Source: a virus. Taken from it: a DNA stretch of 55,495 nucleotides. A program made the position numbers and the translations under genes. Shown here piece after piece: positions 1 to 55,495 of this stretch. Location of the stretch: IMG/VR virus record IMGVR_UViG_3300021474_000001, positions 1 through 55,495 of that record; one strand, written 5' to 3'. Below the pieces are notes generated by a model, which worked only from the letters and a program-made list of their open reading frames with translations, was not told the DNA's origin and ran no database searches. The number at the start of each line of letters is the position of its first letter. Positions within the stretch are counted from its first letter, which is position 1.

Positions 1-127
1 GCGTGCGAGCCGGTCTTTCTCCGTGGTCGCATCCTCGAGGTCGCGCCGGAGCTTGCGGTTCTCATCTTCGAGGCGCTGAACGTCGCGGCGGTAGTCGTGC
101 GAGTCCGGCTCGACGGTCGGCCTAAGC
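1..127. repeat. Terminal direct repeat, left copy (circular overlap)
   Basis: The first 127 bases are identical to 55369-55495. The length equals a common maximum k-mer (127), so the simplest reading is a circular genome cut open by the assembler, with a unit length of 55,368 bp, rather than a biological terminal repeat. A gene reads through the join without a frame break, which supports circularity or circular permutation. Confidence 0.95.
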
Positions 128-147
128 AGCGATAGTTCATTCGCCAT
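1..147 (-). CDS. 5' part of junction-spanning coiled-coil/HTH protein
   Basis: This is the N-terminal part of a gene that continues at 55368 and ends at 55030. The ATG is at 147 and overlaps the stop of the upstream 58-aa gene. The 49 codons here encode a charged, Arg/Glu-rich helical segment (about residues 17-49) predicted to be a coiled coil. The frame joins exactly to the downstream part, giving 161 aa in total. See 55030-55495 for the C-terminal HTH. Confidence 0.8.
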   Translation of the reverse strand, partial: MANELSLLRPTVEPDSHDYRRDVQRLEDENRKLRRDLEDATTEKDRLAR

Positions 148-313
148 GTTTCGGCTCCTTGACCTTCATCAACTGCCCGTGACTGCGATTGCCGAGGTAA
201 GTCTCTACATGGAAGAGCGCAACGCCGTCATCATCAATGCTGTCGATCCCGATCTGCTGATCGTCTTCGATGCCCAACTCTTCGCAGCGCGCCTTAAATT
301 CCTTCCACGTCAT
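137..313 (-). CDS. Small acidic protein, 58 aa
   Basis: ATG at 313 overlaps the stop of the J-domain gene (ATGA), and its own stop overlaps the start of the next leftward gene, so it sits in an unbroken chain of translationally coupled genes. It begins MTWKEFKARCEELG and is rich in Asp and Glu in the middle (GIDSIDDDG). I do not recognise a family. A plausible reading is a small domain with one N-terminal helix followed by strands. Real coding is supported by position and coupling, not by homology. Confidence 0.65.
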   Translation of the reverse strand: MTWKEFKARCEELGIEDDQQIGIDSIDDDGVALFHVETYLGNRSHGQLMKVKEPKHGE

Positions 314-936
314 TGTCGGATTACCTCGTCGGCTTTGCCGTTGCTCTTATCCTCAATCGCGGTACGGAATCCTTGTAGCGACGCTTCCAGCATCCCCGGC
401 AGCCCCAACTCTTCGAGCTTACGCAGCGCGGCGATGGCGAGTTTGATCGCGTTCATGTTCCAGCGCGGCTCAGTGTAGAGGTCCAACGCCACCACGAACT
501 GATGGTTCCCGCTGACGTTCTTGACCCACGCTTTCGCGCGGTCGCGATGCTGGCCCATGAGGAGGTACTGATTCACGTCGCCGCCTTCGCGGTCGGGATG
601 ATACTGCATCGCCTTGCGTCGGTAGGCTTCGTCGATCTCCGCGAGTGTAGGGGCGGGATTATCGATCCCCAGCGCGGTCTGCCAGCTATAGTCCTCTTCG
701 CGCGACTTCGAGAAGTAGACGGCGACGCCGGGGTCGATGCGAGCCTGATCCCCTTCGTTGTAGGTCAGCAGGATTTCGGTCGCGCCGAGCTTGCGCAACT
801 GATCGACTAGGCCAGCGCGATACTCTGCGAGTTGCTTTTTCCAGACCCGCTTCGGCTCACGGTCTGCGATGAGCGTGCGGCGCGCCTTCTTGTCCCATTG
901 GACCGGATGCTTCTCTTCGACTCGGATGTTCTTCAT
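310..936 (-). CDS. J-domain (DnaJ-like) protein, 208 aa
   Basis: Residues about 85-140 carry a J-domain signature: a helix (AEIDEAYRRKAMQY), then the invariant HPD tripeptide at residues 113-115, then a third helix. J-domains stimulate the ATPase of Hsp70/DnaK and bring client proteins to it. The N-terminal 80 residues are basic and match nothing I know; no zinc-finger or G/F region is visible, so this is not a full DnaJ. It lies in the early recombination operon, overlapping its neighbours by 4 nt on both sides. It probably recruits host DnaK to a phage protein, for example to remodel a replication or recombination complex. Domain call is firm, role is inference. Confidence 0.8.
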   Translation of the reverse strand: MKNIRVEEKHPVQWDKKARRTLIADREPKRVWKKQLAEYRAGLVDQLRKLGATEILLTYNEGDQARIDPGVAVYFSKSREEDYSWQTALGIDNPAPTLAEIDEAYRRKAMQYHPDREGGDVNQYLLMGQHRDRAKAWVKNVSGNHQFVVALDLYTEPRWNMNAIKLAIAALRKLEELGLPGMLEASLQGFRTAIEDKSNGKADEVIRQ

Positions 937-1112
937 GCGTCAATCTCCACGGGCCAGTAGCGGCAGACGACGTTCAATTCGGTCGATAACTGCTGCGTGT
1001 GATCGACGCACAGGTTGAGTTGGACGTGATCCAGCAGGATGCAGAGGTGGGCGGGCGCTCCGCATTCGTCGCAGGTGATGTTGTGCTTGGGGTTCGCGCT
1101 ATCGAGTTTCAT
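933..1112 (-). CDS. Small zinc-ribbon-like protein, 59 aa
   Basis: The start is taken as ATG at 1112 because it overlaps the stop of the upstream nuclease gene (ATGA); a longer upstream frame is out of keeping with the operon. The protein has a CDECGAPAHLC segment (residues about 14-24) followed by CVDHTQQ and a last Cys, enough ligands for one zinc site. Small zinc knuckles of this kind are common in phage early operons. No specific function can be assigned. Confidence 0.7.
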   Translation of the reverse strand: MKLDSANPKHNITCDECGAPAHLCILLDHVQLNLCVDHTQQLSTELNVVCRYWPVEIDA

Positions 1113-1522
1113 TGATCCAGATACTCCTTCAGTGCTGTCTTTGCTTCCTGGAATCCTCTCGCGACGACGACCTTGTATCCGAGCGCGCGCAGATTGTCGT
1201 GCCAGTCCTCTTGCTCCTGAGATACGACGCCGCCTTTCTCGCGTTTGAGCTCGATGCGCAGACCGTGGTAAAGCGGGCATCCGCAGTTCTTCCGACCACC
1301 ACCGGGCATATCGACCAGGATGTCGGGCACGCCCTGCTTGTTGCCGGCGCGCTTCGCCTTCTTCGCGAGGCCGATCGAGAGACGGATTCCGTTCAGCGTC
1401 GAGAAGGCCATTCCGGCGCCGTCGAGCTGGCAGGTCGCGAGCCAGTTGAACACCTCGACTTGCTCGTCGTACTCCTTCGGGATAAAGGGCTTGGGCGCTG
1501 TCAAGCGGAACGCTTTAGCCAC
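1109..1522 (-). CDS. VRR-NUC family nuclease, 137 aa
   Basis: The protein matches the small stand-alone VRR-NUC nucleases of phages, a branch of the PD-(D/E)XK fold that cuts branched or Holliday-type DNA. Visible are GVPDIL (D67), then ELK (E91 and K93) and the following SQEQ (Q102/Q104), which form the metal-binding site, plus the C-terminal strand KVVVARG. Between D67 and E91 is an insertion with GGGRKNCGCP, two close Cys residues. It sits between the exonuclease/RecT genes and the J-domain gene, and likely resolves recombination or replication intermediates before packaging. Confidence 0.85.
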   Translation of the reverse strand: MAKAFRLTAPKPFIPKEYDEQVEVFNWLATCQLDGAGMAFSTLNGIRLSIGLAKKAKRAGNKQGVPDILVDMPGGGRKNCGCPLYHGLRIELKREKGGVVSQEQEDWHDNLRALGYKVVVARGFQEAKTALKEYLDQ

Positions 1523-2510
1523 GATTGCGCGTCTCCGGTTCTTTGGTAAACGTGGCGGGGAAGTCCCACAACCCTTTCGCGGAGGTCATGCGGCGCTTCA
1601 GTTCCCCTGGCTTGGGGTCGAAGAGGGCAAGAATATCTTCGGGATGCTTCGCGAGCCAAGCGACCACTAGCTCGGGCGAATGGAGTTCGCGAAATTTGTA
1701 CACAAAGGTAACGGTGACGCCCTGAACCTTACCGGCTGGTTCCTTCTCGTCAGGGAGCGCGACCGGGATGGGCGGGGCCTCTAGCACGGCATGGGCTTCT
1801 TCAATGTGCCCCTGCGCCTCCAGATGCGCGGCCTCTGCGAGACGCTGATCCTCCTGCGCCTTCCGAGCCTCTTCCTCGCGCTTGCGACGTTCCTCATCTG
1901 CGACGCGCCGGCGTTCCTGCTCCCACTTCGCCATCAGGCCCGAGCAGTAGCGACGCACTTCCTGGGCTGGGTCTGTGGCGGTCTTAAACATCCGCGACAA
2001 GAACCGATGCACGCCGTAGGCGTTCTCTACCGCCTTGCGAGCGTCGGATGCCTCGGCCGCGGCGAGAAACTTTTTCGCGTCGTCGTCGAGTTCCTTTGCC
2101 GTTTCGACGACCATTCGGGTCAGCGGCTTGCCTACGAGTTCCTTCTGACGGGCGAGCAAACCGCCAAGCGTCGTCTCAAGCGGCGCGAACATCGGGCGTG
2201 CGGTGACTTCGGTCGTGGGTAGCTGAGTCTCGGGCATCGGGGCATCTCCATGATTGTTAGCGGGGTGAGTGCGGACAGGTGGGGGGAGAGACCCATCCGC
2301 ACTCCTTGGACCGCCAGAGCCATCGAGCGGCACCCCTGTTTCACCCTTTCGTAAAGCACACACGCATCGGGTCAGCCAATCGTACCGAGGGTCTGAGCCG
2401 ATGTAGCCGCCACAAGTCGCGCACTTGTCGGTTTCAGGGACAGGCGGGAGTTGACGGCGTTCTTCGCGCAGATCCAACGCTGCCTGTCGGGATTTGCTGA
2501 GAGGACTCAT
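1515..2510 (-). CDS. Coiled-coil protein of the recombination operon, 331 aa
   Basis: I choose the ATG at 2510 (protein begins MSPLSKSRQAALDLREER) since it overlaps the exonuclease stop; a GTG at 2567 would add 19 residues inside that gene. The N-terminal part has CATCGG and CVC, a possible zinc knuckle. The centre (about residues 195-245) is a long Arg/Glu/Lys-rich coiled coil with EERRKREEEARKAQEDQR. Proteins of this layout often sit beside RecT in phages, possibly as single-strand-DNA or nuclease accessory factors, but I know no defined activity. Overlaps the VRR-NUC gene by 8 nt. Confidence 0.7.
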   Translation of the reverse strand: MSPLSKSRQAALDLREERRQLPPVPETDKCATCGGYIGSDPRYDWLTRCVCALRKGETGVPLDGSGGPRSADGSLPPPVRTHPANNHGDAPMPETQLPTTEVTARPMFAPLETTLGGLLARQKELVGKPLTRMVVETAKELDDDAKKFLAAAEASDARKAVENAYGVHRFLSRMFKTATDPAQEVRRYCSGLMAKWEQERRRVADEERRKREEEARKAQEDQRLAEAAHLEAQGHIEEAHAVLEAPPIPVALPDEKEPAGKVQGVTVTFVYKFRELHSPELVVAWLAKHPEDILALFDPKPGELKRRMTSAKGLWDFPATFTKEPETRNRG

Positions 2511-3106
2511 GCTCCTAATCCTTGGAACTTCGCGCGTATCCAATGAGCGCGCACGAGAATCGTCCACTCATCGAAGTCGCGCGGATCGTTGAAGTAGTGG
2601 AGTTTGAAATCTCCGCGAGTTAGCTGCAGCCCGACGCGGATCGATCGCGGCATTCCCATTGAGCGCTGGGCCGATTCGTAACTCGCGAGCTGTAGCGGGG
2701 TGACAGGAGGAAAGCCGCCGCTCTTTACATCGAGCGTGGCGCGCACCTCGCTGCCGTGACCATCGCAGAGCATCACGGTCTGATCGGGATGCCCGACGTA
2801 GCGCTCTGCCTTGTTCACAACTTCGTAGGCGCACTGAATGAGCTTGACCTTGTGGCGCAGCAGGAATTCTCGGTAGCCTTCGAGGAACGGCATGCAGCAG
2901 GCTTCGTGAGACTTCCAACCGTCGCCCAGGGTCTTGCCCATCGCCAGCAGATTGCAGCCGCCATCGACGAACCGGCCGCGCTGCGCTGAGTTCTTGCACT
3001 CGTACTCTGCGGGCTGGGTGGCGTCGGCGTGGTGATACCAACGCTCGGCGTCGCCGTAGAGACCGGCATCCTTGAGCACAGTCGTGGTCGAGGGCCAGTT
3101 GTTCAT
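2507..3106 (-). CDS. PD-(D/E)XK exonuclease, probable RecT partner, 199 aa
   Basis: The start is set at ATG 3106, where it overlaps the stop of the upstream gene (ATGA). The core reads RATLDVKSGG, then TPLQLASYESA about 10 residues later: the Asp, Lys and Gln/Tyr arrangement of RecB/Cas4-type nucleases (PD-(D/E)XK motifs II, III and IV). Cys residues in the N-terminal half (ECKNS, GGCN, ACCM, QCAY) are suggestive but spaced unlike a Cas4 iron-sulfur site. Next to recT it most likely resects double-strand ends to give 3' tails for annealing, like lambda Exo/Bet or RecE/RecT. Exact cofactor and polarity are unknown. Confidence 0.75.
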   Translation of the reverse strand: MNNWPSTTTVLKDAGLYGDAERWYHHADATQPAEYECKNSAQRGRFVDGGCNLLAMGKTLGDGWKSHEACCMPFLEGYREFLLRHKVKLIQCAYEVVNKAERYVGHPDQTVMLCDGHGSEVRATLDVKSGGFPPVTPLQLASYESAQRSMGMPRSIRVGLQLTRGDFKLHYFNDPRDFDEWTILVRAHWIRAKFQGLGA

Positions 3107-3372
3107 AGTTTCGCCTCTGCCCACAGCCATTCGAGTTCTTTCAAAGACTGATAATGAGGTTCGATGCCGTCCCTGACCAACTTCTCGCGAACGGCTTGCT
3201 CTACGTACTTGAGGTCATCGCCAGCGGTTCTGAACCCTTCGGGATACCGTGACGCTGGGCATTTCTCGCAAAAGCCGTCGCAGCAACGGGACGCTTCGGG
3301 GTCGCGAGAATGCCATGCGAGCGAGATAATCGCGCAAGCAATCTCCATCGCTTTGAGCCTGTTGCGGATCAT
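3103..3372 (-). CDS. Unknown Cys-containing protein, 89 aa
   Basis: It lies between recT and the exonuclease gene with ATGA overlaps on both sides. The middle has CCDGFCEKCPAS (four Cys in about 9 residues), which could bind a metal or form a small redox centre; the C-terminal half is helical and ends LEWLWAEAKL. No family recognised. Its position inside the recombination pair suggests an accessory role. Confidence 0.65.
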   Translation of the reverse strand: MIRNRLKAMEIACAIISLAWHSRDPEASRCCDGFCEKCPASRYPEGFRTAGDDLKYVEQAVREKLVRDGIEPHYQSLKELEWLWAEAKL

Positions 3373-4322
3373 CCCGCCAACTCCGACTGCATCGCGCTGG
3401 TCAGCGGCTCGATCTGACTGAGCCTCAACTTGACCAAATCGTCAACGCTGAAATTCTTTTCGAGGAAGGGAGCGAGAGCGCTGCGCTTGCCGCCGAGACT
3501 GATCCATTGGTCGAAGAGGTCGTCAACCTCGCCCGTCGAGAGCGGACGATCTTCTTTGGGTGGTATCTCGGGCTGGACGCGGCGGGGCGTAGGGGCCTTG
3601 GTCCCGTCCGATGCGTCGGGGATTTCGGGCTGTACCTCAACTTCGCCGGCATCTCGCGCGGTTGTGGCGAACGTCAGGTCGAGGCGAGCCGCCTCATCGT
3701 CTTTCATCAAGCCGCGACGGTCGCCCTGCAGGCGCTTGGCATGCCGCCGGATGACGGATTTGCGGATCATCTCGCCCTCGAAGTACTGCCACGCGGGGGA
3801 GGGCTTGTTGCCAGAGATTCGGAGCGCGGCTTTCTTGATGGCGTCGATGTCGTCGAGGTCCATAATCTCGAAATCTTTGTAGCCCCCAGGCATCACGGCG
3901 ACTGAGTAGACGTGCGTGATCTTGCCTCGCTTCTCTTTCGCGGGGTAGTGGGTGATCTTCGGGTCGGTGCCGAGTTCGGCCTCGAAGCGATCGTCTTCGC
4001 GGACGAGATTGGCAGTCATCTGAACGACGCAACCAGCTTGGACGAGCCGGAATACCATCCCTCGCCAGCCGATCTGCAACTGCGCTTCGTTCTTGTAGGG
4101 GATGATGTAGCAGTGCTGATCGACGGTGCCGAGTTCGAGACCGCACTGTGCGGCTTTGAGCACGCAGTCGAAAAGGGATTGTGGCGTGCAGGAGCGGAGT
4201 TGAGGGTTGCGCTCGACTTCGCGAGCGAGAATGAAGAATCGCTCGGGCGTGAGGTACTTGGGGAGCAGGGCGCGGATTTCGTCGGCGCGCGTGTCGATTA
4301 GGGTCAGGAATGTGTCAGCCAT
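3369..4322 (-). CDS. recT: RecT-family single-strand annealing protein, 317 aa
   Basis: Start is the ATG at 4322 (protein begins MADTFLTLIDTRADEIRALL); an in-frame extension to 4490 exists but is the displaced frame of the duplicated upstream gene. The hallmark RecT block follows: a helix, LTPERF, then CTPQSLFDCVLKAAQCGLEL, then GTVDQHCYIIPY and LQIGWRGMV, all near the family's usual positions. The C-terminal third is acidic and Pro-rich and probably binds partners. RecT anneals complementary single strands; with the exonuclease next door it forms a recombination or replication-restart system. It overlaps the gene above by 8 nt. Confidence 0.92.
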   Translation of the reverse strand: MADTFLTLIDTRADEIRALLPKYLTPERFFILAREVERNPQLRSCTPQSLFDCVLKAAQCGLELGTVDQHCYIIPYKNEAQLQIGWRGMVFRLVQAGCVVQMTANLVREDDRFEAELGTDPKITHYPAKEKRGKITHVYSVAVMPGGYKDFEIMDLDDIDAIKKAALRISGNKPSPAWQYFEGEMIRKSVIRRHAKRLQGDRRGLMKDDEAARLDLTFATTARDAGEVEVQPEIPDASDGTKAPTPRRVQPEIPPKEDRPLSTGEVDDLFDQWISLGGKRSALAPFLEKNFSVDDLVKLRLSQIEPLTSAMQSELAG

Positions 4323-4611
4323 TGGCAAACTCCTTATCCATCGTGAAGCGAACGCAGTAAGCGATCTGGCCTTCGAGGGTGCGAAACTGATCATCGGCCT
4401 GCGACTTCGCCCATTTCGCGACTTCGCCCATTTCGCGACTTCGCCACTCAGGGTGACAGATACGGTGACGGAGCGGCCGCGGCGCTTCACGCCGGTCTTG
4501 CGCTCGCGCTTCTGCTTCGCCGGTCTTGCGCTCGCGCTTCTGCTTCGCCGGTTTCTGCAACCCGTCGTCGTTCTGCCTCTGCGCCGTGTTCTCTGAGGGT
4601 AGCTGACTCAT
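4315..4611 (-). CDS. Ribbon-helix-helix-like protein altered by two tandem duplications, 98 aa
   Basis: The open frame contains two tandem duplications, 28 bp (4493-4548) and 17 bp (4401-4434 plus a partial third copy). Each alone would shift the frame; together they add 45 bp and restore it. Removing one copy of each predicts an 83-aa protein whose centre reads RSVTVSVTLSGEVAKW, a beta strand then helix as in ribbon-helix-helix repressors. In the present frame that centre is replaced by an unrelated Arg-rich segment, so the DNA-binding strand is probably lost. N- and C-terminal parts stay in the original frame. Function before the change: probable DNA binding; now uncertain. An assembly artefact cannot be excluded. 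Confidence 0.6.
   Translation of the reverse strand: MSQLPSENTAQRQNDDGLQKPAKQKRERKTGEAEARAQDRREAPRPLRHRICHPEWRSREMGEVAKWAKSQADDQFRTLEGQIAYCVRFTMDKEFANG
4401..4446. repeat. 17-bp tandem duplication (2.7 copies)
   Basis: The unit gcgacttcgcccatttc occurs at 4401-4417 and 4418-4434, with a 12-bp partial copy at 4435-4446. It lies in the coding sequence of the 98-aa leftward gene and is not a multiple of three, so it shifts the frame by two. Confidence 0.9.
4493..4548. repeat. 28-bp tandem duplication (2 copies)
   Basis: Two identical 28-bp units, 4493-4520 and 4521-4548, each starting cggtcttgcgctcgcg. They lie in the same gene as the 17-bp repeat. 28 is not a multiple of three; the shift is compensated by the 17-bp repeat downstream in the gene. 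Confidence 0.92.
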
Positions 4612-4787
4612 CGTTTCTCCTTGCCGTTGGTTAGCGAGCGCAGATTGGATGCGAGGCCGCGATCCTTGAGCAGCGCCGACGCCACGAGCACGCTTGCGGT
4701 GACGTTGCGCCGGATCGCTTCCATGCGGATCGCCTGAATCCAGTCACGCTCAAGATAGACTGTAAATCGAACCGTTGATTTCGCCAT
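4608..4787 (-). CDS. Ribbon-helix-helix DNA-binding protein, 59 aa, first gene of leftward operon
   Basis: ATG at 4787 gives MAKSTVRFTVYLERDWIQAI, a typical ribbon-helix-helix (Arc/MetJ/CopG) layout: a strand with alternating residues (TVRFTVYL), helix A (about 14-26), then helix B (NVTASVLVASALL). The basic C-terminus ends NGKEKR. As first gene after the leftward promoter it could autoregulate through the palindrome at 4793-4802. No Shine-Dalgarno is seen and the predicted transcript starts at the ATG, so translation may be leaderless. Overlaps the next gene by ATGA. Confidence 0.75.
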   Translation of the reverse strand: MAKSTVRFTVYLERDWIQAIRMEAIRRNVTASVLVASALLKDRGLASNLRSLTNGKEKR

Positions 4788-4794
4788 GACGCGC

Positions 4795-4823
4795 AATATT
4801 GCAAATCGCGCGCACCATGTCAA
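4795..4823 (-). promoter_or_regulatory. Sigma70-type promoter for leftward early operon, with operator-like palindrome
   Basis: On the minus strand a perfect -35 TTGACA (4823-4818) is followed by a 17-nt spacer and AATATT (4800-4795; 4 of 6 match). A 10-bp palindrome gcaatattgc (4793-4802) covers the -10. Transcription should begin about 4788-4787, at or next to the ATG at 4787, so the first gene would be leaderless. Confidence 0.7.
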
Positions 4824-4841
4824 CAGGTCACCTAATCACGT

Positions 4842-4974
4842 CTATCCACAGACGCGCTTGCAATCGTAAATCAGAAAGCGTACAACACACTTCGCTGAGG
4901 CCGGGTGTTCGAGGTGGAAAGGCCCCACCACCCCTGACCACTCGACCCCGGTGCTCGGCAAATCTCGGTGGTGG
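4842..4974. other. Divergent control region: near-consensus DnaA box, weak rightward promoter, RBS-masking inverted repeat
   Basis: Three elements lie here. ctatccaca at 4842-4850 matches the DnaA box TTATCCACA at 8 of 9, but this can occur by chance. TTGCAA (4858-4863), 17 nt, TACAAC (4881-4886) is a weak rightward promoter (4 of 6 in each box). ccaccacc (4925-4932) can pair with ggtggtgg (4967-4974), which covers part of the GGAG ribosome-binding site (4973-4976) of the helicase gene, so the leader could mask its own start. Confidence 0.4.
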
Positions 4975-4983
4975 AGCGGTGCA

Positions 4984-6735
4984 TTGGACTTAGATGAACG
5001 CGCAGAGAAGCTCAAATCAGTAAAATGGAGAACAGACCGCACAGCGTTCACGGCGGATTGCCCCCTCTCTAACGGGACGGTTCATCGGATTGCGGTCAGT
5101 AGCCTCAAGACGAAATGTCTTGGGGGTTGCGCTGACGATGCAGTCGGGAAGTTCTTTCTGAACGGCAGTGCAGTTTCTTCGACCTCAATTGAGGAGCCAA
5201 AACGCGCACCGGCCACGAAACCCCGCCAGTTGCCAGCTCCGCAGCAATCCCGAATTGACGACATCCTGCGCAGAGTCCCGCCGCAGAACCTCGAGGCCGA
5301 GCAATCGGTGCTGGGCGCCGTGCTGCTCGACAACGACGCGATCGAGGAGGCGAATCGGATACTCAAGCCGGAGGATTTTTACAGGGAGTCGCACCGCGAG
5401 ATTTTCAAGGCGATGCGGACGCTCTGGCGGGATAAGGTGCCGATCGATGCGGTGACGCTTTCAACCGAACTCAAGGGGAAGCTAGAACACATCGGGGGAC
5501 CAGCGTACCTCGCGGAATTGGCGGTCGTCGTACCGACTGCACAGAACGTGGCCCACTACTCGAACATCGTCAAGAGCAAGGCGATCACACGGCAGATCGC
5601 GACGCACGCTACGCAGCTAGCCTCTGCGGCTTACGAGGGAGTCAGCGCGTCGGCGCTGATCGGCGAGACGGAACGACTACTAGCCCCCTTCCAAGCGCTC
5701 GAACTCACCCCGTCCGACCTTCCGCAACTGACAAAATCATCGGTCGAGATATTCGATTGGGGTCAGATGCGCGTGCGGCGCGCAGAGCATATTCGCGATT
5801 GGGCGGTCGAGGGAATGCTGGCGCGGCGGGAAACATCATCATGGAGCGGCAAGGTCGAGGCCGGCAAGACGACCCTGATGCGCGAGTTGACGATGGCGGT
5901 TATCCGCGGCGAACCGTTCCTCGGGCGCCAGACCGTCAAGGGGCGGGTATTTTACGCGATGCTCGACGCGGACGGCGAGGACGTCACCTACGACGAGTTT
6001 GCGAAGCTCGGGTTTACCGACGCGGACGCGGCGTGGTGTAAATTCATGTTCGAGCCGAATATGGCCCAGATCGAGAACGGGCTTGAGCAATTTGTTAAGG
6101 TGCTCAAGGATTTCGAGCCAACGCTGGTAATCATCGACCCATACCCACGGCTGAAGGCGATCGAGGATTTCCACAGCTACACGAACACATACCTGATGGG
6201 GATGCTGTCGGAGATTGCCAAGACCATCAACGCGCACCTGGCGCTCCCGGGTCACATACCACGCGGCCGCAGCGACGATGACGACGTGGCGACTGCCGGC
6301 TTTGGTAGCATCTCCTTCAGCGGCGGCGTCAACGCGCGGTTCGTCGTGACGAATCGGAACGGCATCCATACGGTGAGATCGTCGAAGGGCAAGGCGGCGG
6401 GTTTCGTGCCGTTCGACGCCGAATATGTGCTGAGCCTCGACGCCGATACGAGCCGCGTTGTATTAGGAGAACCGTTCTCATGGAAGGATAAGGGACGCGC
6501 GGCCGCGGACCCTGTGGCGGCGTTCCTGGCGGCGAATAACGATCGGCCTTTTGACCTCGCCAGCCTCGCCCGGGAGATCCATCTTCAGAAGTCGGTCGTG
6601 CGGACGGCGCTCGGCAATCTCTTCAACGAGGGACGCATCCGGCGCGAGGGCGAGGGGCTGAAGCGGTCGCCGTTCATCTACGCGAGCAAGACCTACGACG
6701 GCGTTCTGACGCTGGCCGAAGTGAAGCGGGAATAG
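4984..6735 (+). CDS. Replicative helicase: DnaB N-terminal domain fused to RepA-like RecA-type ATPase, 583 aa
   Basis: I prefer the TTG at 4984, 7 nt after GGAG; a GTG at 4951 is in frame without a good RBS. Residues about 1-65 look like a primase-type zinc region (CPLSNGTVHRI, then CLGGC). Residues about 95-205 are a DnaB N-terminal domain (PPQNLEAEQSVLGAVLLD). The RecA-like ATPase has Walker A GKVEAGKT (about 288-295) and Walker B LVIIDP (about 380), closer to RepA-type hexameric helicases than to true DnaB. The last 60 residues form a winged-helix (DLASLAREIHLQKSVVRTAL). It should unwind DNA at the phage origin; no primase catalytic domain or polymerase is encoded. An iteron-like array follows directly. 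Confidence 0.85.
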   Translation: MDLDERAEKLKSVKWRTDRTAFTADCPLSNGTVHRIAVSSLKTKCLGGCADDAVGKFFLNGSAVSSTSIEEPKRAPATKPRQLPAPQQSRIDDILRRVPPQNLEAEQSVLGAVLLDNDAIEEANRILKPEDFYRESHREIFKAMRTLWRDKVPIDAVTLSTELKGKLEHIGGPAYLAELAVVVPTAQNVAHYSNIVKSKAITRQIATHATQLASAAYEGVSASALIGETERLLAPFQALELTPSDLPQLTKSSVEIFDWGQMRVRRAEHIRDWAVEGMLARRETSSWSGKVEAGKTTLMRELTMAVIRGEPFLGRQTVKGRVFYAMLDADGEDVTYDEFAKLGFTDADAAWCKFMFEPNMAQIENGLEQFVKVLKDFEPTLVIIDPYPRLKAIEDFHSYTNTYLMGMLSEIAKTINAHLALPGHIPRGRSDDDDVATAGFGSISFSGGVNARFVVTNRNGIHTVRSSKGKAAGFVPFDAEYVLSLDADTSRVVLGEPFSWKDKGRAAADPVAAFLAANNDRPFDLASLAREIHLQKSVVRTALGNLFNEGRIRREGEGLKRSPFIYASKTYDGVLTLAEVKRE

Positions 6736-6745
6736 GCGGTTTTGC

Positions 6746-6887
6746 TAGGTTTCAAACCTACCACGAAAAAAAGGTAGGTTTCAGAATCACCTAAACCTAG
6801 CATTTTGAGAAAAAAGAATTGAAATAGCGAGATGTTTTTGGAGCGGAAATGATAGGTTTAGCAAATCAAAACCATAGGTTAAACCTA
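6746..6887. repeat. Iteron-like array of TAGGTTT / AAACCTA (six half-sites)
   Basis: Six half-sites lie within 142 bp: TAGGTTT at 6746, AAACCTA at 6754, TAGGTTT at 6775, AAACCTA at 6793, TAGGTTT at 6853 and the pair TAGGTT-A-AACCTA at 6875-6887. Two pairs form near-perfect dyads (6746-6760, 6875-6887). The block is the most AT-rich stretch of the window, follows the helicase stop and runs into the next gene. It fits a replication origin bound by an initiator, or an operator cluster. Confidence 0.65.
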
Positions 6888-7196
6888 GCAATTGTTTACG
6901 CCGATACGACGGTCGAATGCGAGTCGTGCGGCTACGAAATCCCCGTCTTAAAAGACGAAGTCGACGACCTGCCTGAGTTCGTTGAATGCTCGACGTGCGC
7001 GGCCGACCGGCGCCTCGAATACCGCCTAAAGAAGATGAGGGAAAACCATACTCCTAAGATTCTGGATGAGATGGGCCTGCCCATCCAGATCCCTCCGATG
7101 ATTCAAATAGACACTCGAGACTTGCCTGGATTCATCCGCGACGACACGGCAAAGCGAATCGGCGAAACCCTATCGCTATTTAAGGAAAAGTTATGA
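6849..7196 (+). CDS. Zinc-ribbon protein, 115 aa
   Basis: ATG 6849 has GGAG 5 nt upstream. Residues about 24-48 hold CESCGYEI and CSTCAAD, a four-Cys zinc ribbon; the rest is charged and helical and ends with a conserved-looking DTAKRIGETLSLF helix. The 5' end of the gene lies inside the iteron-like array, so its expression and origin use may be linked. Family not recognised; a DNA- or protein-binding adaptor is likely. Confidence 0.7.
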   Translation: MIGLANQNHRLNLAIVYADTTVECESCGYEIPVLKDEVDDLPEFVECSTCAADRRLEYRLKKMRENHTPKILDEMGLPIQIPPMIQIDTRDLPGFIRDDTAKRIGETLSLFKEKL

Positions 7197-7405
7197 ACAG
7201 AGTCACCCAAGGCCGCCCCGCGGCAGAACCCCCGGGCAAACCTCCCCTGCGAGCGATGGGCTTTCCGGGGTCGGGGCGGTCCCTTGGGGTTTCACACCGC
7301 GAGGCGTACCGAATCTACCACCGCCGCTGGCAGGCGGAGCACCGGCTGATGCTTACCTACCTGCCGCGGGCGCTCAGGACGATCGAGGAGCTGTGCCGGC
7401 CGTGA
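7193..7405 (+). CDS. Unknown basic protein, 70 aa
   Basis: ATG overlaps the stop of the zinc-ribbon gene (ATGA). The protein is Arg-rich, begins MNRVTQGRPAAEPPGKP and has a helical C-terminal half (REAYRIYHRRWQAEHRLML). No family recognised. Its stop overlaps the next GTG start, so it is part of the replication operon. Confidence 0.6.
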   Translation: MNRVTQGRPAAEPPGKPPLRAMGFPGSGRSLGVSHREAYRIYHRRWQAEHRLMLTYLPRALRTIEELCRP

Positions 7406-7587
7406 ACCAAGGCGAACTCTTCGAGACTCTACCGCCGGACGAGACGCAGCCCTGTACGCGATGCGGCGCGACGATTACGACCCAGCACTTCACGCTGGGG
7501 CACGTCTCGAGTGAGTTCGTAGGCGAGGACGGCGAATGCTGGAAGTGCTCACGGCGGGCGCGGCTCACGACGACGACCTTGCGATGA
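7402..7587 (+). CDS. Small zinc-ribbon protein, 61 aa
   Basis: GTG at 7402 overlaps the preceding stop (GTGA); a GTG 9 nt upstream is possible. CTRCGATI and CWKCSRRA give a four-Cys zinc ribbon, with a spacer containing TTQHFTLGHV. The stop overlaps the methyltransferase ATG. Function unknown; it may serve the adjacent methyltransferase or bind DNA. Confidence 0.65.
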   Translation: MNQGELFETLPPDETQPCTRCGATITTQHFTLGHVSSEFVGEDGECWKCSRRARLTTTTLR

Positions 7588-8681
7588 TACTCCGCGCCGA
7601 CGCCCGCCATATCCCGCTGCGCGACGGGTGCGTGCAGACAGTGGTAACGAGTCCGCCGTATTGGGGTTTGAGGGATTACGGGACGGCGCGATGGGAAGGC
7701 GGGGATGCTGATTGCGACCATCTGGAACCACCGAGGGGCGGGCGCGACCCGATTACGGCAGCGAAGCAGCTAACGAGCGCAGGGACGCTTACCTACCAAT
7801 TTGCGAATGAATGCCGGAAATGTGGCTCACGCTGGCGAGATGCACAGATAGGCTTGGAACCGACGCCAGAAGCCTACGTGGCGACGATGGTAAGCGTGTT
7901 CAGGGAAGTGCGGCGGGTGCTGCGCGATGACGGGACTGTGTGGCTGAATCTGGGGGATTCCTACGCCGGATCCGGCCGAGGGCCATCGGGCAACTTCCAG
8001 CCTGACGCATCGTGCCTCGACAATCGAATCCCGGTCCCCGGCCTCAAGCCGAAAGACCTCTGCGGCATCCCGTGGCGGGTCGCATTCGCGTTGCAGGCGG
8101 ATGGCTGGTATCTGCGCTCTGACATCATCTGGGCGAAGCCCAACCCGATGCCGGAATCAGTGACGGACAGGCCGACGCGCAGCCATGAGTATATTTTCCT
8201 GCTGAGTAAGAGCGAGCGATATTTCTACGATCAAGACGCCATTAGAGAGCCAAATCTTGAATCGTCTATTCAGCGAATGATGAAACCGTGGAATGGTGAG
8301 ACGGTACGCGGGCATCCATCGGGACGGGCCCAGATGATTAGCGGCGGACGAGCTGGCGGCAATGCTCCAATGGCAAACGTGGATCCGAACGGTCGCAACA
8401 AGCGCAGCGTGTGGACGGTGAACAGCGAGCCGACACCGGAGGCGCATTTCGCGACGTTCCCGCAGAAGCTAATCGAGCCGTGCATCCTGGCGGGCAGCAG
8501 GACCGGCGACCTCGTACTCGATCCGTTCATCGGCAGCGGCACTGTCGGCAAGGTAGCGGAGCGATTCGGGCGCCGCTGGGTCGGGCTGGAGCTGTCGGAG
8601 AATTACATCGGCATCGCGAAGAATCGGACGGCGCAACGTGGGATGCAATTTGGCACGACGCCGACCTTGGGAACGAAGTGA
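7584..8681 (+). CDS. Beta-class DNA methyltransferase (N4-cytosine or N6-adenine), 365 aa
   Basis: ATG at 7584 overlaps the preceding stop (ATGA); an in-frame ATG at 7536 lies inside the neighbouring gene. Catalytic motif IV TSPPYW is at residues 22-27 and the SAM-binding motif DPFIGSGT at about 312-319; this IV-before-I order marks the beta class. An insert around ECRKCGSRW carries two Cys. TSPPYW-type enzymes methylate either N4-C or N6-A, and the sequence does not settle which. No restriction enzyme is adjacent, so it is an orphan, probably protecting phage DNA from host restriction. Confidence 0.88.
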   Translation: MILRADARHIPLRDGCVQTVVTSPPYWGLRDYGTARWEGGDADCDHLEPPRGGRDPITAAKQLTSAGTLTYQFANECRKCGSRWRDAQIGLEPTPEAYVATMVSVFREVRRVLRDDGTVWLNLGDSYAGSGRGPSGNFQPDASCLDNRIPVPGLKPKDLCGIPWRVAFALQADGWYLRSDIIWAKPNPMPESVTDRPTRSHEYIFLLSKSERYFYDQDAIREPNLESSIQRMMKPWNGETVRGHPSGRAQMISGGRAGGNAPMANVDPNGRNKRSVWTVNSEPTPEAHFATFPQKLIEPCILAGSRTGDLVLDPFIGSGTVGKVAERFGRRWVGLELSENYIGIAKNRTAQRGMQFGTTPTLGTK

Positions 8682-8685
8682 GGGA

Positions 8686-8762
8686 TTGGCTGAGACTCGC
8701 GTAGGCGGCGGCGCGATCTGCGGACGAATGCGCTAGATGCGGTGACCGTCGTGCTCAGCCAA
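8686..8762. terminator. Long-range inverted repeat between convergent operons
   Basis: TTGGCTGAG (8686-8694) and CTCAGCCAA (8754-8762) are a perfect 9-bp inverted repeat spanning the whole gap between the methyltransferase and the leftward operon. The 59-nt loop is GC-rich with a smaller cggtgaccg dyad. A T-rich stretch (gattttactt) follows on the plus strand. It may end transcription from both sides; the large loop makes this uncertain. Confidence 0.4.
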
Positions 8763-8770
8763 ACTTGATT

Positions 8771-8989
8771 TTACTTGCTAATCACCCCGAAGGCCAGAAA
8801 CCATAACAGACCGGCGAGCGCGGCGCAGCCCAGGACGATGCGGAGCGGGAAGCGGCGGCGCTGGCGGTCGAGGCGCCAAGCATTGGGAGTGGGGCGCGCG
8901 ATTCGATGGTTGATGCACATAGACAGCCTCCGACGACGTGGCGGGTTGAGTCTGCGAATTTCAGCGTGGAGAAGGGCGCGGTGGTTCAT
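8771..8989 (-). CDS. Small membrane protein, 72 aa
   Basis: ATG at 8989 overlaps the upstream stop (ATGA). The first 48 residues are strongly basic (RRLNPPRRRRL), followed by one hydrophobic segment (IVLGCAALAGLLWFLAFGVI), so the protein should be a C-tail-type single-pass membrane protein. A shorter form from the internal ATG at 8920 (49 aa) is possible. It is the last gene of the leftward accessory operon. Role unknown. Confidence 0.55.
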   Translation of the reverse strand: MNHRALLHAEIRRLNPPRRRRLSMCINHRIARPTPNAWRLDRQRRRFPLRIVLGCAALAGLLWFLAFGVISK

Positions 8990-9249
8990 GGCTGCTCCTT
9001 GTTGGCTGCTGCTAGGTCGTCGGCTTCAATTACCGCGCGAGCTTCTAAACGGTGCATGATCGGACCCGCACCCCTATCGCGCACCTTGATGGCAAACTCC
9101 CGCAGCCGCGCGACCCGCTCCCTTGTTTCGTCCAACTCGGCGAGGAGGTCTTGAGCCACGATGCGAGCGAATCCGATTAAGACTATTGGCTGTTCGTTAT
9201 CGCCTAGAGCGGCGGCGCGAATCTCAGCTTCCCTAACTTTGGTGAGCAT
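8986..9249 (-). CDS. Unknown helical protein, 87 aa
   Basis: Almost wholly helical and charged, with a coiled-coil-like centre (LLAELDETRERVARLREFA). It sits between two small genes of the leftward operon, with ATGA coupling at its 3' end. No domain recognised. Confidence 0.6.
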   Translation of the reverse strand: MLTKVREAEIRAAALGDNEQPIVLIGFARIVAQDLLAELDETRERVARLREFAIKVRDRGAGPIMHRLEARAVIEADDLAAANKEQP

Positions 9250-9255
9250 GGGGTG

Positions 9256-9534
9256 TTATTCTCCTTTGGCGAGGGCTTCGCGGGCGGCCAGCGCCATACA
9301 ACCCGCCTTGTGCGATACAGTCGCCGCATACTCGTCCGAGATTGTTGCGCCGCATTCACCAGCGCCGAATCCCCGACAGGTACACCACCGTTGGTAATTC
9401 TCCAGCGCCGCGCGCAGCCTTTGGATCTCGCGGGCCTGAGCGTCGATAGCATCGGCGGCCTTCGGGCAACCGACATATCCGTGAGAACCTTCACGAAGCC
9501 ATTGGGCCAATTCTCGGTAGTCGGTATCGCTCAC
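9256..9534 (-). CDS. Unknown Cys-containing protein, 92 aa
   Basis: The GTG at 9534 is chosen because AAGGAG lies 7 nt upstream; a longer in-frame ATG would overlap the next gene. The protein begins VSDTDYRELAQWLREGSHG, has a helix (AREIQRLRAALENYQRW) and then CTCRGFGAGEC plus a later GC. These Cys residues could bind zinc. No family recognised; it looks like the small variable proteins of phage accessory regions. Confidence 0.6.
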   Translation of the reverse strand: MSDTDYRELAQWLREGSHGYVGCPKAADAIDAQAREIQRLRAALENYQRWCTCRGFGAGECGATISDEYAATVSHKAGCMALAAREALAKGE

Positions 9535-9565
9535 TTCGGAATCTCCTTGGGCGCGTCCCTGTGCG

Positions 9566-9757
9566 TCAGCGGGTTTTGAAAGTTGTGCGCGCTCCTTCAA
9601 CGGTGATCCCTTTATGAAAATGTGCGTTGTGACGTTGGCCGATATCGACGGCTTCCGATTCTGTATCGTAATCAAAGCCTTTCCAATCGCACGCGCGGCA
9701 GACGATTGAGTACTGGTCTTCGGTTTTTACGATGCGAGCAAAAAGATGTTTCTTCAT
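9566..9757 (-). CDS. Small CxxC protein, 63 aa
   Basis: ATG at 9757 is preceded by AAGGAG. The protein holds CRACDWKGFDYD and a HNAHFH segment, so two Cys and two or three His could form a C2H2-like site. It overlaps the upstream gene by ATGA. Unknown role. Confidence 0.6.
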   Translation of the reverse strand: MKKHLFARIVKTEDQYSIVCRACDWKGFDYDTESEAVDIGQRHNAHFHKGITVEGARTTFKTR

Positions 9758-9984
9758 GGACAGTTCTCCTTGGGCGCGTCCCTGTGCATGGCGCGGGCGT
9801 TAGACGGTCTGAATTCGTGTCCCCAAGGCGCGGAGCCTACCGATCCGCCGTAGAGAGGCCCATGAATCGCGGTGTGCTTGTGAAAGCCGCAGACATCGCA
9901 AGAACCGCATCTACACTTCCACGCCTTGCGCGCGAGATAGTAAGGACATTCTTTGAAATCGACAGCGCCTTTACTTTTCGCCAT
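9754..9984 (-). CDS. Cys-rich protein, 76 aa
   Basis: Begins MAKSKGAVDFKECPYYLARK and carries CRCGSCDVCG within 10 residues, a dense metal-binding cluster, with a last Cys near the end. The C-terminal half is Gly/Ser/Pro-rich. It overlaps both neighbours. Unknown function. Confidence 0.6.
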   Translation of the reverse strand: MAKSKGAVDFKECPYYLARKAWKCRCGSCDVCGFHKHTAIHGPLYGGSVGSAPWGHEFRPSNARAMHRDAPKENCP

Positions 9985-10132
9985 GTTGCGCCTCTCGGTG
10001 CATGGCGAGGATGAATGCTTCGAGCCTGAGCCTGCGCTTGTCGAATGGCGTCATGTGAGGCGCATCGACGAGCACCGACGTTCGCAGCCGCCCGCAGTCC
10101 TCGCAGATAATCTCGATAGGTTCACAGGTCAT
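9971..10132 (-). CDS. Small zinc-knuckle protein, 53 aa
   Basis: ATG at 10132 lies against the upstream stop (1-nt overlap); the stop falls 14 nt inside the next gene. MTCEPIEIICEDCGRLR gives three Cys in an early knuckle, then a basic helix (DKRRLRLEAFILAMHRE). A 14-aa reading frame at 10587-10631 repeats its first 11 residues with one change, which indicates duplication. Function unknown. Confidence 0.55.
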   Translation of the reverse strand: MTCEPIEIICEDCGRLRTSVLVDAPHMTPFDKRRLRLEAFILAMHREAQHGEK

Positions 10133-10371
10133 CAGTCGATCTCCGTGAGTAGCTGCTTAGCCTCGCATCGAAGGCACTGATAGTTGATGCTGCAAACGCA
10201 CGATTGTTTCGCTAGAGCCATAACAGCAGGCAGCATCTTGTCGATTGTGTGGATGGCGAGCGCGAGCGCGGACCAGACCCGATTAGATGCGTATTCGTCG
10301 CCGTTGTCGTCGTGGAGTTCGCGGACTTCGGCCATCGACGCGACATCACCTTTGCCGTCTCGTTTGCTCAT
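10132..10371 (-). CDS. Unknown protein, 79 aa
   Basis: Begins MSKRDGKGDVASMAEVREL, with a hydrophobic helix (VWSALALAIHTIDKMLPAVM) and a C-terminal cluster CVCSINYQCLRC of four Cys. The Cys spacing could hold one zinc. It overlaps both neighbours by 1 to 4 nt. No family recognised. Confidence 0.6.
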   Translation of the reverse strand: MSKRDGKGDVASMAEVRELHDDNGDEYASNRVWSALALAIHTIDKMLPAVMALAKQSCVCSINYQCLRCEAKQLLTEID

Positions 10372-10583
10372 TCGCTTTCCTCGTCGCTTGGGGCGTATTT
10401 ATGCGCGGTGTGGGCGAGCCAATCCGTACCGTCGCCGCATTCGGGGCAACAATTAGCGTCGAAACATCCAATCCAAAACACGGCACAGGCATCGCACGAT
10501 AATTCAATCGAGTATGCGGGATCGACAGCGGACAGATTGCCGACATAGCGAAAGCCGCGCGAGTCCTTTTCTCCGATACGCAT
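10368..10583 (-). CDS. Unknown Cys-rich protein, 71 aa
   Basis: The sequence CDACAVFWIGCF, then CCPECGDG, gives two CxxC pairs separated by about a dozen residues, a rubredoxin-type or zinc-ribbon knuckle. The N-terminus MRIGEKDSRGFRYVG and C-terminal AHKYAPSDEESE flank it. It is coupled to the next gene by ATGA. Unknown function. Confidence 0.6.
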   Translation of the reverse strand: MRIGEKDSRGFRYVGNLSAVDPAYSIELSCDACAVFWIGCFDANCCPECGDGTDWLAHTAHKYAPSDEESE

Positions 10584-10586
10584 AAC

Positions 10587-10631
10587 TCACTCCTCCCTCT
10601 CGCAGATAATCTCTATTGGCTGGCAGGTCAT
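10587..10631 (-). CDS. 14-aa micro-ORF, truncated copy of the 53-aa gene at 9971-10132
   Basis: ATG at 10631 overlaps the upstream stop (ATGA) and is followed by 14 codons, MTCQPIEIICEREE. The first 11 residues match MTCEPIEIICE of the 53-aa gene except for one. It could be a relic of a duplicated gene that keeps the operon coupled, or a made micropeptide. Confidence 0.4.
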   Translation of the reverse strand: MTCQPIEIICEREE

Positions 10632-10801
10632 GGGGCGGTCGAGAAGGCATCGACGCCATCCTCAACAGGCACGATGCGTAGGCCGGTATCGTAGTCTCTG
10701 CATACGCGATTGACGAGTTCAGGCTTCAAGCCGACCGCGACGAACGCATAGAATGTCCGAAAGAATCCGACCAAATAGACAGCTTTGCATACTTCGTTCA
10801 T
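10628..10801 (-). CDS. Small, partly hydrophobic protein, 57 aa
   Basis: I choose ATG at 10801 (MNEVCKAVYLVGFFRTFYAF), 8 nt after GGAG; other in-frame ATGs at 10804 and 10816 are too close to it. The N-terminal half is hydrophobic and aromatic, perhaps membrane-associated; the C-terminal half is charged. Stop overlaps the micro-ORF start. Unknown. Confidence 0.5.
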   Translation of the reverse strand: MNEVCKAVYLVGFFRTFYAFVAVGLKPELVNRVCRDYDTGLRIVPVEDGVDAFSTAP

Positions 10802-10815
10802 CGTCATTTCTCCCA

Positions 10816-10959
10816 TTAGCGCATCAAGTTACAGAGCGTTTCGAGTCTCGCGGTAATGGCGTCGGCGAGCCAGGAGCCGGCCACAAGCGCACCGGCCGCC
10901 AGCATCGCCGTTACCGCCAGATATTCCAGCGTCATTAGTGGGAAGCGGACGCGGTTCAT
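10816..10959 (-). CDS. Single-pass membrane micro-protein, 47 aa
   Basis: ATG at 10959 overlaps the upstream stop (ATGA). After a short basic N-terminus comes one long hydrophobic segment (LEYLAVTAMLAAGALVAGSW), then an amphipathic tail. It should sit in the inner membrane. Possible roles include superinfection exclusion, but nothing in the sequence shows one. Confidence 0.55.
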   Translation of the reverse strand: MNRVRFPLMTLEYLAVTAMLAAGALVAGSWLADAITARLETLCNLMR

Positions 10960-11138
10960 CGCGACTCCTCGACACTCGCGCACACGCGACGAAACGTAGC
11001 AGTCTGGCCGACAGGAAAAGCCGCCGCCAGCATTCCGTAGCTCTTGTCCGCAAAGTCGAAAAAGTAATCGACGGTGACCTTCCCATCAGGCTTCACGGTG
11101 ATCGTCTCGCGCACTTCGGTCAGATTAAGATTCAACAT
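10956..11138 (-). CDS. Unknown beta-rich protein, 60 aa
   Basis: ATG at 11138 is 8 nt after GGGAGG; an upstream TTG in frame adds two residues. The protein (MLNLNLTEVRETITVKPDGK...) looks like a small beta-sheet domain with alternating residues (TITVKPDGKVTVDYFFDF). It follows the first copy of the 20-bp leader repeat, so it may start a transcript. Unknown function. Confidence 0.55.
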   Translation of the reverse strand: MLNLNLTEVRETITVKPDGKVTVDYFFDFADKSYGMLAAAFPVGQTATFRRVCASVEESR

Positions 11139-11164
11139 TTTCAAGCCCTCCCAAACAGATCGTT

Positions 11165-11184
11165 TTGTACCCTCGTGACCTCAG
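11165..11184 (-). promoter_or_regulatory. Repeated leader element, copy A
   Basis: ttgtaccctcgtgacctcag recurs at 11521-11541 with one substitution and one inserted base. Both copies lie 26-27 nt upstream of a leftward start codon (11138 and 11495). A matched position before two genes suggests a shared promoter, operator or mRNA leader element. Confidence 0.5.
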
Positions 11185-11187
11185 TCT

Positions 11188-11409
11188 CTAGCTATCTGCT
11201 ATCTCTGCGGACAGTCCCGCCATGCACGATTGGCAGCCTTTTAATTCGATGTCGTATTCGTAGGCGCTTAACTGCAAAGCTTTCTGACGAGAAATCAGCG
11301 CGTCGGCGGCATAAGCAGCGCTAGGCATTCCGCAATATGTATTATTCCGATTGCGACGGCGGATATGGTGCAACGCGATTTGCGGATTATTGTTGCTATA
11401 AGTACTCAT
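11188..11409 (-). CDS. Unknown protein, 73 aa
   Basis: ATG at 11409 overlaps the stop of the 29-aa membrane peptide. It begins MSTYSNNNPQIALHHIRRRN, is Asn/Arg-rich at the N-terminus and Ala-rich later, with Cys in CGM and CQSCMAG. No family recognised. It is the second gene behind the leftward accessory promoter region. Confidence 0.55.
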   Translation of the reverse strand: MSTYSNNNPQIALHHIRRRNRNNTYCGMPSAAYAADALISRQKALQLSAYEYDIELKGCQSCMAGLSAEIADS

Positions 11410-11495
11410 CGCGCTAACTCTTGACCCAGCGTGGCGATTGCGAACGAGAAGATCGCGAGTCCAAAAATCCCTAGTGCGATTGTGTCAGCTTTCAT
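11406..11495 (-). CDS. Membrane micro-protein, 29 aa
   Basis: ATG at 11495 has GGAGG (in AACGGAGGAATGGGG) about 10 nt upstream. Nearly the whole peptide is one membrane segment (TIALGIFGLAIFSFAIATLG). It is the first gene after the second leader-repeat copy, so it probably opens the leftward accessory operon. Micro-proteins like this can act as small holins or exclusion peptides; the role is open. Confidence 0.5.
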   Translation of the reverse strand: MKADTIALGIFGLAIFSFAIATLGQELAR

Positions 11496-11520
11496 TCCCC
11501 ATTCCTCCGTTATATTCAGT

Positions 11521-11586
11521 TTGTACCCTCGTAACCTTCAGACTGGCGAACGCTCTTAATCTGACAGAATACGAAATGTATGTCAA
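11521..11586 (-). promoter_or_regulatory. Leftward promoter region with repeated leader element, copy B
   Basis: A perfect TTGACA lies at 11586-11581 on the minus strand; the best -10 at 17 nt is weak (CAGATT). The second leader-repeat copy (11521-11541) sits between it and the first gene. Together they probably start the 8771-11495 operon. Confidence 0.5.
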
Positions 11587-11619
11587 GAGCGAATGACAGG
11601 TTGCAAACATATTTATTTC

Positions 11620-11634
11620 GTGCCAGTATGGCAC
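11620..11634. promoter_or_regulatory. Operator-like inverted repeat GTGCCA-gta-TGGCAC
   Basis: A perfect 6-bp dyad with a 3-bp centre ends one base before the ATG of the rightward ribbon-helix-helix gene. It occupies the place where a ribosome-binding site would be, so it could be the protein's own operator or a translational block. Confidence 0.5.
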
Positions 11635-11635
11635 T

Positions 11636-11803
11636 ATGAAAATAAAACTGCCCGCCAAGGAAACCGCCACGCGCATCGTCTCGGTTCGCTTCACTCCTGC
11701 CGAGTATCAAGTGATCCTCGCCAAGGCGCACGGCGTCAAACCCGCGACTCTCATCCGCGCCGTCGTTATCCAAGTGCTCAAGGCCGGAATCGAAGTCAAC
11801 TGA
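11636..11803 (+). CDS. Ribbon-helix-helix (CopG/Arc-like) repressor candidate, 55 aa
   Basis: ATG 11636 opens a 55-codon frame: MKIKLPAKETATRIVSVRF, a strand with alternating residues, then helix A (TPAEYQVILAKAHG) and helix B (KPATLIRAVVIQVLKAG). This is the ribbon-helix-helix order. It faces the leftward accessory operon across a 140-bp control region and has an inverted repeat at its 5' end, the usual layout of an autoregulated switch protein. No Shine-Dalgarno is seen. Confidence 0.7.
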   Translation: MKIKLPAKETATRIVSVRFTPAEYQVILAKAHGVKPATLIRAVVIQVLKAGIEVN

Positions 11804-11816
11804 GGTAACATTACAA

Positions 11817-12071
11817 ATGAACGAACGATTGAGCGCGGCGCTTCTATTCGCGAGAGACCGGAGTTGGCAGCGTCGTTATTGCGGCATTTGCGGCGTGGGC
11901 GTATGGTTGGGCAAGCGTCGGCTGGCACGCGACCATGATCACAAAACCGGCAAGTTTCGCGGCTATCTGTGCACCAATTGCAATCTCGGCCTTGGTAACT
12001 TCAAAGACGATGTTCGTATCCTCCGCTCCGCTATCGACTATCTCTCGGAGACGCAAACCCTCGCATTCTGA
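11817..12071 (+). CDS. Recombination endonuclease VII-like protein, 84 aa
   Basis: Matches the short phage Endonuclease_7 family (His-Me finger): C22-x2-C25, then DHDH at 39-42 with KTGKFRGYLC, then C52-x2-C55 and NLGLGNFKDD. The two CxxC pairs hold structural zinc and the DHDH/N residues the metal and catalysis. T4 endonuclease VII resolves branched DNA before packaging; small homologues can also act as nicking or homing-type enzymes. It lies just upstream of the late genes, consistent with debranching before terminase acts. Confidence 0.85.
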   Translation: MNERLSAALLFARDRSWQRRYCGICGVGVWLGKRRLARDHDHKTGKFRGYLCTNCNLGLGNFKDDVRILRSAIDYLSETQTLAF

Positions 12072-12100
12072 AATCCTTTACCCCATACGGGCTTTCGCCA

Positions 12101-12301
12101 GTGCGCTTTGACTCACAGACGGGCACGCGAGCGCGACAGCGACTTGCAGGGCTCGGTCGCGCAAAGTATTGGCGGTCACGTGACTGGGCCAATCTGAAGG
12201 CGGCGTGGATAGCGCGCGACGCGTGGACGGCACGATACCGCGAACTACGCGCACAGGGCGTGAGCATCAAGCAAGCGCGCGAATTAGCCAAGCTTCACTG
12301 A
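12101..12301 (+). CDS. Unknown basic protein, 66 aa
   Basis: Opens at GTG 12101 without a clear ribosome-binding site. It is Arg/Ala-rich and helical, with a C-terminal RAQGVSIKQARELAKLH that looks like one HTH-type helix pair. No family recognised; the call rests on an open frame in the right place. Confidence 0.45.
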   Translation: MRFDSQTGTRARQRLAGLGRAKYWRSRDWANLKAAWIARDAWTARYRELRAQGVSIKQARELAKLH

Positions 12302-12565
12302 CCGCGCGGACAGTCCAATGGCCGGCGTCCTTGGGGCATGGTGCCCGGTCAAAGCAACCCCTTGATTCAATCCAGCTCGCGACCTCGATCGCGGGCGCTC
12401 TTCGATCGGGAATCCGCGGCGCCCGCTCTCGTCCTGGCAGTCAGCGCCGGCGGGCAAAGTCCGAGCCTGCTCCGACCGGTGGCGTCCCCCTTGGCTTGAC
12501 AGCAACAAACCCCGACACCCGCCTTGGGGTTGACAAGGTGTCACGTTACTTGATAAGGGGTGTGG
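12302..12565 (+). promoter_or_regulatory. 264-bp gap with candidate late promoter (12530-12557)
   Basis: No convincing gene is seen; frames on both strands are short-lived and Arg/Ser-rich. TTGACA at 12530-12535, 16 nt, GATAAG at 12552-12557 (4 of 6) lies 8 bp before the next ATG. A second TTGACA is at 12496-12501 without a good -10. An aacccc/ggggtt dyad lies between them. This is the best candidate for a rightward late promoter. Confidence 0.5.
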
Positions 12566-12742
12566 ATGGCTGACGAAGAAGAAGGGACGTGTTCATGCAT
12601 TCCTCCCGAAATTGATGCGCGGTGGGCGACGATGACGCCAGACGAACGCTACCCCTACGTCGTGCGCCATATGGATCACGTGATGAAAGAGGTTCTCGCG
12701 CCGAGTGCGTTTTCCAAATGGCTTACCAGAGAAAAAGTGTAA
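12566..12742 (+). CDS. Unknown acidic protein, 58 aa
   Basis: ATG 12566 follows AAGGGG. Sequence begins MADEEEGTCSCIPPEIDARW and continues MTPDERYPYVVRHMDHVMKE, soluble and helical. Only two Cys. It is the first gene behind the candidate late promoter. No family recognised. Confidence 0.55.
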   Translation: MADEEEGTCSCIPPEIDARWATMTPDERYPYVVRHMDHVMKEVLAPSAFSKWLTREKV

Positions 12743-12990
12743 GGCTCTTCGCCCTGCTCGCGCTGCTCCTCGTGTCCGCCCCGCTGTACGCGCAGACGAC
12801 GATCTGTCAGGGGTGCTGCTGCATGGGGTTGGCGCCGGACGGGAGCAGTTGGGGGATGTACAAGAACGTGGGCGGGAAGGCGGGGTGTTACCAGGGGCAG
12901 GTGTGGCCGGTGAAGGGGGCGACGAGTACGGCGACCAAGACTTCCACGCCGAGTCCGAAGGCGACGCCGACCGCGACGAGGACGCCGTGA
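12718..12990 (+). CDS. Secreted Cys-rich protein with Thr/Pro-rich tail, 90 aa
   Basis: Start ATG 12718 gives MAYQRKSVRLFALLALLLVS, a Sec signal peptide with likely cleavage after APLYA. The mature part has CQGCCC and later Cys, then a low-complexity tail of Thr, Pro and Ser (TSTATKTSTPSPKATPTATR). This is the short form of the Ala-Thr tails seen in the big exported proteins at 37-47 kb. It overlaps the preceding gene by 25 nt. Function unknown; export is well supported. Confidence 0.65.
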   Translation: MAYQRKSVRLFALLALLLVSAPLYAQTTICQGCCCMGLAPDGSSWGMYKNVGGKAGCYQGQVWPVKGATSTATKTSTPSPKATPTATRTP

Positions 12991-13163
12991 GCGACCTCCC
13001 CCCGATCCTGACTACGCCGGAAGTAGCCGCATGGCTGAAGATGCACTACACGACGGTATATCGGTTAGTGAGAGCGGGGAGGATACCGGCATTTAGAATC
13101 GGGAGTGATTGGCGCTTCGATTCATCGAAATTGAAAGCGTGGAGCGAGGACTGGGGCAAGTAG
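12987..13163 (+). CDS. Excisionase-like HTH protein, 58 aa
   Basis: GTG 12987 overlaps the stop of the secreted protein (GTGA). The sequence ILTTPEVAAWLKMHYTTVYR, then RLVRAGRIPAFRIGSDWRFD, is the MerR-type winged helix of excisionase and DNA-binding HTH_17 proteins. Such proteins bend DNA beside recombinases or act as small regulators. No integrase is found here, so regulation, or terminase-site recognition near the packaging genes, is more likely than excision. Confidence 0.8.
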   Translation: MSDLPPILTTPEVAAWLKMHYTTVYRLVRAGRIPAFRIGSDWRFDSSKLKAWSEDWGK

Positions 13164-13466
13164 ATGGTGTTCCGCCCGGCCAACCCCGTCACGATTACCT
13201 GCGAGTGGTGCGGTCTGGAAAAGACGCTGAAGGCGGCGCGGTCGAAGAGGGACGGGACGTTCTGCGGGCGGAAGTGCTCGGTGGCGTGGCACCGGCAGAA
13301 GGACGCGGAGACGACCTGGCGGCTGATGGAATTAACGCGGCTATTGTGGGAGAGTCGGCCGAAGGAGTTCAAGTTCCAGCCGAAGGAGTTTCCGGGGCTA
13401 GCGCAGTTTCGGGTGGAGATGAACGCGACCGGCAAGTGGGTAAGGGAGATCAGCGATGCAGGATGA
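13164..13466 (+). CDS. Zinc-finger protein, 100 aa
   Basis: ATG follows the HTH stop with no gap. CEWCGLEK and CGRKCSVAWH give a C-x2-C...C-x3-C-x4-H zinc-binding unit like FYVE/McrA-type fingers in phage proteins. The C-terminal half is Trp/Lys-rich. Function unknown. Confidence 0.65.
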   Translation: MVFRPANPVTITCEWCGLEKTLKAARSKRDGTFCGRKCSVAWHRQKDAETTWRLMELTRLLWESRPKEFKFQPKEFPGLAQFRVEMNATGKWVREISDAG

Positions 13467-13671
13467 TATCGAAACAGGCCAAGAACTGTGGGACGCTCTT
13501 ACTGGATTGCCTGATCGCCTAGAGCGTTGGAAGCGAGCGATGGAAAATCGCGACCGCAAACGACAGCGAGCGCAACGGCTATTCTTCGCAGAAGCCCGAT
13601 ACTTAGGTACAGTTCGATATATTCTTGCCCGTCTCAGTCAACGGATAAATCGAAATGCCCCAGTGGGTTGA
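13456..13671 (+). CDS. Unknown basic helical protein, 71 aa
   Basis: ATG 13456 is preceded by GGGAG. Begins MQDDIETGQELWDALTGLPD, then a long Arg-rich helix (RWKRAMENRDRKRQRAQRL). It overlaps the preceding gene by 11 nt. Could bind DNA or RNA through its basic helix; no family recognised. Confidence 0.55.
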   Translation: MQDDIETGQELWDALTGLPDRLERWKRAMENRDRKRQRAQRLFFAEARYLGTVRYILARLSQRINRNAPVG

Positions 13672-13717
13672 TGCGCCGCCGGTGACGCCGGACATAGTAG
13701 CGAGAGGAGTACCGACG

Positions 13718-14338
13718 ATGAGCGCAGGCGGCGGCAAAGAGATTCACTTCGATTCGAGCGCGTTGCGGGCGCAGTACGATGGTGGCGGAACGGCGCAGGT
13801 GCCAGTCACGGACCCCGCTTACGTGCCGGAGATCGTGACGGGGCCGACGCCGACGCCGCAGCAACTCGCCGAGAACATTCCGCCCGATGTGTTGAAGGCG
13901 ATGGCGAACGGGGGCACGCCGAGTCCCGAGTCGCTTCGGCTGATGATGTCGCAGAATCTTCAGCCCGTGAATAACCGCGGAGTGGATGGCGGACCCGCAC
14001 CGTTTCAACCGCCCTTCATGCGCCCGCCGCAAAACATGATGGAACGCAGCGCCGTCGAACTCACCATCCCGGTCGGCAACGGCGTGACGGCGCGCGTCAC
14101 CTTCACGTCGCAGCCGGCGCGCATCCACTGGCGCAAATTAATCAGGCATCTCGAAATCGAAGCGGAGGACGCCGATGAAAGCGTACCCAGTCAGCAACCG
14201 GACCTCGTTGCGCTCGCGGATGCAGCATTACGACGAGCCGGGCCTAACGCCGGGCATCAAGAAACTCCACAGCCTAAGAGACGAAGCCGCCGCCCGAAAG
14301 CCGCGGTGGAGGCGAATCCTGAAAAGGCTGGCGAGTAG
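13718..14338 (+). CDS. Unknown Pro-rich protein, 206 aa
   Basis: I prefer ATG 13718 (MSAGGGKEIHFDSSALRAQY) with GAGGAG 8 nt upstream; ATG 13655 would overlap the previous gene. The middle is Pro/Gly-rich and disordered, then a short strand region (AVELTIPVGNGVTARVTF), then a Lys/Arg-rich tail. Its last 164 nt overlap the next gene in another frame. It precedes terminase but looks unlike a small terminase subunit. Function unknown. Confidence 0.5.
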   Translation: MSAGGGKEIHFDSSALRAQYDGGGTAQVPVTDPAYVPEIVTGPTPTPQQLAENIPPDVLKAMANGGTPSPESLRLMMSQNLQPVNNRGVDGGPAPFQPPFMRPPQNMMERSAVELTIPVGNGVTARVTFTSQPARIHWRKLIRHLEIEAEDADESVPSQQPDLVALADAALRRAGPNAGHQETPQPKRRSRRPKAAVEANPEKAGE

Positions 14339-14609
14339 CATCGGTATCTCGACCTTCTCCGCGCTCCTCATGCCGGTGCCGAACATGCAACTACAAACCT
14401 GCCTCGCGCGCTTCGACGGCTCGGTGATGGAAGTGCGCTGCGACTCGAGTCGCGTCTGTCCGCCGGGGTATCATCTCGACACGCATCTGAATCGCTTCGG
14501 CGGCGGCGCTGACCTCTCGACGCTCTTCGGCTACGGCGACGTGAAGAATACCTGCCTGCTCGGTGCCGTCGTGCATCAGCCCAATCAGGTGATGGAGGTG
14601 CTGCCGTGA
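14175..14609 (+). CDS. Unknown protein overlapping its neighbour by 164 nt, 144 aa
   Basis: ATG 14175 has GGAGG 7 nt upstream, which supports the start despite the long out-of-frame overlap with the preceding gene. The N-terminal 60 residues are basic; a hydrophobic stretch (IGISTFSALLMPVPN) is followed by a compact domain with Cys in TCLARF, RCDSSRVCPPGYH and NTCLLG. The Cys could form disulfides or bind metal. No family recognised. Confidence 0.5.
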   Translation: MKAYPVSNRTSLRSRMQHYDEPGLTPGIKKLHSLRDEAAARKPRWRRILKRLASSIGISTFSALLMPVPNMQLQTCLARFDGSVMEVRCDSSRVCPPGYHLDTHLNRFGGGADLSTLFGYGDVKNTCLLGAVVHQPNQVMEVLP

Positions 14610-14782
14610 AAGCGAAGCGCAAGTGCCCGGAATGTGGTGGCCGATTGGGACCGATGAAACCTGCTGGTGAAGCTTGCATAATTAGGCGACCATCAGCAAA
14701 TGGTCTTTATGCGACCTGCGAGAAGTGCCATCGCATGTGGAGCGACGAGGGACTGCGCGAATCGGCGCAGGAGGCGGCATAA
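14606..14782 (+). CDS. Small zinc-ribbon protein, 58 aa
   Basis: GTG 14606 overlaps the preceding stop (GTGA). CPECGGRLGP and CEKCHRMW make a four-Cys zinc ribbon, resembling the short ribbons of transcription factors and McrA-like nucleases but without a catalytic His-Asn. Next gene's ATG overlaps the stop by 1 nt. Unknown role. Confidence 0.65.
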   Translation: MKAKRKCPECGGRLGPMKPAGEACIIRRPSANGLYATCEKCHRMWSDEGLRESAQEAA

Positions 14783-15021
14783 TGGATCTGCCCCTCTGCG
14801 AAAACTTCGAGCGCGGCCAGTGCCCGAAATCCGACGTGAAGCACTACGGCGATCACGGCACTCCGCAGGCCCGTTGGTATTCGACCTTCGGCTGCAAGAC
14901 CTGCAAGTTGCTCTTCATCAAGTGGGAGCCGAAGATGTTGGAAGCCGCGAAGAAACAGCAACTCGACAAAGAGTTAGGAAATCTCGTCAATCCTGATCGC
15001 TTTAAGGGTTACGGCAACTAG
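14782..15021 (+). CDS. Small zinc-binding protein, 79 aa
   Basis: ATG 14782 overlaps the preceding TAA. MDLPLCENFERGQCPKSDV and CKTCKLLF give four Cys in two pairs, with His in HYGDHG. The C-terminal half is a Lys-rich helix. Third zinc-type protein in a row before the terminase; possibly packaging or transcription accessory proteins. Confidence 0.6.
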   Translation: MDLPLCENFERGQCPKSDVKHYGDHGTPQARWYSTFGCKTCKLLFIKWEPKMLEAAKKQQLDKELGNLVNPDRFKGYGN

Positions 15022-15030
15022 GAGTCGGTA

Positions 15031-15408
15031 ATGGCAAAACACGCGCACACAGAAATCCCCGAAATCGATCCCCACTCCCCCGAAGGCGTCATCGAGATGC
15101 TCCGCAACTGGGAGCAGTCCCATCTCGCTACAATTGACGCCAAGCAGCAGAACGTCGAGTACGGCATAGTCTCCGGCGAGATGCAGAAAATCGGCGAGCG
15201 CTGCAACCGCCGTCTCGTTCAGGCTACGTCCGGCACCTGCGGCGGCTGTCACAAGCCGCTCGCCAACGTCCGCATCTTCAACCAGGTATCGGTGTTCAAC
15301 CGGAATACCGGCAAGTTCGACGAGATGTACGCCTGTAGCTCGCGCTGCTCGGACAAACTGATCGACCTCCAGCACAAGAACGCGGTCGCGCAGCAGCAGG
15401 AAAGCTAG
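15031..15408 (+). CDS. Zinc-ribbon protein upstream of terminase, 125 aa
   Basis: ATG 15031. N-terminal half is helical (PEGVIEMLRNWEQSHLATID); the C-terminal half carries CGGCHKPL and CSSRCSDKL, a four-Cys zinc ribbon around a short sheet. Its place directly before the large terminase is where a small terminase often lies, but nothing in the sequence shows a TerS fold. Function open. Confidence 0.6.
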   Translation: MAKHAHTEIPEIDPHSPEGVIEMLRNWEQSHLATIDAKQQNVEYGIVSGEMQKIGERCNRRLVQATSGTCGGCHKPLANVRIFNQVSVFNRNTGKFDEMYACSSRCSDKLIDLQHKNAVAQQQES

Positions 15409-15413
15409 ACCGA

Positions 15414-17246
15414 TTGTCCCTTATAGATTTCAGGAAGTTACCCCACTGGTTCTCGACAGTGTACCGACTGGAAGATCGTTTCCAGCCGCACATCTTCGTT
15501 CCCTTCGCGCCCAATCAGGCGCAAAAAGACTTCCTCGAACTCTGCGCTCAGGTTCAGGATCAGAAGCAACTCGTCTGGATCATCGCCATCAAACCCCGCC
15601 GTGTCGGTCTGTCGCGCGTCATCACTGGAGTTGGCACGTCGATGGCGTTCTTCCAGAAGGGCTTGCAGGGCATCGTCATGGCTCAACTCGGTTCGACGCT
15701 CGGCAAGATCATGAAGTCGTATTCGATCATGGCGCACGGACTGCCGGGGAAGGTGCGCACCGAGTACACGGCATCGGGTAAGGGCGGCCGCGAAGTGTCG
15801 GCGCTGAATATCGGCGCCGGACGCAGACCGTCAATTATCGCGGGATCGAAAGCTCTAGCGACCGGCGAGGGCCGCGGTGACGCCGCCCAGTTTATGCAAC
15901 TCACCGAAGCCGCTCACTATCCGCCGCAGTCGCCGTTCACCGCAATGCTGCCGATTGTTCCTCGATCGCTCGACACGTTCGTCGGCATCGAGAGTACGCC
16001 GTCGCCCGACCGCCGCGGCGTCGCGTTCAAGGAAATGTGGGAGCAGGCCCGCTGGGTCAAGGACAAGCGTCGCGACGCGCTCTTCGTCCGCTACTTCTGC
16101 CCGTGGATGAAAGACCCATACGCCTACGCCGATCCGAGCATCGTGAAGATGGGCGACCTCGACAACGACGAGAAGGCGCTGATGGCGGACGGCGTGGAAC
16201 GCGCGCAAATCGCGTGGCGCCGCATGGAGATACGCGGGCGCTATCGCGGCAAGAAGGAACTCTTCGAGCAGGAGAATCCGTCCGACCCGATGAGTTGCTT
16301 CCTGCAAACCGAAATGCCCGCGTTCTCCGCCGAGGAACGCGCCTTCGCGAAACTCCACCTTCAGGTGCCGCCGAAAATCGGCATCGGCTCGTTCGTGCCG
16401 TCCAACACGCAGAGTCAGTTTCCGATCACGATCAGGATTTCCGACAACGGCCTGTGGAGAATTTATGAAGAGCCGCAAAAGCAGTGCGAGTACTATATCG
16501 GGGTGGACGCCGCTCGTGGCTATGACGGGTTCCGAGGTGGTGACGAGAATCGTGTCACGGACTTCGCGGCGATCGTCGTCGTCAACGGGTCCACCTGTGC
16601 TACTGCGGCAGTTTTGGAAGGTCGTATTCCCCCTGATCGAGTCGCACGAGAGGTTGCCTTGGCAGGTAAATTCTATCGCACGCTCGAAATCAGCGAGTAC
16701 CAGTACGCGCTGCTCAACATCGCGATCACGGACGGCTTCGGCAACGAAGTCCTCCGAAGGGTGAAAAACGATTTTGATTATCCTATCCATCGTTTCCTTC
16801 GTTGGCGCGGCCGTGATGACCGCATACACAATCGCCCTGGCCAGAATATTGGGTGGATCGATACTGCTTCCACCAACGACATCCGAATCTCGACGTTCCG
16901 CATCGCGCTCGAAAACCAAATCTTCATCTGCCGCGACGAGCGGCTGATCGAGCAGATTCAGATCGCGTCTATGGAAGGCACAGACGCCGAAGTCGCTCGG
17001 GGCCACGACGACGTGCTCGACGCGACGATGTACGCATGGATCGCGAGAGACATGGAGCGCCCGCGCGCCAACATCGAGCCCGAGCAGAGCGAGACAGTCG
17101 CGCAGCGCATGATGATCAAGATGGCGAACGACCCGACCGCGATCTTCGCGCAGTTCAACCGGCAGTTAGAAGCGATGAAGCGGCCTACTAAATCCAGTGC
17201 CGCCGATCAGATCGTCCGGCATATTAATGGAGATACATTCGTCTAA
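15414..17246 (+). CDS. terL: Terminase large subunit, 610 aa
   Basis: Opens at TTG 15414. The ATPase has a Walker A variant KPRRVGLSR (residues 60-68), typical of terminases that use K-x-R-x-x-G-x-S, and Walker B QLTEAAHYP (about 160-168) with the catalytic Glu. The nuclease domain has IGVDAARG (about 359-366) and GHDDVLDATMYAW (about 529-541), the RNase H-like Asp residues. Length is usual for the family. It translocates DNA into the procapsid and cuts concatemers. The portal follows after two small genes. Confidence 0.93.
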   Translation: MSLIDFRKLPHWFSTVYRLEDRFQPHIFVPFAPNQAQKDFLELCAQVQDQKQLVWIIAIKPRRVGLSRVITGVGTSMAFFQKGLQGIVMAQLGSTLGKIMKSYSIMAHGLPGKVRTEYTASGKGGREVSALNIGAGRRPSIIAGSKALATGEGRGDAAQFMQLTEAAHYPPQSPFTAMLPIVPRSLDTFVGIESTPSPDRRGVAFKEMWEQARWVKDKRRDALFVRYFCPWMKDPYAYADPSIVKMGDLDNDEKALMADGVERAQIAWRRMEIRGRYRGKKELFEQENPSDPMSCFLQTEMPAFSAEERAFAKLHLQVPPKIGIGSFVPSNTQSQFPITIRISDNGLWRIYEEPQKQCEYYIGVDAARGYDGFRGGDENRVTDFAAIVVVNGSTCATAAVLEGRIPPDRVAREVALAGKFYRTLEISEYQYALLNIAITDGFGNEVLRRVKNDFDYPIHRFLRWRGRDDRIHNRPGQNIGWIDTASTNDIRISTFRIALENQIFICRDERLIEQIQIASMEGTDAEVARGHDDVLDATMYAWIARDMERPRANIEPEQSETVAQRMMIKMANDPTAIFAQFNRQLEAMKRPTKSSAADQIVRHINGDTFV

Positions 17247-17833
17247 TGGCTGATGCACCACCAACTCTAGGAACCGGCGCACTTCAACGCAGTGTCGCCG
17301 CCGCTCGTGCCGGAGCCGGAGCAGCATCGCGCATCGCTCCCGCACCGCCGCCCGACCAGACAGAATCGCCGTGGGCCGGACATCGAGAGCCGCGACCGCA
17401 AACTCTTGATGATGAACGCAAGCAGGCAGCGGTTGCCGCCGTCACCGCACCGCCGCGCAAACACAAGAACGCCAAGGCCGGCAAGAAAGCCGACGACGGC
17501 TTCGAGTTGGTGGACGCCTTCCTCGACGAGTGGACGAAGAACGTCACCAAGCACAACATCGGATACGCCAACGGCAGACTCGCGCGTCGCCTCGTCCGTA
17601 ACGGTGCTCTGCTCATCAAGCAGGAATACAAAATCGACCAGCTTGCCGCGCTCATCCGGCTCGGCAACGAACTGGTGAAGAACACAATCGACGAAGGCGA
17701 CGAGGACAAGCGCATCGAACAGATCAGGGTAGCGGCATTGTCGCGAACTGATATGACAAGTACGGTGCCGGAGAACGCAAACGCAGGCGAAGAAGAGCCG
17801 CCAGATGAGGGAGAGGACGACAGTGCCGACTAG
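17246..17833 (+). CDS. Unknown protein between terminase and portal, 195 aa
   Basis: ATG overlaps the terminase stop by 1 nt. First 80 residues are Ala/Pro-rich and disordered; a helical domain with VDAFLDEWTKNVTKHNIG and a leucine-rich helix (KIDQLAALIRLGNELV) follows; the tail is acidic (EEEPPDEGEDD). A packaging or connector accessory is plausible from position only. Confidence 0.6.
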   Translation: MADAPPTLGTGALQRSVAAARAGAGAASRIAPAPPPDQTESPWAGHREPRPQTLDDERKQAAVAAVTAPPRKHKNAKAGKKADDGFELVDAFLDEWTKNVTKHNIGYANGRLARRLVRNGALLIKQEYKIDQLAALIRLGNELVKNTIDEGDEDKRIEQIRVAALSRTDMTSTVPENANAGEEEPPDEGEDDSAD

Positions 17834-18125
17834 AAAAGAAATCGTGGACGAACTCGACGACGACCTCAAGGAAATTCTCACCGACGTTGACGCGGCGAAA
17901 GCGTGGACGCGCACCGCCATGCGGATCGCCGACGCACTCGAACATCAGACCATCTCGCAAGTGCTCACGCAGTTGGGAATGATGGGGTTCAAGGTGAAGA
18001 ACCTCCCCGCCGCGAAACATCTCGGCACCTGTCCGACGTGCCTCATCGTGAAGAGCGCGGAACCGCCGAGCGACATCGCGTCACCGAATGGCGGTATCCC
18101 GATCATCGGTCGCAAGGGCAACTAA
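17823..18125 (+). CDS. Unknown protein upstream of portal, 100 aa
   Basis: GTG 17823 with GAGG upstream is preferred; an earlier in-frame start overlaps the neighbour more. Begins VPTRKEIVDELDDDLKEILT, acidic helical, then CPTC near the C-terminus. It overlaps the preceding gene by 11 nt. No family recognised. Confidence 0.55.
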   Translation: MPTRKEIVDELDDDLKEILTDVDAAKAWTRTAMRIADALEHQTISQVLTQLGMMGFKVKNLPAAKHLGTCPTCLIVKSAEPPSDIASPNGGIPIIGRKGN

Positions 18126-18161
18126 CTTGCCGAAACATCGAGCGTAGCGTACAAGTTCGAC

Positions 18162-19904
18162 ATGGCATCTACGCCAATGGTCCGAGGCTCGCGCGACGAG
18201 CAAGCTACTTTCACGATTGAAGAAGAGCGCGATGCCAGTTTCATCGACGATCTAATTCAGATCAGCGAGGACCATCGCACCGAGGCGCAAGGGCCGAACT
18301 ACAATGAATGGGTAAAAGAATTCTTTTTGTTTCGTCCGGCCTTCTGGCAGCCCCAGCTCGAATATCAGATCAAACTCCGAATGCCCGACCTGCAAACTCT
18401 CGTCATGCAGGAAGCCTCCGACCTCACCGACGTATCGCCGATCTTTTTCGTCACGCGCGACGGCAAGCGGCAGAAGGCCCGCGAGAAAGCGTTTCAGGCG
18501 AATTGGGACAAGAACAACTTTCAGCTTGAATGGTTCAAGGCGGAACTCAACGCGCTGCTCTGCCACACCGGATTCATCGAGATAGTTACCGACTCGACTG
18601 CCCCTCGTTCCGTCCGCATCCGTTCGCGCTCGCCGCAGAATATCTTTCCCGACCCCTTCGCGACCGACTGGTGCGACTGGGAGTACATCGTCATTCGCGT
18701 GCCGATGGCGCCGGACGAGATAGTTAGGATGTTTCCGCACGCTGCGGATCGGTTGCCCGGACTGCTCGCCGAGCATCAACGCGATATGTACTTGGAATCG
18801 CGACTCGGCGGCGTACTTGGCTCAGGACCGATGGCGATAGAACTTCCGCCAGGTGCGATGCAGTCGGTGGCGATTGGTCGTCCGCCCGGTGCGAACGACT
18901 ACCTCTCGGTCGATTACGTTTACATCAAGGACGACTCGCGCGAGAACGTCGTGCGAGAGATTCAAGGATCGAAGAATGCAGGCGGCGTGCTACCACCGCC
19001 CGATACCTTGATGAAGTATCCGACCGGGCGACTCATCGTTCGTACCGGTAAACTCAAATTGTGGGACGGCCCGAATCAGTATCGCGAATTCCCCATCGTG
19101 CCGGTCTTTGCGCTGCCGCCGATTTACGGCGTGTGGGGAACGCCGCCGGTTCAGTATTTGATCCAGATGCAGCACCTCGCCGAGTCGATGGCATCGCAGG
19201 TTGCCGAGAATCAGATTCGCACGAACTATCAGTACCGCGTGTACCAGGACGGCGCGATTCTGAATCCCGACAACCTCGATAAATTGGGCGGCTCGATTCG
19301 CGTCAAGTCGGCGGACGACGTGTCGAAGGTGTTGAAGTTCGTCGGCCCCGGTCAGATGGGTAGCGAGCAGTATAAATTCTCGAACGACATTCTTTCGCAC
19401 ATGGCACGGTTATTCGGCTACACGCCGGAGCGTCAAGGCAGTTCGGGCGCAGGTAACATTTCGCCGGGATTGATGGATGCGCAGGTTGTCAACGCGCAGG
19501 CGATCACGCGAATGCGCGCGAGGCTTCTAGCCGACTCCGTACAGCATGCAGGGCGCCGCGTATTCGAGACGATGGTCGATTGGCTCGACGACAGCATCTT
19601 CCATCAGAGTTTCAACGGCGATTTCCGCACGGCGGCGTGGGAAGGCGTGCCGCTCGAACAGTTACAAAACTGGGAAGTAACCCTCGACGCTGACAGTCTC
19701 AAGCCGATGTCCGCATCGTCGGCGAAACAACTCGTACCGACGTTGCTCAACCTCGACGCGATCACGAAGCGCATGGCGCTCAAGATGTTGGGCGTGCCGG
19801 GCGCGGACGACATTGCCGACGCAAAGGAATCTCAGGAACAGATGGCGCAACTAGCCGCGATCGCTCAGGGCGCGAAGGGCGGGAAAGGTGGAGGTAAGAA
19901 GTGA
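18162..19904 (+). CDS. Portal protein, 580 aa
   Basis: Length, position after terminase, and sequence fit a phage portal of the podovirus type: an N-terminal helical/beta wing with NYNEWVKEFF, a central region with PQNIFPDPFATDW and YGVWGTPPVQYLIQMQHLAE (stem/clip connection before the long spine helix), then a Gln/Met-rich helical C-terminus ending GGKGGGKK. Twelve copies form the DNA gate at one capsid vertex, dock terminase, and later the tail. No nuclease or protease domain is fused. The next small gene overlaps its stop. Confidence 0.88.
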   Translation: MASTPMVRGSRDEQATFTIEEERDASFIDDLIQISEDHRTEAQGPNYNEWVKEFFLFRPAFWQPQLEYQIKLRMPDLQTLVMQEASDLTDVSPIFFVTRDGKRQKAREKAFQANWDKNNFQLEWFKAELNALLCHTGFIEIVTDSTAPRSVRIRSRSPQNIFPDPFATDWCDWEYIVIRVPMAPDEIVRMFPHAADRLPGLLAEHQRDMYLESRLGGVLGSGPMAIELPPGAMQSVAIGRPPGANDYLSVDYVYIKDDSRENVVREIQGSKNAGGVLPPPDTLMKYPTGRLIVRTGKLKLWDGPNQYREFPIVPVFALPPIYGVWGTPPVQYLIQMQHLAESMASQVAENQIRTNYQYRVYQDGAILNPDNLDKLGGSIRVKSADDVSKVLKFVGPGQMGSEQYKFSNDILSHMARLFGYTPERQGSSGAGNISPGLMDAQVVNAQAITRMRARLLADSVQHAGRRVFETMVDWLDDSIFHQSFNGDFRTAAWEGVPLEQLQNWEVTLDADSLKPMSASSAKQLVPTLLNLDAITKRMALKMLGVPGADDIADAKESQEQMAQLAAIAQGAKGGKGGGKK

Positions 19905-20083
19905 CGAATCGAGAAGCAGCGCAGACCGACGCTAACTTCCGACGCGCGTGCGAGGTCGCCGGTGTCTATCCGAGTCGTAATCAGTACCGAAAATGGAAGT
20001 ACGGTCGCGGTGCCGCGCGATTAGCACAGCAGGCGGTAGTTGACAATCACCGCAATAACGGAATACAAACTCAAGCTAAGTAA
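19901..20083 (+). CDS. Small basic protein after portal, 60 aa
   Basis: GTG 19901 overlaps the portal stop (GTGA). Begins VTNREAAQTDANFRRACEVA and continues YRKWKYGRGAARLAQ. Basic and helical; no family recognised. A candidate promoter lies within its 3' end and a strong terminator 24 nt after its stop. Confidence 0.55.
   Translation: MTNREAAQTDANFRRACEVAGVYPSRNQYRKWKYGRGAARLAQQAVVDNHRNNGIQTQAK
20040..20069 (+). promoter_or_regulatory. Candidate rightward promoter inside end of the 60-aa gene
   Basis: TTGACA (20040-20045, perfect), 18-nt spacer, TACAAA (20064-20069, 4 of 6). Transcription would start near 20076, about 30 nt before the terminator hairpin at 20107, so it would give a transcript of about 65-70 nt unless readthrough occurs. 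Confidence 0.45.
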
Positions 20084-20143
20084 ACTCCTCGCAAGGGATG
20101 TTCCTAACGGCCCCGCCAGAAATGGTGCGGGCCGTTTTCTTTT
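20076..20143 (+). ncRNA. Possible small RNA or attenuated leader (about 68 nt)
   Basis: The interval between the candidate promoter and the end of the terminator U-tract has no gene beyond the last few codons of the 60-aa protein. If both signals work, a short RNA is made whose 3' half is the terminator hairpin. It may be a regulatory RNA or an attenuator controlling head-gene transcription. Inference from promoter-terminator spacing only. Confidence 0.3.
20107..20143 (+). terminator. Strong intrinsic terminator after portal block
   Basis: ACGGCCC (20107-20113) pairs with GGGCCGT (20129-20135), a C bulge and two further GC pairs follow, then an inner CCA-GAAA-TGG capped by a GNRA tetraloop. 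The right arm runs into TTTTCTTTT (20135-20143). It is the clearest rho-independent terminator in the window. Confidence 0.85.
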
Positions 20144-20149
20144 GCAGAG

Positions 20150-20458
20150 ATGGAATTACAGACGCAGAGTCCTTTCCCCGGCGAACCAAGCCACATCGTT
20201 GTAGCTCGGCAGTGCGGCATTCGCCGCTGCCGCACCACTACACCATGCGTCAATCACGATCAGGTGATCGTACGACTCATTGTGGACGGGCGCGAACTCC
20301 CCGAAATCAAATTATCGAAAGCGTCGTGGAAGGAAATGTCGAGTACGTTTCCCGAACCGCGCGAACTTTTCCACCTGCTTGCCGATATGGTGGTCAACGC
20401 GAGTCAGCCGCAAGGGGATCTCCCCAAGATGGCGGATGTCGCAGCAGCACTCTCATAA
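20150..20458 (+). CDS. Unknown protein with doubtful N-terminus, 102 aa (or 64 aa from GTG 20264)
   Basis: The frame opens at ATG 20150 without a ribosome-binding site. The first 37 residues are Cys/Arg/Thr-rich and overlap a strongly structured nucleotide block (20161-20251), so they may not be translated. From GTG 20264 the protein reads VIVRLIVDGRELPEIKLSKA and a helical ASWKEMSS...LLADMV, a compact alpha-beta domain. A strong AAGGAGG for the next gene overlaps its stop. No family recognised. Confidence 0.5.
   Translation: MELQTQSPFPGEPSHIVVARQCGIRRCRTTTPCVNHDQVIVRLIVDGRELPEIKLSKASWKEMSSTFPEPRELFHLLADMVVNASQPQGDLPKMADVAAALS
20161..20251. other. Nested inverted repeats (possible structured RNA)
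   Basis: Three nested pairs: GACGCA (20161-20166) with TGCGTC (20246-20251), TGTAG (20200-20204) with CTACA (20238-20242), and TGCGGC (20213-20218) with GCCGCA (20229-20234). A competing pair GGCGAA (20180-20185) with TTCGCC (20220-20225) would break the inner hairpin. Sits just after the terminator. It resembles a tRNA superficially but fails the T-arm test. Confidence 0.4.
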
Positions 20459-20472
20459 GGAGGTATCTGGTA

Positions 20473-20532
20473 ATGAACGAAACACGTGGCCGAAAGATGG
20501 GCCGTAAGCACAAGCGCGGACACAAGCGCTGA
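20473..20532 (+). CDS. Polybasic micro-peptide, 19 aa
   Basis: ATG 20473 follows a near-perfect Shine-Dalgarno (TAAGGAGGT), which is strong evidence of translation. The product MNETRGRKMGRKHKRGHKR is 11 of 19 Lys, Arg or His. It resembles the three basic micro-proteins at 31014-31444. Possible roles: DNA neutralisation in the head, or a ribosome-binding leader peptide for the hairpins that follow. Confidence 0.6.
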   Translation: MNETRGRKMGRKHKRGHKR

Positions 20533-20550
20533 GGTGGAGCTGGGGAGCAA

Positions 20551-20591
20551 CCCGGCTTCTAACGCCGGGGATCGCGGCGACGGTCCCCGGC
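20551..20591 (+). promoter_or_regulatory. Two mutually exclusive hairpins upstream of head gene
   Basis: CCCGGC (20551-20556) pairs with GCCGGG (20564-20569) around the loop TTCTAAC. The same GCCGGGGA (20564-20571) can instead pair with TCCCCGGC (20584-20591). Only one can form at a time, as in attenuators or riboswitch-like leaders. The basic 19-aa peptide lies directly upstream and the next ATG 36 nt downstream. Confidence 0.5.
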
Positions 20592-20626
20592 TTCAAACTG
20601 AATCAACACCGAAGAGGTGATTTGTC

Positions 20627-20851
20627 ATGGCAAAAGGAAGTAACCGCTGGAATCAGGGCAAACCGAGTCTCGGCGATTCGTTCGACGACGGCTTTGTCAG
20701 TCCGTGGAACGCCGGTGCCCGTCGCGGACACGGCGACTACGAGGACATCTCGACCATTCCATTCGCCACTCCGCCAGACACGATGGCTGGGCAGATGGAT
20801 GGCGACCAGAATATGACCGCAGGCACGAAGGGCAAGCGCGGCAGAAAGTAA
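20627..20851 (+). CDS. Unknown protein, 74 aa
   Basis: ATG 20627 has GAGGTG 8 nt upstream. Begins MAKGSNRWNQGKPSLGDSFD, ends GTKGKRGRK. It is Gly/Asp-rich and disordered with a basic tail; no family recognised. Translated under the control of the alternative hairpins just upstream. Confidence 0.55.
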   Translation: MAKGSNRWNQGKPSLGDSFDDGFVSPWNAGARRGHGDYEDISTIPFATPPDTMAGQMDGDQNMTAGTKGKRGRK

Positions 20852-21364
20852 ATGCCCTCGTCTCTTTCATCTAACCCGATGGCCTTCCTGCGCGGCGCGG
20901 GCGGCGCACCTTCTGCGCCTGGTCCGACCGCAATGGGCGGCGATCCGTCAGGCCCGAGTGCTGACGGCATCGGCGACCTCGCTTCGATTTTAGGCGGGGG
21001 CGGTGGGGATGACGGTGGAGGAGGCGGTCAGCAACCGCTCCCGCCTGAACTCATGAAGATGATGGCTGCGAAGGCGATGATGCCGCAGGTGCTCGCCCAG
21101 CAGCAGGCCGACTACTACAAAAAGTTCATGAACGTGTTGATCCAGCTTCTTGGCGAACTGCGGCGTGAGAAAGCGATTGGGCCTCACACATCGACGGATA
21201 TAGCACGGGCGCAAACATCCCTCAGCGCCGCAATCGCCAAGATCGATAAGGAAAAGCCCGAGGAGGCCGGCCCCGTCAATTCTCTGCTCTCGCAGGGATT
21301 GATGAACAAGCCGCAAATGGCATCAGGCGGAGCGCCGGGCGGCGTTCTGCCGGTACAGAGGTAA
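20852..21364 (+). CDS. Gly-rich head-region protein, 170 aa
   Basis: ATG follows the previous stop without gap. Residues 10-60 are Gly/Pro/Ala-rich with a GGGGGDDGGGGGQQ run; then helices MKMMAAKAMMPQVLAQQQAD and FMNVLIQLLGELRREKA. It precedes the scaffold-like gene, so a head assembly or minor virion role is likely. Function unknown. Confidence 0.55.
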   Translation: MPSSLSSNPMAFLRGAGGAPSAPGPTAMGGDPSGPSADGIGDLASILGGGGGDDGGGGGQQPLPPELMKMMAAKAMMPQVLAQQQADYYKKFMNVLIQLLGELRREKAIGPHTSTDIARAQTSLSAAIAKIDKEKPEEAGPVNSLLSQGLMNKPQMASGGAPGGVLPVQR

Positions 21365-21370
21365 AGGACG

Positions 21371-22261
21371 ATGGCTATAGATTGGGACAAGATTGCAGAA
21401 AAACTCGCGGACGATTCGGCTTTCGACTTGGGGCTCGACGGCGAAGAACAGCCGGTGAAACTGACTGGCGCCGACCTCAAGGCATTCGTCAATCAGAACA
21501 AATCAGCGCTTCAAGCGCGACAGGCGGAAATCGCCGCGCGCGACGCCGAGCTTGGGCCGCTGCGCAAATATCAGCAGGACACAAGCGCGCTCTTCGGACA
21601 GGCGGCGCGGATTGCCTCGCAGCCCGATGAGCCTCGACAGCCGCAGCGCGCGACCGGCGCCGCCGGCAATCTCGCGCCCGCGGATCGCTTCGAGGAAGAG
21701 TACAGCAACGACCCTCTCTTTTCGCCGTTCGCCAAACGATACGACGAGCACACCGAGCGCCGCGTCCGCGACAATATCCTGAAGCCCTTCGTCGAACAGG
21801 AACTCGCACCCGAATTTCAGCAACTCAAGCAGACCAACAACGTCCTGACTCGGCTCCTGCTCGACGAGCGCCAGCGCCGGGAATTTCGCGAAGCGGGCGA
21901 GTGGCCGGAAGGGACCGATCTCGAAAAAGCGCGGCAGTACGGCACCGAGCGCCGCTATCTCGTCCCTGGCGCCGAGCAATTCGGACTGATCGATTTCAAG
22001 CGGGTGAACGACGACATGATGACGCCGATTCGCCACCAGAAAGCACTTGAAGCGGCACGGGCCGAAGGCGCGGAAGAAGCGGCGACGCGACTCCGTCAGA
22101 ACACGAACATCATCCAGATGCCGAATCGCGGCGGTGGCGGCGGAGCGAAAGGACCGTCGCGTCGCGTTGCGGGTTCGGCGGACTCAGTGATCGACGCGGC
22201 GCTCGGAGAAGCAGCACAGGATCGGGAGACGCTGAAATTGCTCAGCGCGCTCCCGAAGTAG
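21371..22261 (+). CDS. Probable scaffolding protein, 296 aa
   Basis: A highly charged, helical protein just upstream of the major capsid gene (separated only by a homing endonuclease on the other strand). Long Gln/Glu/Arg helices (SALQARQAEIAARDAELGPL), Pro-rich linker, a second helical half, and a C-terminal DSVIDAALGEAAQDRETLKL fit capsid scaffolds, which end in a basic or helical capsid-binding tail. It would guide procapsid assembly and then leave. Assignment from composition and gene order, not from a recognised motif. Confidence 0.7.
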   Translation: MAIDWDKIAEKLADDSAFDLGLDGEEQPVKLTGADLKAFVNQNKSALQARQAEIAARDAELGPLRKYQQDTSALFGQAARIASQPDEPRQPQRATGAAGNLAPADRFEEEYSNDPLFSPFAKRYDEHTERRVRDNILKPFVEQELAPEFQQLKQTNNVLTRLLLDERQRREFREAGEWPEGTDLEKARQYGTERRYLVPGAEQFGLIDFKRVNDDMMTPIRHQKALEAARAEGAEEAATRLRQNTNIIQMPNRGGGGGAKGPSRRVAGSADSVIDAALGEAAQDRETLKLLSALPK

Positions 22262-22985
22262 GAGGCTTCCGGGAAATTCCGTGTATCGCAATCAACTCAT
22301 CGGCAAGACGCTTCAGTTCTTCGGCGCGTTGTGGAAGTCGCGAACGCCAGTCGCGCTCCGCCTGATACGAGGCGTTGATAAAAGCTCCGCGCAGAACGAG
22401 TTGAGCCTGATAACTCTTCTCCATAAGAAAGGGCAGCAAGAGTTGAAGGGCAGCGACAGCGTCGGCATTTCGACATCTCCAACACCAGTGCTCTTTCCCA
22501 TTCTTGATTTCTTTCAGGAAGACCTTCCCGACTTGGGTAATGTCGTGCGCTCTCCGGCAAGCAAATTCACTGTTCATTGCGACGACGAGGGTCGGCGTAT
22601 AACCGATCCAAGTTTTGCCGGTGGTGCTTCGCATCAGTTTTTGAGTCAGCCCAAGATAGCCTTCTCCATCGATAATTCCACCGAGCCAAGCCAGATCAAT
22701 AGCGCGGATGATGTCATAGGATTCGGCCAAAGCGGGCACAAATCTCTGCGGACGCTTCGCTTCCAAGTGCGCGATCCGGGCCTCTCGGAATCGAATCAGT
22801 TCAGCTTCGTCGATGACGTTCAGCCATTTCTTGAATGGCCCCATCCCGCCCCAACGGGTGCGCCGGGTGCCAAGGATTCGCAGTTCTTTTCGGGCGACGA
22901 GTTCGCCTTGAAAGATCAGGTCATTTATTCGCTGGCGGCTAAGCCCAAGCAGAGCCGCTACTTCATCAACGGTGTAACCATTCAT
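22242..22985 (-). CDS. Free-standing LAGLIDADG homing endonuclease with N-terminal HTH, 247 aa
   Basis: Lies antisense between the scaffold and capsid genes. ATG 22985 gives MNGYTVDEVAALLGLSRQRI, a MerR-type HTH (residues 3-30). The signature LGGIIDGEGYLGL is at 101-113, where D106 and E108 are the metal-binding acids; the partner strands continue to about 200 (WCWRCRNADAVAALQLLLPF). One LAGLIDADG motif means it should act as a homodimer. It overlaps the scaffold gene by 20 nt. Such enzymes cut alleles lacking the insertion and spread by repair. A parallel open frame on the plus strand is a shadow. Confidence 0.85.
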   Translation of the reverse strand: MNGYTVDEVAALLGLSRQRINDLIFQGELVARKELRILGTRRTRWGGMGPFKKWLNVIDEAELIRFREARIAHLEAKRPQRFVPALAESYDIIRAIDLAWLGGIIDGEGYLGLTQKLMRSTTGKTWIGYTPTLVVAMNSEFACRRAHDITQVGKVFLKEIKNGKEHWCWRCRNADAVAALQLLLPFLMEKSYQAQLVLRGAFINASYQAERDWRSRLPQRAEELKRLADELIAIHGISRKPPTSGAR

Positions 22986-23041
22986 ACTGCGTATCCTATA
23001 GTAGCGCAGGCTGAAAATCAAGTGTCTAAGGAGATAATCTA

Positions 23042-24052
23042 ATGGGCGGGTTTGTCGGGTCGGGACTTTACCAACCGCCGGTCGTGGCTCAAGCGACCAT
23101 GGACAGCATCACGCAGCGATGGTTGCAGCCCGTTATCGGCGACGCCATCTTCATTCCATCGACCGCGCTTGGCGAAATGACGAGTATCGGCCGGCGGGTG
23201 GATGCGGCCGATCTGCCGTTCGCGGTAGCGGCGCGCACCATTCCCGGCGGCGGCGCTTTTTGGGGCACGCAGCCCATCTCGCTCGAAGTCCCCGATCCGG
23301 TTCAGCCGGCGGTGCAGAGTTGGAAGTACTACCGCCAGCCCCTCGCCGTGTCGCTGACCGACCTCTGGACCAACCAGGCGTCGAGTCCGACCGGAGTCCT
23401 CAACCTCATCCGCGCATACATGATCATGCTGTCGGGAACCTTCCTGACGATTCTGAGTAACGCGCTGTGGGGCGATACGACGCAGCCCTCCGGCCTCGCT
23501 ATCGACGACATCAATGCGTGGTTGAACAACACGACGAATACGATCGCTGGCATCAACCGCACCACGTCATCGAATGCGTTCTGGAAGCCGAACGCAGCGA
23601 TCGCAATGCCCGGCGGCGGAATGACGATGGCTGCGATGGTATCGGCGTACTGGTCGTATGCCGGAAACCTCGGCTTCGACTATCCGCAGGTGATGTTCAT
23701 GTCGCCGACCGGCTACGCGAACTTCATGAATCTGTTCGTGCAGCAAATCCGGTATCTGAACGAATTCCCCGACGACGACATGGTGCAGAGCACGTTCAAA
23801 CAGGGCGTGCGGTTCTTCACCACGAAGGTCGTTCCCGACCCGTACCTCGCGGCGGAGCAGGCGCAGACGGCGTTCATTATCAACTACAAGTATATCTATC
23901 CGGTGTTCTTCAGCAGGGTCTATTTTAGGTTTACGCCTTGGGTCCAGCCTAGCAATCAGTTATTGCTCTCTACGTTCCTTTTATTGGGCTGGAATGTTCA
24001 ATGCGTCTCTCCTTCCAAAGCGGGTCAAGTATTGACTGGTACGGGGCTTTAA
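23042..24052 (+). CDS. Major capsid protein, 336 aa
   Basis: ATG 23042 has AAGGAG with good spacing. The sequence fits the HK97-fold coat of podovirus-like phages: N-arm helix with PVVAQATMDSITQRWLQPVI, a beta-rich E-loop region (FAVAARTIPGGGAFWGTQPI), a long spine helix around NLIRAYMIMLSGTFLTILSN, and a P-domain ending in WVQPSNQLLLSTFLLLGWNV. Length and position after scaffold agree. It forms the icosahedral shell. Homing endonuclease genes flank it on both sides. Confidence 0.85.
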   Translation: MGGFVGSGLYQPPVVAQATMDSITQRWLQPVIGDAIFIPSTALGEMTSIGRRVDAADLPFAVAARTIPGGGAFWGTQPISLEVPDPVQPAVQSWKYYRQPLAVSLTDLWTNQASSPTGVLNLIRAYMIMLSGTFLTILSNALWGDTTQPSGLAIDDINAWLNNTTNTIAGINRTTSSNAFWKPNAAIAMPGGGMTMAAMVSAYWSYAGNLGFDYPQVMFMSPTGYANFMNLFVQQIRYLNEFPDDDMVQSTFKQGVRFFTTKVVPDPYLAAEQAQTAFIINYKYIYPVFFSRVYFRFTPWVQPSNQLLLSTFLLLGWNVQCVSPSKAGQVLTGTGL

Positions 24053-24115
24053 TTGACGCTATGAGAGCGTGCTAATCGGTTGTAACGGATGGCGATTCCA
24101 GCTAAAATAACGCGC

Positions 24116-24616
24116 ATGACAAAAATATGCGCAAAATGTGGGGTTGAAAAACCGATTACCGAATTCCGCGCCATTGAGGGCGGTCGCTATCGAGTGGGCG
24201 ATTGCGCGGACTGCGCGCGAGCGTACCAACGAAATTGGGCCAAAACTGAGAAAGGTCGAGCATCTATTAACAAGAAAGACCGAAATCGCTACGCGAAGAA
24301 CCCCGAGCGCGGGAAAAAGCACGCGAAGGATTACCGCGCTCGCAGATGGGAACGCATTCTGGATATTTATGGCAGGGCGTGCGCCTGCTGTGGCGAGACG
24401 GAGCAGGCGTTCCTCACAATCGACCATCTCAATAATGACGGCACGCAAGATCGGAAATTTCATGGCGGTAATGAAAACTTTCGGAATTGGCTTCAGCATC
24501 AGCCGAAGCTCGAACAGTACCAGACTCTCTGTTGGAACTGTCAGTGGGGACGAAGAATTAAGGGCATCTGCCCGCACCAAATCGGTAAACGAAGTTTCTC
24601 CATAGTGGGAACGTAA
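24116..24616 (+). CDS. HNH-type homing endonuclease with N-terminal zinc ribbon, 166 aa
   Basis: ATG 24116 begins MTKICAKCGVEKPITEFRAI; an in-frame ATG at 24089 (175 aa) is possible, neither has a strong Shine-Dalgarno. CAKC and CADC make an N-terminal zinc ribbon, followed by Lys/Arg-rich helices. The nuclease part has CACCGET, IDHLNNDG (His and Asn of an HNH variant) and CWNCQWG, the second zinc pair. Phages carry many such mobile endonucleases between structural genes. It sits directly after the capsid gene. Confidence 0.85.
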   Translation: MTKICAKCGVEKPITEFRAIEGGRYRVGDCADCARAYQRNWAKTEKGRASINKKDRNRYAKNPERGKKHAKDYRARRWERILDIYGRACACCGETEQAFLTIDHLNNDGTQDRKFHGGNENFRNWLQHQPKLEQYQTLCWNCQWGRRIKGICPHQIGKRSFSIVGT

Positions 24617-24629
24617 GGAGAGAATTATC

Positions 24630-25157
24630 ATGGCGAACGCGCCTCTCAATCCGCCTTTGGGCACGAACAACCTGCTTGCGCTCGCGCTGGCTCAAATCCC
24701 CGATGTCACATACACGGACTCCGGCGAGCCGGTCGTCAGTACGCTCGCTACGAATAACAACTACATCGTCGCTACCGGCAACGCGACGGCGCTTTGCACG
24801 TTCCCTGTGAACGGCGCGGGTACGCAGCCGACCGTCACGCGAGGGGCGTATGCGCTGGAATTCACCGGACTCACGGGAACCAGCATCCAGCTTGGCCCCA
24901 TCGTGATCGAAGCGTGCGACTCGACGGCGACGAACGCGGGCAACCTCGAAGTCGTGGACGTGATCGGCACTTGGCCGGCCATTGTCCCCGGCACCATCGC
25001 GCGTCGGTGGGCTTCGTCATTGGCCGCGGGCAGCGACATTGTGACTTCGACTACCGCGACGCTGAAACTGGCGAACGTCGTTACGCTGCGCGCGGTCTGC
25101 ACGGTGGCCGGCACGATCAACGGCGTCATCAAGTTCGTCGCCGTAGGCGAGATGTAA
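24630..25157 (+). CDS. Probable head decoration or minor capsid protein, 175 aa
   Basis: ATG 24630 has AAGGAG upstream. Nearly all beta-strand and small residues (TGNATALCTFPVNGAGTQ, LEFTGLTGTSIQLGPIVIEA), resembling beta-sandwich virion decoration proteins. It follows the capsid gene. No exact family recognised. Confidence 0.6.
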   Translation: MANAPLNPPLGTNNLLALALAQIPDVTYTDSGEPVVSTLATNNNYIVATGNATALCTFPVNGAGTQPTVTRGAYALEFTGLTGTSIQLGPIVIEACDSTATNAGNLEVVDVIGTWPAIVPGTIARRWASSLAAGSDIVTSTTATLKLANVVTLRAVCTVAGTINGVIKFVAVGEM

Positions 25158-25184
25158 CAGTTTGAGATGGAGGGATGAACGTCA

Positions 25185-26441
25185 GTGGCGATCAGGGTTG
25201 GCGACCCCATTGTCCGCATGAGAGCGGGTGGCCCCGATCCGTCTGGCGTTCTGCCGCCTCCGATTATCGCGACACTTAGCACCGCTGCGGGCGGCTCTCT
25301 CACCGGCACCGTTTACATCGTCACGACCTGGTTCACGCCGTGGGGCGAGACCGCGACCTCTCCTGAGCAGTTTCAGGTGATGGGCACGAACGGCACTCTT
25401 GTCATTCAGAACGTCGCGCCGGCCGGCGCCGTCAAGATGCGCGTCTATTTCGGCGTGTCGAGCGGCAACGAAGCGCAGTACCAGGAGAACGATTTCACGA
25501 TCACGAACGTTCTGCCGGGGCAGACCGCGACAGTGACGATTACAAGCCCCCTGACTTCGGGTGCGAGCCTCCCGCCGCGAAAGTCGAGTGCGTATCTCCC
25601 CGACAGCGACGGCGGTTTCGTCTCTTCAAGCATCGCGTTCTCATGGCTTAATCAGGCGCTCCGCAAGATGGTCGTGCAGCTTGGCGGCATCAGAGACATC
25701 TCGGGCGTGGCGTGGCCGTCGCAAGCGGCGTGGCAGGTTCTTCAAAACCGCTGGACCGAGATCGAAAACCTGTGGTGGAACGGCTGGTGGCAAGTTGTCG
25801 GGACTCAGGCGGGTGTCTGGCTGAACAGCCCGATCCAGTCGATTCCCGGCTACATGGCCGAATGGTCGAATGCCGGACAGGACATCATCGGACTGTGGCC
25901 GCAGCCGGGGCAGGGACCGGCGACTACCACGGTATCGAGCACAGTCGGATTGGCCGACACGACCATCAATGTCGTCAACGCGCAGACATTCACGATGCCG
26001 GGGCTGATTCAGATCGATCAGGAGATGATCCTGATTTCAGCGCCGAGCTCGAACAACCTGCAGTTCGTCGGTTGTCTCCGCGGCATTGGTGGGACGACGC
26101 CTGCGGTTCATGCGGCGGCCGCGCCCGTCGTTCAGTTGATCGCGATGTTCACCGGCTCGCGCCTCGCACCGGACTTCGCGCCGGGGATGAGTTACGCGCT
26201 GCTGCAACTTCCCGCAGGCTGGGACACGCCGCTCGACACATACATGCTCGCGCGGTTTCGCGAGAAGGAACAGGACGGCAAGTCGGCAACCAGTCTCGAT
26301 CAGAGTTTCGTCGCACAAGTGGAGAGTCTGCGGACGAGCAAGGATGCCGTGCCGAAGAACCGGCAGATCGGGGATGCGCGTGTTCAGGAAGCGTTCGCGG
26401 GCTATCGGTTGCAGTATCCGTTCGGAATCTTAATTCCGTAA
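25185..26441 (+). CDS. Virion structural protein, 418 aa
   Basis: GTG 25185. N-terminal Fn3/Ig-like beta domain (SLTGTVYIVTTWFTPWGETA), middle Trp-rich helix (WTEIENLWWNGWWQVVG), then a domain with STVGLADTTINVVNAQTF, IDQEMILISA and a RGIGGTTPAVHAA tail of the type found in phage head-tail proteins. The helical C-terminal part (about 330-418) resembles connector or tail-tube proteins. Likely a head-tail junction component; exact role unknown. Confidence 0.6.
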   Translation: MAIRVGDPIVRMRAGGPDPSGVLPPPIIATLSTAAGGSLTGTVYIVTTWFTPWGETATSPEQFQVMGTNGTLVIQNVAPAGAVKMRVYFGVSSGNEAQYQENDFTITNVLPGQTATVTITSPLTSGASLPPRKSSAYLPDSDGGFVSSSIAFSWLNQALRKMVVQLGGIRDISGVAWPSQAAWQVLQNRWTEIENLWWNGWWQVVGTQAGVWLNSPIQSIPGYMAEWSNAGQDIIGLWPQPGQGPATTTVSSTVGLADTTINVVNAQTFTMPGLIQIDQEMILISAPSSNNLQFVGCLRGIGGTTPAVHAAAAPVVQLIAMFTGSRLAPDFAPGMSYALLQLPAGWDTPLDTYMLARFREKEQDGKSATSLDQSFVAQVESLRTSKDAVPKNRQIGDARVQEAFAGYRLQYPFGILIP

Positions 26442-26460
26442 CTAAGGAAGGAGTTCTTTC

Positions 26461-26784
26461 ATGGCCGTAGCAACATTGGGAATCACGTCAACCTTTACGG
26501 TCACGACCAACGCTGTCGGCGTTGCCGTCTGCGCGACCAATACGCTCCGCCGCGGCGTGAGAATCGAGAACACCAGCGCCACGGCGACGATGTATTTCGC
26601 GTTCGGCACGAACAACACGCCGGGAACGATCGCGCACGTCTTGGCGACTTCATCGGCGGTTACGTTTGGCCCGAATAACCCGATCGTGTCGGGACAGGTA
26701 TCGCTTGCGGCGAACGTGCCTCCGGGCGACATATCGCTGACCGCGCTCACGACCACAGGAATCGCCGTTGTCACCGAGTGGTAA
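26461..26784 (+). CDS. Small beta-rich virion protein, 107 aa
   Basis: ATG 26461 follows AAGGAAGGAG. Thr/Ala/Val-rich, all beta (STFTVTTNAVGVAVCATN, GVRIENTSATATMYFAFG). Looks like a small beta-sandwich such as fibre or decoration proteins. Function from context only. Confidence 0.55.
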   Translation: MAVATLGITSTFTVTTNAVGVAVCATNTLRRGVRIENTSATATMYFAFGTNNTPGTIAHVLATSSAVTFGPNNPIVSGQVSLAANVPPGDISLTALTTTGIAVVTEW

Positions 26785-27732
26785 ATGGCGTTTTGGGGCA
26801 CATCAGATCCCACAGGACTCAGCGGAGATGCGGAACCGGATAACGGGACGGGATCAAACACGCTGCAAATTCCGCAGGCATCACCGGCCTATCCGGTCGC
26901 GGGAGCACCTGACCTAAGCAGCATACCCGGCCTCGGTGATATTCTTGGCTCCGTCAGTCCCGGTGCCTTCGATCCGAGTACGCTTGGCGCGGGCGGCGGA
27001 AGCTCTAGCGATCTCCTCTCACTGCTGTCGTTGCTCGGTGGCAGTACAGGCGGCGGGACGGGGAACATCGGCTCGCTACTCGGCGGCGGGAGCACGGCGG
27101 GCAACCTCATCGCACAACTGCTCGGGCCTCTATTCGGCATCAATCAGGGTGGCTCATCGGCGGAAGGGGGCGCGATCGGTGGCGCGGCGGGTGGCGCGCT
27201 CGGATCGTTGCTGGGACCGGGCGGCACGCTGGCGGGAAGCGCCATTGGCGATTTGCTCGGGAACCTACTCGGCGGCGCGATTGGCGGTGGCGTTCCGTCG
27301 TCGGCGAAGCCGGAAGCGCTTGCAGGCTCATTGAAAGCGTCGGGCAACCCCCTTGAAGAACTGCTCGGCAAGTACATTCAGACGCAGGGCGTCAACAAGG
27401 GCTATGACCTGTCGGGCGGCCCGAATACGCCGTTCAACCCACGCCGCTTCGGTGACGTGATTGAACTTCTATCAGGGCAATCTCTGCCCAACCAGGTCGG
27501 CGGGAATGTCGGCTTTCAAAACCCTGTCAGGTTAAGCGGGTGGAAGCAGGGCGGTGCGATCAACAGTATGCTGCCGAACGCGAACATCCTGAATATGAAT
27601 CAGTTGAGTCAGATCTTCCCCGAAATCTCGAAACTCGTGAATGAGGATAAGAGCAAGAAGGGCGGCTTGATGGGGTTGCTCCAGCAGGAGAACTCGCTGG
27701 CGGGAAAATTGAAAGCGGCCGAGAGTTATTAA
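26785..27732 (+). CDS. Gly-rich membrane-active virion protein, 315 aa
   Basis: ATG overlaps nothing but starts directly after the previous stop. Residues 60-180 are a chain of Gly/Leu/Ala segments with GxxxG-type repeats (GGAIGGAAGGALGSLLGPGG), which fits membrane-inserting ejection proteins. The C-terminal half is polar. With the next three genes it probably forms the internal ejection complex of a podovirus. Family not recognised. Confidence 0.6.
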   Translation: MAFWGTSDPTGLSGDAEPDNGTGSNTLQIPQASPAYPVAGAPDLSSIPGLGDILGSVSPGAFDPSTLGAGGGSSSDLLSLLSLLGGSTGGGTGNIGSLLGGGSTAGNLIAQLLGPLFGINQGGSSAEGGAIGGAAGGALGSLLGPGGTLAGSAIGDLLGNLLGGAIGGGVPSSAKPEALAGSLKASGNPLEELLGKYIQTQGVNKGYDLSGGPNTPFNPRRFGDVIELLSGQSLPNQVGGNVGFQNPVRLSGWKQGGAINSMLPNANILNMNQLSQIFPEISKLVNEDKSKKGGLMGLLQQENSLAGKLKAAESY

Positions 27733-28278
27733 ATGAATCCGCAGACGCTCTACATTTTTCAGATTCTCGTCAACTCCGGCGTGCCGCCACAGCAGGCGTG
27801 GACGCAGGCGCAACAGATGGCGCAGCAAGCCGCGGGGCCAGCGGGCGGCGCGCCGGGCGGTTCGGGACTCATCGGCCAACTCATGACGCTGCTTGGCGCG
27901 GGCGCGGCGACGGGAATCGAAGGCAACGTATTCGGCCAACAAGAGCAAGCGGCTCAAACCGGACTCAATCCAAGCGCGATCGGCAAGGGCATCAACCAAC
28001 TCACGAAGAAACTCAGCCCGACTCTCATCAACGCCATCACGCGCGACACGGCGCCGAGCATTGTTGGCCGCGGCTTGGCGACCTCGCCCGGCATGTCGCA
28101 GGAAATCACGGCGGAAGCGCTCGCGCCGTACCAACTTCAGGAACAGCAGCTTGGACAGCAGGCGTTCGTTGAAGGGCAGAATATGCCGTTCAAGGTCGGC
28201 AGCGGTGCGGCGGGAGGTTATCCATCAGACGTAGCCGGTTTGGGCTATCTCATGAGCATCATCGGGAGCCAAGCGTAA
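27733..28278 (+). CDS. Internal virion or ejection protein candidate, 181 aa
   Basis: Begins MNPQTLYIFQILVNSGVPPQ, Gln/Ala-rich helices, a Gly-rich patch and a long amphipathic C-terminal part (QLQEQQLGQQAFVEGQNMPF). Adjoins the Gly-rich membrane-active protein. Likely part of the same internal complex; no family recognised. Confidence 0.55.
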   Translation: MNPQTLYIFQILVNSGVPPQQAWTQAQQMAQQAAGPAGGAPGGSGLIGQLMTLLGAGAATGIEGNVFGQQEQAAQTGLNPSAIGKGINQLTKKLSPTLINAITRDTAPSIVGRGLATSPGMSQEITAEALAPYQLQEQQLGQQAFVEGQNMPFKVGSGAAGGYPSDVAGLGYLMSIIGSQA

Positions 28279-28279
28279 A

Positions 28280-29032
28280 ATGCCGGGTGCTCTCGACGGA
28301 ATAATCGCTGACATTCGCAATCAGCGGGCGATGCAACAGCGGCAAGCGAACATTCAACAGTCGCAGAATCAGCGGATGCTAGACGAACTGATGCGGAATA
28401 CCGCCACGCAGAACGCGATGAAGCAGCGGCAGGACGCACAGCAGCAGGCGGAGCAAGCGCGCCAGAAAGCATCGCAGGACACACGCAACCAGCAGGCATT
28501 CTTTCGCCCTGAAGTAGCGCGCGCCCTCGCGAAGCATTCAGGTGCGACCATTGACGATCTGCGCAAGAACCCGACGTGGCTCGTGGATGCCGCCAAGGAG
28601 GTCGAAGCCGAGAAAACTACTGACGCGATTCACAGGGCGGGCGGTGAAACCAGCGCCAGAAAGTCAGCCGAAGGCGTGACGCCGATCCCCGCTGGCGACG
28701 TGACCGACGTTGGGGGCAAAAAGGGTTACTGGGCGCGGGACAAGACCGGGACGCCGCGATTTATCGAGATGCCCGGTGCTACCCCGAAGGCTGCGAAGCG
28801 ATCCCTGACGGGCGGGCTTGTGGAAGTTGCTCGCGCTCGAACTCTCGCGGCGAAGGAAGCCGCGGACCTCTGGACGAAAGAACCGTATAGCATCCACAAC
28901 ATGCTGCCGGGAGCAAAAGAGAAATTCATCGCGGACCATACCACGATCATCATGCGCGCGAATCTGCTCAAACAGGGACTCGACATGAACGGCCATCCGC
29001 TTAAACCGGGAGCGACGATCACGGTTCCCTGA
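28280..29032 (+). CDS. Helical internal virion protein candidate, 250 aa
   Basis: ATG 28280. N-terminal 75 residues are an uninterrupted Gln/Arg/Met helix (RNQRAMQQRQANIQQSQNQR), probably a coiled coil; the rest is helical, ending in a small beta tail (NGHPLKPGATITVP). It overlaps the next gene by 1 nt. Sits in the ejection-protein group. Function unknown. Confidence 0.55.
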   Translation: MPGALDGIIADIRNQRAMQQRQANIQQSQNQRMLDELMRNTATQNAMKQRQDAQQQAEQARQKASQDTRNQQAFFRPEVARALAKHSGATIDDLRKNPTWLVDAAKEVEAEKTTDAIHRAGGETSARKSAEGVTPIPAGDVTDVGGKKGYWARDKTGTPRFIEMPGATPKAAKRSLTGGLVEVARARTLAAKEAADLWTKEPYSIHNMLPGAKEKFIADHTTIIMRANLLKQGLDMNGHPLKPGATITVP

Positions 29033-31014
29033 TGCCGAAAACGCTCACATGGAATGGCACTGGGTGGTTCGATGGCGCGACGCCTGCGACCGATGAGGAT
29101 GTCGCATCTGCCGCGACGATGGGCGTGATGAAAACCGATCCTAAGACGGGCGGCGCGGTGCGCGCGAAGTCGTGGCCGGAGACCATTGCGGACGTTGTGT
29201 CGATGGCCCCCTTTCTTTATGGCGGTCCAGAGGCGGAAGCAGGGGCGGGGTTACTCAAACGCGGATTGTATGCGGGCGGGCGTGCTGCGCTGACAGGTAT
29301 GGAGACGGTTGGTAGCGACATCATATCCGCTGGCGGTCGCAAGATTGCTGGGCAACCCGCGAATCTAAGTGTCGGCGGTGAGGCGGGAAGATTTGCGCAA
29401 GGCACAGCGGGGGGTGCGCTATTCGAGGGCGCGCGTCCGCTCGCGAAGAAACTCAGCGGTGAGACAAAGGCAACCGCCGCAGGAACCGAAGCAGTCAAGA
29501 GCGCGACCGAAGGCGCAGCAGGTGCGGCGACTGGCGTCACCGAAGCGGGCGTTCGCGGCACCCAAGAGCAAAAAGGACTTCAGCAAGTCAAAACAGAACT
29601 TGGTGCATCGGCTCCGAAGTTGGCTCCTAATGTCGTCAATCAAGAAACGCGGGCAACTCAGAACGCTGCCGCTCATTCGGTCAACGCGATCCACGCTGAT
29701 ATCAACGAGGGGTACAAAAAGCTATTCGCGCCGTATAACAAAAATCCCGTTAAGACCGAAACGGTGACGGGCGCGCTTCACGATGTGAAGCAGATGCTCG
29801 AAGATACGGGGCGGATGGCTCAAGTCAGCCCGAAAGCGCGAACGCTGCTGAACGATGGATTGGCGGTCGGGAACACAGATCCACTTCAGCAGTATCTGCC
29901 GGGACAGGATTTGACGAAACTGACGCCTGCGCAGCGGAAGAATCTCACCGCCTCATTCTCAAAGTTCAGCAGCAAGAAGTTGGAAGCGGTCCCGGCTAGC
30001 GTTGAGCAAGTGCTCGCGCTCCAGAATCGCGCGAACGATATTCTTCGCAGTGGGACTGAAAACGCGACGAGCAAATCGGTCGCCGCGCAGACGATGAAGG
30101 CGACAACTGCCGCGCTCGACGAAATGGGCGAGAGCCAATTCCTCACGCCCGCCGAAAAAGAACTCCACGCAGCCCTGAAAGGCCGGACGCGCTCGTTCTA
30201 CACCGATTTCGGACCTCTGATGAAGGGACTGTGGAAGACCAAGACACCGGAACAGGTCGGAAAGCTGCTTTTCGAGAAAGAACCGACGCACGTCATCGAG
30301 CAGGCTATTACCTCGGCGGCTCAGAAAGGTGAATTGCCGGGATTGCAGCGCGCATTCGCCGACTATGCGGCTCCCGAAGGAACACTACTACTTGGCGATA
30401 AGGGCGTCGTCGCCAAATTACGTGAGTTAGACCGAAAAGGTCTCCTTCAAAAGCTTTACCCCGGTCGCTACGGTAAATTGAGTACTTGGCTGGACACGGC
30501 AGCGCAGCAGAAGCGCCTCGAAGCGCTCGCGCGGTCGCCCGCTGTTCAAGCTCAAGTCATCGCGGGCATTCGCGCGGCTGCGGATTCGCCAGTCGGCAAG
30601 ATATTTATGAATGCGGCGCAGCAATCGTTGAAGCCGGGAACGAGCGGCAACATCTTTCCGCCGTTCATGGCGCGATGGATCGGTCTCTATCAGCCCATCG
30701 AAGCGATGATCGGAATGGGAATGATGAAACACAATGCGCCCGCAGCCGCCGCTGCGTTCGCTGCGTTTGTCGGACACACGGCGTTTCGTCGCGCGCTCGC
30801 CGATGACGCCTTTCGAGAGGCGTACTATAAGGCGATCACCAATCCAAACGTGCAGCAGGCAGTCTATTCACTTACGCGGCTGTCAATGGGACTCGCAATC
30901 AAGGAAATGCAGGACAATTCAGATGTTGGCGGTGCCTCCTCGACATTGCCACCGGGGGCGGTGGGTGGAGTTCGTCCCTCCGCGCCTGCCGCCCCCACTT
31001 CAGGAGCGCCGTAA
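29032..31014 (+). CDS. Large internal virion/ejection protein candidate, 660 aa
   Basis: Overlaps its neighbours by 1 nt each side. Begins MPKTLTWNGTGWFDGATPAT, then Ala-rich helices, a Lys/Arg-rich middle and a last 150 residues with two hydrophobic stretches (MIGMGMMKHNAPAAAAAFAA). No lytic transglycosylase or peptidase motif was seen. Large, Ala-rich and helical: the properties of podoviral ejection proteins that cross the cell envelope with the DNA. Name by context. Confidence 0.6.
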   Translation: MPKTLTWNGTGWFDGATPATDEDVASAATMGVMKTDPKTGGAVRAKSWPETIADVVSMAPFLYGGPEAEAGAGLLKRGLYAGGRAALTGMETVGSDIISAGGRKIAGQPANLSVGGEAGRFAQGTAGGALFEGARPLAKKLSGETKATAAGTEAVKSATEGAAGAATGVTEAGVRGTQEQKGLQQVKTELGASAPKLAPNVVNQETRATQNAAAHSVNAIHADINEGYKKLFAPYNKNPVKTETVTGALHDVKQMLEDTGRMAQVSPKARTLLNDGLAVGNTDPLQQYLPGQDLTKLTPAQRKNLTASFSKFSSKKLEAVPASVEQVLALQNRANDILRSGTENATSKSVAAQTMKATTAALDEMGESQFLTPAEKELHAALKGRTRSFYTDFGPLMKGLWKTKTPEQVGKLLFEKEPTHVIEQAITSAAQKGELPGLQRAFADYAAPEGTLLLGDKGVVAKLRELDRKGLLQKLYPGRYGKLSTWLDTAAQQKRLEALARSPAVQAQVIAGIRAAADSPVGKIFMNAAQQSLKPGTSGNIFPPFMARWIGLYQPIEAMIGMGMMKHNAPAAAAAFAAFVGHTAFRRALADDAFREAYYKAITNPNVQQAVYSLTRLSMGLAIKEMQDNSDVGGASSTLPPGAVGGVRPSAPAAPTSGAP

Positions 31015-31127
31015 TGAAACGTGGCGGTACTCGTAAAAGTAAGCGTCGGGTGAAACGCGCTCCGAAGCGTGGTAGTTTCAACAAGAATTCAATGCGCCGA
31101 CAGGTCGCGGTCGGCCTCGGTTATTAG
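31014..31127 (+). CDS. Polybasic micro-protein, 37 aa
   Basis: ATG overlaps the previous TAA. MKRGGTRKSKRRVKRAPKRG then NKNSMRRQVAVGLGY: 15 Lys/Arg in 37 residues. First of three adjacent basic micro-proteins, each with its own start. May neutralise packaged DNA or bind RNA. Confidence 0.6.
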   Translation: MKRGGTRKSKRRVKRAPKRGSFNKNSMRRQVAVGLGY

Positions 31128-31136
31128 GAGGAGTCC

Positions 31137-31271
31137 ATGAGCAAGAAGACGCGAGAAGAAGCGATCGCCGACAAAGAGAATGTCGCGAGTAAGCGCGGGA
31201 GTGCGGGCATTGCTCACGTCCGGCACAATAAGCGCAAGGGCCGCAAGCATCACCGCAAGTCTCGGAGATAG
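31137..31271 (+). CDS. Polybasic micro-protein, 44 aa
   Basis: ATG 31137 has a strong AGGAGGAG at 31126-31133. Begins MSKKTREEAIADKENVASKR and ends RKGRKHHRKSRR; the C-terminus is Lys/Arg/His-rich. Second of the cluster, separately initiated. Role unknown, but the ribosome-binding site makes expression likely. Confidence 0.65.
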   Translation: MSKKTREEAIADKENVASKRGSAGIAHVRHNKRKGRKHHRKSRR

Positions 31272-31273
31272 TC

Positions 31274-31444
31274 ATGGACGACCGTCCCGAAAAGGCCGAG
31301 GAGAAGATCGATCAGCCGAAGTACCGCATCTCGTTCGAGACATCGGCGGACTCTCCCGAAGAATTGGATCGAAAGGTCCACAAGGGAATGAAGCGTCACA
31401 TGAAACGCGGCAAGCGAAAGCTCAAGCGCGCGGCGAGAAGGTAA
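31274..31444 (+). CDS. Acidic-then-basic micro-protein, 56 aa
   Basis: ATG 31274, two bases after the previous stop. N-terminal half is acidic (MDDRPEKAEEKIDQPKYRIS), C-terminal half polybasic (MKRHMKRGKRKLKRAARR). Split charge could let it self-regulate DNA binding. Third of the cluster. Overlaps the next start (TAATG). Confidence 0.6.
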   Translation: MDDRPEKAEEKIDQPKYRISFETSADSPEELDRKVHKGMKRHMKRGKRKLKRAARR

Positions 31445-31797
31445 TGGCTGACAATGACGGATACTCTGGCGGACCAAGCAGCGCCGGGATCGAACGGTCT
31501 TATCGTAAGGCCGGTCGCAGAGGCACAGCCACACCCGCGGACGAAAGGTCGGGCGGCGTCATCGACGGCGACGTGTACTCTAGTGCCGATGAATATAGAA
31601 AGTCTCGTGCCGCAAATCGAGGAATGAAACAGGGATTGCATGAACGTGCGCAGGCTCGCAAAGACCGCGATTCGGAAGATGAGAGTCGTCATGCTGGTGC
31701 TTTGGAAGCGCGCGATACTGGACTGATTCGAGAACTGACCAAACGTGGGTCAAGGCGACTGACTGTTCGTGGTCGTCGTCGCACAGATCGTCGATAG
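31444..31797 (+). CDS. Basic low-complexity protein, 117 aa
   Basis: ATG overlaps the preceding TAA by 1 nt. Arg/Asp/Ser/Gly-rich (MADNDGYSGGPSSAGIERSY ... RRLTVRGRRRTDRR), probably disordered. It ends the basic cluster and leads into the tail genes. Function unknown; could bind DNA or RNA. Confidence 0.5.
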   Translation: MADNDGYSGGPSSAGIERSYRKAGRRGTATPADERSGGVIDGDVYSSADEYRKSRAANRGMKQGLHERAQARKDRDSEDESRHAGALEARDTGLIRELTKRGSRRLTVRGRRRTDRR

Positions 31798-31806
31798 GGA
31801 ATCCAT

Positions 31807-33648
31807 GTGCCTCCGTTCAAGACGTTCAGATTTTCCGGCTGGTCTGGTGGCCTGTACGCCAGCTCGAACGTCTTCGATCAACCTCAAGGCACAGTCCCGC
31901 GCATCTCGAATCTTCTCTTCGCCGAGCGCGGCGGTCTCAATACCGTCGATGGCTCTCATGTCGTAGTTCGTCCCGGTCCACCGCCCGCGCCGCTCGGGTG
32001 GGTGTCGAGCGGCCCTGTCACTTCCGTCAGCCCTCCCGCGCCGGTAGTCGTTAGTTCCAGCGTCGGCTTTACCTTCACCGGCAATTCCGGGCTGGGCGGC
32101 GTTCCTTCGTTGCCGATGACACTCACGATGAATCTGCCTGCTGGGATCGTCGCAGGCGATATTCTCGTCGCATTCATCACGGTCAAGGGAGTGGCGCCAG
32201 GTGTCGGCGCGGCGATGACGCCAATCACGACTCCGAGCGGCTGGACGCTCTACACGCATCAGACCGGTGTGTCGTTTGACGTGGTGAATGTGCTCTATCA
32301 CGTCGTCACCGGCACTGAAGGGGCGACACAGACCTTCACGTATCCGGCGCCCGTCTCCAACTTCAACGGCTACCAAATGAACGGCGCGATGATCGCGGTG
32401 CGCGGCGCGAACACGCTGTCGCCAGTCGACACGTTCTCATTTCGCGCTGGCACGTCGAGCGGTGGCTCGGCCGCAACGAACAGTGCGACAACTACCTTTG
32501 CGAACGATCTCCTGCTCATCCTGATGCAACCCGTCAACGACGGCGTGAACAACGGCGGCGCTGGGCAGATCGTCCCCGGAAATATCCCCGGCACGACCGT
32601 CCAGATCAATCAGCAGAGCCCAAGCGGTGCGCTTACGGATACCGTCGCCGTGTGGAGTACGCCATTCGCAGGACCGGGGGCGACAGGCACCTTCACGTCG
32701 CCGTCAGGATGGCCGGCAGAGCAATTTGACGCCTTTGTGCTGGCGCTCGGCTCGGGTGTGCCGGTCGCGGGACAACTCATGGCGTTCCCGATCACGGCGA
32801 GTGGTGTCATCACGCCGACTCCGATCATTCAGGGCATGGCGACCAAGCTCACGACGCCGCAGGGCGTCTATAAGGACTTGAACAGCAAGTTGTGGGTCGC
32901 AGACTCGCAGAGCGGGAATACCGGCGCGATCATCGGCTATGCGAACCCGCAGAACGATGGAGGCAACACCGCGCCGGACACCCTTATCCAAGGACCGAAC
33001 AATAGTCTCCTCTCAGGACCGTATGACGTGTGCGTCGGCACGAGCGGGAAGATTTACGTCGCGAATTATGGGCAGATGGGAACGGGCCAAATTCTCATCT
33101 ATGCGGCGGGCGCAACCGGCGACGTGGCGCCGATCGCGCAGATAGGCGGCAACAATACCGGCCTCGCCCATCCGCGCGCCGTGGCGATTGATGGTGCCGA
33201 GAACGTGTATGTCCTCGACGACACGGTGAACTCAATCAAGGTCTGGCATGCGGGCAATACCGGCAACGTGGCACCAGACCAGACCATCGTCGGCGCGCTG
33301 ACTCAAATCATCAATCCGCTGGCGATTCGCGTCGATCCGAACTCGAAGGTCTGGATTACGCTCGGGGCGACGAATACGCCGACCGTGGCGGCGCTGCTTC
33401 AGTTCAACACGACAGACAACGGCAACGTGGGGCCGACGACTCGTATTGATAGCACGGCACTACAGCCGCAACTCGGCTTTGCGGGACCGACTGGCATCGC
33501 CTTCGACGTGTCGGCGAATATCTACGTCTCGGTGCTGGGCAACAAGAACGTGCTCGTATTCCCCGTCAACTCAAGTGGCTCTGTATCACCAAGCGCGACG
33601 ATTTCAGGCTTCCCGAACGGGCCGTGGGGCATCGGAGTGACGCAGTAA
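31807..33648 (+). CDS. Tail protein N-terminal piece fused to beta-sandwich and NHL propeller, 613 aa
   Basis: GTG 31807. Residues 1-50 (FKTFRFSGWSGGLYASSNVF, NLLFAERGGLNTVDGS) match the start of the large beta-rich podoviral tail tube proteins. Then a beta-sandwich (about 80-315, ILVAFITVKGVAP, SGWTLYTHQTGV), then NHL-type repeats (about 345-613; AVAIDGAENVYVLDDTVNSI) forming a beta-propeller. Propellers bind sugars or proteins. The rest of the tail tube protein is encoded by the next gene, so the ancestral gene appears split. Confidence 0.75.
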   Translation: MPPFKTFRFSGWSGGLYASSNVFDQPQGTVPRISNLLFAERGGLNTVDGSHVVVRPGPPPAPLGWVSSGPVTSVSPPAPVVVSSSVGFTFTGNSGLGGVPSLPMTLTMNLPAGIVAGDILVAFITVKGVAPGVGAAMTPITTPSGWTLYTHQTGVSFDVVNVLYHVVTGTEGATQTFTYPAPVSNFNGYQMNGAMIAVRGANTLSPVDTFSFRAGTSSGGSAATNSATTTFANDLLLILMQPVNDGVNNGGAGQIVPGNIPGTTVQINQQSPSGALTDTVAVWSTPFAGPGATGTFTSPSGWPAEQFDAFVLALGSGVPVAGQLMAFPITASGVITPTPIIQGMATKLTTPQGVYKDLNSKLWVADSQSGNTGAIIGYANPQNDGGNTAPDTLIQGPNNSLLSGPYDVCVGTSGKIYVANYGQMGTGQILIYAAGATGDVAPIAQIGGNNTGLAHPRAVAIDGAENVYVLDDTVNSIKVWHAGNTGNVAPDQTIVGALTQIINPLAIRVDPNSKVWITLGATNTPTVAALLQFNTTDNGNVGPTTRIDSTALQPQLGFAGPTGIAFDVSANIYVSVLGNKNVLVFPVNSSGSVSPSATISGFPNGPWGIGVTQ

Positions 33649-35264
33649 TGCCGACTTACGATCCCATCACCTTCGTGATCGCGTACAACCCTTCGGGGCC
33701 GACCGCGCCTGTACCATCGCGCTTCGGCATTCAACTCGACTTCGCGGGCAATGCGCATATTATTGACCTAAGCGGCGCAACCTGGTCGGGCTTCATCGCA
33801 GCATACACGGGCGCAGGGCCAGTCGTCGGCGCGGTCCAGTTCAGTAACTCAATGATCTTCGCGCTCGGGCTGGACGTACCGCCGCAAATTTTCAAGCAGG
33901 ACGGCTCGCTCGCACAACTCGTCAACACGTTTCAGAGTTCGACCAATTTCCCGCCGTGGTTGCCGAGCACGCAGTACCCGCGCGGCGCACACATCATCGC
34001 GCCGTCTGGCGGCGTCGAGTACATCTTCAAGGCGATCAACGGCGGCACGAGCGGAACGACTGCACCAACGTTTCCCGCGGCTCTGCGCGCAACCGTCGTT
34101 GATAACGGCGTGACGTGGAAGAACAAGGGCACGGCCGCGAACGGCGCGGCGGGCAATATCACTGGCGCGGGCTTCGTATTCAACCACGAGAACTCGCTGT
34201 GGATTTGGGGCACCGCGCCGAATTACAACGGCAGCGCGATCGACGGTCCCGACTCGCTCAGGCAGTCCGACAACGGCGATCCGACTTCGTTCGACCCGAC
34301 CTTTCAGGATTTCGTCGGCGAAGGCGACGGGCAGATGCCGATGGGCGGAGGTCCGTGGACGCAACTCGAAGTAGGCATTCCCGCCAGCCCGCAACTCGTG
34401 CTGTTCAAAACCAAGAGCACGTATTCAGTGCTCGGGTCATTTCCTGACGTGTCGATTCAGCAGATTCCTGATGGCGTTGGTTGCTGCGCGGCAAATACGG
34501 TCCAGTTTGTTCCCGGCATCGGCATGATGCGGTTGTCGCCGCAGGGCGTCGCCGTGTTCTCAGGCACGCGGGACGTGGTGGATCAGTACACCGACCCTAT
34601 CCGGCACTATTTGTGGCCGGCGAGCGGAGATGCCGACATCAACGGTGTCGATTGGAATAATATTCAGCGCGCGTCCAGTGCGCAGACCGTTAGCCCGCCG
34701 GGGTATCTGCTGCTCGTGCCCCTCATCGGTAGCGGCGGCGCGCTCGTTCGCGGCTTTCACTTCGACCGGCTTCTCAAAGCGTGGACGATAATCGACTTCC
34801 CGCCGTCGATGCAGCTCGCGGCCGGCTACTACGAGCAGGCGACGCAGCGCCAGACCTCGACGTTCGTCGCCGGTTTCTCAGACGGCATCCTGCGGCAAAT
34901 CTTCGCGGGCGACGAGTTTTGGGACACAGAGCCGACCGATCCCATCGACGTGTCTTTCAGAATGGCGGGCGTCGGCGCTCCTGGTACGCCGATTTATCTG
35001 CGGCGAACGATCTTCCGGGCGGCGCTCCGCGGCACGACGGCGCAACTGCTCGGAGCAAACATTCTCTATCAGAACCAACAGGGCGACCAGCGCTTTACAG
35101 GGAAACTTCTCGAGACGGATGCGGGAGCGCTGACGCAAGCGATCGACATCGACATGACGACTCTCGGCGGCGCGGAACTTGAGTACTTCGGCGCGGGGCG
35201 TATGGTGATTCAGGGCATCGAAGTGGATTATCTGCCGAAACCGGCTACTAGGATTCCGGGATGA
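33648..35264 (+). CDS. Tail tube/hub protein, C-terminal piece, 538 aa
   Basis: ATG 33648 overlaps the preceding TAA by 1 nt. The sequence has the known mid-to-C-terminal layout of podoviral tail proteins: ENSLWIWGTAPNY, LRQSDNGDPTSFDPTFQDFV, LVLFKTKSTYSVLGSFPD, MMRLSPQGVAVFSGTRDVVD, followed by beta repeats. The usual N-terminal domain is absent here and is found in the preceding gene. The two halves likely meet in the tail. It overlaps the next gene by 4 nt. Confidence 0.75.
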   Translation: MPTYDPITFVIAYNPSGPTAPVPSRFGIQLDFAGNAHIIDLSGATWSGFIAAYTGAGPVVGAVQFSNSMIFALGLDVPPQIFKQDGSLAQLVNTFQSSTNFPPWLPSTQYPRGAHIIAPSGGVEYIFKAINGGTSGTTAPTFPAALRATVVDNGVTWKNKGTAANGAAGNITGAGFVFNHENSLWIWGTAPNYNGSAIDGPDSLRQSDNGDPTSFDPTFQDFVGEGDGQMPMGGGPWTQLEVGIPASPQLVLFKTKSTYSVLGSFPDVSIQQIPDGVGCCAANTVQFVPGIGMMRLSPQGVAVFSGTRDVVDQYTDPIRHYLWPASGDADINGVDWNNIQRASSAQTVSPPGYLLLVPLIGSGGALVRGFHFDRLLKAWTIIDFPPSMQLAAGYYEQATQRQTSTFVAGFSDGILRQIFAGDEFWDTEPTDPIDVSFRMAGVGAPGTPIYLRRTIFRAALRGTTAQLLGANILYQNQQGDQRFTGKLLETDAGALTQAIDIDMTTLGGAELEYFGAGRMVIQGIEVDYLPKPATRIPG

Positions 35265-35683
35265 CGATCGAGAAATATCAACCGACAGGAGACTCGTTGG
35301 CCGGAACAGTCAACTACGGATCGTATCCTGCTCGCATTCTGTTGCCACCCGGTACGTTCAACCCGACACAGGAAACCGTGAATCCAGTCGGCGTGGTGTC
35401 GAGCGTCGGTGGCGCTGGCGGCGGCAATGCTCAAGTGACGACGAACGGAACGGCGGTGAATGCGGGGACGGCGCAGGCTCAGACGCCAGTGACTGTGGCC
35501 GGCGTGACGACCAGTTCAGTCGCGAGCTGGTCGCTGCCGAACGCGCCGGATGCGACATGGCAGACGGGGATCGCCGTGATGCTGGTCTGCACGGCCAACA
35601 CGGTGACGGTCTATCTCGTGAATCCAACGGCGGGACCGATTACGCCGATCGCGCAGGCAATAAATATCGCGGTGCAATTATAG
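35261..35683 (+). CDS. Small beta-rich tail protein, 140 aa
   Basis: ATG overlaps the preceding stop (ATGA). Beta-rich, Thr/Val/Gly-rich (TVAGVTTSSVASWSLPNAPD), similar in make-up to tail adaptor or fibre-attachment proteins. No family recognised. Confidence 0.6.
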   Translation: MTIEKYQPTGDSLAGTVNYGSYPARILLPPGTFNPTQETVNPVGVVSSVGGAGGGNAQVTTNGTAVNAGTAQAQTPVTVAGVTTSSVASWSLPNAPDATWQTGIAVMLVCTANTVTVYLVNPTAGPITPIAQAINIAVQL

Positions 35684-35694
35684 GAGGGACGATT

Positions 35695-36264
35695 GTGGGT
35701 GCAGCAAGAGCGGTGGATGTTGGGAAGCGCAGGGAGTTGTTGATCGGGTGCGGGTCGAACCGCCTCAAGAAAGTCGCTAGAGGCGGCAATCACGAGTGGA
35801 GTTCTCTGACGACGCTCGATAATAACCCGTACCATAACCCTGACGTGAGATGGGACTTGGAGAATCTGCCGTTGCCGTTCGACGACGACAGCTTCGACGA
35901 GATTCACGCCTACTGCGTACTGGAGCACTTACGATCGCAAGGCGATTGGAAAGGTTTCTTCGCGGACTTCTCCGAATACTGGCGGCTGCTGCGCCCCGGC
36001 GGTTTCTTGATCGGTCTGACCCCGATGTGGAATTCCGAGTGGGCGTGGGGCGACCCATCGCATCGGAGAATCATCGGAGTGGCACAGTTCACCTTTCTCG
36101 ATCAAGCGGAATACACAAAGCAGGTCGGTGATACGCCCCTAAGCGATTTCCGATTCTGCTATAAGGCTGATTTCCAACTCGTCTGGCATCGAGTCGAAGA
36201 GAGTCAGCAGTTGGCGTTTATACTACAGGCGGTTAAGCCGTCGCGCATCGAGGAGGGACGATGA
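35695..36264 (+). CDS. SAM-dependent methyltransferase, 189 aa
   Basis: GTG 35695 has AGGAGGG 7 nt upstream; a much longer frame runs back into the preceding gene. Rossmann motif I LLIGCGSN (residues about 15-22), motif II TTLDNNPYHNPDV, the acidic loop LENLPLPFDDDSFDEIHA, and LLRPGGFLIGLTP as motif VI identify a class I methyltransferase of the type found in glycan and small-molecule pathways. No DNA-methyltransferase catalytic motif is seen. It overlaps the glycosyltransferase gene by 4 nt, so the two probably act on one product. Confidence 0.8.
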   Translation: MGAARAVDVGKRRELLIGCGSNRLKKVARGGNHEWSSLTTLDNNPYHNPDVRWDLENLPLPFDDDSFDEIHAYCVLEHLRSQGDWKGFFADFSEYWRLLRPGGFLIGLTPMWNSEWAWGDPSHRRIIGVAQFTFLDQAEYTKQVGDTPLSDFRFCYKADFQLVWHRVEESQQLAFILQAVKPSRIEEGR

Positions 36265-37121
36265 TTCACAAGGGACGAGTCGTAGTAGCTTACGCGCACG
36301 CGGGCAACGGAAAGATCGGATGGATGGAGTCTCTCCTGAAACTCCAAAAGTTCGATATGTACCACGAGCAGATCATCGAGGGCTTCGTCGGCTGCGGCGG
36401 GCACTTCACGACCGTAAACCGCAACGCCTGCGTGCAAGCCTTCATGGAACGCGAGAGCAAGCCTGAGTGGTTACTGTTCTTCGACACCGACATCGTGTTC
36501 CCGCAGTCGGAAGTGATTTACGGGCTGTACGAGGATGCCGACCCTATCGAGCGGCCCATCGTGTCGGGACTTTACTTCACGTACATCGACACCGGATTCA
36601 CGGCGACGTGGCTCAAGCGCAAAGACGATCCCGCGCTCGGCGAGTACCAATCGCTCAACCAGGTCGAGCCGGGGCTGCAGGAAGTGGACGGCATCGGCAT
36701 GGGCTGCGTCATCATTCACCGCAGCGTGTTGGAAAAAGTCGCCGAGGCGCATCCGCGCTCGCAAGATCCGTGGGTCTGGTTCGGGCACGACCTCGTGATG
36801 ACCTCGAAGGGACCGGATCGGCTCGGTGAGGATTTGACGTTTTGCCGACGCGCTCGCGAGTTGGGCTTCAAGATTTGGGGCGACGGGCGACTCGGCTTCA
36901 CGCATCTCAAGGAGCGCGAGGAGAACGTCGAGACGGTGATCGAGCGGTACAACGCGAAGCAGTTTGTCGATGGCGAGCAGGCGAAGGAGAACGCGGAACA
37001 CCAGAAGGCGATTGATGCGTTTTGGAACTATGCGCGCACGCCTGAATGGTTGGCGAGCGAATATTTCCCCTACAAAGGACCGCCGGACGAAACAGTTAAG
37101 AACGGAGCAATCATCCCATGA
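36261..37121 (+). CDS. GT-A-fold glycosyltransferase, 286 aa
   Basis: ATGA-coupled to the methyltransferase and to the next gene. The motif FFDTDIVFP carries the D-x-D (D75, D77) that binds the metal and nucleotide sugar. The C-terminal part has WFGHDLVM and LGEDLTFCRRARELGFKIWG, the acceptor-site pattern of glycosyltransferase families that modify glycans or proteins. No signal peptide or membrane segment, so it works in the cytoplasm. The following four large proteins have (Ala-Thr)n linkers, which makes O-glycosylation of those linkers a natural hypothesis. Confidence 0.8.
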   Translation: MIHKGRVVVAYAHAGNGKIGWMESLLKLQKFDMYHEQIIEGFVGCGGHFTTVNRNACVQAFMERESKPEWLLFFDTDIVFPQSEVIYGLYEDADPIERPIVSGLYFTYIDTGFTATWLKRKDDPALGEYQSLNQVEPGLQEVDGIGMGCVIIHRSVLEKVAEAHPRSQDPWVWFGHDLVMTSKGPDRLGEDLTFCRRARELGFKIWGDGRLGFTHLKEREENVETVIERYNAKQFVDGEQAKENAEHQKAIDAFWNYARTPEWLASEYFPYKGPPDETVKNGAIIP

Positions 37122-40100
37122 TGAAACGAGTCGCGGCGATAGCATTGCTCCTGCTGTTCGTGGTGGTGAGCTACGTCGTCACCATCCAGAATCCAGTGAA
37201 CGGGCCTCGATCAGCTTTTGCCGTGACTCCAACTCCTACAGCCCAAGTAACGTCGTCGCCTACAGCTTTGATTGGTGGCTCGAATCGCATGGGGTTCAAC
37301 CTTGGTGGCGATGACTATCAAGGCTGCTGCGGCGGCAACTACATGCAGAACATGTTTCAGAATCCCGGCCTCGAACCGTCAACGGACGGGCATCTGATCG
37401 ACGTGGGTCCGGGGGCAACCGGTAGTTCATTTACTGATACGACTGACAACGGTGCTGCGACAAACTACTGGGTGGGCGCGATAGCGTCGGTCAGAAGTGG
37501 CGCGGCGGCGGGCGACCAATTTACCATTACCGGCTACACGGCGGGCGGTTCCTATACCTTCGGCAGTTGTGAGAATGCTACGGGCGCCCCGATCAGTTGC
37601 CCCACCTTGGCAACCGGCGTGGCCGTGGGCGAAGTGCTCACCTCAGTCGATGTCGCGGGCAACATGGATACCAACGTCATCGGTGGCTGGGGCGGTGTTC
37701 ATGACGGACACTGCGTACTCTCCATCGCGGATAAGTACGAGGGCCAAGGTTCCATTGCTTGCAATGTCGCTGATGGTTCCGCCCACACCTTCAACTACGG
37801 GTGGGATTTGTCCACGACTACCGGCGGCGTGTGCTCGAATGACAGCGTAACTCCCTGTACCGTGGCGAATCAGACAGCGGATTGTGGAGGAGGGAATACC
37901 TGTCTTACGGCTCCGCAGGCTGGCCCGTGGCATCCCGTCGTCGGGGCGTTCGAGACTTCGTTTTGGGCCAAGGGTGCGAATACATCCACCGGCACGCCTC
38001 AAGTGTCGTTTCAACTCTACCGCACCGCTGGCGGTGGTGTGAACGTCAGTCACACATGGACGCTGACCAACGATGGCGCTTGGCATCAGTACACTTATTC
38101 CTTTACCGGCACGGATGTTGGCCCAAATCAAAATTCCTTGCTTTATCAATTTTCCACGACCAACAACTCGGCAGAGACTAGTGCGACCATCTACATCGAC
38201 GACGCCTATCTCGGCAAAGCAGCATCCTCAGCGACCGGTTTCCGCAACGAGATGCTAACTACCGTCAATGCGCTGAATCCCGGCTCGATGCGGTACGCGG
38301 CCTATGCGCAGTTGGGGACGAATGATCGGGGCTACGAGGGCGCGCAAGGCTGTAATCCGACACCTTCGTCGCCAACTACGACCGGCACTTGCGATATGTT
38401 GCACGGGGCTGCCTTTGATACCTACGGCGGCGCTCCGAATGGCAGCTGGACGTTCGCGGGGTCGGATGTCTACGCATTGGCGAATCAGACCAACTCGGTG
38501 CCATTTATGACGCTCGGAAACGTGATGAGCGACGCTGACCTCAAGAGCTTCATCGACAATCTGTGTACGGCAGTAAACACCTACAGCTTCCCATCAGCGT
38601 GGGTCGAAGGCGGCAACGAGAACTGGAATAACGGCGCGGGGCGTATCTCATTTGGCAACAATCCGGGTGCTTTGGGCTACGGCGGCACTTGGGGCCGCAA
38701 CTTCTCGGTTATGAACGCCGAAGCTACTGCCCACTGCGGCAGCGCGGTCGCGGCCAAGGTTCACTACATAATGAACAACCAAGCCTGCAACGGCGGCGTC
38801 ATCCAAACCGAGATAGCTGGCGCTGCCACGGCGGGTTTCGCCATTCCCAATACCAGTCAGTACGGAGGCGACGACGCGCCCTACTATCCGAACACGACCG
38901 CCATGCCGTTTGCGACGGGCAGCCTCGCGGCACAGGCGGCAACCTTCGCGGCCGATTTCTTCGGGTACATTCCTCAGTACGTCAATAACGGGAATGGTTG
39001 CACGGGTGGCGCGTCTAATGGCGACTACAGCTACGTTCAATCGAACAACGTGATCCCGTTCTACGAGGAAGGGCCGAACGCCTATTCGTCCAGTGGCGGC
39101 AGCACGACCGAACAGGGCTATCTCGCGCAAGCGGGCTACCCGAGCGCGGCGTGGATGGCGCAAAGCTGGCTATGGGGTCAGCAGCAAGGGCGAACGCCGC
39201 TGCAGAATGAGTATCAGCTCGCGCAGCCGGAGTTCGGCGGGTCAATCAGTGTGCCCATTTGGGGTTTCACGCACGACATGGATGCGGACTTCGGGCCGAC
39301 ATTCCCGCATCTGAGGTCCATCGGCATCGGTATGGAAATCGTCAACGGGGCGATCCAAGCCAACTATTATCCGATCACAGGGCTGCCGAGCGGTGTCGTA
39401 GGGAACGCCTATGGATCGAACGGGCTGGGCACGGGCAACATGAGCGCTGTGCTGGTCAACGGCAATGGCACTGCGCAATCCTTCGCGGTGGTGTTTCCGG
39501 CTGGCAGCACAGTTCCGCAGAGCTGTGTCGCATCCGTCTATACCAACGGTCTCGCCGACAACAATGAAAACTCCGACGATGTAACGGCGGGTGCTTGCAC
39601 CGGTGTCACGACTGTTGGACAGGCGGTCGGCATCACGTTGCGACCCTACCAAGTGGCGGCGATGGACGCCGGCACGCCAGGACCGACAGCAACAGCGACG
39701 GCGACCGCGACAAGCACAGCCACCGCAACGGCCACCGCTACTGCCACTGGAGGTGCGACGGCCACCGCAACTGCAACTGCGACCTCAACGGCCACAGCGA
39801 CAGCCACGAGCACGGCGACGGCCACTGCTACGACAAGCCCAACGCCAACTGCAGCTCCCACCGCAACTGCTTGCGCCGGCCTTCCTCCAACCACCGTCAC
39901 GATCACCGGCAACCTCTACGACAACTACGGAAATCCTTCGGTCGGTACGACGGTCGCGGTGACGCCGCTTAATCCGACCGCGCAGGGCTGTAGTCTGATC
40001 ATGGCGAATCCCGTGCCGACCAGCACGGACAAGTTCGGCCATTTCATCCTGAATGCAGTCGGCGGCATCTATTCCGCGGTGTCGTTTGCGGGCGGCGTCG

Positions 40101-40843
40101 ATCTACCGACGACGCTGATTCTGACGACGCTGCCGCAAACCGGCGTGGTGACGCTCTCTCAGCTTCTCGCCCAGCAATCGAATATCGTGACGAGTTTTCC
40201 GCCGAACGGAAATCTCAACATGAACGGATTTACGTTTCTGAACCTGGCAGGCGCGACCATCGCGGGGAATCCGGTGGTCGAGGGCTTGGGGTTGAGTGGC
40301 GGCGCCGTGTTCACGTCGAGTGGCACATTCACGGTCCCGCTGAACTCGACCTATATCGTCGCGACGCTCTTCGCTGGCGGGGGCGGTGGTGGTGGTGGAC
40401 ACGCAGGAACAAACGGTGGAGGCGGCGGAGGAGGTGGACAAATCCTACAATGCCTGATGCTTCCGGTGAACGGGACCATCACCGTGACGATTGGTGCGGG
40501 CGGCACCGCGGGTACGGCATCACCGAGCGCGGGCGGCAATGCGGCCGACACGACCGCGAGCCAGTCCTCATCCACGACGATCTGCGATGCTGGCGGCGGC
40601 TCAGGTGGCGCGGCGGGCTCGGGCGGTAGTCCTGGTGCGGGCGGTGCGGGCGGTGCTGCGAGTACGACGATTACCGGCGCCGCGATTCAGATGTTCGTGA
40701 CGACCGGCACCGCAGGCGCCAATGGCACGAGCAGCGCTGGTGGCACTGGCGCGGGGCTCGGGCTGTTCGGTGGCACGGGCGGAGCGCCGGCGGGCGCGGG
40801 CGTGGCGGGCGCGAAGGGAGTGGCATTGCTCAGGGCGTTCTAG
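37118..40843 (+). CDS. Exported fibre-like protein: glycoside-hydrolase-like domain, Ala-Thr linker, Gly-rich tail, 1241 aa
   Basis: ATG overlaps the glycosyltransferase stop. Residues 1-35 are a Sec signal peptide (KRVAAIALLLLFVVVSYVVT), then a Thr/Pro spacer. Residues about 65-380 are beta-rich (carbohydrate-binding type). About 380-850 resemble a clan-A glycoside hydrolase barrel: WVEGGNENWN (acid/base Glu near 500) and VIPFYEEGPNAYS (nucleophile Glu near 648). A (Ala-Thr)n linker (about 855-917) follows. The last about 320 residues include a Gly-rich tip (GGGGGGGGHAGTNGGGG) shared with the next gene. It should degrade or bind a host surface glycan. A signal peptide is unusual for a tail fibre. 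Confidence 0.75.
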   Translation: MMKRVAAIALLLLFVVVSYVVTIQNPVNGPRSAFAVTPTPTAQVTSSPTALIGGSNRMGFNLGGDDYQGCCGGNYMQNMFQNPGLEPSTDGHLIDVGPGATGSSFTDTTDNGAATNYWVGAIASVRSGAAAGDQFTITGYTAGGSYTFGSCENATGAPISCPTLATGVAVGEVLTSVDVAGNMDTNVIGGWGGVHDGHCVLSIADKYEGQGSIACNVADGSAHTFNYGWDLSTTTGGVCSNDSVTPCTVANQTADCGGGNTCLTAPQAGPWHPVVGAFETSFWAKGANTSTGTPQVSFQLYRTAGGGVNVSHTWTLTNDGAWHQYTYSFTGTDVGPNQNSLLYQFSTTNNSAETSATIYIDDAYLGKAASSATGFRNEMLTTVNALNPGSMRYAAYAQLGTNDRGYEGAQGCNPTPSSPTTTGTCDMLHGAAFDTYGGAPNGSWTFAGSDVYALANQTNSVPFMTLGNVMSDADLKSFIDNLCTAVNTYSFPSAWVEGGNENWNNGAGRISFGNNPGALGYGGTWGRNFSVMNAEATAHCGSAVAAKVHYIMNNQACNGGVIQTEIAGAATAGFAIPNTSQYGGDDAPYYPNTTAMPFATGSLAAQAATFAADFFGYIPQYVNNGNGCTGGASNGDYSYVQSNNVIPFYEEGPNAYSSSGGSTTEQGYLAQAGYPSAAWMAQSWLWGQQQGRTPLQNEYQLAQPEFGGSISVPIWGFTHDMDADFGPTFPHLRSIGIGMEIVNGAIQANYYPITGLPSGVVGNAYGSNGLGTGNMSAVLVNGNGTAQSFAVVFPAGSTVPQSCVASVYTNGLADNNENSDDVTAGACTGVTTVGQAVGITLRPYQVAAMDAGTPGPTATATATATSTATATATATATGGATATATATATSTATATATSTATATATTSPTPTAAPTATACAGLPPTTVTITGNLYDNYGNPSVGTTVAVTPLNPTAQGCSLIMANPVPTSTDKFGHFILNAVGGIYSAVSFAGGVDLPTTLILTTLPQTGVVTLSQLLAQQSNIVTSFPPNGNLNMNGFTFLNLAGATIAGNPVVEGLGLSGGAVFTSSGTFTVPLNSTYIVATLFAGGGGGGGGHAGTNGGGGGGGGQILQCLMLPVNGTITVTIGAGGTAGTASPSAGGNAADTTASQSSSTTICDAGGGSGGAAGSGGSPGAGGAGGAASTTITGAAIQMFVTTGTAGANGTSSAGGTGAGLGLFGGTGGAPAGAGVAGAKGVALLRAF
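39684..39868 (+). repeat. (Ala-Thr)n linker coding repeat 1
   Basis: About 30 Ala-Thr dipeptides with a few Ser, Gly and Pro. Synonymous codons vary freely (GCA ACG GCG ACC GCG ACA ...), so the repeat is kept at protein level rather than by slippage of one DNA unit. Confidence 0.85.
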
Positions 40844-42780
40844 TGGGGAAGTCTTTCTCATGGACGGTCCTATTCCTGCTCGTAGCGACCACGGCGAGCG
40901 CGGGGATCGGCCTCGTGGGTAGTCCGCCGACTCCGCAGGTCACGACGAGTTGTTCATCGGGAACGATGGTATTTCCTTCAGTCAACGTGACGGCGGGCGA
41001 TGCTCTCGTCATTCAGTGGATCGGAACTTCGAGCGGCACAAATCCGCAGAACGCGACGAGCATGACCGACAATAACGGTCAGACTGATGGGACTGGCGCG
41101 AGCTGGATTCAACTCAACCAGACTCAAGTGACAAGCCCAGGACGGCAGACGGGGCACTGGTGGGCACCGAACCACAATTCGGGACCGACAATCGTGACGG
41201 TGCATTTCTCAGGCGGAAGCGCAGGAACGTGCGGCGGCATCGCGTACCTTGAAGAATGGTCGGGAATCAAGCGGACTGGGAATCCCGAGTTTCAGCCCAC
41301 GAATAGCGGGACGGGTACGTCGGTGACGGCAGGCACGGCGACGTGGAGCGCGGGCGATCTTTTACTCTCCGCGGGCGGACAGGTGGACACGGCCGCGGCG
41401 ATAGCGGGTGGGCCGACTAACTCGTTCACCGAATTTATGGACCCGACGAATCCGGCTGATACGGTGCCGATGGCGGCGTATCGTATCTTCGCGGCGGGCG
41501 GGACGCTCGGAACGACGTGGACGACGACGAACTCGGCGGCGTGGCAGGCGAGTCTAATCGGAATGCTTGCGGCCCCAGCGACAGCAACTCCTACCGCCAC
41601 AGCCACCGCGACGGCAACTGCGACCGCTACCGCCTCGGCCACAATCACGGCTACTCCAACCGCGACGGCGACGGCGACCGCAACGGCGACGGCCACCGCT
41701 ACTGCCACGAATGTTGCTACGGCGACTGCGACGCTCACGGCGACGGCTACGGCGACCATCAGCGCTACTCCGACAATCTCCGCGACCCCAACGGCGACGG
41801 CCACCGCAACGGCTACTCCTGTCGGAATTCCCACCGTTACGGTCACGGGCTGCGTGTACGACTTCTTCGCCAACCCAGTCGTCGGCACTGTCGTCGGCAT
41901 TTTCCCGCTCAAAGCAACGCCGGAGAACGGAAACGCCGTCGTCGCGAATCCGGTAGCGACCAACACGAATCTGCAGGGCTGCTTCTCGCTTCAGGTGGTC
42001 GGCGGGATCTACGACGCCTTCTACGTTCAGGGCAGCACGACGATGCCGATGGCGCTGCTCAAGGCGACACTGCCGCTGTCGGGGACGATCTCGTTCTCAA
42101 GCCTGCTTCCGCCGTCGAGCTCGGTCACGGCTTCTTTCCCGCCTGCTGGGAATCTTAGCTTGGCGGGGTTCACCTTCACGGGAGTCGGGTCTGCGTCGAT
42201 TGCGGGACAGATGGTGGTCGAGGGCGCAGGGTTGGACGGCGGGCAAATCTTCATCGTGAACGGCGTCTATACGCCACCGATGAATGCAACGTGGGTAGTG
42301 GCGACGTTGCTCGGAGGTGGAGGCGGCGGCGGCGGCGGAGCTACAGGTTCTACGCATGGCGGAGGCGGAGGGGGCGCGGGTGATTTGCTCCAATGTCTCA
42401 TGCTACCTTCTGACGGGACCGTAAGTGTCACGGTGGGCGCAGGAGGCAGCGGTGGTGCGGCGACAGTCAGCGGATCAGCGGGGACCGATTCGACGGTCAG
42501 TCAGCAGGGCGCGACGACGATTTGCGATGCGGGAGCGGGTAGTGGTGGGACTGGAGGGTCTGGCGGTGGAAACGGCACGGGTGGCGCAGGTGGCGGGGGA
42601 ACCATAACTGGCGTGGCGATGCAGATGTTCAACACGGCGGGAGCAAACGGTGCGAATGGCACGGGGGCGCTCGGCGGGGCGGGTGGAGGGATTGGATATT
42701 TCGGCGGGACGGGCGGCGCGCCGAATGGGCAGTCGGGCGTTGCGGGAAGGAGCGGGATTGTCCTCATGAGGTCGTTCTGA
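40843..42780 (+). CDS. Exported fibre-like paralogue: beta-sandwich, Ala-Thr linker, Gly-rich tail, 645 aa
   Basis: GTG 40843 overlaps the previous TAG. Signal peptide (SWTVLFLLVATTASA), then a beta-sandwich (about 30-240; ALVIQWIGTSSGTNP, GTATWSAGDLLLSAGG), an (Ala-Thr)n linker (about 245-325) and a C-terminal module of about 320 residues that is clearly homologous to that of the previous gene (VTVTGCVYDFFANPVVGTVV, LQCLMLPSDGTVSVTVGAGG). The Gly-rich tip resembles receptor-binding tips of T-even-type adhesins. The pair share a tail but carry different heads, as in receptor or enzyme diversification. Confidence 0.7.
   Translation: MGKSFSWTVLFLLVATTASAGIGLVGSPPTPQVTTSCSSGTMVFPSVNVTAGDALVIQWIGTSSGTNPQNATSMTDNNGQTDGTGASWIQLNQTQVTSPGRQTGHWWAPNHNSGPTIVTVHFSGGSAGTCGGIAYLEEWSGIKRTGNPEFQPTNSGTGTSVTAGTATWSAGDLLLSAGGQVDTAAAIAGGPTNSFTEFMDPTNPADTVPMAAYRIFAAGGTLGTTWTTTNSAAWQASLIGMLAAPATATPTATATATATATATASATITATPTATATATATATATATATNVATATATLTATATATISATPTISATPTATATATATPVGIPTVTVTGCVYDFFANPVVGTVVGIFPLKATPENGNAVVANPVATNTNLQGCFSLQVVGGIYDAFYVQGSTTMPMALLKATLPLSGTISFSSLLPPSSSVTASFPPAGNLSLAGFTFTGVGSASIAGQMVVEGAGLDGGQIFIVNGVYTPPMNATWVVATLLGGGGGGGGGATGSTHGGGGGGAGDLLQCLMLPSDGTVSVTVGAGGSGGAATVSGSAGTDSTVSQQGATTICDAGAGSGGTGGSGGGNGTGGAGGGGTITGVAMQMFNTAGANGANGTGALGGAGGGIGYFGGTGGAPNGQSGVAGRSGIVLMRSF
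41578..41819 (+). repeat. (Ala-Thr)n linker coding repeat 2
   Basis: About 80 residues dominated by Ala-Thr with scattered Pro, Ser, Ile and Asn; codon choice varies between units. Longest linker of the cassette together with that at 46870. Confidence 0.85.
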
Positions 42781-43163
42781 TGAGACCCGCTATAGCCGAC
42801 CGCAATATGGCATCACTCATATCGCTCATAACCATTCTGCTGACCGTGGAAGTTCTCGCTTATCGGAAAGTTTACTTGGACGCTTACGACCTCAAGATGC
42901 AACCCATTTATTTAGAGCAGGGTCGGACGCCGCTAAACTATTATGCTTGGCAGGACGAGGACCATCGTTACGTCATCTCGGTATTACAGAACGGCGGAAC
43001 GCTAACCTTCGAGAACGTCACGGGCGGGCTTCCGCCTTTCAAGACAGCAATCGTCGGGTCGATAACCGGCGTGGGGACAATTCGCGTGCCAGCACCACAG
43101 CAGGACCAAGATATGTACGTTGATTCGACGGGGACAGCGGAGGTGCAGGTGCAAGCGCGATGA
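42780..43163 (+). CDS. Membrane-anchored small protein, 127 aa
   Basis: ATG overlaps the fibre stop by 1 nt. One N-terminal hydrophobic segment (MASLISLITILLTVEVLAYR), then a soluble domain with NYYAWQDEDHRYVISVLQNG and a beta-rich C-terminus. It may be an anchor or chaperone for the adjacent exported proteins. No family recognised. Confidence 0.6.
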   Translation: MRPAIADRNMASLISLITILLTVEVLAYRKVYLDAYDLKMQPIYLEQGRTPLNYYAWQDEDHRYVISVLQNGGTLTFENVTGGLPPFKTAIVGSITGVGTIRVPAPQQDQDMYVDSTGTAEVQVQAR

Positions 43164-45259
43164 GACGACTACTGCCATTTCTGGTTCTGTTCTCACTACC
43201 GTGGAGCACTGTGGTATGGGCGCAGGTACTCTGTCCCCTATGCGATTGCTCCTTCGATGCGATCTCCGGTTCTACTACTGCCTCGACCGGCGGTAATCTC
43301 AATACGAGCATCGCGATTGCGGACCCAGGTGTTCACGTCGGGGATTCGGTGCTGTGCCTGGTCGGCTACGACTCGTACCTGCACGGAATTAATGCGATCG
43401 ATAATACATGGACGAATCTCGGGAATCTCCAACTGCCTGATGGCTCAGGCGAATCGTTGCTCTTGCAGAACTACCCCGGATCGTACCCGACCGCCAGTTT
43501 TCAAAACCTGAGCACTCTGATTGCCGAGAACTGGTCCGCTATCTGCGTCGCGAGTTCGTATCGCGCGTCTCTCGATGGCCTTGTGACGAGTCTGGCGAAT
43601 GCCGCCTCGACCACCGCCACGGCTCCCAAAGTCGTGATAGACCAGACCCTCACGTCCCTGTTCAACTTCTGCTCCACGCCGGGAACGATCACATTCTCGT
43701 CGCCTACTCTCGGATCGCTGGTCACGCAGCAGCACGCTTTCGGGCCGAGTGTGGCTGTAGCCAATAGCCGCGATGCGATTGTCTCTCCTACGTCCGCGAA
43801 CCAGATCACGCTCAGCACTTCGGCGGTGTCGGGCTGCATATCGGCGGCGTTCAAGTGCGGCCCGAATCCGACCGCGACTGCGACCGCCACAGCTACACCA
43901 ACGGCGACGGCTACGGGCGCGACTGCTACCGCCACTGCGACCGCTACACCAACGGCCACCGCATCACCCACCGGCTCGATCACGAATATCGTGGTGATCG
44001 AGAAAGAGAATCGCAGCTACGATAATTATTTCGGGACGTTCCCGTGTTCGGGCGGACCTTGCGGAGTCTCGACGGCGACCCTGAGTACGGGGGCCACCTA
44101 CGCGCTGACACGCGGAATGGATACGACCTCGACGGACTTCGACCACGACTACATTCCATTCATCACCGACATCGACGGCGGCTTGATGGACGGTTTCGAT
44201 AAGGCTCCGTGGTGTACCTCGACCAGCACGCCGCCCTATGGGTGCCTGATCCAGCAGGTGCAGGCGGACATCCCGAACTACTGGACGCTGGCGACGAATT
44301 ACGCGCTCGGCGACAATATGTTCCCGGACATCATCGGTCCCAGCCAGCCGAATCACTTGGCCATGCTGTTCGCGAGTTCATTCTTTGACATCAGCAATAC
44401 GTGGAACAACGGCACGACACAGAGCTGGGGCTGCGATGCGCCGCTGAAAGCTAGCGACTGCACGGCGGCGAACGTGCCAGGGCCGCAATGCACTGGCGCG
44501 GGAACCTGCCCGACTTGTACGGCGACTACTTCCGCTTACGTTCAACTTCTAGGGCAGACACCGAATACGAAGTACCCATGCTTCACGCAGACTTCGCTTA
44601 TGGACGAGGCGGCAACCGCCAGCGTCAGTTTCAAATGGTACGGTGATATAACCTTCGGCGACACCGGCTACTACTGGACCGCGCCGGATGAGCTGATCCG
44701 CTTCACCAACGGGACCGCGAATTGGACGAGTCACGTCGTGGCATCGACCCAATTCACCACCGATGCCGACGCAGGCACGTTGCCTCAGATCGCGTGGGTC
44801 ACGCCGGACCTCGCGCACAGTGAGCATCCGCTGGAAGGTATTTGCACCGGCGAGAACTGGACGATGAATCTGCTCAATCATCTGTTCGCAGGGCCGCAGG
44901 GAGCGCATACCGCCGTGTTCATCGTGTGGGATGAGAGCGGCGGTCTCTACGATCATGTGAATCCGCCAGTCATTCAGAGTGTCGGCGCGAATCGACTGTC
45001 GGCTGGTCCGCGCGTGCCGGTGCTGGTCGTCTCGCCTTATGCCCGCGCGACTGGTGGCGTTGCTGCGAACGTAATCCATACGCAGGTGCTATTCTCTTCG
45101 ATTGTGAGGCAGATCGAAAACCAATTCGGACTGCCGCGACTCGGCGGGCACGACTCGACCGTGAACGACATGAGCAGTTTTCTCAACCTGAACCAGACGC
45201 CGATAACGTGGACGCCGCTGGTTCAGAGAACAGGTGGATCGTGCGTTACATCGCCGTAG
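43160..45259 (+). CDS. Exported phosphoesterase (phospholipase C type) with Ala-Thr linker, 699 aa
   Basis: ATGA-coupled. Signal peptide (RRLLPFLVLFSLPWSTVVWA), N-terminal beta domain with several Cys, (Ala-Thr)n linker (about 236-271), then a phosphoesterase-family domain: IVVIEKENRSYDNYFGTF (about 275), DIDGGLMDGFDKAPWC, MFPDIIGPSQPNHLAMLFAS and VFIVWDESGGLYDHVNPP (about 587). These match bacterial non-specific phospholipases C and acid phosphatases, where the early Glu-Asn and later Asp/His bind metal and substrate. It should hydrolyse phospholipid or phosphate esters outside the cytoplasm. Very uncommon in a phage structural region. Confidence 0.85.
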   Translation: MRRLLPFLVLFSLPWSTVVWAQVLCPLCDCSFDAISGSTTASTGGNLNTSIAIADPGVHVGDSVLCLVGYDSYLHGINAIDNTWTNLGNLQLPDGSGESLLLQNYPGSYPTASFQNLSTLIAENWSAICVASSYRASLDGLVTSLANAASTTATAPKVVIDQTLTSLFNFCSTPGTITFSSPTLGSLVTQQHAFGPSVAVANSRDAIVSPTSANQITLSTSAVSGCISAAFKCGPNPTATATATATPTATATGATATATATATPTATASPTGSITNIVVIEKENRSYDNYFGTFPCSGGPCGVSTATLSTGATYALTRGMDTTSTDFDHDYIPFITDIDGGLMDGFDKAPWCTSTSTPPYGCLIQQVQADIPNYWTLATNYALGDNMFPDIIGPSQPNHLAMLFASSFFDISNTWNNGTTQSWGCDAPLKASDCTAANVPGPQCTGAGTCPTCTATTSAYVQLLGQTPNTKYPCFTQTSLMDEAATASVSFKWYGDITFGDTGYYWTAPDELIRFTNGTANWTSHVVASTQFTTDADAGTLPQIAWVTPDLAHSEHPLEGICTGENWTMNLLNHLFAGPQGAHTAVFIVWDESGGLYDHVNPPVIQSVGANRLSAGPRVPVLVVSPYARATGGVAANVIHTQVLFSSIVRQIENQFGLPRLGGHDSTVNDMSSFLNLNQTPITWTPLVQRTGGSCVTSP
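43868..43974 (+). repeat. (Ala-Thr)n linker coding repeat 3
   Basis: About 35 residues, Ala-Thr with Pro and Gly, between the N-terminal domain and the phosphoesterase domain of the exported enzyme. Confidence 0.85.
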
Positions 45260-45516
45260 TACTCATTCTGGCCGGATGCAACCCGTATCGCGGGAACCCT
45301 GACGGCATCTCGCAGGAGTCGGTCTGGCAGGCGCGGCAGGCGATCTGCGATGCGGCGCGGACTGGACGCCAGCTCGACCCAGACGCGGCGATGGGGATGG
45401 CGATTTTCGATTACGAGAACGGAGAGTGGGACGACGATGACTGCGTGATCCGTCCGAAGGCAGGGCAGATAGGCAAGCTGCTGGACTTGGGTTCAGCGAG
45501 GCCGGATTGGTCGTGA
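45241..45516 (+). CDS. Lipoprotein, 91 aa
   Basis: GTG 45241 gives VRYIAVVLILAGCNPYRG, a signal peptide with lipobox LAGC, so the mature protein is lipid-anchored at Cys 13. The rest is charged, with CVIRPKAGQIGKLLDL. It overlaps the phosphoesterase end by 19 nt in another frame. Role unknown; it may act in lysis or exclusion. Confidence 0.65.
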   Translation: MRYIAVVLILAGCNPYRGNPDGISQESVWQARQAICDAARTGRQLDPDAAMGMAIFDYENGEWDDDDCVIRPKAGQIGKLLDLGSARPDWS

Positions 45517-47174
45517 GACGAATAGCACTCATCGCCGTGTTGCTCGCGTTTCTCTTACCGACGAAGGGATGGGCGCAGAGCGCCGTCGATTCGACTAGCA
45601 TCGTTCAGCATAAATCCTGCCCCAACCTGACGCCGAGCGGGTCTGTGGCGACGTGCGCGTTTACGAGTGCCCCGGCAGTCGGCAACCTCATCATCGCCAT
45701 CGGAGCCACGGCGGGCACGACGATCACACAGACCTTCACGAGCAACAACGGCACCTGCACCTCGCGAGAGTTACAGACCGGCCAGAACTCAGGACAGCAA
45801 ATCTCGGAATGTACGGTCACCGCGAACGTGGCTACGACCATCACGGATACCCTCTCGTCGCTCAACGGCTTGACCGCCATCGAAATCATGGAAGTCCACG
45901 ACACGGGCGGCGTCGTTTCTTTCGACGTGGCGGGCGGCGTGAAGAACGGATCGGCGTCGGCGAACGTATCGAGCGGCGCGACGGGAGCGACTAACAACGT
46001 GGTGGACTTCTGCGTGGCAGCGCTCAGCTTCGCCAGCACGATTGGCAAGACGCCCACGGCGGGTCCGGGGCTGCTCGCGGCGGCTGTGCCGAGTGCGTGG
46101 AACGTGATCGACAACAACACGACCGCAGGGCCGGGAATGCTGACTGCGAGCACCGTGACGAGCGCATCGGCGTTAGCAGTAGCCTCAGCGTGGTCGTGGA
46201 GTGGCGCTACTTCAACCACAGGCGGCACGGTCTGCTACAAGGGGCAGGTGCAGCCGACGATTGCGCCAGCGGGGACGCCGACGACAACTGTGTACACGGC
46301 CGTTTCCTCTTCCGCGATTACTCTCGCTAGCAGTTCGGCGTCCGCGTGTAATCGGGTTCAGTTATGCGACAGTACTGGCCTATTAAGCTCGCCCTCATGT
46401 ACGTGCACTGGGGGAACCTGTACGCGAGTGCTTGGACCGACAACATGGAACACCATTCAGAGCAAGGCTGTGTTTTTCTGTAATGGTTGCACGGGTAGCT
46501 TATCCTGTTCTTTTGGAGTCACCGCCAATGGGGTTGCGGCAGTTGACGCTTTTACCGGATCGTCGTGCGCGACAGATTGTTCAGGCGCGGGCGATCAGAC
46601 AGGAAGCAGTGCGACCTCAACCTCAAATAGTTTGACGAGTTGCAATCAAGGCGATGCGCTCTTGTACGACGCTTGTAATAACGGCGGGGGGGCTTATTCA
46701 AATTCTACTCCGTTGGCCAGTACAGCGTCGCTCAATACCACTGCTACTCCCGCCAGTCTTCTCGCCTACTACTTCGACACCGCCCCCTCGACCAACACCA
46801 GCCCCGCGCAGAGTCGCACACAGGGCAACGTCGCATGGGTATCCGGTGCGGTAGGGCTGGGACCGGCGTCAGCGGCGACTGCGACGGCAACGGCGACTGC
46901 GACCGCCACGGCAACAGCAACTGCTACAGCGACAGCTACGGCCACCGCAACGGCGACAGCTACGGCCACTGCTACCGCGACCGCTACAGCCACAGCAACG
47001 GCTACCGCAACAGTGACAGCCACGCCCACGCCGATCGCTACTCCGACGGCGACGGCTACGGCTACGGGCGGTGCCACTAACCCAACGCCCATTCCGCAAT
47101 CTCTCGGACAACCCGGCTTCGGCCCATCACGACCATTAGGCTCTCGACCTGAAGGATTTGGAGGAGTTCTATGA
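45513..47174 (+). CDS. Exported protein with two beta domains and the longest Ala-Thr linker, 553 aa
   Basis: GTG 45513 overlaps the lipoprotein stop (GTGA). Signal peptide (IALIAVLLAFLLPTKGWAQS), then a beta-sandwich (about 20-250) and a Cys-rich beta domain (about 250-400; CDSTGLLSSPSCTCTGGTC). A pure Ala-Thr run (about 452-517) precedes a Pro/Gly/Ser-rich end. The C-terminus lacks the Gly-rich tip of the fibres. Surface-exposed and probably O-glycosylated; activity unknown. It overlaps the next gene by 4 nt. Confidence 0.65.
   Translation: MRRIALIAVLLAFLLPTKGWAQSAVDSTSIVQHKSCPNLTPSGSVATCAFTSAPAVGNLIIAIGATAGTTITQTFTSNNGTCTSRELQTGQNSGQQISECTVTANVATTITDTLSSLNGLTAIEIMEVHDTGGVVSFDVAGGVKNGSASANVSSGATGATNNVVDFCVAALSFASTIGKTPTAGPGLLAAAVPSAWNVIDNNTTAGPGMLTASTVTSASALAVASAWSWSGATSTTGGTVCYKGQVQPTIAPAGTPTTTVYTAVSSSAITLASSSASACNRVQLCDSTGLLSSPSCTCTGGTCTRVLGPTTWNTIQSKAVFFCNGCTGSLSCSFGVTANGVAAVDAFTGSSCATDCSGAGDQTGSSATSTSNSLTSCNQGDALLYDACNNGGGAYSNSTPLASTASLNTTATPASLLAYYFDTAPSTNTSPAQSRTQGNVAWVSGAVGLGPASAATATATATATATATATATATATATATATATATATATATATATATATVTATPTPIATPTATATATGGATNPTPIPQSLGQPGFGPSRPLGSRPEGFGGVL
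46868..47063 (+). repeat. (Ala-Thr)n linker coding repeat 4
   Basis: About 65 residues, almost uninterrupted Ala-Thr, ending in Pro/Ile/Gly variants. Codons vary (GCA, GCG, GCC, GCT; ACA, ACG, ACC, ACT), so protein-level repetition is conserved. Confidence 0.85.
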
Positions 47175-47617
47175 AACGGTTACTCGCATTCGTCCCCGCG
47201 CTCGTTCTGGTCCTCTGGGTCAGCCTCGCGCATAGCATCAGCTATGTTGGGGTCATACCGGGAGGCGCTGGTTCCGCGACGCCCAAAGCTGTCGGCACGG
47301 CAACGCCGGTCGCAGTTATCGCGTGTGGTTCCGGCGCGAACTACATCAAATTCAATGTGACAGGCGGCACCGCCGGCACAGACGGATGCTTCATCACCGT
47401 CTCAAGCACGCTTGCGTCGCCGTGCGCGGCCGCGAGTCCGGCACCGAGCGTCAGCCCGCAGGTGGGAGATTTCGCGCCGACTGGCGGCACCTACCCCAGC
47501 GCGAGCCCTCTGACATATAACTACGCGAACCAGGTCGGCTCCTACTGGATGAACGGCGAGTGGGATGCGGTCTGTACCGCGGCGAGCATGACGGTGACGC
47601 CTGTCACGCTGCCGTAG
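47171..47617 (+). CDS. Small secreted protein, 148 aa
   Basis: ATGA-coupled. Signal peptide (KRLLAFVPALVLVLWVSLAH) followed by a compact beta domain (KFNVTGGTAGTDGCFITVSS, SYWMNGEWDAVCTAASM) with three Cys. No linker. It may be a capping or accessory subunit of the exported set. Family not recognised. Confidence 0.6.
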   Translation: MKRLLAFVPALVLVLWVSLAHSISYVGVIPGGAGSATPKAVGTATPVAVIACGSGANYIKFNVTGGTAGTDGCFITVSSTLASPCAAASPAPSVSPQVGDFAPTGGTYPSASPLTYNYANQVGSYWMNGEWDAVCTAASMTVTPVTLP

Positions 47618-48109
47618 ATGCAACCCATCACCGACATCACGTCGCTGCTGACCTTCGAGGAAGGGGATCGCTTATTCGTGTACGACGACCACACCGGCAA
47701 GCCGATTACGAAGGGAAGTCATTGCTTCGGCAATCCAACTATCGGTCGCGGACGCGCGTTAAATATCGAAGGCATTTCAGAAGTCGAAAGCACCTACCTG
47801 CTCAACAACGACGTGGCCCATTGGCGTGCGGAGTTGAGTCAGTTCTCTTGGTACACCAATCTCGATCAGGTGCGGCGTGACGCAATCGTCAACATGGCAC
47901 ACGCGCAGGGCGTCGCGGGCGTCGAGGGCTATCACGACATGATCGCGGCACTCGTGAAGGAGCATGCCGAGACGGTGGCGGCGCTACAGGCTCAGGACTG
48001 GAAGGCGGCGCGTGATGCCGTGCTGCTGTCACGCTGGGCAGGTGAAGACTCTGAGCGGGCGACTCGATGTGCCAACATGCTGTGGTCTGGGGTGTACCCG
48101 ATAGTATGA
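47618..48109 (+). CDS. T4-type lysozyme (GH24) endolysin, 163 aa
   Basis: ATG follows the previous stop directly. FEEGDRLFVYDDHTG then GNPTIGRGRAL aligns to T4 lysozyme: E15 (E11), D24 (D20) and T41 (T26) are all present, but the His after GIG in T4 is Arg here. The helical C-terminal lobe ends RWAGEDSERATRCANMLWSG. It cleaves the MurNAc-GlcNAc bond. No signal peptide, so it needs a holin. The micro-protein gene overlaps its stop (ATGA). Confidence 0.9.
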   Translation: MQPITDITSLLTFEEGDRLFVYDDHTGKPITKGSHCFGNPTIGRGRALNIEGISEVESTYLLNNDVAHWRAELSQFSWYTNLDQVRRDAIVNMAHAQGVAGVEGYHDMIAALVKEHAETVAALQAQDWKAARDAVLLSRWAGEDSERATRCANMLWSGVYPIV

Positions 48110-48189
48110 ACATCGACGCGGGAATCGTGGTCGTGATAGCTATCGTGTTGGTGATCGTATTTCTGTTTACTCAGGAAAGAGAGGGATGA
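48106..48189 (+). CDS. Single-pass membrane micro-protein, 27 aa
   Basis: ATGA overlap with the lysozyme. Almost all membrane segment (MNIDAGIVVVIAIVLVIVFL) with a charged end TQERE. Could be a holin regulator or part of a pinholin. Confidence 0.5.
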   Translation: MNIDAGIVVVIAIVLVIVFLFTQEREG

Positions 48190-48192
48190 GAC

Positions 48193-48582
48193 GTGGTACC
48201 TTCAGGCAATCTGTACGGCCTCCTCACGGCAGCGCTCTTGATTCTCAACACGATAATGGTGTGGTGGTCAGGCCGGGCAACGCGCGGAACCGTCAAGGAC
48301 GAAGGGAGCGCCACCCGCGACGACGTGAAAGAAGTTCACACACTGGTCAATAGCGGACTGACCAAATTGATCCAATCGAAGGACGAGACCATCGCGAGCA
48401 CCGAGCGCGCCGCCAGCGCGGAAGGGAAGGCCGAGGGGATAGCACAGGAACGCGAACGGCACGAAGCCTCGTCGATGACGGCGGCACTGAGAGTAATTGA
48501 CGAGCCAGTCCAACCGGCGAAATCGGGTGACTCCATCACGTTGGAAGCGCCTGTGAAAATTGAGGTCACGGAAAAGAAATAG
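48193..48582 (+). CDS. Membrane-anchored coiled-coil lysis protein (spanin-like), 129 aa
   Basis: GTG 48193. N-terminal membrane segment (YGLLTAALLILNTIMVWW), then a long charged helix (DVKEVHTLVNSGLTKLIQSK...ERERHEA) and a beta-like tail (SITLEAPVKIEVTEKK). This is the shape of an inner-membrane spanin (Rz). No lipoprotein partner overlaps it, but lipoproteins occur nearby. Spanin is a plausible but unproven name. Confidence 0.55.
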   Translation: MVPSGNLYGLLTAALLILNTIMVWWSGRATRGTVKDEGSATRDDVKEVHTLVNSGLTKLIQSKDETIASTERAASAEGKAEGIAQERERHEASSMTAALRVIDEPVQPAKSGDSITLEAPVKIEVTEKK

Positions 48583-48592
48583 GAGAACGCAA

Positions 48593-48814
48593 ATGATTTT
48601 AGGGTGTTTAATTAATCTGATTATCTTGGTCATCATCGCCGTCATCATTCTCTACATTCTGGAAGTGGCGTTGCAGCCGTTCATGGCGCTGCCCGCTCCG
48701 GTCTACACGCTGATTCGCCTGCTCATCGGGCTGCTGATCCTCTTGCAATTCCTGAACTGCATCGGATTCCTTGGCACGTATGGCGGGTATCATTCGGAAC
48801 CGTTCATACGCTGA
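48593..48814 (+). CDS. Two-pass membrane protein, holin candidate, 73 aa
   Basis: ATG 48593 has AGGAG upstream. Two strong membrane segments (LINLIILVIIAVIILYILEV and LIRLLIGLLILLQFLNCIGF) linked by a short Pro loop. Position after lysozyme fits a class II holin that releases it. It overlaps the next gene by 1 nt. Confidence 0.65.
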   Translation: MILGCLINLIILVIIAVIILYILEVALQPFMALPAPVYTLIRLLIGLLILLQFLNCIGFLGTYGGYHSEPFIR

Positions 48815-49134
48815 TGGCAGACACGACGCCGATAGTCGAAACCACTGTCACCGAAAAGAAAGTGGGAGATGCCGCGACGCAGCAACCGCCGCCGCCGCAG
48901 ATTATAGCCGATGACAACGCCCGTAAATGGCTCGCTGTTGGGGTCATCGTTCAATTCCTACTGGTCATCGGCTACATCGTGTACACAGGCAAAGGTCAGG
49001 TTCAGGCGAGCAATACCGAACTGATGATTCTCGGTGCAGAAGTCACCTTCATGACGACCGTGCTGAACTACTATTTCGGTAGCAGCAGCGGCTCGACCGC
49101 AAAATCGCAGATTCTCGACACCAAGACCAAATGA
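48814..49134 (+). CDS. Membrane protein, second holin candidate, 106 aa
   Basis: Soluble N-terminus (TTPIVETTVTEKKVGD), then membrane segments (KWLAVGVIVQFLLVIGYIVY; ELMILGAEVTFMTTVLNYYF) and a Ser/Gly-rich end. Phage proteins of this shape with a last NYYFGSS pattern are usually annotated as holins. Overlaps next gene by 4 nt. Confidence 0.6.
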   Translation: MADTTPIVETTVTEKKVGDAATQQPPPPQIIADDNARKWLAVGVIVQFLLVIGYIVYTGKGQVQASNTELMILGAEVTFMTTVLNYYFGSSSGSTAKSQILDTKTK

Positions 49135-49334
49135 AGCGTCGCATCTACGTGCCGGAGGAAAAAGCGTTCCTCATCCGAGAGGATGCGATGGACGACCTCG
49201 AAGCGCACGCGGATTGGCCGCGACGCGGCTGCGACCAGACCGAGCAGTTGCGAATATCGGCGGACATCAAAAGGATGATGGCGAAGGTTCGCGAGCACCC
49301 AGTACCGCAGAGAACGCGATTAATCGACCCTTAA
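49131..49334 (+). CDS. Unknown basic protein, 67 aa
   Basis: ATGA-coupled to the holin. Begins MKRRIYVPEEKAFLIREDAM, ends VPQRTRLIDP. Soluble; one Cys. No family recognised. Ends the lysis cluster. Confidence 0.55.
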   Translation: MKRRIYVPEEKAFLIREDAMDDLEAHADWPRRGCDQTEQLRISADIKRMMAKVREHPVPQRTRLIDP

Positions 49335-49370
49335 TTTGATATTGGCGGCGAGTCGGCGTAGTGTGGCGAA

Positions 49371-49544
49371 ATGGACCGCGACGAGGAAAATACGAGGCTA
49401 CTGAATAACGTCGTTACCGAGTTGCAGCACATCAAGGAATTACTCAGAGACAAACTCGATCAGATCATCGCGAACACGGCTCCGAAGCCGAGCACCGATA
49501 TAGCAAGTCTAGGGGTGACGGTCGATCCACCAATCAAACAGTGA
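49371..49544 (+). CDS. Coiled-coil protein with SLGVTVDPP tail, 57 aa
   Basis: ATG 49371. One helix (NNVVTELQHIKELLRDKLDQ), then a tail ending SLGVTVDPPIKQ. The same SLGVTVDPP tail ends the next, unrelated protein (SLGVTVDPPVSQ). A shared C-terminal tag suggests both are bound by one partner or multimerise together. Confidence 0.6.
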   Translation: MDRDEENTRLLNNVVTELQHIKELLRDKLDQIIANTAPKPSTDIASLGVTVDPPIKQ

Positions 49545-49554
49545 GGAGAGAACG

Positions 49555-49941
49555 ATGCCAGGAAAAGTAGGTTCATTCAAAGCGACCGCCACGCAGACGA
49601 TGCTTGACGATCAGAAGGCTCTCGTGCATTTTCAGCCGCTTGATTCGACCGGCGCTCCGACCTCGCTGCCGACTGGCGGCGCGCTCGTATTCGCGCTGTC
49701 CGATGCGACCGCGACTCTCGTACCGCCGCCCGCAGACCCGACGACAGGGATTGTCGATCCGTTGGCAATCTACGTCGTGGGCGTGAAAAAGACGGCGGGC
49801 ACTCCGACGCTCACCGGCACCTTCACGAACGCAGACGGCACCACGGCGACCGGCGGCGTAGCGTTCACCATCACAATTGACCCCGCAGAACTCGACGTGT
49901 CGAGCCTCGGCGTCACTGTCGATCCGCCCGTTTCCCAGTAG
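49555..49941 (+). CDS. Ig-like beta-sandwich protein with SLGVTVDPP tail, 128 aa
   Basis: ATG 49555 follows GAGGAGAG. A single Ig-type domain (ALVFALSDATATLVPPPADP, GTFTNADGTTATGGVAFTIT) ending in VSSLGVTVDPPVSQ. Phage Ig-like domains often decorate virions and bind cell-surface sugars. Its tail matches that of the preceding coiled-coil protein. A terminator lies 13 nt after the stop. Confidence 0.65.
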   Translation: MPGKVGSFKATATQTMLDDQKALVHFQPLDSTGAPTSLPTGGALVFALSDATATLVPPPADPTTGIVDPLAIYVVGVKKTAGTPTLTGTFTNADGTTATGGVAFTITIDPAELDVSSLGVTVDPPVSQ

Positions 49942-49953
49942 CTTCCTCGCGCT

Positions 49954-49993
49954 CGCCGCGCCTGCATTTCCCCCCGAGACGCAGGTTGCGGCG
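49954..49993 (+). terminator. Candidate terminator after the lysis/decoration genes
   Basis: CGCCGC (49954-49959) pairs with GCGGCG (49988-49993) and an inner CTGC/GCAG pair extends it, with a 15-nt C-rich loop. A short T-run (GTTCTTTCCCC) follows. It separates this operon from the promoter at 50015. Confidence 0.55.
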
Positions 49994-50014
49994 GGCGTTC
50001 TTTCCCCTTCCAAG

Positions 50015-50044
50015 TTGACATCAGCCAACCGCTTGGCTCATAAT
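50015..50044 (+). promoter_or_regulatory. Near-consensus sigma70 promoter for the last rightward operon
   Basis: TTGACA (50015-50020, perfect), 18-nt spacer, CATAAT (50039-50044, 5 of 6). Predicted start about 50051, one base before the ATG at 50052, so the first message may be leaderless. It is the best promoter in the window. Confidence 0.8.
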
Positions 50045-50051
50045 GGCGCGC

Positions 50052-50213
50052 ATGGCAGGCGACAGAAAATATGGGCGCAACGAAGTTAAGTGCAAACGGT
50101 ACGCAGCGCAGGGCCGACAGAACTTCAACGCTCGCAAGCGATTAAAACGGCACCTAGACCAGCAGCCGCGAGATGGCATCGCGCGCGCGGCTCTTGATCG
50201 TCTCGGTCGATAA
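50052..50213 (+). CDS. Small basic protein from leaderless message, 53 aa
   Basis: ATG 50052 lies at the predicted transcription start; an ATG 9 nt upstream is also in frame. MAGDRKYGRNEVKCKRYAAQ and NARKRLKRHLDQQPR: strongly basic and helical. It overlaps the next gene (TAATG). Nucleic-acid binding is likely; no family recognised. Confidence 0.6.
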   Translation: MAGDRKYGRNEVKCKRYAAQGRQNFNARKRLKRHLDQQPRDGIARAALDRLGR

Positions 50214-50329
50214 TGAAGAAAAATCCTCACGCGGTCGCGCTCGGACGCAAGGGCGGCAAGGCCAAGACTCCCGCCAAGGCGAAAGCGGCGCGCGAGAACG
50301 CCAAGAAAAAGGTGAAGCATGACTCGTAA
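50213..50329 (+). CDS. Lys/Ala-rich KGG-type micro-protein, 38 aa
   Basis: Begins MKKNPHAVALGRKGGKAKTP, then Ala/Lys repeats. The GRKGGKA block resembles the KGG motif of small stress-linked and histone-H1-like bacterial proteins. It overlaps its neighbours on both sides. May coat DNA. Confidence 0.6.
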   Translation: MKKNPHAVALGRKGGKAKTPAKAKAARENAKKKVKHDS

Positions 50330-50546
50330 ACTGATTGCTCTCGCGGCGCTCTCGATGCTGATTTATGGTTGCTCAACGTTGTGCTCGATACCGGGCATCT
50401 CGTCGCTGAACGTCTGCACACAGCCTACAGCCTCGGCTAGCGCCACTGACACGCCGACTGCTACGCCATCGCCAACCGCCGTAGCGAATGCGCCGTGGCC
50501 CGTAGCTCCAACCGGACTGCCGACACCTCGACCGGGGATTAACTGA
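50319..50546 (+). CDS. Lipoprotein with Thr/Pro-rich tail, 75 aa
   Basis: MTRKLIALAALSMLIYGCST is a signal peptide with a lipobox ending YGC (lipid-anchored Cys 18). The tail ASATDTPTATPSPTAVA is the same Ala-Thr-Pro kind as in the exported fibres. It overlaps the neighbour by 11 nt. Function unknown. Confidence 0.65.
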   Translation: MTRKLIALAALSMLIYGCSTLCSIPGISSLNVCTQPTASASATDTPTATPSPTAVANAPWPVAPTGLPTPRPGIN

Positions 50547-51334
50547 TGAAACTAGGATTGAAGCCGTTCCGCCACACGCTCAAGACGATGCGTCAAGCTG
50601 TCGCCACGTCGAATATTCTGGACCAACTCGGAGCACCGCCGCCGTTCTCGCCCGGCTACTCCGGTAACATGGACATTCAGAGCGGCGGCGACATCGGGAT
50701 CGACGGCAACGATCAGTACGGCGATTGCGTGTTCGCGGATGTAGCGCATCGCATCATGGTGCGCACCGCGCAGATGGGCGCGGGCAAGATGATCGTCGCC
50801 ACCACCGCAGAAACGCTGCAACTCTACTCGGAAGTGACCGGCTTCAACGCGAGCGACCCGAATACCGATCAGGGCGGCGATCTCGTTACAACCGCTCAGT
50901 ACATGCAGAAAACCGGAATGCTGATCGGCGGCGTCCGGCACATGGAAGCGGCGAATGGGGTCATCGACCCTGTGAACATCGATCATCTCAAGTGGTCGAT
51001 TTGTTTGTTCGGATGCGCCCCGATGGGCTGGAATCTGCCGCAGTCTGCGCTCGACCAATTCGATGCGGGCCAGCCATTCGATTACGTCAAGGGAAGTCCG
51101 ATAGTCGGCGGACACGACATGCTCGGCTTGGAGTATCGACCTGAGAGTCCGACGAATCCGGGCTGGCTCGTCGGGACGTGGGCGAAGCGATGGCCCGCGA
51201 CGGATGCGTTCGTCGCCAACTATTTGAGCGAGGTGGTGCCGGTCGGAGCCAAGGATTTCATTACGGCCAACGGCCTCGCGCCCAGCGGCGTGAACCTGCC
51301 GCAGATACTTCAGCTATTGGGCGAAATTAACTAA
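50546..51334 (+). CDS. Papain-like fold protein, 262 aa
   Basis: ATG overlaps the preceding stop by 1 nt. GNDQYGDCVFADVAH has Gln 57 and Cys 61 in the arrangement of a papain-type oxyanion hole and nucleophile; GGHDML (His about 190) and GTWAKRWPATDAF (Trp after the place of the usual Asn) follow. No propeptide or signal peptide. It may cleave a host or phage protein in the cytoplasm, or be a catalytically altered binder. Confidence 0.6.
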   Translation: MKLGLKPFRHTLKTMRQAVATSNILDQLGAPPPFSPGYSGNMDIQSGGDIGIDGNDQYGDCVFADVAHRIMVRTAQMGAGKMIVATTAETLQLYSEVTGFNASDPNTDQGGDLVTTAQYMQKTGMLIGGVRHMEAANGVIDPVNIDHLKWSICLFGCAPMGWNLPQSALDQFDAGQPFDYVKGSPIVGGHDMLGLEYRPESPTNPGWLVGTWAKRWPATDAFVANYLSEVVPVGAKDFITANGLAPSGVNLPQILQLLGEIN

Positions 51335-51352
51335 CCGAAAAGGAGAACTCAA

Positions 51353-51532
51353 ATGGGCAACTGGCTTCCGTACATACTCGCATTCCTTCAGGCGCTTCCG
51401 ACGCTGATTCCTGAAATCACGACGATCATCGACGCGATCATTGCGATCTTCAATCAGAACCCGACTCCCGCAAATCAGGCTCGCATCGCGAATCTGCAGC
51501 AGATCAAGGCTGGCCTGCCCGCCAAGCCGTAG
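51353..51532 (+). CDS. Amphipathic or membrane micro-protein, 59 aa
   Basis: ATG 51353 has AAAGGAG upstream. Hydrophobic first half (WLPYILAFLQALPTLIPEIT, DAIIAIFNQN) and a polar tail. Possible membrane peptide or scaffold. Unknown. Confidence 0.55.
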   Translation: MGNWLPYILAFLQALPTLIPEITTIIDAIIAIFNQNPTPANQARIANLQQIKAGLPAKP

Positions 51533-51544
51533 TCCTCTGCGCCC

Positions 51545-52741
51545 ATGCCGTACATCGATCCGGTAATCGCCAGCCGAATCAAGGCGGCATGGAGCGCACT
51601 GCCCGCTGACCAGCGCGCCCGCATCACTGCCCGCCTGAACGCCAAGCGCGTCTCCAAGGGCTTCCAGCAGCCCGTGCCGCTACAGGAACTCGTCACGCTC
51701 GACGCTGCGGTCGGTGCCGTCGCGGTGCCGAAGGTGGCGCTGACCTCTCAGGTCGATTCGAGCGGCGAGATTTGGGGCACGGGCAGGTACGAGCATCTTG
51801 ACCCAGGATGGGCGGAATCCATCGCGTGCTGGCTGGAGACGATGCACGACCACCACCCGTTCAACCACGACGCTCCGGTCATTCAGATACCGGACACGGT
51901 GAGAATAGCGATTGCGGGCGACTGGGGCACCGGAGACTGGCGGGACGCGGGGAATCCGGCACCGAGTACGCGGGTGGCGGCGCAGATGGCGGCGCTCAAG
52001 CCTGATTTGACCGTCCATCTTGGCGACGAGTATTACGCGGGCACGGCGGACGAGGAAAAGCATCTATTCGCGGCGCTCTGGCCCCAAGGAAGGCTCGGCT
52101 CGTTCGCGATGGCGTCCAATCACGGCATGTACAGCGGCGGGTACGGCTATTATGACGTGACGTTGGATCATCCCGCATTCAGGCTTCAACGCGGTTGCTC
52201 GTTCTTCGCGCTCGAAAATTCCTCGTGGGTTATCATGGGATTGGATTCCGCCTACTACGCCGACCCAGAGGCTCTCTACATGGATGGAAGTCTGCGCGGC
52301 AACGGGTATCCCGACTTCCAGAGCGAGTTCCTGCGGGAGCAGGTGGCGAAGGGGAAGAAGGTAATCGTGCTGACGCATCACAACGGATTGAGTGACGATG
52401 GCGGCACGGCGACGCCCCTAGCCACCGAGATATTTCGACTGAACCCATCCAACTCGCCATTTTATTGGTATTGGGGGCACGAGCATTTCGCTGCGGTTTA
52501 CAAAATGCCGAAGGCGCTAATACCTACGTTTTGCCGCTGCGTCGGGCACGGCGGCGTCCCCTACGGCATGGCGACGGTGCTGGAGAGTCCCAACGTCGAA
52601 TGGTACGAGACGCGACTGGCGAACGACCCTGAGATTCCGCAGCGCGTGCTCTGCGGGTTTGCTACGATAGACCTCGACGGTCCAAATATCACCGAACGGA
52701 TGATCGACGAGAACGGCGGCATCGCATGGGAGAGCAAATGA
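51545..52741 (+). CDS. Calcineurin-like metallophosphoesterase, 398 aa
   Basis: ATG 51545. Domain from about 115: IAGDWGTGD (metal-binding Asp, with a His replaced), LTVHLGDEYY (Asp about 160), SNHGM where most members have GNHD/E, VIVLTHHNG (His about 277) and YWGHEHF (about 310). N-terminal 110 residues are a helical and beta extension. Purple-acid or Icc-type activity on phosphate esters or nucleotides is likely; the NHG change at the third motif may alter the metal site. No signal peptide. It ends the main body of the last operon. Confidence 0.85.
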   Translation: MPYIDPVIASRIKAAWSALPADQRARITARLNAKRVSKGFQQPVPLQELVTLDAAVGAVAVPKVALTSQVDSSGEIWGTGRYEHLDPGWAESIACWLETMHDHHPFNHDAPVIQIPDTVRIAIAGDWGTGDWRDAGNPAPSTRVAAQMAALKPDLTVHLGDEYYAGTADEEKHLFAALWPQGRLGSFAMASNHGMYSGGYGYYDVTLDHPAFRLQRGCSFFALENSSWVIMGLDSAYYADPEALYMDGSLRGNGYPDFQSEFLREQVAKGKKVIVLTHHNGLSDDGGTATPLATEIFRLNPSNSPFYWYWGHEHFAAVYKMPKALIPTFCRCVGHGGVPYGMATVLESPNVEWYETRLANDPEIPQRVLCGFATIDLDGPNITERMIDENGGIAWESK

Positions 52742-52998
52742 AATTCAGAAAGAAGCCTGTGGTGATCGAAGCGTTCCAATGGTCCGAAGATGTACAGAGT
52801 GAAGATTGGCCCGACTGGTTTTTGGGTGGGATCGGGCGTGGTGACGTTCAGCCTCAAGATGAATGTTGCCTGATCAAGACACTTGAGGGGACGATGCGCG
52901 CCGACTACAAGGATTGGATCATTCGCGGTGTTAAGGGCGAAATCTATCCATGCAAGCCCGATATCTTCGCGGCGACCTATGAGCCCGTCACAGAATAA
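52738..52998 (+). CDS. Small conserved phage protein, 86 aa
   Basis: ATG 52738 overlaps the preceding stop (ATGA). MKFRKKPVVIEAFQW ... DWIIRGVKGEIYPCKPDIFA is a sequence seen in many phage genomes as a small protein of unknown function (often with the same start and Cys). I cannot say more about activity. Confidence 0.75.
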   Translation: MKFRKKPVVIEAFQWSEDVQSEDWPDWFLGGIGRGDVQPQDECCLIKTLEGTMRADYKDWIIRGVKGEIYPCKPDIFAATYEPVTE

Positions 52999-53218
52999 AC
53001 TCCGCTGGGTCTGGCAGTGCAAAGGCCCGTGCATGGTCGTCACCTCGACGCCGAAGGGGAAGCTGCCCCCGTACCCTTGCTCATGCGGCGGCGACGAATG
53101 GCTGTTGATTACCGAGAGGCCGGAGACCGAAGAGGAAGCCAAGGTGAACGCTCTGTGGCGTCGGGTGGTCGCGGCGCATCCAGAATGGCGGATTCCCTAT
53201 GCCGGACCCACTCACTAG
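52979..53218 (+). CDS. Unknown Cys-containing protein, 79 aa
   Basis: ATG 52979 lies 20 nt inside the preceding gene. MSPSQNKLRWVWQCKGPC and PYPCSCGGDEW give four Cys, likely one zinc. The last residues (YAGPTH) are coded by the same 22 nt that start the next gene. Function unknown. Confidence 0.6.
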   Translation: MSPSQNKLRWVWQCKGPCMVVTSTPKGKLPPYPCSCGGDEWLLITERPETEEEAKVNALWRRVVAAHPEWRIPYAGPTH

Positions 53219-53387
53219 AAAGTGTGCGCTGTGCCATGGAGTGATCATGGACGGCGACGGAATCAACGATCTCCAAGTGCCACTGGTTGACGAGCGCGGA
53301 GAGATGCGGCACCTGCATCTGGAGGCGTGCATCGTGGAGTTGCTGGGGCGGATCGACAGGATGAGCTATGCCGGAATCACGCACTAG
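53199..53387 (+). CDS. Small CxxC protein, 62 aa
   Basis: ATG 53199 overlaps the preceding gene by 20 nt. CALCHGVIMDGDG and a later HLHLEAC give Cys and His for a metal site. Its own end (YAGITH) is made by a near-copy of the same junction sequence. Unknown role. Confidence 0.55.
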   Translation: MPDPLTRKCALCHGVIMDGDGINDLQVPLVDERGEMRHLHLEACIVELLGRIDRMSYAGITH

Positions 53388-53739
53388 GGGCGACATCTCG
53401 ATTCTGTACGTCGTGCTGGTGATCTTCGTGGGCGGCTGGCTACTCGCGTCGTGCCCGCCGAATGGAACTACCTACGGCGCTGAGAATCCCTGCTCCTACT
53501 CAGACATAGCAGCGTACCAGCAGACGGAGAAGCTGCGGGAAGTGTCGAGCAACTTTGCCGACATCTCCACCAAGGCGCAGGAGACGTGTAGCCCCGCCAA
53601 GGACGGCGACGCCTTCTGCCAGCAGGTGGTCATCAACGCCGCGGCCAACGCGGAGACAGCGGAGCAGCAGGCGTATCAGGCGTGGGGGACCATCTCGAAG
53701 GGCTGTCGGGAGTACATACGAAACGCCCGATCAAGATAG
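53368..53739 (+). CDS. Membrane or lipid-anchored protein, 123 aa
   Basis: ATG 53368 overlaps the preceding gene by 20 nt. A membrane segment (ILYVVLVIFVGGWLLASC) ends in a lipobox-like LASC; the rest is Ala/Thr/Gln-rich and helical. Could be a periplasm-facing lipoprotein, perhaps a late lysis or exclusion factor. Confidence 0.6.
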   Translation: MPESRTRGDISILYVVLVIFVGGWLLASCPPNGTTYGAENPCSYSDIAAYQQTEKLREVSSNFADISTKAQETCSPAKDGDAFCQQVVINAAANAETAEQQAYQAWGTISKGCREYIRNARSR

Positions 53740-53942
53740 ACGACGATGTGCCGGTTCCCCCTCGCTATACGTATCCCTTGCGAGAACTTAAAGTAGGACA
53801 GTCGTGCTTCGTGCCGGGAATAAACATCACTTCTTTGGCGGGCTACGCTTGGAATATCACGCGCAAGAGCGGCCAGAAGTTCACGATGGAGACACGAGTT
53901 GAGAAGCGCAAAAAGGGTGTCCGGTGCTGGCGGATAGCATGA
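53682..53942 (+). CDS. Small conserved-type phage protein, 86 aa
   Basis: GTG 53682 inside the preceding gene; start uncertain. The core KIDDDVPVPPRYTYPLRELK and GQSCFVPG...RKSGQKFTMETRVEKR...CWRI is a layout found in many small phage proteins of unknown function. Overlaps the neighbour by 58 nt, more than is usual here, so a later start is possible. Confidence 0.6.
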   Translation: MGDHLEGLSGVHTKRPIKIDDDVPVPPRYTYPLRELKVGQSCFVPGINITSLAGYAWNITRKSGQKFTMETRVEKRKKGVRCWRIA

Positions 53943-54112
53943 TCTGGTTGATTCTACTGCTAGCTATGCTGGAGCCGATGTCACCGGGGATTCACACTCC
54001 GCATGTCCCGCCAGCGAACGTCGCACTGACCAAGGCTCCACTCTGCACGGTAGCCAAGGTGCGGTCGGCGAACGGGCTGCTCGTCGTGAAGATTAAGGAA
54101 GCCTGTCGGTGA
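53939..54112 (+). CDS. Secreted or membrane small protein, 57 aa
   Basis: ATG 53939 overlaps the preceding stop (ATGA). Signal-like MIWLILLLAMLEPMSPG, then a short beta part with two Cys. Last gene of the rightward operon. Unknown. Confidence 0.55.
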   Translation: MIWLILLLAMLEPMSPGIHTPHVPPANVALTKAPLCTVAKVRSANGLLVVKIKEACR

Positions 54113-54123
54113 CAGCGCACGCG

Positions 54124-54139
54124 CCCGTCTGCGGACGGG
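54124..54139. terminator. Hairpin between convergent operons
   Basis: CCCGTC-TGCG-GACGGG: a perfect 6-bp stem with a 4-nt loop in the 28-bp gap between convergent genes. There is no U-tract, but its place suggests termination from one or both sides. Confidence 0.5.
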
Positions 54140-54140
54140 A

Positions 54141-54413
54141 TTAGCAGTAGCCAGAGCTAATCTGCGTCGGTTCTTTGACGCCTTCGAGCAGCTTGCGCCA
54201 CGTTGTCCGAATCTTCTCACCGTCGAGGTCGTACTCGAATTCTTCGTCCATCTTGGAGTCGGGCACTTCCTCGAAGTACTCTTCCAAATCTTCGTGGGCC
54301 TCGGCCTCGCCAATTAGCGAAATGTAGTAGGCGCGCATCTCTTCTTCCGAGCGTGCGCAGTAGTATTCCGTTCCATCGGGACCGATACACCAGACTCTCA
54401 TTTCATCGCTCAT
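54141..54413 (-). CDS. Acidic protein, 90 aa, last leftward early gene
   Basis: ATG 54413 has AAGGAGGT upstream. MSDEMRVWCIGPDGTEYYCA is a compact beta start with two Cys; the middle is very acidic (EAHEDLEEYFEEVPDSKMDE). Such acidic proteins can mimic DNA and inhibit host enzymes; here that is only a guess. Confidence 0.6.
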   Translation of the reverse strand: MSDEMRVWCIGPDGTEYYCARSEEEMRAYYISLIGEAEAHEDLEEYFEEVPDSKMDEEFEYDLDGEKIRTTWRKLLEGVKEPTQISSGYC

Positions 54414-54449
54414 CACACACCTCCTTGCAGCGCACGCGCCGATTTGCGA

Positions 54450-54650
54450 TTAGCGGGCGTTAGAGAACGGGTCGGCTATCACCAACGCTTCGACGACGCT
54501 GACGCACTTCTCGCATCCACCAACGCGACCGCCTGAGTGTTTATCGACAAAGACTAGACAGTTTGCAGATCGCACTTCCGCGACAATGTGGATAGGCGAA
54601 CCGCCAGAGTCAAACGCTTCAAATCGAAATATACCATCGGCTCTACTCAT
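54450..54650 (-). CDS. Unknown protein, 66 aa
   Basis: ATG 54650 has GAGGAG upstream. MSRADGIFRFEAFDSGGSPI ... NCLVFVDKHSGGRVGGCEKC: a small beta domain with three Cys. Part of the leftward operon that crosses the genome join. Unknown function. Confidence 0.6.
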   Translation of the reverse strand: MSRADGIFRFEAFDSGGSPIHIVAEVRSANCLVFVDKHSGGRVGGCEKCVSVVEALVIADPFSNAR

Positions 54651-54680
54651 GTTTCTCCTCTCAGATTAAAGGCCATCCCG

Positions 54681-54755
54681 TCACTTGCCTATCATCAGCC
54701 GCATCAAGAGCGTGCCAGCCGCAAGGCCTACGGCGAAACCAACGATAAAATCCAT
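54681..54755 (-). CDS. Membrane micro-protein, 24 aa
   Basis: ATG 54755. MDFIVGFAVGLAAGTLLMRL then a short tail: a single membrane helix with GxxxG-type spacing. Similar micro-proteins occur at 11406 and 48106. Confidence 0.45.
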   Translation of the reverse strand: MDFIVGFAVGLAAGTLLMRLMIGK

Positions 54756-54800
54756 GCTCACCTGACTATCCCCTTAAGGCCATCCCGAATATGCGTGGCG

Positions 54801-54965
54801 CTACCTTTGGGGGATTCGCGTCGCCCGGGACATCGGGGTGGGACTCGGTGTTGAAGTTCCTACAAACCGATAGGTCGAGCCAAGATATTCGCCATAGCCG
54901 TTCTGTGCCATTTGAATGAGGGTGGCCGCCAACGCCATTGCGAGTATTAATGAGATTACTTTCAT
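54801..54965 (-). CDS. Small secreted protein, 54 aa
   Basis: ATG 54965 has AAGGAG upstream. MKVISLILAMALAATLIQMA is a signal peptide; the mature part is short, with a Thr/Pro tail (TSTPSPTPMS). Another exported mini-protein with a Thr/Pro-rich end. Unknown role. Confidence 0.55.
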   Translation of the reverse strand: MKVISLILAMALAATLIQMAQNGYGEYLGSTYRFVGTSTPSPTPMSRATRIPQR

Positions 54966-55029
54966 GCTGTGTCTCCTTGCATCATCCTGCTTAAACCTCG
55001 TTCTATGCTTCGGCGCTGGGCGCGGTGCG

Positions 55030-55495
55030 TCATCGCTTCAGGCTCAGCAGCCCGCCGTTGAGTGTCGTCGCTCCGGCCTTGCGCAGTTTGTCCTCGGATC
55101 GGTAGATGGTTCGCACGTCGCGCTTTAAAAGTCCCGCGAGGTTCGTAATTCGCATCTCGCCGTGAATCAGAAGCGCGTCGATGATCTCTGATGGGACGCC
55201 GGGAAACTGATTCTTGTAGTTCTGCCAGCGCGGATCGCCGTTCGCTGGGGCACCCGCAACATTCGTCGGGCCGTTCGCCGCTTCCCCGACAACTAGGTCC
55301 ATCTCGCCGAACAGAATGTTGAGCGCGCGATGGAACGGGGCGAGCGTCCCTTGTAGATTCTTCACCGTGCGTGCGAGCCGGTCTTTCTCCGTGGTCGCAT
55401 CCTCGAGGTCGCGCCGGAGCTTGCGGTTCTCATCTTCGAGGCGCTGAACGTCGCGGCGGTAGTCGTGCGAGTCCGGCTCGACGGTCGGCCTAAGC
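55030..55495 (-). CDS. 3' part of junction-spanning coiled-coil/HTH protein
   Basis: Continues the frame that starts at 147 (same bases as 55369-55495 duplicated). After the coiled coil comes a linker with Ala/Gly/Pro, then an HTH: PSEIIDALLIHGEMRITNLA, then GLLKRDVRTIYRSEDKLRKA, typical of a winged-helix with the recognition helix in the second half. The full protein is 161 aa, ends LLSLKR. It is probably a regulator or initiator-binding protein of the early operon, joining with other subunits through its coiled coil. Family not identified. Confidence 0.75.
   Translation of the reverse strand, partial: LRPTVEPDSHDYRRDVQRLEDENRKLRRDLEDATTEKDRLARTVKNLQGTLAPFHRALNILFGEMDLVVGEAANGPTNVAGAPANGDPRWQNYKNQFPGVPSEIIDALLIHGEMRITNLAGLLKRDVRTIYRSEDKLRKAGATTLNGGLLSLKR
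55369..55495. repeat. Terminal direct repeat, right copy (circular overlap)
   Basis: Identical to 1-127; counted once in the 55,368-bp unit genome. Coding for the coiled-coil part of the 161-aa gene. Confidence 0.95.

Follow-up and report, generated by a model that had tools for sequence, protein, structure and literature searches.

The DNA analysed, referred to here as the window, is a linear virus record of the IMG/VR kind with a length of 55,495 bases. The genes considered lie on its minus strand. The gene recT (3369–4322) encodes a RecT-family single-strand annealing protein of 317 aa (PF03837, E = 2.9e-32; phrog_148, E = 2.6e-47). It is preceded by the gene under study, labelled rhhX (4315–4611), which is a 98-aa ORF as sequenced, and by a small gene (4608–4787) for a 59-aa Arc/CopG ribbon-helix-helix (RHH)-like protein (phrog_2639, Arc-like repressor, E = 0.0016), the RHH profile score of which was equalled by one of 150 shuffles. 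Directly upstream of this operon, a consensus scan located a promoter-like site in which the hexamers TTGACA and AATATT are separated by 17 nt and TG precedes the latter (4823–4795, minus strand); this is a consensus match only, one site being found where 0.5 were expected.

The genes are tightly packed. The start of rhhX overlaps the stop of the upstream gene (ATGA), and its 3' end shares 8 nt with recT and contains the Shine–Dalgarno-like AAGGAG of recT (4330–4335, minus strand). The same motif is found ahead of the rhhX start at 4617–4622. Because of these overlaps and motifs, rhhX is probably a real gene; together with the promoter-like site they indicate that it is probably translated as a member of the operon. 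Another small RHH-like ORF, resembling NikA, is present at 11636–11803 (Pfam E = 0.0009, below the cut-off).

Exact tandem repeats were scanned for throughout the window using periods of 8–79. Two arrays, both located in rhhX, were the sole exact tandem repeats with a period of 10–79 in the 55,495 bp, and both were also detected by TRF. The 17-bp duplication (4401–4445) spans 45 bp and comprises 2.65 copies with 28 matching positions and an 11-bp end repeat, GCGACTTCGCC. The 28-bp duplication (4490–4552) spans 63 bp and comprises 2.25 copies with 35 matching positions and a 7-bp end repeat, CGCCGGT. Neither array contains a mismatch, and chance is excluded as the source of the two repeats. An earlier note on this DNA had described 28-bp and 17-bp tandem duplications in one gene that add 45 bp in total; both are exact and the sum is correct. 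Its range of 4401–4548 starts at the right position but ends 4 bp short, the 28-bp array reaching 4552. Several long low-complexity tandem arrays with periods of 6–66 bp (GCGACN/ACGGCN type) occur elsewhere, in large late ORFs at 39684–47067, and would encode Thr/Ala-rich repeats.

The reading frames were followed with one unit of either or both arrays removed. Removal of one unit of each gave an ORF of 83 aa with unchanged start and stop. When the 28-bp duplication was kept alone the product stopped at 67 aa, and when the 17-bp duplication was kept alone the frame remained open from the ATG through recT, giving a 404-aa fusion. Each duplication by itself therefore breaks the frame, by truncation or by fusion to RecT, and the two together restore it, as the earlier note had proposed. 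Its figure of about 30 out-of-frame residues in the middle was also accurate: in the present protein exactly 30 residues (32–61), EAEARAQDRREAPRPLRHRICHPEWRSREM, replace 15 residues (32–46), VKRRGRSVTVSVTLS, of the one-copy version, and residues 1–31 and the last 37 residues are common to both proteins. The unique stretch between the arrays (4446–4489, minus strand, 44 nt) is now out of the one-copy frame. Its codon usage favours the one-copy frame weakly (log-probability per codon of -4.06 versus -4.28; 14 codons), which is the expected direction.

Removal of one copy of each unit had also been predicted to yield an intact RHH-like protein. The intact ORF was obtained, and its RHH nature is plausible but weakly indicated. 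No Pfam match was found for the full 83-aa one-copy protein, nor for the present 98-aa protein even at E = 10. A trimmed one-copy core, picked after the full-length Pfam search had come up empty, gave RHH_5 as its only hit, with E = 0.17 and a score of 12.1 bits, where the cut-off is 26. With a self-made RHH profile, the score of the one-copy protein was reached by 11 of 150 shuffles and is not significant. A PDB sequence search with the one-copy protein returned nothing. The order of elements in the one-copy core is plausibly strand-helix-helix. The single-sequence AlphaFold2 model of the 98-aa protein (mean pLDDT 66.6) contained a single long C-terminal helix and lacked a strand; this fold test is non-discriminating, because the RHH-like upstream protein was likewise predicted as one helix. 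If the RHH reading is true, the altered middle would remove the DNA-contacting strand and keep both helices, and loss of DNA binding would be predicted.

Both duplicated units are bounded by short direct repeats, of 11 and 7 bp. Microhomology of at least 11 bp for a 17-bp unit was found at none of 54,906 random sites in the window, and microhomology of at least 7 bp for a 28-bp unit at two of 10,000. Since direct repeats of these lengths at the duplication ends are rare at random sites, slipped-strand mispairing is the indicated origin, and the end microhomologies fit replication slippage better than contig ends left uncollapsed. Among the frame-shifting direct-repeat pairs of the one-copy window with spacings of 8–60, the strongest is the 11-bp pair spaced 17 bp apart, which marks this site as a natural slippage hotspot. 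DNA hairpins as slippage triggers were without clear support (z = -1.87 for the 17-bp array and +1.28 for the 28-bp array), the 11-bp repeat pattern occurred at chance level in other phages, and Rfam gave no match.

Other phage DNA totalling 503 kb, a set that includes near-identical prophages, contained seven loci with exact tandem duplications of period at least 15. The period was a multiple of 3 in six of them, the exception being a 23-bp array in the locus L091. This rarity makes two duplications so near each other unlikely as independent accidents; the estimate suggests a chance of about 0.4% for a second long tandem duplication within 150 bp. Compensation of one by the other explains the pairing, and a shared local artefact would explain it as well. 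In L091 (2640–2770) about four 23-bp units form an imperfect array in a long ORF; these may be replication iterons located in a replication gene.

Relatives of rhhX were sought in viral contigs, genome contigs, phage records and plasmids. None was found, and hence none with single copies of the units, which the earlier note had suggested looking for. Scans with RecT alone and with the neighbouring exonuclease-like genes likewise found none. A RecT alignment gave 80 loci, none with a credible relative of rhhX; a short match in L077 resembles chance and was rejected. A helicase scan led to the distant loci L002 and L003, and a TerL scan led to the related phages L004 and L006–L008. These related phages have only the structural module in common with the window, and the early region that contains rhhX had no match in L004 or L006–L008, some of which are fragments. 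As no relative was found, we infer the single-copy ancestor from the repeats alone; with no single-copy relative in the collections searched, we likewise infer the ancestral state, the timing, any selection and the switched-off allele that the earlier note had put forward. A 336-aa protein (23042–24052, probable capsid protein) is 82–90% identical in related phages (L100, L098 and L101), in which TerL is 56–59% and the portal protein 63–67% identical, an unusually uneven conservation. In the portal gene of a close relative (L004, 2884–4591) two overlapping matches in different frames were obtained, possibly owing to a frameshift or a sequencing error near 3194.

Taken together, rhhX probably bears a 'frameshift scar' left by two slippage duplications, the second of which restored the frame. 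Two separate replication-slippage events would each have doubled a segment bounded by short direct repeats, the 11-bp repeats 17 bp apart in one case and the 7-bp repeats 28 bp apart in the other. The first event would have broken the frame. The second would have restored it, within the same short gene and with the two arrays 44 bp apart; either array may have been the first to form. The outcome would be 30 out-of-frame residues where 15 stood. If the protein was RHH-like, the 15 lost residues would have held the DNA-contacting β-strand, and both predicted helices would have been retained in the 37-residue C-terminal part. The present protein has most likely lost RHH-type DNA binding, and its translation would still terminate at the start of recT.

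Selection for continued translation into recT may have favoured the second event, and the case for it is moderate at best. Two random non-triplet insertions have a sum divisible by 3 in half of cases, and 53% of simulated restored ORFs contained no stop; frame restoration alone is therefore weak evidence of selection. The earlier note had attributed retention of the C-terminal end to the overlap with recT. The 8-nt overlap accounts for the conserved DNA but leaves the restored frame unexplained, since the ribosome-binding site of recT would persist in any frame. For the same reason, namely that recT has its own ribosome-binding site, an intact frame in rhhX is not obviously needed for recT. 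These figures and this site also suit neutral decay, in which rhhX would be dispensable, both duplications passengers and the frame restored by luck; that no relative was found is likewise what is seen for many dispensable phage genes. However, rhhX has no other visible disabling change, and each of the two long duplications, which lie close together, is rare in itself; we consider neutral decay improbable.

An artefact of assembly or library preparation is somewhat less improbable, though still unlikely. Contig ends or a bridging read might have been joined with their overlaps uncollapsed, or a PCR slippage product might have entered the consensus. The contig belongs to the IMG/VR type of virus record, both duplications lie inside 152 bp with nothing similar elsewhere in the window, and the stretch between the arrays might represent one short read or a small contig. 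Uncollapsed overlaps, however, would not be expected to leave 11- and 7-bp microhomologies at the ends, and these repeats are much shorter than the usual assembly words, which far exceed 7 or 11 bp. The ORF is moreover still open with its start and stop kept. PCR slippage is compatible with the microhomology but would be needed twice and would have to dominate the consensus.

The two arrays might instead act as a contingency switch, in which repeat copy number toggles between separate DNA-binding, truncated and scrambled proteins and an in-frame RecT fusion. The 17-bp site has the strongest frame-shifting repeat pair, with two copies of the 17-bp unit and one of the 28-bp unit the frame has no stop between the ATG and the end of RecT (404 aa), and tandem duplications of this type are known to revert (review PMC13207564). 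Only a single state was seen, however, with two copies per array where contingency loci usually have many, and the open fusion frame may be due to chance in GC-rich DNA; such a switch appears very improbable. We would give still less credence to the more specific proposal that, through slippage at the 17-bp site, the phage alternates between making RecT and a DNA-binding protein separately and making the two as an in-frame fusion, with the 28-bp duplication resetting the frame.

If real, the frameshift scar in rhhX would be a clear natural phage example of two long slippage duplications, one the wound and the other the repair. It also illustrates that annotation can mask a broken domain, the ORF seeming intact with its middle out of frame. 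Its broader importance is modest unless population reads reveal switching.

The closest parallel is provided by the frameshift scars of M. tuberculosis, in which paired indels break and then restore the frame (74 in 48 genes; Gupta and Alland 2021, PMC8339072). There, as in rhhX, each of two indels is frame-breaking and the two jointly restore the frame, usually close together within one gene. The M. tuberculosis indels are mostly less than 10 nt apart and were identified in the sequencing reads of thousands of isolates (PMC8339072), whereas rhhX has two long tandem duplications seen in one contig. In fission yeast ssp1, according to the account in PMC13207564 of Dan et al. (2021), microhomology-mediated short tandem duplications break genes and can revert. 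As described there, these duplications resemble those in rhhX in being short, in being bounded by short direct repeats and in breaking the coding frame; the difference is that the first duplication in rhhX would be compensated by a second, whereas the ssp1 duplications can revert. The likeness to phage Arc/CopG RHH regulators lies in the plausible strand-helix-helix order of the one-copy core (RHH_5, E = 0.17) and in the RHH-like gene directly upstream; unlike such regulators, rhhX has an RHH_5 match below the cut-off and the present allele would lack the strand. The present case represents a known type of mutation rather than a new system, and it unites a frameshift scar and microhomology-bounded duplication in a phage.
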